A DNA stretch of 32,350 bases, taken from Alphaproteobacteria bacterium. Its GTDB lineage: Bacteria > Pseudomonadota > Alphaproteobacteria > GCA-2731375. Shown here piece by piece: positions 1 through 32,350 of the stretch. A model generated the notes under the pieces. That model worked only from the letters and a program-made list of their open reading frames with translations, had not been told where the DNA came from and did no database searches. Numbering within the stretch: the stretch's first letter is position 1; each line of letters begins with the position of its first letter. A program made the position numbers and the translations under genes. Location: the NCBI GenBank assembly GCA_029936195.1, contig JAPYUH010000021.1:1-32350 (forward strand). Reading direction: 5' to 3'.

Positions 1-49
1 TACGGGGTCATGAGGGGTATAAAAGTGGTAACACTGGCAGTTTTCTGGG

Positions 50-925
50 GTGGGCGCGCGTCTGACCGAGGCGGGGGCCCAGGTCACCTTCATTGCGCGG
101 GGTGGGCATCTGGCTGCGATCCGGGCCAATGGCCTGAGAGTTACCAGCCCGCAAGGCGAGGTGCATATCAATCCGGCCATGGCGACGGATGATCCGGGCG
201 ACGTCGGTGAGGTTGACCTGATTCTGCTGGGGGTCAAACTGTACGACGTCGAAACGGCGGTCACGGAATTGCTGCCCATGCTGGGCGCCGAGACCGGCAT
301 TGTGTCCCTGCAGAACGGCATTGATGCGCCGGCCATGATAACCCGGATCGCGGGCGCGGCCCATTGCATTCCCGGCGTCGCCCTGCTCAATGGCGAGATC
401 GCCGCACCTGGCGTGATCCAACACAACGCCATGAACGCCCTGTCCGTGGGCGAATTGGACGGCCGGATCAGCCCACGGCTGGAGGCCCTTCGCGAACTGG
501 CGAAGGGGTCGGTTTTGGATGTCGCGGTCAGCGCCGATATTGGGCTTGAATTATGGCGCAAGTTTCTCCGTCTGACGGCGATATCGGGAATGAGCACCTT
601 GACCCGTCTGCCCATGAGCCGGATCCGTGAAAATGCGGCCAGCTGGAAGCTGATCGGCGAGGCCTTGCGGGAGACCGTCGCCGTTGCCCAGGCCGAGGGG
701 GTCGAATTCGGCGAACGGGATATAGAGGAAACACGTACATTTCTGCGGGACATCATACCCGATACTTGGCGTGGTTCGCTGTATGAAGACCTCCACGCCG
801 GCCGTCGCCTGGAAGTGGAATGGCTGCACGGCACGATCTGCCGCCTGGGCGAAAAACATGGGCTGGAGACGCCCTTTCACCGGATAGTCCATGGCGCTCT
901 GATGCCCCATGCGGATGGGGCCTAG
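50..925 (+). CDS. 2-dehydropantoate 2-reductase family protein (PanE/ApbA-like), N-terminus disrupted
   Basis: Ketopantoate reductase family enzyme; the classical reaction is NADPH-dependent reduction of 2-dehydropantoate in pantothenate synthesis, but many catabolic paralogs exist and the substrate here is unknown. The body matches the family: an N-terminal Rossmann segment (GARLTEAGAQVTFIARG), LQNGID with the substrate-binding Asn, WRKF with the probable catalytic Lys171, and a C-terminal helical domain (LYEDLHAGRRLEVEWLHG). From the GTG at 50 it has 291 residues. The expected first beta strand and GxGxxG loop are missing in this frame. A plausible start (ATG at 10, reading MRGIKVV) lies in another frame, so a frameshift or small deletion near 30-50 is likely. 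The stop codon overlaps that of the convergent SDR. The family call is firm; integrity is doubtful. Confidence 0.75.
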   Translation: MGARLTEAGAQVTFIARGGHLAAIRANGLRVTSPQGEVHINPAMATDDPGDVGEVDLILLGVKLYDVETAVTELLPMLGAETGIVSLQNGIDAPAMITRIAGAAHCIPGVALLNGEIAAPGVIQHNAMNALSVGELDGRISPRLEALRELAKGSVLDVAVSADIGLELWRKFLRLTAISGMSTLTRLPMSRIRENAASWKLIGEALRETVAVAQAEGVEFGERDIEETRTFLRDIIPDTWRGSLYEDLHAGRRLEVEWLHGTICRLGEKHGLETPFHRIVHGALMPHADGA

Positions 926-1788
926 GGGATTGAAGCGGCGACCTCGGCGCTGATCGTCCACAGCCGCTCCTGCGCCTCCACATCCTGGCTTTCGGGCGAG
1001 GGTGTGACAGCTTTTGATTTATCGAAATATCCGCCGGAGGTAGTCGCCAGATCCGGAGCTGTCGCCACGTGGACCTGGGTCTTGGCGCCGGCCTGGGGCG
1101 AAACCGCGAACAGCGTCTGCGCGAACCGCATGGCCATACCCGCCAGGCCTGGATTATTGTGGCCGAATTTGGAGGCGACGAAGCCCGGATGCAGGCTGTT
1201 GGCGGTCAGGGCGGTGCCGTCCAGGTCTCGGGCCAGACGGCGGGCCAGGGCCAGGGTGAACATCACGTTCATCAGTTTGGATTGGCAATAGGCGGGCCAA
1301 CCCGCGTAATTCCCTTCGCCTTGCAAATCGTCGAAATCAACCATGCCCCGTTGATGAACCCGCGAGGCGACATTGACGATGCGGCCTTGTTTCGCCGCGC
1401 CGAGACGATCCAAAAGCGCATCGGTCAGGACGAAGTAGGCCATGTGATTGAGCGCGAATGTGTATTCGAGACCTTCGTCGGTCTGGCGCCGTTCCCGGAA
1501 GTAACCACCGGCATTGTTCATCAGAATATCGATCCGCGGCTGACGCTCCAGCAGCCGAACGCCCAGGGCGCGGACCTGGCGGATCAGGGACAGATCCGCC
1601 ACTTCGAAGCTAACTTTATTGTTGCCGGTGACATTCTTAATGGTCGCAACGGCATGGGCGCATTTCTCTTCGTTGCGGCCCACTAATATCACCCCGGCGC
1701 CGCGGGCGGCCAGAACTTCGGCGCTGACGAAGCCGACGCCGTCGCTGCCGCCGGTAATAACGGCGACCCTATCCTGCAAATCCAACAT
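922..1788 (-). CDS. short-chain dehydrogenase/reductase (retinol-dehydrogenase-like SDR)
   Basis: NAD(P)-dependent oxidoreductase of the classical SDR fold, 288 residues, probably cytosolic. Visible motifs are TGGSDGVG at residues 12-19 (cofactor loop), NNAG at 91-94, catalytic Ser142 (NVASRVH) and Y167-x3-K171 (YCQSK). The long insert after the active site and the LHPGFVASKF segment resemble the retinol dehydrogenase/WW-domain-oxidoreductase-like branch, so a hydrophobic alcohol or ketone substrate is plausible but not proven. The start is the ATG at 1788, with no strong Shine-Dalgarno. The gene is divergent from the enoyl-CoA hydratase operon with about 80 bp between, and convergent with the PanE-like gene, whose stop it shares on the palindrome CTAG at 922-925. 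Confidence 0.9.
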   Translation of the reverse strand: MLDLQDRVAVITGGSDGVGFVSAEVLAARGAGVILVGRNEEKCAHAVATIKNVTGNNKVSFEVADLSLIRQVRALGVRLLERQPRIDILMNNAGGYFRERRQTDEGLEYTFALNHMAYFVLTDALLDRLGAAKQGRIVNVASRVHQRGMVDFDDLQGEGNYAGWPAYCQSKLMNVMFTLALARRLARDLDGTALTANSLHPGFVASKFGHNNPGLAGMAMRFAQTLFAVSPQAGAKTQVHVATAPDLATTSGGYFDKSKAVTPSPESQDVEAQERLWTISAEVAASIP

Positions 1789-1867
1789 AGTAGTCGAAAA
1801 TCCTAACGTCCGGCTCTGGTTTCGCTATATTGCCAAATCTGGTTTGCGTACACCTGGAGGAAACACC

Positions 1868-2674
1868 ATGGATTATGAACTAATTCTGTTCGAACGGCGA
1901 GGGGAGCTGGGCGAGGTCGGATTAATCACCCTGAACCGGCCGGAAAAAATGAATGCCTGGACATATGATATGCGCGATGAGTTGCTGCATGCCATGGACC
2001 GGGTCAACAACGATCCCGACATGGGCGCCATGGTGATTACCGGTGCCGGGCGGGGCTTTTGTGCCGGTGCCGATATTGGCGCCATGTTCAAGACCCGTCT
2101 GGACGATGACGAACCGAAACGCCCCGAGACATCGGTCGATTGGGTCAAAGCAGTGCGCGAGGCCAAACCGATGATTGCCGCCGTCAACGGGGCTTGCATC
2201 GGCGTCGGCCTGACGCAAATCCTGTCCTGCGATTACATCATGGCCTCAGAAAAGGCCAAGTTCTCCTGCGCCTTTGTGAAAATGGGCGTGGTGACGGAAT
2301 TGGCCTCATCCTATTATCTTGTGCAACGCATGGGCTGGGGCAACGCCTCGGAAGTGGCCCTGACCGCGCGTATGATACCGGGCGAGGAGGCCGTGCAACT
2401 GGGTTTGGCCGATCGTCTGGTGGCCCACGATGACCTGGTCGGCGAGGCGGTGGCCCTGGCTGAGATGATGGCGCAAAATCCCAGCCGGCAAATGCGCATG
2501 GTCAAGGAGCTGTTTACCCAAAACGGCAGCGATCAGGACCTCGACGCGGTTTTGGCGCGGGAAAAGGCGGCATTGGATTTGTCCTACAAATCCGTCGAGC
2601 ACAAAGAGGCGGTGAACGCTTTCCTCGAAAAACGTAAACCTGACTTCCGGAAAGTGGCGGGGCAGCAAACATGA
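1868..2674 (+). CDS. enoyl-CoA hydratase/isomerase family protein (crotonase fold)
   Basis: Crotonase-superfamily enzyme of 268 residues, likely hydrating or isomerising an enoyl-CoA during beta-oxidation-type degradation. CoA/oxyanion-hole segments are seen at GRGFCAGADI (61-70) and NGACIGVG (107-114). Glu144 in VVTELASS is the conserved acid of the one-glutamate hydratase/isomerase type; the site of the first catalytic Glu of rat crotonase is not a Glu here, so the exact reaction may differ from ECH1. I chose the ATG at 1868 because GGAGG (1856-1860) precedes it with ideal spacing; the open frame upstream is not coding-like. It begins a tight operon: its TGA overlaps the next ATG (ATGA at 2671-2674). 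Confidence 0.93.
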   Translation: MDYELILFERRGELGEVGLITLNRPEKMNAWTYDMRDELLHAMDRVNNDPDMGAMVITGAGRGFCAGADIGAMFKTRLDDDEPKRPETSVDWVKAVREAKPMIAAVNGACIGVGLTQILSCDYIMASEKAKFSCAFVKMGVVTELASSYYLVQRMGWGNASEVALTARMIPGEEAVQLGLADRLVAHDDLVGEAVALAEMMAQNPSRQMRMVKELFTQNGSDQDLDAVLAREKAALDLSYKSVEHKEAVNAFLEKRKPDFRKVAGQQT

Positions 2675-3291
2675 GTGGATTAAAGATTTTTGGTGTCGCC
2701 CCCACGCGCACCATGCGGACCTTGTGGATGGCCAACGAACTAGCCCTGGATTACGAGTTGGTCCCCGTCTCACCCCGCGATGGCGGCACCACGTCGCCGG
2801 AATATCTGGCGGTGAACCCAAATGCCAGCGTGCCGGCGATCCAGGACGGTGATACGACCCTGTGGGAATCCCTGGCCATCAATCTCTACCTGGCCAAAAA
2901 ACATGGTGGTGATTTGGCGCCGCGGGATGATGGCGAACATGGTTTGGCCCTGCAATGGAGTTTTTGGGTCATGGGCAACGTGGAAGGCCGGGCCATGACG
3001 CTTCTGCGCAACCGGGTGTTCTTGCCGGAAGATCAGCGTGACGGGGCGGCCGCGGCGACGGCTTCGGCGGCGGAAGCCGAATTGGCGGCTCCCTTGGCGG
3101 TTTTGGGCGCTGCCTTGGCCGATCGGGACTACCTGCTTGGCGATCGTTTCACCGTGGCCGACCTGAACGTGGCCGCCGTCATGTCATGGTTGAAGATGAC
3201 CAAGGTTGATTTGTCCGCCTACGGCCATGTTGCCGATTGGCTTGGCCGCTGCCTGGGCCGCAAGGCTTATGTGGCGGCGCGGGCGGCCTAG
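2671..3291 (+). CDS. glutathione S-transferase family protein
   Basis: Cytosolic GST, 206 residues, the usual size. The N-terminal thioredoxin-like domain includes the VNPNASVPAIQDGDTTLWES stretch with cis-Pro55 and the glutathione-binding Glu67-Ser68 pair. The C-terminal all-helical domain carries the YLLGDRFTVADLNV motif typical of GSTs. The first-strand region (VAPTRTMRTLW) offers Thr/Arg rather than an obvious Cys or Ser catalytic residue, so the class is uncertain. It is translationally coupled to the enoyl-CoA hydratase through ATGA and is followed by an acyl-CoA dehydrogenase, suggesting a role in detoxifying or processing an intermediate of the same pathway; this is inference from context. 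Confidence 0.92.
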   Translation: MSGLKIFGVAPTRTMRTLWMANELALDYELVPVSPRDGGTTSPEYLAVNPNASVPAIQDGDTTLWESLAINLYLAKKHGGDLAPRDDGEHGLALQWSFWVMGNVEGRAMTLLRNRVFLPEDQRDGAAAATASAAEAELAAPLAVLGAALADRDYLLGDRFTVADLNVAAVMSWLKMTKVDLSAYGHVADWLGRCLGRKAYVAARAA

Positions 3292-3321
3292 AATACAATT
3301 TACGAAGATTAGGAATGCTTG

Positions 3322-4500
3322 ATGATTGATTTTGCCTTACCCGATGAACTGGTCGAATTGCGGGACCGGGTCACCGCCTTTATCCGCGACGAGATCATGC
3401 CCTTCGAAGCGGACCAGCGGCAGGAATACCATGGTCCCACCGAAGACCTGCGCCATGAACTGGTGGCCAAGGCCAAGACGGCCGGTTTGCTCTCTCCCCA
3501 CGGCCCCACGGAATTCGGCGGTCTGGGCCTGAACCATGTGGGCATGGCCGTTGTATTCGAGGCGGCGGGTTATTCCACCCTCGGTCCCCTGGCCCTGAAC
3601 ATTCAGGCACCTGACGAGGGCAACACAAACCTGCTGGCCCAGGTCGCCTCGCAAGAGCAAAAGGAGCGCTGGCTGGCCCCCTTGGTCGCCGGCAAGGTGC
3701 GTTCCGTCTTTGCCATGACGGAACCTGACGGCGGTGCCGGCTCCGACCCTTCGCTGATGCGCACGGCGGCGCGGCCCGATGGGGACGACTATGTCATCAA
3801 TGGCCGCAAATGGCTGATTACCGGCATGCCCGGCGCATCGTTCCAGATCCTCATGGCCAAAACCCTAGACCAAGACGGTAATGATCTGGGCGCGACGATG
3901 TTCATGATGGACAATGACACACCGGGGATCGAAATTGTCCGCGTGCTCAACACCATGGACAGCAATTCGCCCGGCGGCCATGCGGAGGTGGCCTACAACG
4001 ATGTCCGTGTCCCGGCCCACCAGATCCTGGGCGAGGCGGGCAAGGGTTTTCGCTATGCCCAGGTGCGCCTGACGCCGGCGCGCATGACCCATTGCATGCG
4101 CTGGCTGGGCGCCGCCGTCCGGGCCCATGACATCGCCGTCGACTACGCCAAGCACCGCCAGGCCTTTGGCAAGGTGCTGGGCGAACATGAAGGCGTGGGC
4201 TTCATGCTGGCGGAAAACCAGATGGACCTGCATTTCTGCCGCCTGGCCATCTGGCAGGCCTGCTGGCTTTTGGATAATGGCGAGCAGGCCCGCGACGAAA
4301 GCTCCATGGCCAAGGTGCGTTGTTCGGAAGCCCTCTCGAACGTGGTTGACCGCTCGCTGCAAATTCTGGGCGGCCGGGGCATTACGGACGATACGGTAGT
4401 GGAGCGGATCTATCGCGATATCCGGGCCTTCCGTATTTACGACGGCCCCTCGGAAGTGCACCGCTGGGCCCTGGCCCGCAATATCATGAAGCGGAATTGA
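3322..4500 (+). CDS. acyl-CoA dehydrogenase, ACAD10/11-like
   Basis: FAD-dependent acyl-CoA dehydrogenase of 392 residues that introduces a 2,3-double bond into an acyl-CoA and passes electrons to ETF. The FAD/substrate segment FAMTEPDGGAGSDPS and the C-terminal ILGGRGITDDT are intact. At the catalytic loop, where MCAD has YEGTSQ, this protein has YDGPSEVHRW; Asp374 would replace the catalytic Glu, as in the ACAD10/ACAD11 branch, whose members act on unusual substrates such as hydroxy- or branched acyl-CoAs (family knowledge). The ATG at 3322 is preferred over TTG at 3319 because AGGA (3311-3314) is well placed. It is third in the operon, ending 1 bp before the next ATG. Confidence 0.95.
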   Translation: MIDFALPDELVELRDRVTAFIRDEIMPFEADQRQEYHGPTEDLRHELVAKAKTAGLLSPHGPTEFGGLGLNHVGMAVVFEAAGYSTLGPLALNIQAPDEGNTNLLAQVASQEQKERWLAPLVAGKVRSVFAMTEPDGGAGSDPSLMRTAARPDGDDYVINGRKWLITGMPGASFQILMAKTLDQDGNDLGATMFMMDNDTPGIEIVRVLNTMDSNSPGGHAEVAYNDVRVPAHQILGEAGKGFRYAQVRLTPARMTHCMRWLGAAVRAHDIAVDYAKHRQAFGKVLGEHEGVGFMLAENQMDLHFCRLAIWQACWLLDNGEQARDESSMAKVRCSEALSNVVDRSLQILGGRGITDDTVVERIYRDIRAFRIYDGPSEVHRWALARNIMKRN

Positions 4501-4501
4501 T

Positions 4502-5584
4502 ATGTTGAGCGAGATCAAGGTCGGCGGCGAACCATTGCCCATCCGGGAAAGTTTGGTGCGGGAAATGGAGGTGGCCTGGAAGCGCCTGGCCGGACCCGGT
4601 ACCTGGTGGACGGGGGCGGAGCGTTTGGCCATCGCGGCGGAGGCACGCCATGCCACGAATTGTAGGCTGTGCCAGCGCCGCAAGGAGGCACTGTCGCCCT
4701 ACACCCACGATGGCGAACACGATGCCATGTGCGAACTTGCGCCGGCGGCGGTCGAGGCGATCCACCGTCTGGTTACCGATGCGGGACGGATCACCGAAAA
4801 ATGGGTGCGCTCGCTGGATTTGGATGAAACCAAGTATGTGGAAATTATCGGCGTTCTTGCGGTCCTGACCGGCCTGGATACCCTGCACGGCGCCCTGGGC
4901 CTGCCCTTGACGCAATTGCCCGCCGCGATGCCGGGGGAGCCGGTGCGCCAGAAACCCCAAGGCGCGAAACGTAATCTGGCCTGGGTGGAGACCGTGGCGC
5001 CCGAAGATGTCGGGGCCGGAGAGCCAAACCCCTATCCCCTACATGGTGACAAGAACATCCATCGCGGAATCAGCCTGGTGCCCCAGGAGGTGATTAATTT
5101 CTTTGATCTGGATGTCGAACTGTACATGAAGGATGACGAAATCCGGGATTTCGATACGGAATACCGGGCCATTTCCCATGCCCAGATCGAACTGATCGCG
5201 GGGCGAACCTCGGCCCTTGCCGGGTGTTTTTACTGAACCACCTCCCATTCAGTTCTGCTCCGTGCGAGCGGCGAACATTTAGGACAGGACTACGATCTCA
5301 ACGCGGTGATGTCGGACCAGGGCCTGGTGGATAGTATTCCCAACGGCAAGGTTCTGATGGATCTGGTCGAGGCAGTTTTTGCTAACGCGGATTTGGCGGA
5401 GGCCCGCCAAGCGGTGCGCGACGATCTAGGCGATGCCGCCTTTGTCGATGCCTGCGGCACCATCGCCTCGTTCAGCGCCGTGGTGAAGATCGCCGATGGC
5501 GCCGGCATCCCGTTGGAGGATTACAAGGAAGAAGTTAGCCGTGAAATTCGCCAAGAATTGTCCATCAATGAGTTCGTGACCTAA
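4502..5584 (+). CDS. AhpD-like (carboxymuconolactone decarboxylase/alkylhydroperoxidase-type) selenoprotein with in-frame UGA = Sec245
   Basis: Read as one 360-residue selenoprotein. The frame runs open from ATG 4502 to TGA 5234-5236, then continues in the same frame with clear coding character to TAA 5582-5584. Reading the UGA as selenocysteine gives Glu230-x11-Cys242-Phe-Tyr-Sec245-Thr-Thr-Ser-His249, which reproduces the AhpD active-site spacing E-x11-C-x-x-C-x-x-x-H with Sec in place of the peroxidatic Cys. A SECIS-like hairpin follows at 5252-5276. The N-terminal half holds a second CxxC (Cys54, Cys57 in NCRLCQRR). The likely role is thiol-dependent reduction of a peroxide or another electrophile; substrate and reductant are unknown. 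It is last in the operon with hydratase, GST and acyl-CoA dehydrogenase, 1 bp after the dehydrogenase stop. Conventional annotation would end it at residue 244 and miss or split off the rest. Function requires SelA/SelB/SelC/SelD elsewhere in the genome. Confidence 0.88.
5252..5276 (+). promoter_or_regulatory. candidate bacterial SECIS element (selenocysteine insertion hairpin)
   Basis: In the mRNA just after UGA 5234-5236, GUUC (5252-5255) pairs with GAAC (5273-5276) and UGCUC (5256-5260) pairs with GAGCG (5266-5270). This leaves a two-base bulge at 5271-5272 and a five-base apical loop CGUGC (5261-5265). The loop has G in its second position followed by U, and starts 24 nt after the UGA. 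These features meet the published bacterial SECIS rules (short apical loop, G among the first two loop bases, about 16-37 nt from the UGA). It lies within the coding sequence, as bacterial SECIS elements do, and would bind SelB. Confidence 0.8.
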
Positions 5585-5982
5585 GGCTGAAACGGAAACC
5601 GGTCACCCGAACAGCGGTGGATGACGGCGTATTCGACGCATTCCCCGCGCAGGCGGTAATTATTCTCTGACCCAGGCGCAGACGACAGGTCGAGAAAAGC
5701 CTGGTGGCTGGGATACCAGGCGGCCAGAATTTCATCCAGTTTTTGCTCTCCCACCGCCTGTCCGTGGACCGCGTGGCGCCACAGGATCCCGGGCCCGACC
5801 ACGGGCAGAAATTTTTCCAAACCGGTGATGCAATCATGATAAACGCCGCCGCCGGGAAATCCAGTGCCCGGCTTGTAGCGGTTCAAGTTCAACATGAGCA
5901 CGGGGCCGTCGTTGCCGCTGTCCGCGACAGCCTGGATAATCGCCGCCTCGTCTTCATTCCGTGTCAGTTTCGTGGGCAGCAT
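5581..5982 (-). CDS. DUF1330-like small protein (ferredoxin-like alpha/beta barrel type)
   Basis: A protein of 133 residues from the chosen start. The pattern LMLNLNRYKPG ... LEKFLPVVGPGILWRHAVHG ... WPS-like WYPSHQAFLDL resembles DUF1330/EthD-like dimeric alpha-beta barrel proteins, several of which sit in catabolic operons; no reaction can be assigned. The ATG at 5982 is preferred because AGGA (complement of 5992-5995) lies nine bases upstream; in-frame ATGs at 5991 and 6018 are alternatives. It is divergent from the acyl-CoA synthetase gene. Its TAG overlaps the TAA of the selenoprotein gene on the opposite strand (CTAA at 5581-5584). Confidence 0.75.
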   Translation of the reverse strand: MLPTKLTRNEDEAAIIQAVADSGNDGPVLMLNLNRYKPGTGFPGGGVYHDCITGLEKFLPVVGPGILWRHAVHGQAVGEQKLDEILAAWYPSHQAFLDLSSAPGSENNYRLRGECVEYAVIHRCSGDRFPFQP

Positions 5983-6073
5983 GTCTGGCATTCCTTTTTC
6001 AGAACTAGAATTGACCACGCCGTTGTATCTGGTGGACTATACGCAAAACACGCATCAGCAGGGAAATGAGTGC

Positions 6074-7699
6074 ATGGAGTGGTACGAAAAGCGCCTGATC
6101 GGTGATCTGGCGGACGCGGCGGCGGCAAGGTTCGGCGCGCGGGAAGGCTTGGTTTTCGAAAATTCGCGTTATAGCTTCGCCGAAGTTGCGGCGGAGGTTG
6201 ACCGCGCCGCCAAGGCATTGATGGCGCAAGGCGTCGAACGGGGCGATCACGTGGCGCTGTGGTTGAACAACAGCGCCGATTGGATTTTTATTAGTTTTGC
6301 CCTGGCCAAGGTTGGCGCGGTACAGGTGCCCATCAACACCCGCTTCCGCACCGCCGATCTGGAATATGTGGTGGGCCAGTCTGACAGCACCATGTTGATC
6401 ACCCATGACCATTCCGGCCCCATCGATTATCTGGACATGGTGCGCCAAGTCATCACCCTGCCGCAATCAGACGACAACGTTGCGGACGACCGGTTCCCCG
6501 AACTGCGCCGGGTGATCATTCTGGGCAGTGGCGAATATGTGGGCACGGCATCCTGGAAAACCAGCCTAAGCGCGGGCGAGACGATTACGGATGCCGCCCT
6601 GGCGGGCCGGGCCGCCTCGGTCGATCCCGATGATGCTTTTCTGATCATGTATACCTCCGGCACCACCGGCTTCCCCAAGGGCGCCATGCACAGCCACAAA
6701 TTGATCCGCAACAACGAGGAGCGGGCCAATCGCATGGCCTATACGGTCAATGACGTGATCCTGAACTACCTGCCCTTGTTCCATGCCTTCTCCTATTCCG
6801 AGGCGGCGGTGATGTCGTTTTTGAGCGGCGCCAAACAGATCATTACAGAAACCTTTGATGCCGGGGAAAGCCTGGATTTGATCGAGGCCGAGGGGGTCAG
6901 CATCGTGCACGGCTTCGAAGCGCATATGAAAGGCCTGACGGAGGCGCAGGAGGCCAAGGCGCGCAATCTATCAACCCTGCGCACGGGCATCTTTGCCGCC
7001 GGCATGCACAGCGCCACGCCGGTAATCCGCCGTGGTGCCAGGGCCCTGGCGCCGCTGAAGAATTTGTCGGGCTTCGGCATGACCGAAGTATGGCTGGGCG
7101 TGGCCCTGAATTCCCTGGACGACAGTGAAGAGCGGCGCTGCGAAACCTCCGGCTATCCTTGCTTAGGCTATGAAATCCGGGTTGTTGATCCCGATACCGG
7201 GGCCGATCAAGCGGTGGGCGTGCCCGGCGAATTACTGGTCCGCGGCTACAGCCTGATGCTGGGATATTACAAAAAGCCCGAGGAGACGGCTGCGAGTTAC
7301 GACGCCGACGGCTGGTTCCACACCGGTGACACGGCGGAGTGGCTCGACGGCGGCTACATGCGGTTCCTGGGCCGCTACAAGGACATGCTCAAGGTCGGCG
7401 GCGAGAATGTCGACCCCATGGAGACCGAGGGGTTCTTGCTGGAACACCCAGCAGTCCACCAGATCGCCATCGTCGGCTATCCGGACGAAAAGCTGTCGGA
7501 AGTCCCCGTTGCCTTTGTCGAGCGGGCGCCGGGCACCAATATTTCCGCCCAGGCGGTCATTGATCTTTGCCGGGGCAAATTCGCCTCCTTCAAAATTCCC
7601 CGGCATGTGTTTTTCATCGACGTGTTTCCCATGACCGCTTCCGGCAAGATCCGCAAGGTAGAGCTGCGCGAGGAGGCCTTGCGCCTGCTGGCGGAGTGA
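6074..7699 (+). CDS. AMP-dependent acyl-CoA synthetase/ligase
   Basis: ANL-superfamily ligase, 541 residues, activating a carboxylic acid to its CoA thioester through an acyl-adenylate. Motifs include the P-loop YTSGTTGFPKG (from about residue 193), GFGMTEVW (A5-type motif), DADGWFHTGD (A7-like) and the C-terminal GKIRKVELR with the adenylation Lys. The length and motif set fit fatty- or aromatic-acid CoA ligases. The ATG at 6074 (MEWYEKRLIGDL) is chosen because the frame upstream overlaps the divergent DUF1330 gene and GGGA at 6061-6064 is suitably placed. It is followed by a BVMO gene after a 113-bp gap holding a perfect palindrome, so the two may be regulated separately. Confidence 0.95.
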   Translation: MEWYEKRLIGDLADAAAARFGAREGLVFENSRYSFAEVAAEVDRAAKALMAQGVERGDHVALWLNNSADWIFISFALAKVGAVQVPINTRFRTADLEYVVGQSDSTMLITHDHSGPIDYLDMVRQVITLPQSDDNVADDRFPELRRVIILGSGEYVGTASWKTSLSAGETITDAALAGRAASVDPDDAFLIMYTSGTTGFPKGAMHSHKLIRNNEERANRMAYTVNDVILNYLPLFHAFSYSEAAVMSFLSGAKQIITETFDAGESLDLIEAEGVSIVHGFEAHMKGLTEAQEAKARNLSTLRTGIFAAGMHSATPVIRRGARALAPLKNLSGFGMTEVWLGVALNSLDDSEERRCETSGYPCLGYEIRVVDPDTGADQAVGVPGELLVRGYSLMLGYYKKPEETAASYDADGWFHTGDTAEWLDGGYMRFLGRYKDMLKVGGENVDPMETEGFLLEHPAVHQIAIVGYPDEKLSEVPVAFVERAPGTNISAQAVIDLCRGKFASFKIPRHVFFIDVFPMTASGKIRKVELREEALRLLAE

Positions 7700-7761
7700 A
7701 TAATCGGCGGCCTGGGATAAACGAGCTTCCTGGCCGTGTCATTAACGCACATCATTGATTG

Positions 7762-7785
7762 ATTATCTAACATTTGTTAGATAAT
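7762..7785. promoter_or_regulatory. perfect 24-bp palindrome, candidate repressor operator
   Basis: The arms ATTATCTAACA (7762-7772) and TGTTAGATAAT (7775-7785) are exact reverse complements, separated by TT. It is AT-rich within GC-rich DNA, lies 28 bp before the BVMO start and has no T-run after it, so it looks like a dimeric regulator site (TetR or MarR type) rather than a terminator. The regulator is not identified; a MarR gene lies 6 kb downstream, but its own upstream palindrome is different. Confidence 0.65.
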
Positions 7786-7812
7786 TCCCCGACCCTTTTT
7801 CATGACCTATGA

Positions 7813-9438
7813 ATGGCCCACTCACGCATGTCTGAAGCACAGGAATTTGACGTCATTATTGTCGGCGCCGGCATGTCCGGTATGTATCAGCTGCATCTGC
7901 TGCGCGGGCTCGGCTATTCCGTACGGGTGTTCGAGGCGGGGACGGGGGTTGGCGGAACCTGGTATTGGAACCGCTACCCCGGCGCCCGATTTGATTCCGA
8001 GAGCTACAGCTACGGCTATTCCTTTTCCGAAGAAGTCCTGCGGGAATGGAGCTGGAGCGAACATTTCTCGGCCCAGCCCGAAACCCTGCGGTATCTGAAT
8101 TATATCGCCGACAAGTTTGATCTGCGCACGGATATTCAGTTCGAGGCGCGGGTGGCCTCCGCCATATTTGATGATGCGGGCAATGCCTGGGATATCACCA
8201 TGGAAGACGGCAGCCGGGCCCGTGCGCAATTTCTAATTACCGCCATCGGTCCTCTGTCGACGCCGGTGATGCCAAAAATCAATGGCATCGAGGATTTTCA
8301 AGGCGACTATTTTCACACCGGGCAATGGCCCCATGAGCCGGTTGATTTCACCGGCAAACGGGTAGCGGTGATCGGTACCGGCGCCACGGGTGTGCAGACC
8401 ATCCAGGAAGTGGCCAAGACCGTCGGGCATCTAACCGTGTTCCAGCGCAATCCCAATTACTGCGCACCCCTGCTCAACAGTCCCATCGATGACGAGGCCC
8501 AGGCCAGGATCAAGGCCAGCTATGACGAAATTTTTGCCCAATGCAACAGCACCCATAGCGGCTTTCTCCATGATGCCGACCCGCGCCTTGCCCTCGAAGT
8601 TTCGGACGAGGAGCGCAAGGCGTTCTATGAACAGCGTTACGGCGAACCGGGCTTCGGCATCTGGATGGGCAATTTCCGCGATATCTTTGTGGATCAGGGC
8701 GCCAACGACACCATCAGCGAATTTGTCCGGGAAAAAATCCGCCAGCGGGTCAAGGACCCGGCGGTGGCGGAAAAACTGATGCCCCGCAACCATGGCTTCG
8801 GCACCCGCCGCGTGCCATTGGAAACCGGGTACTACGAGGTCTACAACCAGGACAACGTCGTGTTGGTGGACATCAAGGACACCCCCATCGAAAAAATCAC
8901 GGCGACGGGTTTGCGTTGCGGCGGTGTCGAGCATGAATTCGATATCATCATCTACGCGACCGGGTTTGACGCGGTCACGGGGGGATTTGACAAGATCGAT
9001 ATTCGCGGCGTGGACGGTCTGCGACTGAAGGATAAATGGGGGCAGGGGCCCAGAACATATCTGGGCCTGCAAATCGAAGGCTTCCCCAATATGCTGACCC
9101 TGGTCGGGCCCCACAATGCGGCATCCTTTTGCAATATTCCCCGCTGCATCGAACAGAATGTGGAATGGGTGGCGGACCTGTTGGCCTACATCAAGGACCA
9201 TGACATCAAGCGCATCGTACCGACCCTGGCGGCCGAAGACGAATGGACCGAGCATGTCTACGATGTCGGCTCCAAGTTGTTGTTCACCAAGGTTGATAGC
9301 TGGTTCACCGGCATCAACCGCAATGTCGAGGGTAAGACCAAGCGCACTTTTTTGCTTTATGCGGGCGGCGCCCCGGCATACCGGGAAAAATGTGACGAGG
9401 TGGCGGCCAACGACTACGAGGGTTTCGTGCTGCAATAG
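7813..9438 (+). CDS. Baeyer-Villiger monooxygenase, cyclohexanone monooxygenase-like
   Basis: Class B flavoprotein monooxygenase of 541 residues that inserts an oxygen next to a ketone, giving an ester or lactone with FAD and NADPH. The FAD loop GAGMSGMYQL lies near the N-terminus, the type I BVMO fingerprint FxGxxxHTxxW(P) at FQGDYFHTGQWP (162-173), the NADPH loop VIGTGATGVQ follows, and IYATGFDAVTGGF near the C-terminus matches the cyclohexanone monooxygenase branch. The ATG at 7813 is taken; ATG 7828 (MSEAQEFDVIIVGAG) is an equally reasonable start and neither has a strong Shine-Dalgarno. The candidate operator at 7762-7785 lies directly upstream. With the CoA ligase and acyl-CoA dehydrogenases nearby, it suggests cyclic ketone or terpenoid breakdown; the substrate is inferred only broadly. 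Confidence 0.95.
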   Translation: MAHSRMSEAQEFDVIIVGAGMSGMYQLHLLRGLGYSVRVFEAGTGVGGTWYWNRYPGARFDSESYSYGYSFSEEVLREWSWSEHFSAQPETLRYLNYIADKFDLRTDIQFEARVASAIFDDAGNAWDITMEDGSRARAQFLITAIGPLSTPVMPKINGIEDFQGDYFHTGQWPHEPVDFTGKRVAVIGTGATGVQTIQEVAKTVGHLTVFQRNPNYCAPLLNSPIDDEAQARIKASYDEIFAQCNSTHSGFLHDADPRLALEVSDEERKAFYEQRYGEPGFGIWMGNFRDIFVDQGANDTISEFVREKIRQRVKDPAVAEKLMPRNHGFGTRRVPLETGYYEVYNQDNVVLVDIKDTPIEKITATGLRCGGVEHEFDIIIYATGFDAVTGGFDKIDIRGVDGLRLKDKWGQGPRTYLGLQIEGFPNMLTLVGPHNAASFCNIPRCIEQNVEWVADLLAYIKDHDIKRIVPTLAAEDEWTEHVYDVGSKLLFTKVDSWFTGINRNVEGKTKRTFLLYAGGAPAYREKCDEVAANDYEGFVLQ

Positions 9439-9504
9439 GGCGCCGGGCGCTGTATGTTGGGTGGCAACCGACAAGAAAAATGAATTTGCGGAGGACCTTG
9501 CAAT

Positions 9505-10608
9505 ATGGTGAAGACACCAATTTCAGCCGACTCACATATTACCGAGCCACCCAATTGTTATATTGACCATATCGATCCCAGCTTTCGTGATCGTGCGCCT
9601 CATTTGGTCAACGATGAAAAGTACGGCGATGTCTATGTCATCGAAGGCATGGAAAAAACCATTCCCATCGGTTTGGTGGCCGCGGCCGGCAAGGATCCGC
9701 GCACCCTGCGCATGAGCGGCGGAAAATTCGATGAACTGCACCGCAGTGGCTGGGACGGGACATTGCGCGCGGCGGACCAAGATCTCGATGGCATCTGTGC
9801 CGAAATCATCTATCCCTCGGTTGGCATGGTTTTGTGCAATCACCCCGATTTCGAATACAAGCAAGCCTGCATGACGGCCTATAACCGCTGGCTGCAGACT
9901 TATTGCGAGGCCGCGCCCAACCGCCTGTTTGGCATGGCGCAATTGGCCATGGCCTCGGTCGAGGGGGGCATCGCGGAATTGCGCCAGGCCAAGGAGATGG
10001 GCTTTCGCGGCGTCATGATGCCCGGCAACCCCCAGCAAGCGGACTATGACCATGCCGATTATGACCCGTTCTACGAGGCGGCGGTGGATCTCGGGCTGCC
10101 GCTGTCCTTTCATATTCTGACTTCCAACACCGACAAGATCGGCGCCATGCGCGGGCCGCGCATCAACGGTTTTTCCACCATCATTCGGGGTTGTCAGGAC
10201 ATCATCGGCATGTTCATTTTCGGCGGTGTCTTCCAGCGCCATCCCGATTTGAAGCTGGTCTGCGTCGAGGCCGACGCGGGCTGGGCGCCTCATTACATGT
10301 ACCGCATGGATCACGCCTACAATCATCACCGCTTTTGGATGAAATGCGACGAGATGGAGCGGCTGCCCAGCGCGTACTTCAAGGAGAATGTCTACATGAC
10401 ATTCCAAGATGATTGGATTGCTTTCAAGTTCAAGGATGAATGCAACATCCGCCGCCTGATGTGGGCCAATGATTTCCCTCATTCGGATGCCACATGGCCG
10501 CGCAGTCAGGAATTGCTGGCGGAACACACCGCGCATATGACCCAGCAGGAGAAAGACTGGGTCCTGCATGACAACGTGGCCGAATTGTACGGCCTGAACG
10601 TGGCGTAA
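9505..10608 (+). CDS. amidohydrolase family 2 protein (metal-dependent hydrolase/decarboxylase-type TIM barrel)
   Basis: A TIM-barrel Amidohydrolase_2 protein of 367 residues. Features are the N-terminal DSHITEP metal-site motif, FHI in the middle (LPLSFHILTSN), VCVEADAGWAPHYMYRMD, and LMWANDFPHSDATWP near the C-terminus with the conserved metal-binding Asp. Relatives include ACMSD-type decarboxylases and many uncharacterised hydrolases found beside BVMO or CoA-ligase genes, so the exact reaction is open. GGAGG at 9490-9494 supports the ATG at 9505. It follows the BVMO by 66 bp on the same strand and probably acts in the same pathway, for example on a ring-opened or lactone product (inference). 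Confidence 0.9.
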   Translation: MVKTPISADSHITEPPNCYIDHIDPSFRDRAPHLVNDEKYGDVYVIEGMEKTIPIGLVAAAGKDPRTLRMSGGKFDELHRSGWDGTLRAADQDLDGICAEIIYPSVGMVLCNHPDFEYKQACMTAYNRWLQTYCEAAPNRLFGMAQLAMASVEGGIAELRQAKEMGFRGVMMPGNPQQADYDHADYDPFYEAAVDLGLPLSFHILTSNTDKIGAMRGPRINGFSTIIRGCQDIIGMFIFGGVFQRHPDLKLVCVEADAGWAPHYMYRMDHAYNHHRFWMKCDEMERLPSAYFKENVYMTFQDDWIAFKFKDECNIRRLMWANDFPHSDATWPRSQELLAEHTAHMTQQEKDWVLHDNVAELYGLNVA

Positions 10609-10618
10609 CCGTCTTTCC

Positions 10619-10704
10619 GTCATCCCCGGCCATTGACCCAGGGGTCCAGGGGCATAATCGCTGAAATTGTCGCTCTGGATTGCCGGGTCAAGCCCGACAA
10701 TGAC
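10619..10704. repeat. imperfect palindromic intergenic repeat (REP/MITE-like)
   Basis: An 86-bp element with termini GTCAT...ATGAC. Its left part (GTCATCCCCGGCCATTGACC) is imperfectly inverted relative to the right part, which reads GGATTGCCGGGTCAAGCCC before its terminal ATGAC. This is the style of short dispersed palindromes found between genes in many alphaproteobacteria (GTCAT-type elements). It lies just after the amidohydrolase stop and before the Shine-Dalgarno of the next gene; the open frame running into it from the deacylase is not genuine coding sequence. It may act as an mRNA-stabilising stem between the two genes. Confidence 0.6.
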
Positions 10705-10734
10705 TTCAAAAACAACCCTTTGAGGGAAAACAAG

Positions 10735-12420
10735 ATGTATGATCTGAAAATCACCAATGGTTCGATCATTGACGGCACCGGCGCGCCGGCTGTTTCGGGT
10801 GATCTAGGCATCAAGGACGGCAAGGTTGTTGCCCTGGGCGATGCGCCCGATGCGGCCAGCCGGGAAATTGATGCCGAGGGCCAGGTGGTTTGCCCCGGCT
10901 TCGTGGATATCCACACCCATTATGATGCGCAAATCCTGTGGGACCGTAATCTGACCATCTCTCCCTGGCACGGCGTGACCACGGCGGTGGTTGGCAATTG
11001 CGGCTTCGGCGTGGCGCCGACCAAGGCGGAACATCGCGAGATGATCATGCGCACCCTGGAAAAGGTGGAAGGCATGAGCGTCGCCGCCCTGCAGGCGGGG
11101 CTGGGCGAGGACTGGCCGTTTGAAACCTTTCGCGAATACCTCGATGCCGTCGATAATGTGGGCCCGGCCATCAATGTCGGCGTCCTGTACGGCCATACGC
11201 CCCTGCGCACCTACGTCATGGGCGAAGACGCGACGGAGCGGGTAGCGACGGACCACGAAGTGGCCCGGATGTGCGCCCTGCTGTCAGATGGCATCAAGGC
11301 CGGAGCCCTGGGTTTCGGTACCTCGAAGGCCTCCACCCATGTGGGTTATGAAGGCCGTCCCGTGCCCAGCCGGGCAGCTGGCATGGATGAAATCCATGCT
11401 CTATGTGATGTTTTGGGCGATTTGAACAAGGGCGTGATCCAGGCCACTGTCGGCCGGGAATTGTTTTTGGACGAGTTCGAACAAATTGCCATCCGCACCG
11501 GGCGGCCGATCACCTGGACGGCGCTGCTGGCCGGCTTGTCCCTGGGCAAGGGCGGGCACGAGGAACAACTGGTCCAATCCCGGGAGCTGGCGGCGCGGGG
11601 TTTGAAAATCAGCCCGCAGGTCACGCCGCGGCCCCTGAATTTCGAATATCAGTTCAGAGAGCCCTTTGTTTTCGAAGCCATATCCATGTTCAAACCGGTC
11701 TCGGCCGCCGATTTTGACGGCAAGTGCCGCATCTATCAGGATCCGGATTTCCGCAACGCCTTCAAGGAACGCATGAAGAGCATCCGGCCGTCATTCCAAA
11801 GCTCCTTCGCCAAGACCGTGGTCTCGCAATATGATCCCGATCCCGAACTATGCGAGCGGCTGCTGGTGGACATCGCCGCTGAACGCAGCGTGGACCCCAT
11901 CGACCTGGCCCTGGATCTCTCCTTGGATACCAATCTCGAAGCGCGCTTCCGCATGCCCGTGGCCAACCATGACGAGGACGAGGTGGAACCGCTGTTGAAG
12001 AGCGATTTTACCGTGCTGGGACTGTCGGATGCCGGCGCGCACGCTTCGCAATTATGCGATGCCTGTCAGCCCACGCATTTCCTTAAACGTTGGGTGCGTG
12101 AAAAAGAAGCTTTCAGCCTGGAAGAAGCAATCCGCATGCTGACCACGCGCACGGCGGAGGTCATGGGCATCACGGACAGGGGCCGCCTCGGCATTGGCAT
12201 GCCGGCCGATGTGGTGGTGTTTGATCCCGCCACGGTCAGCGACGGCCCGTTGCAGCGGGTGCATGACTTCCCCGCCGGCGCCGATCGCCTGATCAGCGAA
12301 GCCACGGGCATCTCCAATGTGATCGTCAACGGCACGGTCATTCGCGATCACGGCGAGGATGCCGTCCAAGCCAACGCTACCCTGCCGGGCCGGTTGCTGC
12401 GTGGTGGCGCGGCCGCATAG
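10735..12420 (+). CDS. N-acyl-D-amino-acid deacylase-type amidohydrolase (Amidohydrolase_3 family)
   Basis: A metal-dependent amidohydrolase of 561 residues related to D-aminoacylase and dihydroorotase-like enzymes. An N-terminal beta-sandwich strand set (KITNGSIIDGTGAP) is followed by HTHYD with His60 and His62, VVGNCGFGVAP carrying the metal-bridging Cys region, SDAGAHAS with the catalytic Asp, and the C-terminal GMPADVVVFDPATV beta-sandwich typical of the family. The ATG at 10735 (MYDLKITNG) is preceded by GAGGG at 10722-10726. The open frame extends upstream to 10633 but that part lies in the palindromic repeat. The family name does not fix the substrate: genomic relatives beside BVMO genes may hydrolyse other cyclic amides or esters. 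Confidence 0.93.
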   Translation: MYDLKITNGSIIDGTGAPAVSGDLGIKDGKVVALGDAPDAASREIDAEGQVVCPGFVDIHTHYDAQILWDRNLTISPWHGVTTAVVGNCGFGVAPTKAEHREMIMRTLEKVEGMSVAALQAGLGEDWPFETFREYLDAVDNVGPAINVGVLYGHTPLRTYVMGEDATERVATDHEVARMCALLSDGIKAGALGFGTSKASTHVGYEGRPVPSRAAGMDEIHALCDVLGDLNKGVIQATVGRELFLDEFEQIAIRTGRPITWTALLAGLSLGKGGHEEQLVQSRELAARGLKISPQVTPRPLNFEYQFREPFVFEAISMFKPVSAADFDGKCRIYQDPDFRNAFKERMKSIRPSFQSSFAKTVVSQYDPDPELCERLLVDIAAERSVDPIDLALDLSLDTNLEARFRMPVANHDEDEVEPLLKSDFTVLGLSDAGAHASQLCDACQPTHFLKRWVREKEAFSLEEAIRMLTTRTAEVMGITDRGRLGIGMPADVVVFDPATVSDGPLQRVHDFPAGADRLISEATGISNVIVNGTVIRDHGEDAVQANATLPGRLLRGGAAA

Positions 12421-12518
12421 AGCAAACAGCCCAATGTTGGAATCAATTGCGGTTGATAAACTGATCTACTTCGACGCGTTGGCGCAACATATTTGCGTTC
12501 AATAGAATGCGAGTTGCC

Positions 12519-13736
12519 CTAGCCCGCCGCCAGCCAGCTGGTAATCCAATCAGGGATGAAGCCGCCGATGGCGGTGCCGTGCAGGCCGTCGTGAATGACC
12601 CGTCTCAGGCTGCGTTCCCGCAGGCTGTCGATGGTCACGGTGACGGTCATGCCGGCACGCAATGGCTGACGTCCGTCTTCGGCGATGATGCGCAAGCGAA
12701 CGGGGATACGCTGGACCACCTTGACCCAGTTGCCCGACGCGTTCTGGGGCGGCAGTAAAGCGAATTCGGCGCCCGTGGCGGGCGAAATACTCTCGACCAC
12801 CGCCTCGTAATTGTCGTCGGGATAGGCATCCGCGATGACCGTGGCTTTCTGCCCCAACAGAATGTGAGTGAGTTGGGTTTCCTTCAAATTAGCTTCGATC
12901 CAGGTGTCGCCGGTTTCGACCATGGCGAAAACCGGCGTGCCCGCCCGGACATATTCGCCCAGACGCAGCTTTACGTTGGAGGCCGTGCCATCGCTCGGCG
13001 CCTTGATGATGGTCCGATCCAGATCCAATTGCGCCATGCCGTAGTCGGCCATAAGCTTTTGATATTTCGGATCCAGTTCAGCTTTACGTTTCGGATTGCC
13101 ACCCAATTCGGCCAGGACCATTTGATTGCTGTCCTGGCGCGTCTTCAAGGCCCGCCGGGCCATTTCCAGGTCGTGGCGGGCGGCATCCTTGCGGGTCGCG
13201 GTGCCGACGCCGCGTTTGGTCAGCTCGGTAGCGCGGTCAAATTCCTGATCCATATAACGCAACGCCTCGCGGCTTTCCTCGACCGCTTGCAGGCCGGCGA
13301 TATAGGCCATTTTCTTAGCCTGGATCTGTAGTTTCACATCATCCATTTGAGCCAGCACCGCATCCAATTCCAGTTGGAAGGGCTGCGGGTCAATCCGAAA
13401 CAGGATATCGCCCTTGGAAATGGTCTGGTTGTCGTGGGCGTTGATTTCCACCACGCGGCCGGAAACGTCCGCGCTGACAGCCAGGACATGGGATTTCACG
13501 TAGGCGTTTTCAGTGGAGATATAGCGTAGGCTTTCGGCCCAGATTCCGGCGCCGTAAATCAGGCCGGCTATGGGGATCACCAGCATCAAAACGAATCGGA
13601 TCAGGCCCCGCACCCAACGCCTCTGCCGCCGTGGCGAGGATTGGGGCAGTTCGGACACCCTGGCGCTAGCTTGCTCGTTCGCGGCGTCCGGTTCATTGGC
13701 CATTTCAGTGTCTTCATTCAATGCTGCTTCAGCCAT
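12519..13736 (-). CDS. HlyD/EmrA-type membrane fusion protein
   Basis: Periplasmic adaptor of a tripartite drug efflux system, 405 residues. After a charged cytoplasmic N-terminus there is one membrane anchor (about residues 44-66, FVLMLVIPIAGLIYGAGIW), then VSADVSGRVVEINAHDNQTISKGDILFRID (biotinyl-lipoyl-like half), a long helical hairpin with coiled-coil character (about 120-220), the second lipoyl half (IIKAPSDGTASNVKLRLGEYV) and the beta-barrel part. The ATG at 13736 overlaps the MarR stop (8-bp overlap) with GAGGGAC upstream, so the two are co-transcribed. EmrA normally pairs with an EmrB-type MFS transporter; none follows, since the next gene (convergent) begins 98 bp downstream. Confidence 0.9.
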   Translation of the reverse strand: MAEAALNEDTEMANEPDAANEQASARVSELPQSSPRRQRRWVRGLIRFVLMLVIPIAGLIYGAGIWAESLRYISTENAYVKSHVLAVSADVSGRVVEINAHDNQTISKGDILFRIDPQPFQLELDAVLAQMDDVKLQIQAKKMAYIAGLQAVEESREALRYMDQEFDRATELTKRGVGTATRKDAARHDLEMARRALKTRQDSNQMVLAELGGNPKRKAELDPKYQKLMADYGMAQLDLDRTIIKAPSDGTASNVKLRLGEYVRAGTPVFAMVETGDTWIEANLKETQLTHILLGQKATVIADAYPDDNYEAVVESISPATGAEFALLPPQNASGNWVKVVQRIPVRLRIIAEDGRQPLRAGMTVTVTIDSLRERSLRRVIHDGLHGTAIGGFIPDWITSWLAAG

Positions 13737-14289
13737 TTTTCCGGTCCCTCGTGCCCGAACGATTGCCATTGCCGCCGTCACCGTAGCCGTTTTCCCCCAT
13801 GGCCAAGAGATTACCCTTGACCTTGATCAAGGTGGCGATGAACTGCTCTTGTTCCTGATCCGTCAGATCGGCCAATGCCTCGGCCCGCAGATCCGCGGCC
13901 AAGGACCGCATGGTGCGCAACAAGGGTTCCACCGCACGGGCCAGGAAAACCAGTTTGACCCTGCGATCCTTGGGCACGGTCCGCCGCTCAATCCACCCTT
14001 TTGTCTCCAACCGGTCCAGCAGGCGGCCCAACGTGGCCCGTTCGATTTCCATGATGTCCGACAGATTGGTCTGTGACAGGCCCTCATTGAAATAAAGGTG
14101 ATTGAGGACCCACCATTGAGATCGGGTCAGGCCCAAATCCCGCATGCGGCGGTCATAGTTCGTCCTTAACTGTCGTGCGGTATCGTTGATGAGGAAGCCG
14201 ATATTTCTTTCGGCGGTTTCCTGTGGATCGACTTGCAAATCCACTTGCAAATGGTCAAGTTTCTGGTTGTTCATCATGGATGGGTCCAT
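13729..14289 (-). CDS. MarR-family transcriptional regulator
   Basis: A winged helix-turn-helix repressor of about 186 residues. The MarR core is clear: LGLTRSQWWVLNHLYFNEGLSQTNLSDIMEIERATLGRLLDRLETKGWIERR contains the recognition helix, followed by the wing PKDRRVKLVFL and the dimerisation helices. The C-terminus is Asn/Gly-rich. The frame is open back to a TTG at 14328, but that overlaps a palindrome; ATG 14289 is taken, with ATG 14277 or 14274 (MMNNQKLD) as alternatives and no strong Shine-Dalgarno for any. It overlaps the emrA-like gene and probably controls it and itself. Confidence 0.88.
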   Translation of the reverse strand: MDPSMMNNQKLDHLQVDLQVDPQETAERNIGFLINDTARQLRTNYDRRMRDLGLTRSQWWVLNHLYFNEGLSQTNLSDIMEIERATLGRLLDRLETKGWIERRTVPKDRRVKLVFLARAVEPLLRTMRSLAADLRAEALADLTDQEQEQFIATLIKVKGNLLAMGENGYGDGGNGNRSGTRDRKNG

Positions 14290-14313
14290 CGGGCCGGCAT
14301 TATGGATAATTGG

Positions 14314-14328
14314 TTGTCTAGCATACAA
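14314..14328. promoter_or_regulatory. imperfect palindrome upstream of marR, candidate MarR operator
   Basis: TTGT (14314-14317) and ACAA (14325-14328) flank a seven-base centre; 10 of 15 positions agree with the reverse complement. It sits in the 112-bp gap between the divergent MarR and SDR genes, the usual place for an autoregulatory MarR site that could serve both directions. The assignment rests on position and partial symmetry only. Confidence 0.4.
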
Positions 14329-14401
14329 TAAGCCATATTAATGGAAGCTTGCCAACAAACACTTTGCGAAAATTACGAATAAAGGAAAAAGGGGGCCAGG
14401 G

Positions 14402-15145
14402 ATGAAAAACGCAATTGACCTCACGGGCCGGCGGATACTGTTGACCGGTGCGGCGGGCGGCATTGGGGCGGCCACGGCGCGGGCCTGTGCCGCGTTGGGC
14501 GTTGGCGAGCTTGTTCTGGCCGATGTTGGCCCCATGGACGACATTGTTGCCGAATTGCGGGCCCAGAATGTCGCCGTTTCAGCCCATCAATGCGATCTGA
14601 GCCTACGCAAGGACAATGCCGAACTGATTGCCGCCGCCGGCCCCCTGGACGCCGCCGTCGCCTGTGCTGGCATTTGTCCGCTGGAGGAGGATTGGCTGGA
14701 CGATCCCGATTGGGACGACGTCTTTCACCGGGTCATGGATGTCAACTTGTTGGGTCCCATTCATCTGTGCCGGGAATTGCTGCCCGCAATGGCGGCGCGG
14801 GGCGGGGGCCAGATCGTCCTGATCGGCTCCATCGGCGGACGCATGGGTGGAACCTCGCCCATCGTACAGCCCCATTACATCGCCTCGAAAGGCGGGGTAC
14901 ATGCCCTGATCTGGTGGCTGGCCCAGCGTGCCGCGCCCCAGGGCGTGCTGGTCAACGGCATCGCACCGGGCCCCATTGCCACGGCCATGACCGCGACAAC
15001 CGTTTACCCAAAGGAAAAATACCCTCTTGGCCGCATCGGCGAGCCCGAGGAGATCGCCTGGCCGGCGGCTTTTCTCTGCTCTCCGGCGGCTTCATATTTC
15101 TCCGGCGCCATCCTCGACGTGAACGGTGGTTTGTTTGTAAGTTAG
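14402..15145 (+). CDS. short-chain dehydrogenase/reductase
   Basis: A classical SDR of 247 residues with TGAAGGIG at 15-22, the active-site IGSIGGRMGG serine region and Y159-x3-K163 (YIASKGG), ending in the usual SGAILDVNGG. Asp residues after the second strand (LADVGPMDD) suggest NAD(H) preference. It likely oxidises or reduces a sugar-like or small secondary alcohol. It leads a + strand cluster: a 24-bp gap separates it from mtnA, followed by an aldolase-SDR fusion 1 bp later, so it may act on the same carbohydrate. Purine-rich AAGGAAAAAGGGGG precedes the ATG at 14402. Confidence 0.93.
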   Translation: MKNAIDLTGRRILLTGAAGGIGAATARACAALGVGELVLADVGPMDDIVAELRAQNVAVSAHQCDLSLRKDNAELIAAAGPLDAAVACAGICPLEEDWLDDPDWDDVFHRVMDVNLLGPIHLCRELLPAMAARGGGQIVLIGSIGGRMGGTSPIVQPHYIASKGGVHALIWWLAQRAAPQGVLVNGIAPGPIATAMTATTVYPKEKYPLGRIGEPEEIAWPAAFLCSPAASYFSGAILDVNGGLFVS

Positions 15146-15169
15146 GCCCATCCATTGAAGGGCAATTAA

Positions 15170-16276
15170 ATGAAGATCGGCGACAAACACTACCGGACCA
15201 TTTGGCTGGGAGATGACGGCTGGTCGGTCGAGGTTATTGACCAGACCCTGTTGCCGCACGCGTTCGAGCTCATGCGTCTGACCAACGTTGCCGAAGCGGC
15301 TGCGGCCATCTCAACCATGGTGGTGCGCGGTGCGCCATTGATCGGCGCCACGGCGGCCTACGGCATGGCCTTGGCGGCGCACGAAGATGCATCGGATAAG
15401 AATTTGCAAAACGCCCATGCCATGCTGTTGGCGACCCGGCCAACGGCGGTCAATCTGCGTTGGGCCCTGGATGACATGCGGGGCCGTTTGTTGGCCGTGC
15501 CGCAGGGACACCGGCGCAAACTGGCTTATAAGCGGGCGGCGCAAATATGTGATGACGACGTGGCCACCTGCCAGGGCATTGGCCAGCACGGCGGCAAATT
15601 GATCAGGGAGGCATTTGAACACAAGGGCGGCGGGGATGCGGTCAACGTCCTGACCCATTGCAATGCGGGCTGGCTGGCCACGGTGGACTGGGGCACCGCC
15701 CTGGCACCGATTTACACCGCCCATGATGCCGGCATTCCGATACATGTATGGGTTGATGAAACCCGGCCCCGAAACCAGGGCGCGGCCTTGACCGCATATG
15801 AGTTGGGCAGCCACGGCGTTCCACACACGGTCATCGTCGACAATGCCGGCGGCCATCTGATGCAGCACGGCATGGTGGACCTTTGTATCACCGGCACCGA
15901 CCGCACCTCGGCTCATGGCGATGTTTGTAACAAGATCGGCACCTATCTGAAGGCCCTGGCGGCCTATGATAACGACGTGCCGTTTTATGTGGGCTTGCCG
16001 CACAGCACCATCGATTGGAGCATTGGCGACGGCGTCGCGGGCATTCCCATCGAACAGCGCGATGGCGAGGAAGTGTCCCATATTCGCGGCGTAAACGGGG
16101 ATGGAAAGGGGACCACGGTTCGCCTGGTGCCCAAGGGTGCCAAGGTGGGCAATTTCGCCTTTGACGTCACGCCGGCCCGTCTGGTCACCGGTTTGATCAC
16201 CGAACGCGGCGTCTGCCCGGCCAGCCGAGACGGCTTGTTGGAACTCTACCCCGAACAAGCCGCCACGGCCGCCTGA
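15170..16276 (+). CDS. mtnA: S-methyl-5-thioribose-1-phosphate isomerase (MtnA family)
   Basis: Converts an aldose-1-phosphate (5-methylthioribose-1-P, or 5-deoxyribose-1-P) to the ketose-1-phosphate. Its 368 residues match the family length. RGAPLIG near residue 53 binds phosphate, LTHCNAG holds catalytic Cys164, and GDVCNKIGT holds catalytic Asp251; the motif block reads [10 protein letters not shown] rather than the commoner GADRIAANGD. The ATG at 15170 follows GAAGGG at about 15158. It is coupled to the class II aldolase-SDR fusion (1-bp gap), which points to aldolase cleavage of the ketose-1-phosphate (DHAP-shunt type) rather than the standard methionine salvage enzymes, none of which are here. 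Confidence 0.93.
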
Positions 16277-16277
16277 G

Positions 16278-18302
16278 ATGAAAAATCTTTGGTCGGACGA
16301 GGATGCCCAGGCTTGGGTTAGCCGTTGCGCGGATTTTGGCGTGGACGAGGACATGGCGCTGCGCCTTTACACCGCCCGGCTGTTGGGTGGGGAAGCGGCG
16401 TTGGTATTGCACGGCGGCGGCAATGTCTCGTTGAAGGCGCGGATCACCGATCAAATGGGCGACGATTTGACAGTGATGTATATCAAGGGCAGCGGCCAGG
16501 ACATGGCGCGGCTGGAGGCGGCGGACCTGCCGGCGGTACGGTTGCAGCCATTGCGGCGACTGCGAAATCTGGCGGCACTCGATGACACGTCAATGGTCAA
16601 TCTGCTGCGCGGCAATCTGTTGAATAGCCAGGCGCCCGACCCATCCGTGGAAACCCTTTTGCATGCCTTCCTGCCCCATGCATATGTGGACCACACTCAC
16701 GCCTCCGCCCTGCTAGCCCTGACCAATCAGCCCGCCGGCGGACAGATTTGCGCGGATTTATACGGCGACAAGGCCGTCGTGGTCCCCTACGCCAAGTCCG
16801 GCCTGGCCTTGGCCCAGCGGGTAGCCAAAGCGCATGAAAGTCTGCCCGGGTGCCGCGGCCTGATCCTTTCCAACCATGGCCTGATCAGTTTTGGGGAAAC
16901 CGCCCGGGCATCCTACGAGGCGATGATTGAATTGGTGACCATGGCCGAGGAACGGGTTCTTTGGGGCTGGACCAAGGTTTTCGCATCCATTGACCTACCC
17001 GTCGACCCGCCAACGCCGTCCCAGGTCGGGCCGCTTTTGCGGGGCGCCCTGGCCCGCGCCGACAATGACCTGCCTGGCGGACATGAACGCGTGGTTCTGG
17101 CATATCGCGGCTACAATGAAATCATGCACTATGTCAATGGGCGGGACCTTGCCCGTTATAGCCAGGTCGGCGTGGTCACGCCGGACCATGCCATCCGCAC
17201 CAAGGGCTGGCCGCTTGTCCTGGATGGCTGCACCAAGGAAGCCATTGCCGCCGGGATCGCCACTTTCGTGGAAAATTATACTGCCTATTTTGAGCGTCAC
17301 AAGCGCCCCGACATGGTGATGCTTGACCCCTTGCCCAAGGTGATTCTGGCACCGGGCGTCGGACTATTCGCGGCGGGACGAACGGCCCGGGATGCCGCCG
17401 TTACCGCCGATATCGCGAGCAGCGCCATTACCGTGATCAGCGCGGCGGAGGCTGCCGGCAGTTTCCACAGCATCGACGAGAGCGACCTATTCGAGATCGA
17501 ATACTGGTCCCTGGAACAGGCCAAGCTGGGCCGGGAGCCAAGCCCCCCCTTGGCCGGCCATGTGGCCGTGATCAGCGGCGGGGCCGGCGCCATCGGGGCG
17601 GCGACGGCGCGGGCTTTCGCCACCGAGGGCGCGGCGGTCGTGGTCCTGGATCTGGATGGGGAACAGGCGGCTTCGGTGGCGCAAGGTTTCGGCGGTATTG
17701 GGATTGCCTGTGACGTGACGGACGCTGACAGCGTCAGCGAGGCCTTCGCGCAGATCTGCCGGGTTCATGGCGGGGTTGATATCCTGGTCTCCAATGCGGG
17801 TGCGGCCTGGCAGGGGAAGATTGGTGAAGTCGACGACGCACTGCTAAGGCAAAGTTTCGAGCTGAATTTCTTTGCCCATCAATTGCTGGCGAAAACCGCC
17901 ACCGGGATCATGACGCACCAGGGAACCGGCGGCGTGTTGCTGTTCAATGCATCAAAACAGGCGGTTAATCCGGGTCCGGAATTTGGCCCCTATGGCCTGC
18001 CCAAAGCGGCCACGCTGTCCCTGATGCGGCAATATGCCGTGGACTATGGCGATCAGGGCATCCGTTCCAATGCCGTCAACGCGGATCGTATCCGCGGTGG
18101 ATTGCTGACCGGGGAAATGGTCGCGGCGCGGTCCAAGGCGCGGGGCGTGAGCGAGGCGGATTATATGGCGGGAAATCTGTTGGGGCGGGAAGTCCGGGCC
18201 GAAGACGTCGCCCGGGCCTTTGTCGATCTGGCCAAGTCCGAACGCACCACTGGCGCCGCCCTGTCCGTTGACGGCGGCAACATCGCCGCCGCCCTGCGTT
18301 AA
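16278..18302 (+). CDS. bifunctional class II aldolase/short-chain dehydrogenase fusion
   Basis: A two-domain protein of 674 residues. The N-terminal class II (fuculose/rhamnulose-1-phosphate type) aldolase domain has HGGGNVSLK near 45, zinc ligands His139 and His141 (DHTHAS) and His200 (SNHGL). The C-terminal SDR domain has SGGAGAIG (about 432-439), SNAG and Y572-x3-K576 (YGLPK). The architecture matches RhaD/YuxG-type proteins that split a ketose-1-phosphate to DHAP plus an aldehyde, while the SDR half oxidises or reduces a partner compound. Directly after mtnA, a 5-deoxyribulose-1-P or 5-methylthioribulose-1-P substrate is an attractive inference; rhamnulose-type sugars remain possible. Its TAA overlaps the stop of the convergent kinase. 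Confidence 0.93.
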   Translation: MKNLWSDEDAQAWVSRCADFGVDEDMALRLYTARLLGGEAALVLHGGGNVSLKARITDQMGDDLTVMYIKGSGQDMARLEAADLPAVRLQPLRRLRNLAALDDTSMVNLLRGNLLNSQAPDPSVETLLHAFLPHAYVDHTHASALLALTNQPAGGQICADLYGDKAVVVPYAKSGLALAQRVAKAHESLPGCRGLILSNHGLISFGETARASYEAMIELVTMAEERVLWGWTKVFASIDLPVDPPTPSQVGPLLRGALARADNDLPGGHERVVLAYRGYNEIMHYVNGRDLARYSQVGVVTPDHAIRTKGWPLVLDGCTKEAIAAGIATFVENYTAYFERHKRPDMVMLDPLPKVILAPGVGLFAAGRTARDAAVTADIASSAITVISAAEAAGSFHSIDESDLFEIEYWSLEQAKLGREPSPPLAGHVAVISGGAGAIGAATARAFATEGAAVVVLDLDGEQAASVAQGFGGIGIACDVTDADSVSEAFAQICRVHGGVDILVSNAGAAWQGKIGEVDDALLRQSFELNFFAHQLLAKTATGIMTHQGTGGVLLFNASKQAVNPGPEFGPYGLPKAATLSLMRQYAVDYGDQGIRSNAVNADRIRGGLLTGEMVAARSKARGVSEADYMAGNLLGREVRAEDVARAFVDLAKSERTTGAALSVDGGNIAAALR

Positions 18303-19207
18303 AACGGCACCACCTTAATCTCCCGCCGCCGCGCCTCGATATCCCGGCGATGGGGCACGCCGTCCTGAGCACCCGGTTGCAGACATGCCAGGCCGCCCGC
18401 CACGCTGCCATCCACCAGACAGTCGGCCAGGTCTTTTTCCGCCGCCATGGCCGCCACGAAGGCACCGACGAAGGCATCGCCGGCACCAACCGTATCCAAG
18501 GCCTTGATCGGCAGGGCATTGGCCCGCAAATTCCGGTTCTTGCCGATAACCATGGCGCCTTGGCCGCCCAATGTCAGCACCATGTCGAGGCCAAAGCGGT
18601 CCCGCACCTGGGCGCAGGCTTGGTCCAATGATGGGGTATTGATATCCAGGTCTTCGGCCAACATGGCCGCCTCCACCTCGTTGACGATTAGCATTTCCAG
18701 CTTGCCCAGACTTTCTGGGGGAATGGACTGATATGGCGCGGCGTTCAATATTGCCCTGGCGCCGTTTTCCACGGCGCTGTCGATACCGGCCCAGATTTCC
18801 CGGGGCGGTATTTCCATTTGCTGCAACACCAGATCGCCGGGCCCGCAGTGCAACTGCCGGGCAGAGGTTTGCAGATTGGCCCCGGATGAGACAACGATCT
18901 GATTCTCACCCGTGCTATCGACCGAAATCGTGGCGCAGGCAGTGGGGCGGTTCACGCGGGCGATATTGTCGAGAAAAACCCCGGCCTGCTCAAGATTGAC
19001 CAGGGCGCGCCGGCCGAAATCGTCATCGCCGATGGACGCAACGAATATGACGTCGCCTCCCGCGCGGGCCGCGGCCAATGCCTGATTGGCACCCTTGCCG
19101 CCTGGCAGCATGACATAGTCCGCCGTCAGCACGGTCTCGCCCGGTTGGGGCAATCGGCGTACGGATTGGACGATGTCCAAGCCAACGGAACCGAATACAA
19201 TGATCAA
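18299..19207 (-). CDS. PfkB-family carbohydrate kinase (ribokinase-like)
   Basis: A sugar kinase of 302 residues. GGKGANQA at 36-43 is the PfkB N-terminal signature and DTVGAGDAFVGAF near residue 240 is the C-terminal signature with the catalytic Asp and anion hole. Overall it is closest in appearance to ribokinase; it phosphorylates a pentose or a related sugar with ATP. The start is a TTG at 19207 (MIIVFGSVGLD) with only a weak Shine-Dalgarno; no ATG fits the conserved first strand better. It converges on the mtnA/aldolase operon with shared stop bases (TTAA at 18299-18302), so a metabolic link to pentose salvage is suggested by position only. Confidence 0.92.
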   Translation of the reverse strand: MIIVFGSVGLDIVQSVRRLPQPGETVLTADYVMLPGGKGANQALAAARAGGDVIFVASIGDDDFGRRALVNLEQAGVFLDNIARVNRPTACATISVDSTGENQIVVSSGANLQTSARQLHCGPGDLVLQQMEIPPREIWAGIDSAVENGARAILNAAPYQSIPPESLGKLEMLIVNEVEAAMLAEDLDINTPSLDQACAQVRDRFGLDMVLTLGGQGAMVIGKNRNLRANALPIKALDTVGAGDAFVGAFVAAMAAEKDLADCLVDGSVAGGLACLQPGAQDGVPHRRDIEARRREIKVVPF

Positions 19208-19241
19208 GACGTGACGTCCCAGCTAGATAGCGCAAACAAAA

Positions 19242-19430
19242 TTAGCGTCGGCCGCCGAATTTTGAAACGATACGAGGTCCGAAGCGATAAACATTGCCGG
19301 TCTGGACAATTCTCGCCCGGCGGTTGGCCATGTCATTGGCCTTGTATCGATGGCGCAGTTCCTTGAGACGCTTATCCTCTACCGCTTCGTCAATGGAACG
19401 CAGGCGTTTTTGCAGATATGGGCTCGTCAT
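19242..19430 (-). CDS. small basic protein of unknown function
   Basis: A short ORF of 62 residues from ATG 19430 (MTSPYLQKRLRSIDEAVED...), with an alternative ATG at 19475 giving 77 residues. It is rich in Arg/Lys with a charged helical stretch (KRLKELRHRYKAND), no membrane segment and no recognised domain. It lies 34 bp upstream of the kinase on the same strand and is divergent from the acyl-CoA dehydrogenases. The MTSPYL start looks like those of small alphaproteobacterial hypothetical proteins, but I cannot name a family. The 179-bp gap beyond 19475 shows no terminator or clear promoter. Confidence 0.5.
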   Translation of the reverse strand: MTSPYLQKRLRSIDEAVEDKRLKELRHRYKANDMANRRARIVQTGNVYRFGPRIVSKFGGRR

Positions 19431-19654
19431 GGCGGCGAAACTCACAAGCTTGGACACATTGGTCACATGCGGCATGCCAACAGTGCCGATAACACTTTAT
19501 TTACCACTTTTTTGGCGTAAGTCAAATTGCCGAAGCAATCAAAGATGGTTAACGGAAAACCTCGCGCCGGGGGCTCCGCATGCTCTCTTGTCAAGCGATG
19601 CAGGGAGCACTAGCATTCCGCCAAATTTGAGGCAGCGGTATTGGGTGATCGTGC

Positions 19655-20851
19655 ATGGAACTGGCATTTAGCGATGAAGACCTCGCTTTCCGGGAGGAAG
19701 TCCGCACCTTCGTGGCGGACAATTTGCCGGCCGACATCGCCGAATCAGTGCGCCGTGGCCGTGCCATCGACAAGTTGGACATCCAACGCTGGCAGCGCAT
19801 CCTGTTCGACCGGGGTTGGGCGGCACCGGCCTGGCCGGTGGAATATGGCGGACCAGGGTGGGACGCCACCAAACGCTATATCTTTGACGAAGTGATGTCG
19901 GAATTCGATACGCCGGAAACCATACCATTTGGCACGCTGATGGTCGGACCCTTGATCTATACTTTCGGCAATCAGGCGCAAAAAGATCGTTTTCTGCCGA
20001 AAATTCTGACCGGCGAGGAATGGTGGTGCCAAGGTTATTCCGAGCCGGGCTCGGGCTCCGATCTGGCCTCGTTGCAGACCAAGGCGGTCCGCGATGGGGA
20101 GCATTATGTGGTCAACGGCACCAAAACCTGGAATTCATCCGCCCATGTGGCCGATTGGGTGTTCTGTCTGGTCCGCACCTCGAACGAGGGCAAGCAGCAG
20201 GAAGGTATTTCATTCCTGCTGATCGACATGACCACGCCGGGGATTGATCCCAAACCGATTATCTCCATCGATGGCGCCCATCATCTGAACATGACCTATT
20301 ACACCGACGTTCGGGTGCCGGTGGAGAACCGCATCGGCGAAGAGAACAAGGGCTGGACCTACGCCAAATTCCTGCTGGGTCATGAACGCAATTCCATCGC
20401 CGAAGTGGGCCTGTCCAAGCAACGGGTGCGCCGGTTGCGAAAAATCGCCGGCGAGGAACAATTCGGCGGCGGCAGTCTGGCGGACGACGCCACTTATGCC
20501 GGCAGGATCGCCAATGTGGAAATTTCCCTGACCGCCCTGGAATACCTCAACCTGCGTTTCCTGGCCGAGGAGGCGGCGGGGCGGCCCATTGGCCCCGAAG
20601 TTTCCATGCTGAAGATAAAGGGCACGGAAATCCGTCAGAAGCTGACCGAATTGACCATCGAGGCCCTGGGCTATTATGCGATGCCGTTCGAGCCCGAGCA
20701 ATTGACCGACCGCTGGAACGAACCGCCCATCGGCCCCGATCACGCGGCGGCCCAGATGCCGCAATATTTATTCAGCCGTGCCGCGACCATATATGGCGGC
20801 AGCAACGAGATCCAACGCAACATTATCGCGAAAATGGTCCTCGGGCTTTAG
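19655..20851 (+). CDS. acyl-CoA dehydrogenase (FadE-like, YGGSNE type)
   Basis: A flavin-dependent acyl-CoA dehydrogenase of 398 residues. WWCQGYSEPGSGSDLASLQT forms the FAD/substrate region, GEENKGWTYAKFLLGHERN the central helix and YGGSNEIQRNI the C-terminal loop. Where MCAD has catalytic Glu376 this protein has Gly381, while Glu244 in GHERN stands at the alternative catalytic position used by isovaleryl-CoA dehydrogenase-like enzymes. This subfamily is common in clusters for steroid, bile-acid or branched substrates. It shares long identical segments with the next gene, indicating tandem duplication, and lies 25 bp upstream of it, so they are probably co-transcribed. Confidence 0.95.
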   Translation: MELAFSDEDLAFREEVRTFVADNLPADIAESVRRGRAIDKLDIQRWQRILFDRGWAAPAWPVEYGGPGWDATKRYIFDEVMSEFDTPETIPFGTLMVGPLIYTFGNQAQKDRFLPKILTGEEWWCQGYSEPGSGSDLASLQTKAVRDGEHYVVNGTKTWNSSAHVADWVFCLVRTSNEGKQQEGISFLLIDMTTPGIDPKPIISIDGAHHLNMTYYTDVRVPVENRIGEENKGWTYAKFLLGHERNSIAEVGLSKQRVRRLRKIAGEEQFGGGSLADDATYAGRIANVEISLTALEYLNLRFLAEEAAGRPIGPEVSMLKIKGTEIRQKLTELTIEALGYYAMPFEPEQLTDRWNEPPIGPDHAAAQMPQYLFSRAATIYGGSNEIQRNIIAKMVLGL

Positions 20852-20876
20852 TGGCGCCAGGATTAAGGAACTCCTC

Positions 20877-22058
20877 ATGGATATGAATTTCCACCCCGAA
20901 GATCTGGCCTTCCGCGACGAAGTGCGCAAGTTCATCGGTGAAAACCTGCCCAATGATCTGCGGGAAAAGGTCCGTCGTGGCCTGCATCTGGGCAAGGAGG
21001 ATTTCGAATTCTGGCAAAAGAAACTGAATGACCGGGGCTGGTTCGCGCCGCATTGGCCAATAGAGCTCGGCGGCGTGGCGTGGAGTTCAACACAGCATTA
21101 TTTATTCCAGAACGAACAGGTTGAAGCCAACTGCCCCTCGGTCATGCCGTTCGGGGTGCGCATGGTGGCCCCGGTGATCTTCACCTATGGCACGGATGAG
21201 CAGAAACAGCGCTTTCTGCCGCCAATCCTGGACAGCTCCGTGTGGTGGTGTCAGGGCTATTCGGAGCCGGGCTCGGGCTCGGATCTGGCCTCGCTGCAGA
21301 CCAAGGCGGTGCGCGATGGGGATCATTATGTGATCAACGGCACCAAGACCTGGACCACTCTGGCGCAACATGCCGATTGGATATTCTGTCTGGTCCGCAC
21401 GTCATCGGACGGCAAGCCCCAGGAAGGCATTTCCTTCCTGCTGATCGATATGAAAAGCCCCGGTATCGAGGTGACGCCGATCATCACCATCGATGGTTCG
21501 CACGAGGTCAACAGCGTCTTCTTCACGGACGTAAGGGTGCCGTTGAAAAATTTAATCGGCGAGGAGAACAAGGGCTGGACCTACGCCAAGTTTCTGTTGC
21601 TGTTCGAACGCTCCAATAGCCTCACTGGCGGCCTGAAACAGCAATTGCACCGCCTGAAAACCGTTGCGGCGGCGGAACTGTCCGGCGGCGCGGCCCTGCG
21701 TGATGATTCCGCCTTCGCGGCGCGGGTGGCGGACTACGAGGTGCAATTGCGCACCTATGATGCCCTGGAACTGCGCACCCTGGGCAAGACGGAGCCGGGC
21801 GCGGAGGCGTCTTATCTGAAAATCCTCGGTACCGATCTACAACAATTGGCGTCCGAATTAACCCTCCAAGCGGTGTCTTATTACGGCAATCCGTCTATCA
21901 GGGACGCCTTGGTCTACGGCTATAACGAGCCGTCCATCGGTCCGGAATATGCGGCGCCCGCGGCACCGCAATATTTCAACTACCGTAAAACGGCGATCTA
22001 TGCCGGATCGAACGAAATTCAGCGGAATATCTTGTCCAAGGCAGTTTTGGGTATGTAG
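20877..22058 (+). CDS. acyl-CoA dehydrogenase (second of a tandem pair)
   Basis: 393 residues, paralogous to the preceding gene: WWCQGYSEPGSGSDLASLQT and GEENKGWTYAKF are shared exactly. The C-terminal loop is YAGSNEIQRNI (Ala in place of the MCAD catalytic Glu), with Glu244 in LLFERSN as the probable catalytic base. The ATG at 20877 is chosen because AAGGA (20865-20869) precedes it with good spacing; the open frame reaches back into the previous gene. It is followed after 64 bp by a smaller, more divergent acyl-CoA dehydrogenase, an arrangement seen for heteromeric FadE pairs. Confidence 0.94.
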   Translation: MDMNFHPEDLAFRDEVRKFIGENLPNDLREKVRRGLHLGKEDFEFWQKKLNDRGWFAPHWPIELGGVAWSSTQHYLFQNEQVEANCPSVMPFGVRMVAPVIFTYGTDEQKQRFLPPILDSSVWWCQGYSEPGSGSDLASLQTKAVRDGDHYVINGTKTWTTLAQHADWIFCLVRTSSDGKPQEGISFLLIDMKSPGIEVTPIITIDGSHEVNSVFFTDVRVPLKNLIGEENKGWTYAKFLLLFERSNSLTGGLKQQLHRLKTVAAAELSGGAALRDDSAFAARVADYEVQLRTYDALELRTLGKTEPGAEASYLKILGTDLQQLASELTLQAVSYYGNPSIRDALVYGYNEPSIGPEYAAPAAPQYFNYRKTAIYAGSNEIQRNILSKAVLGM

Positions 22059-22122
22059 ACGCTTTGCGCCAACAACGGATCGTGTTAATTCAACAATTAG
22101 AAAAATTTGGTAGGAGAGCGTC

Positions 22123-23256
22123 ATGGATTTTTCCCTCAGCGAAGAGCAGCAACTGCTGAAGGACAGCGTGCAACGTTTCGTGCGCGAGGAATACGAGCTG
22201 GAGGCCCGGCGCAAATTGGTCGCCTCCGACATCGGCTATTCAGAGGAACACTGGGCCAAGATGGCGGAACTGGGCTGGCTGGCTCTGTCCCTGCCGGAAG
22301 AATACGGCGGCATCGGCGGCGGCCCGGTTGATACCATGGTGTTGATGGAAGAGCTGGGCCGGGGCCTGGTGGTGGAGCCCTACCTCACCTCCGTCGTCAT
22401 CGGCGGCGGCTTTCTCATGGCGGCCGGATCCAAGGAGCAAAAGACCGAACTGCTGCCCAAGCTGGCGGCGGGCGAATTGAAGCTGGCCTTTGCCTATGCC
22501 GAGCGGCAATCCCGCTTCGATCTGAACGACGTGGAATGCACCGCTGAAGCCTCGGCGGAAGGTGGCGGTGATAGCTACAAAATCAGCGGTCACAAGGGCG
22601 TGGTTTTCCACGCGGCCTCCGCCGACAAGATCATTGTCTCGGCCCGCACCTCCGGCGGCAGCCGGGACGCGGACGGCATCACTTTGTTCCTGATCGACAA
22701 CAATGCGGACGGCTTGAGCCGCCGGGATTATCCCACCGTGGACGGCCTGCGGGCTTCCGAATTGGAAATGGACGGCGTTGCCGGCACCCCCTTGGGCCAA
22801 GTTGGCGGCGGCGCGGCCTTGATGGATACGGTGGTCGGCCAGGCCATCGCGGCCATCTGTGCCGAGGCCGTGGGCTGCATGGACGTGTTGCAGGAAACCA
22901 CCAACGAATATCTCAAGACCCGGGTCCAGTTCGGCGTGCCGCTGTCAAAATTCCAGGTCCTCCAGCATCGCATGGTGGATATGTTCATGGAATGCGAACA
23001 GGCCCGCTCGATGACTTACATGGTCAACCTTAAGGTCGACGAGGCAGACAAGGTGGAGCGTGAAAAGGCGATCTCGGCCGCCAAGGTGCAGATCGGCAAT
23101 TCCGGCCGCTACGTGGGCCAGCAGTCCGTGCAGCTGCACGGCGGCATGGGCATGACGGACGAACTGCACGTGGGCCACTATTTCAAACGCCTGACCATGA
23201 TCGACACCATGTTCGGCAACAAGGACCATCACCTCAAACGCTACGCCGATCTCTAG
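22123..23256 (+). CDS. acyl-CoA dehydrogenase, divergent (possible partner subunit of a heteromeric enzyme)
   Basis: 377 residues of acyl-CoA dehydrogenase fold: MDFSLSEEQQLLKDSVQRF at the N-terminus, LPEEYGGIGGG, a helical C-terminus with FGVPLSKFQVLQHRMVDM and VQLHGGMGMTDE. The usual central FAD motif (T/S-E-P-G-S-G-S-D) is replaced by YAERQSRFDLND, and the catalytic C-terminal loop reads TMFGNKDHHLKRY without the Y-x-G-x-x-E signature. Such members often form alpha2beta2 complexes with a neighbouring catalytically complete subunit, as in mycobacterial FadE/ChsE pairs (family knowledge); pairing with 20877-22058 is inference. A Shine-Dalgarno (AGGAGAG) precedes the ATG. A terminator follows 22 bp after the stop. 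Confidence 0.94.
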   Translation: MDFSLSEEQQLLKDSVQRFVREEYELEARRKLVASDIGYSEEHWAKMAELGWLALSLPEEYGGIGGGPVDTMVLMEELGRGLVVEPYLTSVVIGGGFLMAAGSKEQKTELLPKLAAGELKLAFAYAERQSRFDLNDVECTAEASAEGGGDSYKISGHKGVVFHAASADKIIVSARTSGGSRDADGITLFLIDNNADGLSRRDYPTVDGLRASELEMDGVAGTPLGQVGGGAALMDTVVGQAIAAICAEAVGCMDVLQETTNEYLKTRVQFGVPLSKFQVLQHRMVDMFMECEQARSMTYMVNLKVDEADKVEREKAISAAKVQIGNSGRYVGQQSVQLHGGMGMTDELHVGHYFKRLTMIDTMFGNKDHHLKRYADL

Positions 23257-23278
23257 GGCTGATTATTTTACCGATGGG

Positions 23279-23308
23279 GCTGGCCCGTTCCTTCGGGCCG
23301 GCTCTTTT
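23279..23308 (+). terminator. rho-independent terminator after the acyl-CoA dehydrogenase operon
   Basis: GCTGGCCCG (23279-23287) pairs with CGGGCCGGC (23294-23302) with one G-U wobble across a six-base loop, followed by TCTTTT (23303-23308). The nine-pair GC-rich stem plus T-run is a textbook intrinsic terminator; it separates the acyl-CoA dehydrogenase genes from the PhyH-like gene 27 bp further on. Confidence 0.85.
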
Positions 23309-23334
23309 CGTATAGACAGGGAGTTGAAGACAAC

Positions 23335-24111
23335 GTGTTGAGCGCCGCGCAAATCGCCGAGTATCATGAAAAGGGTTATGTGGTGCCGGATTATCGATTG
23401 GGCGCTGATGTCCTCGACGCCATCCGCCGGGACCATGACCGCTTGCTGGCCAGTCATCCCGACTTCAGGGATAATTGCCCCGCCTTGCTGTCTTACGACC
23501 TGGCTTTTTTGAATTATGCCCGCGACCGCCGCATTCTGGACATGGCGGAACAACTGATCGGCCCGGATATCGCGTTGTGGAACATGAGTTTCTTCGCCAA
23601 GCCGGCCCTGAACGGGAAGAAGACGCCGTTTCATCAGGATGGCGAATACTGGCCGATCCGGCCGTTGGCGACCTGCACGGTCTGGATCGCCATTGATGCC
23701 GCCACGGTGGAAAACGGTTGCCTGCGTCTGTTACCGGGCTCCCACAAAGACCGGCGGTTGATGGCCCACGAGCAGAAGAATGATCCTAACTACACCTTGC
23801 AACAGGAACTACAGCCGTCGGAGTATGACGAAGGCGTGGCCGAGGATCTGATCCTGGAGGCCGGGCAGATGTCTTTCCACGATGTTTTTCTGGCCCATGG
23901 CTCCGAAATCAATACATCTACCAAGCCCCGGCGGGGCATGACGCTGAGGCTGATGCCCACGTCGTCGATTTTTGATCGTGACGTGGCGGTGCAAATGACG
24001 GCGGAACGGGGCGGCACCACTCTGGCCGATCATTCACTGTTTCTGTTGCGGGGTGGGGATCTATCGGGAAAAAACGATTTTCGTCTGCGGATACCCCAGG
24101 CAGCGGAATAG
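23335..24111 (+). CDS. phytanoyl-CoA dioxygenase (PhyH) family protein
   Basis: An Fe(II)/2-oxoglutarate-dependent oxygenase of 258 residues with a double-stranded beta-helix fold. The iron triad is visible as His100-Gln-Asp102 (TPFHQDGEYW) and His188 (HDVFLAHGSE), with an Arg-rich TKPRRGMTLRL segment following for 2-oxoglutarate binding. Family members hydroxylate the alpha carbon of branched acyl-CoAs or a range of small metabolites; the substrate here is not known. The start is a GTG at 23335 (GTG-TTG-AGC) after a GGGAG/GAAGA purine stretch. It follows a terminator, so it likely has its own promoter. Its TAG directly abuts the stop of the convergent cyclase pseudogene. Confidence 0.93.
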   Translation: MLSAAQIAEYHEKGYVVPDYRLGADVLDAIRRDHDRLLASHPDFRDNCPALLSYDLAFLNYARDRRILDMAEQLIGPDIALWNMSFFAKPALNGKKTPFHQDGEYWPIRPLATCTVWIAIDAATVENGCLRLLPGSHKDRRLMAHEQKNDPNYTLQQELQPSEYDEGVAEDLILEAGQMSFHDVFLAHGSEINTSTKPRRGMTLRLMPTSSIFDRDVAVQMTAERGGTTLADHSLFLLRGGDLSGKNDFRLRIPQAAE

Positions 24112-25868
24112 TCAGGCCGGCAATCCGGCCTTTAGCAAGGATTGGCGGTGGTGGTCCCTATCGGCCTCGTGCATGTAGTGCAGGGTGCCGAGGTGCGCTT
24201 CAATCGTGAAACCCGGGTCCTGCCTCTGCACGGCCTCCCGGTGCCTTTCCGCGCGGTTGTCATCACCTAGGTAGGCGTAGGCGGCGGCGAGGGCGGCATT
24301 TATACCGACATCGGGTTGATTGACATGGCGGAATGCCTCAACAGCTTCGTCATAGCGGCGGGCCACGAAATAGGCGCGTCCCAGATGGCCCCAGAACCGC
24401 TCCGGGTGATAGGGGTTTAGGCGCATGGCTTTCAATATCCACTCGATGCCCTCTTCGGCCTGTCCCATCCAGGTCAGATTTTCACCTTGCTGGACGACAA
24501 TCAGGTCGTCATTGGGGTTCAGTTCCATGGCCCGTTTTTGATGATATTCAGCCTGATCGAAATCCCCGTGGAAAACTTGCTAGGCGGCCAGTATTCGGTG
24601 CACGTCGCTGTCGTTGTCGTCCAGGGCCTGGGCCGCGCTCAACTCTTCCTGCATGGCCTTCAAGGCGGCAGCCGGATCTTCGGCGGCGCTAAGGGCAATG
24701 CTTTGGCCTAAAGCACAAGCCTTCCAGGCGTGCCATGGGCATATTGGGGATCCAGTTCGATAGCCCGGTCCATCATTTCCTGGGCCCGAATATTGTCATC
24801 CGGCGTGCTGCGGTGGTGCAGACGCTTGCCGGCTAGGACGCATTCATAGGCCGCCATGCTTTCCGTCGGCTTGCGTTCCGCCCGCTCTTGGGCCGCCGCT
24901 TCCACCCGGCCGGGGAGGATTGAAACAATGGCCTGGGTCAATTCATCCTGGATTTCGAAGATATCTTCCAAATCCCGGTCATTGCGTTCGGCCCAGATGC
25001 GCTGGTCGGTCTCCGCGTCAATAAGCTGAACGGTCAGGCGGATGCGATTGCCGGCTTTGCGCACGCTGCCTTCAACCACGTATTGCACGTCCAATTCCTT
25101 GGCAACATCGGGAATATTTATGTCCTTGCCCTTGAAAGTGAAGGCGGAGGTCCGCGAAATCACCAATAAATCATTGAAGCGGGATAGTTCGGTCAGGATG
25201 TCTTCGGTTATGCCGTCCGTGAAGAAGTCCTGCTCCTCATCACGGCTCATATTGACGAAGGGCAGAACGGCGATTGACGGCTTTTTGTGACCGGCGCCGG
25301 GGGCGGCGGTTTTTTTGGCCCTTGCCCTTGGTGCCGCGCCATCGGCCTGCCAGCCCCAAACCCGAATGGGACGGGCAATATTCTTGACCTCGCGCTCGCC
25401 CAGGTCGCTGAATGATTGTTCAAGTTTGTCACGAACCTGATTGTAGGCATCATCTGAAATGCAGACTCCGTTCGGTTCGGCAAGCATCTGCAGACGGGCG
25501 GCGATATTGACGCCGTCGCCGTAAATATCGCCCTCTTCGACGATGATATCGCCCAGATTTACCCCGACGCGGAAGATCAGGCGTTCGATCTCCGGCACCT
25601 CCAGATTGCGTTTATGGACGGCCTCTTGAACCTCGATGGCATTGCGCACCGCCTCGACGATGGAGGGGTGTTAGATTAACAAGCCATCGCCCATGGTCTC
25701 GACCACCGTACCGTGGCGCAGCTTCAGGCCCGGGTCGATGATTTCAGTACGAATGGCTTTCAATTCGGCCGGGGTGGCCTCTTCATTGCGCTCCATCAAA
25801 CGGCTATAGCCAACCACGTCCGCCGATAAAATGGCGGCCAGTTTGCGCACTGTGGTTACGTTGGCCAT
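24112..25868 (-). pseudogene. adenylate/guanylate cyclase-TPR protein, multiply disrupted
   Basis: Reads as a class III nucleotide cyclase fused to a TolB-like/TPR region: MANVTTVRKLAAILSADVVGYSRLM, GDGLL and GDIYGDGVNIAARL (cyclase core), then KKPSIAVLPFVNMSRDEEQDFFTDGI, then C-terminal TPR-like helices with AIELDPQYAH and AMRLNPYHPERFW. Three lesions break it. A TAA at 25671-25673 follows MGDGLLI where family members continue with E-F, and the same frame resumes at once. A frameshift at about 24725-24740 (after DPQYAH) leads into another frame reading WKACALGQSIALSAAED. A TAG at 24580-24582 falls where LAAYQVF is expected. The stops are UAA and UAG, so selenocysteine readthrough does not apply. 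It lies downstream of xthA on the same strand. Confidence 0.88.
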
Positions 25869-25901
25869 GATAACGAGACTAACAGCAATGCCGGGGAAAG
25901 G

Positions 25902-26690
25902 CTATTGAGCGGACCCGATCGCGGGCTCGATCTCGCAGATAACCGGGGTGTGGTCCGATGGGCGTTCTTTGCCCCGCGGCGTACGGTCGATCTCCACCGT
26001 GCCCAGACGGTCGGCGGCCTGCGGGCTCAACAAAAAATGATCGATCCGCACGCCGTTGTCTTTTTGCCAGGCGCCGCGCTGATAATCCCAATAGCTGTAG
26101 GCGGAGACATCAGGGTGGCGGGCGCGAAACGCTTCCGTCAGGCCGAGATACTGCAATTGCCGCCAACGCGCCCGGCTTTCTGGCAGGCATAATGCATCCG
26201 TGGCGAAACCTGGGGGATCAAAGCAATCCCGGTCCTCGGGAATAATGTTGTAATCGCCGCCCAGTACGGTGACGTCTTCATACGTCAGAAGCTCACGGGC
26301 ATGGGCGATCAGGCGGTCCATCCAGGCCAGCTTGTAGGGATATTTATCGCTGTCCGTGGGGTTGCCGTTGGGCAGGTAGATGGAGGCGAGGCGAACCGTA
26401 TCCACCGTTGCCTCGATATAGCGGGCCTGCTCGTCACTGTCATCGCCAGGCAAGCCGCGCTGGACATCCTCGATGGGCCGCTTGGCCAGGATCGCCACGC
26501 CGTTGTAGGTCTTTTGACCGTGGGTCTCCACATTGTAGCCCAGGTCTTCGATGGCCTCGCGGGGAAATGCCTCGTCCGTGACCTTCAGTTCCTGCAACAG
26601 AGCGACATCCGGTTGGGCCTGTTCAAGCCATTCGGTGACGCGGGGCAACCGCGCCTTGATGGAATTGACGTTCCAGGTGGCGATTTTCAA
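25902..26690 (-). CDS. xthA: exodeoxyribonuclease III (AP endonuclease)
   Basis: A DNA repair nuclease cutting 5' of abasic sites and degrading 3' ends, 262 residues, the usual size. Motifs of the EEP/Mg-dependent phosphodiesterase fold are all present: WNVNSIKAR, LLQELK with metal-binding Glu34, SIYLPNGNP, GDYNI, RIDHFLLS and PSDHTPV with the catalytic His. The start is TTG at 26690 (TTG-AAA-ATC-GCC), six bases after the erpA stop, so it is co-transcribed with erpA. No fault is seen in the gene. Confidence 0.97.
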   Translation of the reverse strand: MKIATWNVNSIKARLPRVTEWLEQAQPDVALLQELKVTDEAFPREAIEDLGYNVETHGQKTYNGVAILAKRPIEDVQRGLPGDDSDEQARYIEATVDTVRLASIYLPNGNPTDSDKYPYKLAWMDRLIAHARELLTYEDVTVLGGDYNIIPEDRDCFDPPGFATDALCLPESRARWRQLQYLGLTEAFRARHPDVSAYSYWDYQRGAWQKDNGVRIDHFLLSPQAADRLGTVEIDRTPRGKERPSDHTPVICEIEPAIGSAQ

Positions 26691-26696
26691 AGTAAT

Positions 26697-27038
26697 TTAG
26701 ACAGCAAAGGAAGTGCCGCAACCGCAGGCCGACGACGCGTTGGGATTCTCGATCTTGAAGGCCGCCGCCATCAGGTCTTCCACGTAATCGATTTTCGAGC
26801 CACCGAGAAACTGCAGCGAGGTTTCATCGATCAGCACCGTGACGTCGTCATGCTCGATCACCAAATCATCATCATTGATCTGGGTGTCGAAGCGGAAGCC
26901 ATAGCTGAAGCCGGAGCAGCCGCCGCCCTGCACCTCGATACGCAGTTTCGCGTCCGCGCCTTCCTGTTGTTTCAGGAATGCGATGCGCGCAACGGCGTCG
27001 CTGGTGATAGTCACTGTTGATTGAGCGCTTTCAGACAT
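26697..27038 (-). CDS. erpA: iron-sulfur cluster insertion protein ErpA (A-type carrier)
   Basis: An A-type Fe-S carrier of 113 residues delivering clusters to apoproteins. The three conserved cysteines are Cys41 (GGGCSGF), Cys105 and Cys107 (SACGCGTSF). The length and the KIENPNASSACGCG ending fit ErpA/IscA. The ATG is at 27038, with GGAG about 13 bases upstream. It heads a - strand unit with xthA and is divergent from dgt. The ErpA-versus-IscA choice is based on the neighbourhood (next to xthA and dgt) and on the absence of isc/suf genes here. Confidence 0.93.
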   Translation of the reverse strand: MSESAQSTVTITSDAVARIAFLKQQEGADAKLRIEVQGGGCSGFSYGFRFDTQINDDDLVIEHDDVTVLIDETSLQFLGGSKIDYVEDLMAAAFKIENPNASSACGCGTSFAV

Positions 27039-27136
27039 CGATAAATCATATCTCCATTTAATTAACTGAATGTAAGGTCAAGGGCGGAAAAGTCAATTAC
27101 TTCCCCGCGACCATGAATGGGTTTAGGTTGCCGGCC

Positions 27137-28303
27137 ATGGCCCATGTCCCGCATCTTGCACCTTACGCCTCCCATCCGGAACAAAGCCGGGGGCGGTTGC
27201 ATGATGAGCCCGAAAGCCTGACCCGTACGGCGTTTCAGCGGGACCGGGACCGGATTATCCATTCCGCCGCCTTTCGCCGCCTGCAATACAAAACCCAGGT
27301 CTTTGTCTATCACGAAGGCGATCACTATCGCACGCGGCTGACCCATTCCCTGGAAGTAGCGCAGATCGCCCGCTCCATTTGCCGCGCCCTGGGCCTGAAC
27401 GAGGATCTGGCGGAGGCCTTGGCCCTGGCCCATGATCTGGGCCACACGCCGTTCGGCCATGCGGGCGAGGAGGTATTGGATGAGCTGATGCGGCCTCATG
27501 GCGGCTTCGATCATAATGCACAGGCCCTGCGCGTCATTACCTTGCTGGAACACCGCTATGCGGATTTTCCCGGCTTGAACCTGACCTGGGAAAGCCTCGA
27601 AGGCACGGTGAAGCATAACGGCCCGGTGCTTGACGATCCGCTGCCCCGGGCCACCGCGGAGTACATCGCCGGTCACGATCTGGAACTTTCCACGTATGCC
27701 GGTCCGGAAGCCCAGGTTGCGGCCCTGGCGGACGACATCGCCTACGACAACCATGACATCGATGACGGATTGCGGGCTGAACTGTTCCCTGCCGATGATC
27801 TGGCCCAGGTGCCCCTGGTGGCGCCCGTGTTGGCGGAGCTGCGGGAGCGTTATCCGGACCTCGGCCGGGAGCAGTTGGCCCATGAAACCGTGCGCCGCCT
27901 CATCGGTGCCATGGTCGACGACGTGATCATGGAAAGCCGGGCCCGGCTGGATGCGGGCGGTGCCGCCAAAGTCGAGGATATTCGCCATTTGGGGCGGGCG
28001 GTCGTCGCCTTTTCCCCGGCGATGGAAGGGCGTCAAAAGGTCTTGAAGCAGTTTCTTTATAGGCAGATGTACCGCCACCCGCGGGTCAACTGGATGACCG
28101 AGAAAGCCGGACGGGTTGTCAGGGATTTGTTCGGGCTGTATACGGCCCAACCAGAGCATTTGCCGCGCCAGCGCGGCGGCCCAAACGCCGATACACCCCG
28201 GCGGGTGGCTGATTTCATTGCCGGCATGACCGACCGTTTCGCCCTGGAAGAACACAAACGCCATTTCGGCGAGAAGACCGAAGAAATAGAGTCCCCACGA
28301 TGA
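27137..28303 (+). CDS. dgt: deoxyguanosinetriphosphate triphosphohydrolase-like protein (HD domain)
   Basis: A dNTP triphosphohydrolase of 388 residues, splitting dNTPs to nucleoside and triphosphate to control nucleotide pools. The HD metal site is visible: [16 protein letters not shown] (first His), [18 protein letters not shown] (His-Asp pair), and the later [14 protein letters not shown] Asp. [33 protein letters not shown] is the conserved N-terminal block. ATG 27137 ([11 protein letters not shown]) is preferred on protein similarity; ATG 27113 in the same frame is the alternative. The TGA overlaps the argS ATG (ATGA at 28300-28303), so the two are coupled. Confidence 0.95.
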
Positions 28304-30063
28304 ACCAATTTGCGAACCCCTATGCCTATATCCGCGAACAGGTGATCGCCGCCATCGCCGCCCTGGCCGAACAGGGCGTGCTGCCGGGTGATATGGATTT
28401 TGCCAACCTGGCGGTGGAGGCGCCGCGCGACCCCAGCCATGGCGACGTGGCCACCAACGCCGCCCTGGTGTTGACCAAACAGGCGCGCATGAAACCGCGC
28501 GATATTGCCGAACCCCTGGCCGCCCGTTTGGCCGATTTGGCCGATGTCACGGCGGTTGATATCGCCGGCCCCGGCTTCATCAATCTGCGCCTGTCCGACG
28601 CCTTCTGGCGCGCCCGTCTGGGTGATGTGTTGACCGCCGGACCGGCGTATGGGGATTCAAAAGCGGCGAATGGCGCCAAGATCAATGTTGAATATGTCTC
28701 CGCCAACCCAACCGGTCCCCTGCACGTGGGTCATGTGCGCGGTGCCGTCTATGGCGATGTTCTGGCCAATCTGTTGGCCAAGGTGGGTTACGCGGTTTGC
28801 AAGGAATATTACATCAACGATGCCGGCGCCCAGGTGGACGTGCTGGCCCGTTCCGTGCATCTGCGCTATCGCGAGGCCTTGGGGGAGGAGATTGGCGCCA
28901 TTCCCGAGGGGATGTATCCCGGCGACTATCTGGTGCCCGTGGCCCGGGCCATTGCCGAACGGGATGGTGATAAATGGCGTGAACTGGCCGAGGCGGACTG
29001 GCTGGCCGACTTCAGGAGAATTTCCGTCGATGCCATGATGGATTTGGTGCGCGCCGATCTGGCCAGCCTGGGTATCGAACAAGAGGTATTTTTTTCCGAG
29101 GAAGGCTTGCATTTGAAGGGCGGCATTGATCGCGGCGTGGCCAGTCTGGCCGACAAGGGATTGATCTATACCGGCGTGTTGGAGCCCCCCAAGGGCAAGA
29201 TGCCCGAAGATTGGGAGCCCCGGCCCCAGACCCTGTTCAAGGCCAGCGAATTTGGCGATGACGTGGACCGGCCGTTACAGAAATCGGACGGCGCCTGGAC
29301 CTATTTCGCCGCCGACGTCGCCTATCATTACGACAAGCTGCAACGGGGCTATTTGCAGATGGTCGATGTCTTGGGTGCCGATCATGGGGGTTATGTCAAA
29401 CGCTTGAATGCGGTCGTCAAGGCCTTGTCGGGCGGGGAGGGCACCCTGGATGTGCGCTTGTGCCAGATGGTGCGGTTGTTGCGCGGTGGCGAAGTAGTGG
29501 TGATGTCCAAGCGGGCCGGCAATTTTGTCACCTTGCGGGAACTGGTCGATGAAGTTGGCCGGGACGTGGTCCGCTTCATGATGCTGACGCGCAAGAACGA
29601 TGCGCCCTTGGATTTTGATTTCGATGCGGCTGCGGAACAATCCAAGGACAATCCCGTTTTCTATGTGCAATACGCCCATGCCCGTATTTGCTCGGTGCTG
29701 CGCCGGGTGGGCGAAGAGCTGCCTGATCTTGACCTGCACGCCGAAAACCTGGCCCAGGCCGATTTCTCCCGCCTGACTGATTCGGCGGAAATGGACCTGA
29801 TCAAGCAAATGGCTGCCTGGCCACGGGCCGTGGACATCGCCGCTCAAGCAAGGGAGCCTCATCGAATAGCGTTTTATTTGAATGAGTTAGCGTCGTCTTT
29901 TCATGCGCTTTGGAACAAAGGTAACGCGGAGCCCAACCTGCGCTTTATTATAGGGTCCGACCAGGCCGTAACCCAGGCGCGGCTGGCCCTGATCCAGGGC
30001 GTGGCCTTCGTGTTGGCCTCGGGCCTGGAAGTAATGGGCGTGAAGCCGGCTGAATCCATGTAG
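28300..30063 (+). CDS. argS: arginyl-tRNA synthetase
   Basis: A class I aminoacyl-tRNA synthetase of 587 residues, charging tRNA-Arg. The N-terminal Arg_tRNA_synt_N domain is followed by the HIGH motif as HVGH (142-145, in [18 protein letters not shown]), the KMSKS-like loop MSKRAGNF (from 402) and the C-terminal DALR anticodon-binding domain ([16 protein letters not shown]). It is translationally coupled to dgt. The segment around 29850-29930 uses AT-richer codons than the rest of the gene, though the protein motif there is normal. Confidence 0.98.
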
Positions 30064-30129
30064 ATCTATGTAGATCCATGTGGCCCGGGTCAGCCGCTAA
30101 GATATTATTTGCCGAGGGAAGGATCCTCC

Positions 30130-31263
30130 ATGTCTGTTGCCGAACCGGAGCCGAATTTGCCGGAAGATGATGGCGGTTCCGGCGGCAATAGTGGTGGCGG
30201 TGGTGACGGCAGTGGTGGCGGCCTGGCGCAATGGGGCCGCCTGGGCGGTATTGCCGCCGCGTCGGCCATGGCGGTAGTCTTTGCCGTTGCCGCCTGGTAT
30301 GCCCTGCAGCGCCCCGACCTTGCCGCGCCGACCACGGTCGAAGTGCCCTTGGTCAAGGCCGAACCGGGCCCGGTAAAGGAAAAGCCAAAGGATCCCGGCG
30401 GCCTGAAGATCCCCAATCAGGACAAACTGGTCTACGAACGCATCACTCCGAAAGCCCAGGCTCCCGTAAAGGAGAAACTGGCGCCCGCCCCGGAGGAACC
30501 CATTGTCAAGGTGGCCGAGGCCCGCAATGTATTGCCAAAGGAAACGCCAAAGATAGCGCCAAAGCCGGCGGTCCCCAAACCCGGGCCGAAGGCGGATGTC
30601 GGCGTCATGAAACCGGTGGAAATGCCGAAAGCGGAAGCGAAACCGGACCCAATACCGCCGCCCTCCGTCAAGCCCCCCGTCAAGTCCGCAGTCCAACTCC
30701 CGGAAGCGCCCAAGGCAGTCCAAAAAGTGACAGCCGCGCCAAGGCAAGCTCCAAAGCTATCGGCAAAACAATCAGTCGCGAAATCCAGTGTCGCCCCCGG
30801 CGCCGAGAGCCTGCTGCCGGCCGGCAAGCCCGTCACGCCAGGGGCACCAGAGAAAGTAGCGGAGAACGTGGCCGAAAAAGCAGTTGTGAAAGCACCTGCG
30901 AAAGCGCCTGAAACAAAGGCCGTAATGACGGCTCCAGTGGTCAAGAAATTGCCAAAAGTGATGCCGCCGAAAGATAAGTCGGCGGCGGCGGCCAAGGTAT
31001 CCAGGCCCAGCTACCGCATCCAGTTTGCCTCTTATCGAACGGCGGCCAAGGCCAAGGCGGCCTGGGCCAAGATAATGAAAGCCCACGGCGCCATTGTCGA
31101 TGGTCTGCCACCCCACACGCAGCGGGCGGACCTGGGCCAGCGCGGTGTTTATTTCCGGGTTCAGGCGGGCAATTTCAAGACCGCCGGGGCCGCCAGGCTG
31201 ATCTGCGTCAAGTTGAAGGCGAAACGCCAGGACTGCATCATTGTCGTGCCCAAGAAAAAATAG
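30130..31263 (+). CDS. SPOR-domain, single-pass inner-membrane protein
   Basis: 377 residues. A Gly-rich acidic N-terminus is followed by one membrane helix (about 37-59, IAAASAMAVVFAVAAWYAL), a long Pro/Lys/Ala-rich periplasmic linker (about 65-290) and a C-terminal SPOR domain (about 293-374, SYRIQFASYRTAAKAKAAW ... YFRVQAGNFKTAGAARLICVKLK). SPOR domains bind denuded glycan strands at division septa, so this is probably a divisome or cell-envelope protein like FtsN/DedD. The ATG at 30130 is supported by GGGAAGGA just upstream; the frame is open to a TTG at 30109. It lies between argS and nagZ, a typical alphaproteobacterial order. Confidence 0.93.
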   Translation: MSVAEPEPNLPEDDGGSGGNSGGGGDGSGGGLAQWGRLGGIAAASAMAVVFAVAAWYALQRPDLAAPTTVEVPLVKAEPGPVKEKPKDPGGLKIPNQDKLVYERITPKAQAPVKEKLAPAPEEPIVKVAEARNVLPKETPKIAPKPAVPKPGPKADVGVMKPVEMPKAEAKPDPIPPPSVKPPVKSAVQLPEAPKAVQKVTAAPRQAPKLSAKQSVAKSSVAPGAESLLPAGKPVTPGAPEKVAENVAEKAVVKAPAKAPETKAVMTAPVVKKLPKVMPPKDKSAAAAKVSRPSYRIQFASYRTAAKAKAAWAKIMKAHGAIVDGLPPHTQRADLGQRGVYFRVQAGNFKTAGAARLICVKLKAKRQDCIIVVPKKK

Positions 31264-31276
31264 CATCGCCTAGGCC

Positions 31277-32281
31277 ATGGTATCGCGCGCGCCCATGGCC
31301 GCCGTGTTTGGCTGCGCCGGACCTGAATTGTCCCAAGACGAGGCGGCATTCTTCCGCGATTGCGATCCCTTGGGCTTTATCCTGTTCGCGCGCAATTGCC
31401 GGTCTCGTGGACAAATCCGCCGCCTGACCGGCGCACTGCGCCAGGCCGTGGGCCGAGCGGACGCACCGATCCTGATGGACCACGAAGGCGGCCGCGTCCA
31501 ACGCCTGCCCAACCCGCCTTGGCGCAAGGTTCCCGCCCCCGCCGTGTTGGGCATCCTGCCCTGCGAAGACGCCGTGGCGGCGGCGCGGCTGAATGGACGG
31601 CTCATGGCGATGGAGTTGCTGGATCTGGGCGTGGACGTCAATTGCGTGCCCTGTCTGGATGTCAATGACCCCGCCGGCCACCAGGTCATCGGCGACCGTG
31701 CTTATTCGAGCGATCCGTCCGTGGTAGCCAAACTGGGCCGCGCCCAGGCCGACGGCATGCTCGCGGGCGGCTTGTTGCCGGTCATCAAACACCTGCCGGG
31801 CCATGGCCGGGCCGGGGTGGACAGCCATCTCGAACTGCCCGTGGTGACCGCCAGCCGGCGGGAGCTTTCGGAGACGGATTTCAAACCCTTCAAGGATCTG
31901 GCCGACTTACCCCTTGGAATGACCGGCCATGTGCTGTTTACCGAGCTCGACCCATCCCGCCCAGCGACCCTTTCCAAGACCATCATCGTGCAATTCATCC
32001 GCCAATGGATCGGCTTTGACGGCCTGCTGTTCACGGACGATCTATCCATGCAGGCCCTGGGCGGCGAGATCGGGCAGCGTGCCGCCCGTGCCCTTGAAGC
32101 AGGCTGCGACATCGCCCTCCATTGCAACGGCAAGGCGGGGGAAATGCATGCCGTGGCGTCCGCCTGTGCCGCGCTGTCTGGCCCGGCTCAAGATCGGTGG
32201 CAACGGGCCCTTGCCGCCCGCCTTCCGCCCGACCCGGATGCCTACGAGGATCTCCGCGCCAGGTTTGAAGGGTTGATCTAG
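31277..32281 (+). CDS. nagZ: beta-N-acetylhexosaminidase (glycoside hydrolase family 3)
   Basis: A GH3 enzyme of 334 residues that releases N-acetylglucosamine from muropeptides in cell-wall recycling. ILMDHEGGRVQRL (substrate loop), KHLPGHG at 171-177 with the acid/base His, and FTDDLSMQAL with catalytic Asp254 are intact; the protein is cytoplasmic, with no signal peptide. The ATG at 31277 is 13 bp after the SPOR gene stop, so they probably form one transcript. The size and order fit alphaproteobacterial nagZ, although scpA, which often follows, is not seen on this strand. Confidence 0.96.
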   Translation: MVSRAPMAAVFGCAGPELSQDEAAFFRDCDPLGFILFARNCRSRGQIRRLTGALRQAVGRADAPILMDHEGGRVQRLPNPPWRKVPAPAVLGILPCEDAVAAARLNGRLMAMELLDLGVDVNCVPCLDVNDPAGHQVIGDRAYSSDPSVVAKLGRAQADGMLAGGLLPVIKHLPGHGRAGVDSHLELPVVTASRRELSETDFKPFKDLADLPLGMTGHVLFTELDPSRPATLSKTIIVQFIRQWIGFDGLLFTDDLSMQALGGEIGQRAARALEAGCDIALHCNGKAGEMHAVASACAALSGPAQDRWQRALAARLPPDPDAYEDLRARFEGLI

Positions 32282-32288
32282 CCCATAT

Positions 32289-32350
32289 TCAATATTCATC
32301 GAATGGCCGGGCCGCCCGCTCCCCCTGCACGTCCACCCACAGGGTACCAT
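32289..32350 (-). CDS. C-terminal end of an unidentified gene (runs off the window)
   Basis: On the - strand the last 62 bases read as an open frame ending in LWVDVQGERAARPFDEY and TGA at 32289-32291, with G/C at most third codon positions. The + strand in the same stretch has no convincing start. Only about 19 codons are visible, so no family can be named. It would converge on nagZ with a 7-bp gap, in keeping with the other tight convergent pairs here. Confidence 0.45.
   Translation of the reverse strand, partial: GTLWVDVQGERAARPFDEY

Follow-up and report, generated by a model that had tools for sequence, protein, structure and literature searches.

A short conserved stem-loop as the very probable SECIS element of an AhpD-related selenoprotein gene in an uncultivated alphaproteobacterium

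We analyzed a 32,350-nucleotide stretch of DNA (the window) from an uncultivated alphaproteobacterium, in which an apparent nonsense codon very probably encodes selenocysteine. Judged by the sequence evidence, the hairpin that follows this codon is very probably a genuine bacterial SECIS element in a known selenoprotein family. We hold with high confidence that this apical hairpin (5255-5271) is bound by SelB and has the UGA at 5234-5236 decoded as selenocysteine 245 (Sec245) of an AhpD-related selenoprotein. Instead of the two-part stem proposed in a preliminary description of this DNA, the element comprises only a short apical stem-loop (4 to 6 bp). The conservation of the TGA, that of the hairpin at synonymous sites, the presence of the selenocysteine machinery and the spacing of the active-site residues were all computed here. 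From what is established for the SelB/SECIS pathway, the hairpin, with G5262 in its loop and U or G next to it, would be bound during translation by the C-terminal domain of SelB, and SelB carrying Sec-tRNA-Sec(UCA) would allow the UGA to be decoded as selenocysteine without termination. Homology further suggests that Sec245 and C242 would form a CxxU redox pair, with Sec245 second, in an AhpD-type active site (E230, C242, Y244, U245, H249), where Sec245 would presumably act as the nucleophile, in either a thiol/selenol peroxidase reaction or a disulfide exchange. Because the apparent nonsense codon very probably encodes selenocysteine, the gene should be annotated as a single 360-residue protein and not as a 244-residue fragment.

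Table 1. Coordinates of the features in the window
Feature	Position	Strand	Basis
AhpD-related selenoprotein reading frame (predicted), complete	4502..5584	+	Translation with TGA = U; NF041238 match over residues 14-359
UGA, very probable selenocysteine 245 codon	5234..5236	+	C242-F-Y-U245-T-T-S-H249; common to family members over the cut-off; second-Cys position of CxxC in solved AhpD-like proteins
N-terminal CxxC, C54-R-L-C57	4661..4672	+	Family alignment: both Cys invariant in 64/64 covering rows
Very probable SECIS apical stem-loop, CUGCUC-CGUGC-GAGCGG	5255..5271	+	RNAalifold, 71 homologs; codon-resampling control
Apical loop CGUGC, with invariant G5262 and U or G at 5263 throughout	5261..5265	+	Loop pentamers, 70 homologs; bSECIS consensus (PMC13188914)
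Full hairpin of the preliminary description	5252..5276	+	Folds in silico in this sequence with lower stem 5252-5255/5273-5276, which is not conserved

Reading frame and family of the gene

The UGA lies in frame inside a continuous reading frame, whose product has 360 aa when TGA245 is read as selenocysteine and which ends at a TAA (5582-5584). The product carries a CxxU motif at the TGA (CFYUTTSH, with a G before C242). When the read-through protein was compared to the NCBIfam model NF041238, it scored 428.8 bits (cut-off, 175) and covered model positions 1 to 356 of 357. This family of alkylhydroperoxidase-related (seleno)proteins, AhpD_rel_CFYUT, corresponds to "hypothetical protein 1", a CxxU selenoprotein from the Sargasso Sea metagenome, in a 2026 review (PMC13188914). 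The Sargasso Sea survey (2005) had predicted a SECIS element for it and listed some cysteine homologs (PMC1088965). We searched for NF041238 genes in the order (15 near relatives) and in 385 genomes of the class, using the cut-off of 175 bits. About 70 distinct alphaproteobacterial genes exceeded it, each with exactly one in-frame TGA, located at the CxxU codon in every sequence inspected. Whereas the 2005 survey included some cysteine homologs, every member in the sampled genomes had the TGA, and cysteine members of the family were found neither in 399 genomes of the phylum nor in the plasmid collection. Our gene shares with the family the full-length match over the cut-off, the CxxU motif, the in-frame TGA and a SECIS element downstream of it, and we saw no essential difference. 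The element is a real but ordinary one, sitting in an already catalogued bacterial selenoprotein family.

These data bear on the possibility of a true stop codon or a nonsense mutation at the TGA, leaving a pseudogene or two separate ORFs, with a hairpin that folds by chance. The hairpin alone is indeed no more stable than chance, but the TGA is common to about 70 homologs across many alphaproteobacterial families, protein conservation runs about 115 residues past it, dN is below dS downstream of it, and selB was present in all carriers of the class sample. We consider the probability of a genuine stop negligible.

The source genome harbors three NF041238 paralogs, the two further copies being located at G000:C114:14570-15628 and G000:C483:1955-3016, the latter with a CGGGU loop. 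In another genome, two NF041238 selenoprotein genes (L071 and L098; G309:C9:214157-216428) form a direct tandem. Below the NF041238 cut-off, a weaker AhpD-like match (L075; G041:C141:202-594) contains an in-frame TGA as well, here within C..U...H, and possibly represents another AhpD-type selenoprotein family. In the window, an acyl-CoA dehydrogenase gene lies directly upstream of the selenoprotein gene (stop at 4500, start at 4502), and the region 2671-12420 forms a cluster of degradation type (GST, AMP-ligase, FMO/BVMO-like monooxygenase and two amidohydrolases). The acyl-CoA dehydrogenase gene is kept beside the selenoprotein gene in close relatives only, and the other paralogs do not have these neighbors.

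Conservation of the apical stem-loop

We aligned the codons following the TGA in 71 non-identical genes (70 rows in one analysis, where two genes on one locus collapse). Codon +8 was CTC in all 71 leucines, although CTC makes up 17% of the leucine codons elsewhere in these genes. Ancestry alone does not account for this, since the leucine codon +21 varied over five codons in the same sequences (CTC/CTT/CTG/TTG/TTA, 20/19/14/9/3). Similarly, codon +9 was CGT for 60 of the 71 arginines, compared to 12% elsewhere, and the serine at +11 was always encoded by AGY and never by TCN. Codon +10 specified Ala, Glu, Gly, Val, Met or Leu, and its third base was always G. Together, codons +8 to +11 supply the pairs C5260-G5266, U5259-A5267, C5258-G5268 and G5257-C5269, and the two invariant codons, CTC and NNG, contribute their pairing bases at wobble positions.

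These four pairs (5257-5260/5266-5269) are the conserved core of the stem. They were formed in 97.5% of the alignment cells, compared to 41% (sd, 4%) when synonymous codons were resampled at background usage, and none of 1,000 resamplings reached the observed value. The result was unchanged in 44 representatives below 80% identity. The core was complete in 64 of 70 genes; its outermost pair was replaced by C-U in 6 of 71, a few deep homologs. The outer pairs 5256-5270 and 5255-5271 were weaker, with a slight excess only over the codon null. As expected for a bacterial SECIS element, the structure was conserved in the selenocysteine homologs and absent from the cysteine homologs: in 25 CxxC stretches of AhpD-like proteins without the TGA, 42% of the cells were paired, and the four pairs were complete in a single one. 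The pairing looked for in an alignment of homologs was therefore found. However, with core pairs this close to invariance, the support comes from synonymous constraint and not from compensatory covariation.

We also considered whether the codon bias at +8 to +11 could reflect protein conservation and shared ancestry with no RNA structure involved. At the protein level, the segment LLRASG is well conserved, and the sequences are related to one another, but the bias resides at synonymous sites. Leu +21 and Thr +1 are variable in these genes. Moreover, codon +10 changes its residue and keeps a G facing the wobble C that is invariant in codon +8, and the cysteine homologs have no excess pairing. 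An origin in protein conservation is consequently very unlikely.

The loop is in good agreement with the earlier proposal that it carries a G at position 2 followed by a U, as in SelB-binding elements: G5262 was present in 70 of 70 homologs, with U (59) or G (11) as the next base. Likewise, we confirmed that 24 nt (5237-5260) separate the UGA from the CGUGC loop; the distance to the start of the stem drawn in the preliminary description is 15 nt. With its 5- to 6-bp stem (5255-5260/5266-5271), the element falls within the bSECIS constraints (loop of 3 to 9 nt, stem of 4 to 16 bp, G[G/U], spacing of 16 to 37). It shares with the bacterial SECIS consensus (PMC13188914) the 5-nt loop, the upper stem of 4 to 6 bp, the loop G in second position with U (or G) after it and the 24-nt spacing. 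However, it is short and moderately stable, loop bases N1/N2 (C, C) are unpaired, and a conserved lower stem is missing. Additionally, the pattern TGAAC-N15-25-CTCCGKGNGAG matched the 4.6-Mb genome at three places, which are precisely the three NF041238 paralogs, and had no match with the reversed control.

One generalization, which we put forward tentatively and regard as somewhat doubtful, is that the NF041238 family, with no cysteine version among its roughly 70 alphaproteobacterial members, is essentially selenocysteine-only and relies on a minimal SECIS element, a 4- to 6-bp apical stem-loop carried by the codon series L(CTC)-R-x(NNG)-S(AGY) without a conserved lower helix. If so, the residues shortly after selenocysteine would be constrained jointly by SelB and by the enzyme.

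Folding in single sequences and competing hairpins

The hairpin originally proposed for 5252-5276 (GUUCUGCUCCGUGCGAGCGGCGAAC) comprised a four-pair lower stem, a two-base bulge, a five-pair upper stem and the CGUGC loop, all of which can be drawn on this sequence (GUUC UGCUC CGUGC GAGCG GC GAAC). It was the minimum free energy (MFE) structure of 5245-5285 and 5250-5280, the stretches that a ribosome would leave clear (-8.8 and -8.4 kcal/mol; P about 0.9). The isolated 25-mer preferred, by 0.4 kcal/mol (-7.3 versus -6.9), a 6-bp hairpin without the bulge (5255-5271). The bSECIS limit is -7.5 kcal/mol, to be compared with the -7.3 of the 25-mer and the values obtained with short flanks.

Across the homologs, the lower stem (5252-5255/5273-5276) was paired in 35 to 38% of the cells, which is the level of the codon null (37%), and was complete in 2 of 71. 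The bulge (5271-5272) was not conserved either. The upper part of the proposed hairpin is thus conserved, but its lower stem and two-base bulge are not. We find it unlikely that the full two-part hairpin is the functional element in this gene: its being the MFE structure of the ribosome-accessible stretches speaks for it, but pairing of the lower stem at null level and the preference of the 25-mer for the unbulged form speak against it. The four-pair lower stem is probably incidental; it may stabilize this particular mRNA and is no family feature. An alternative lower extension (5253-5273, 5252-5274) was likewise rejected as not conserved.

Folding of the longest stretch, 5234-5300, which starts at the UGA, gave a different MFE structure (-11.4). 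This fold includes another hairpin, CCGU-GCGA-GCGG (5260-5271), with a GNRA tetraloop and no exposed loop GU, and its pairs also exceeded the codon null (86% versus 53%), because its bases are shared with the constrained codons. However, it was complete in 43 of 70 genes, compared to the 64 for the SECIS core, it loses one pair in genes with CGG or AGG at +9, and it leaves the absence of A at the third base of codon +10 unexplained. Furthermore, the mean ensemble probability over the family was 0.01 for the GNRA hairpin and 0.80 for the SECIS pair. Family pairing and ensemble probability thus led us to reject it, and we regard the GNRA hairpin as a most improbable functional fold.

The isolated SECIS hairpin itself has only moderate stability (-7.3 to -8.8 kcal/mol) and is no outlier in this GC-rich sequence. 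Compared to chance, single-sequence folding showed no excess stability (z = +0.70 for 5234-5300, -0.23 and -0.83 for the shorter stretches), and an equally or more stable fold followed 59% of the 967 TGA triplets counted over both strands of the window. For 9% of these TGAs, a hairpin with five or more base pairs and GU in its loop lay at 16 to 37 nt, and an Rfam search of the window gave no match. With such folds this common, the hairpin alone is no proof of selenocysteine, and the earlier statement that it raises this reading above a nonsense mutation by itself does not hold. The broader claim, that a SECIS-like element reads the UGA as selenocysteine, stands on other evidence, namely, the TGA in all members found, the conservation at synonymous sites, the cysteine homologs without the hairpin and the full selenocysteine machinery. 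For bacterial SECIS elements, single-sequence folding is poor evidence; the constraint on synonymous codons across homologs defines the element sharply and here trims it to its conserved apical part.

Predicted active site and selenocysteine machinery

In the alignment of 70 rows, E230, C242, residue 245 and H249 were invariant. Together with Y244, they are spaced like the proton-relay residues of AhpD, Glu118-Cys130-His132-Cys133-His137, whose middle position is a Tyr in PA0269 (PMC3141380). The solved relatives 3c1l and 6k40 align over the active-site region and have their second cysteine at the selenocysteine position. The spacing Glu-x11-Cys-x-(Tyr/His)-Cys/Sec-x3-His is hence shared with AhpD and peroxidase-related proteins (PA0269, 3c1l, 6k40 and Mycobacterium tuberculosis AhpD; PMC3141380). 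Unlike these, our protein has selenocysteine for the second cysteine and about 200 extra N-terminal residues with their own conserved CxxC. The Pfam CMD match was weak (19.5 bits; cut-off, 23). Profile comparison (probability, 47%; E, 2e-4) gave suggestive but weak evidence that the N-terminal half is a degenerate AhpD repeat. An AlphaFold model built from seven sequences was unusable (pLDDT, 41.9). By homology, the protein would have a peroxidase or disulfide-exchange role.

The source genome encodes selA, selB, selC and selD: selB (424.5 bits) and selA (578 bits) lie on one contig, and the tRNA-Sec has the anticodon TCA (UCA). In the 385-genome class sample, selB was detected in all 27 genomes with an NF041238 gene and in 54 overall (hypergeometric P of about 1e-26, a value that ignores phylogeny). 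In six genomes, the NF041238 gene was located within a few kilobases of selB (G021:C741, G198:C80, G291:C50, G368:C22, G104:C73 and G136:C19), which suggests linkage with the selenocysteine machinery.

The selD gene of the source genome (L100; G000:C265:909-1835) also contains an in-frame TGA, at about L100:939-941 (GGG-U-GCK), followed by a strong 8-bp SECIS-like hairpin with a CGUGCU loop (z = -2.5). The CGUG loop is thus common to two unrelated genes of this genome. A second SelD (L101:262-2529; G000:C456), encoded without an in-frame TGA, makes up the C-terminal portion of a protein of 755 aa; the N-terminal portion appears similar to an NADH dehydrogenase-type flavoprotein. This protein resembles the Ndh-SelD fusions that have reportedly been found in marine metagenomes.
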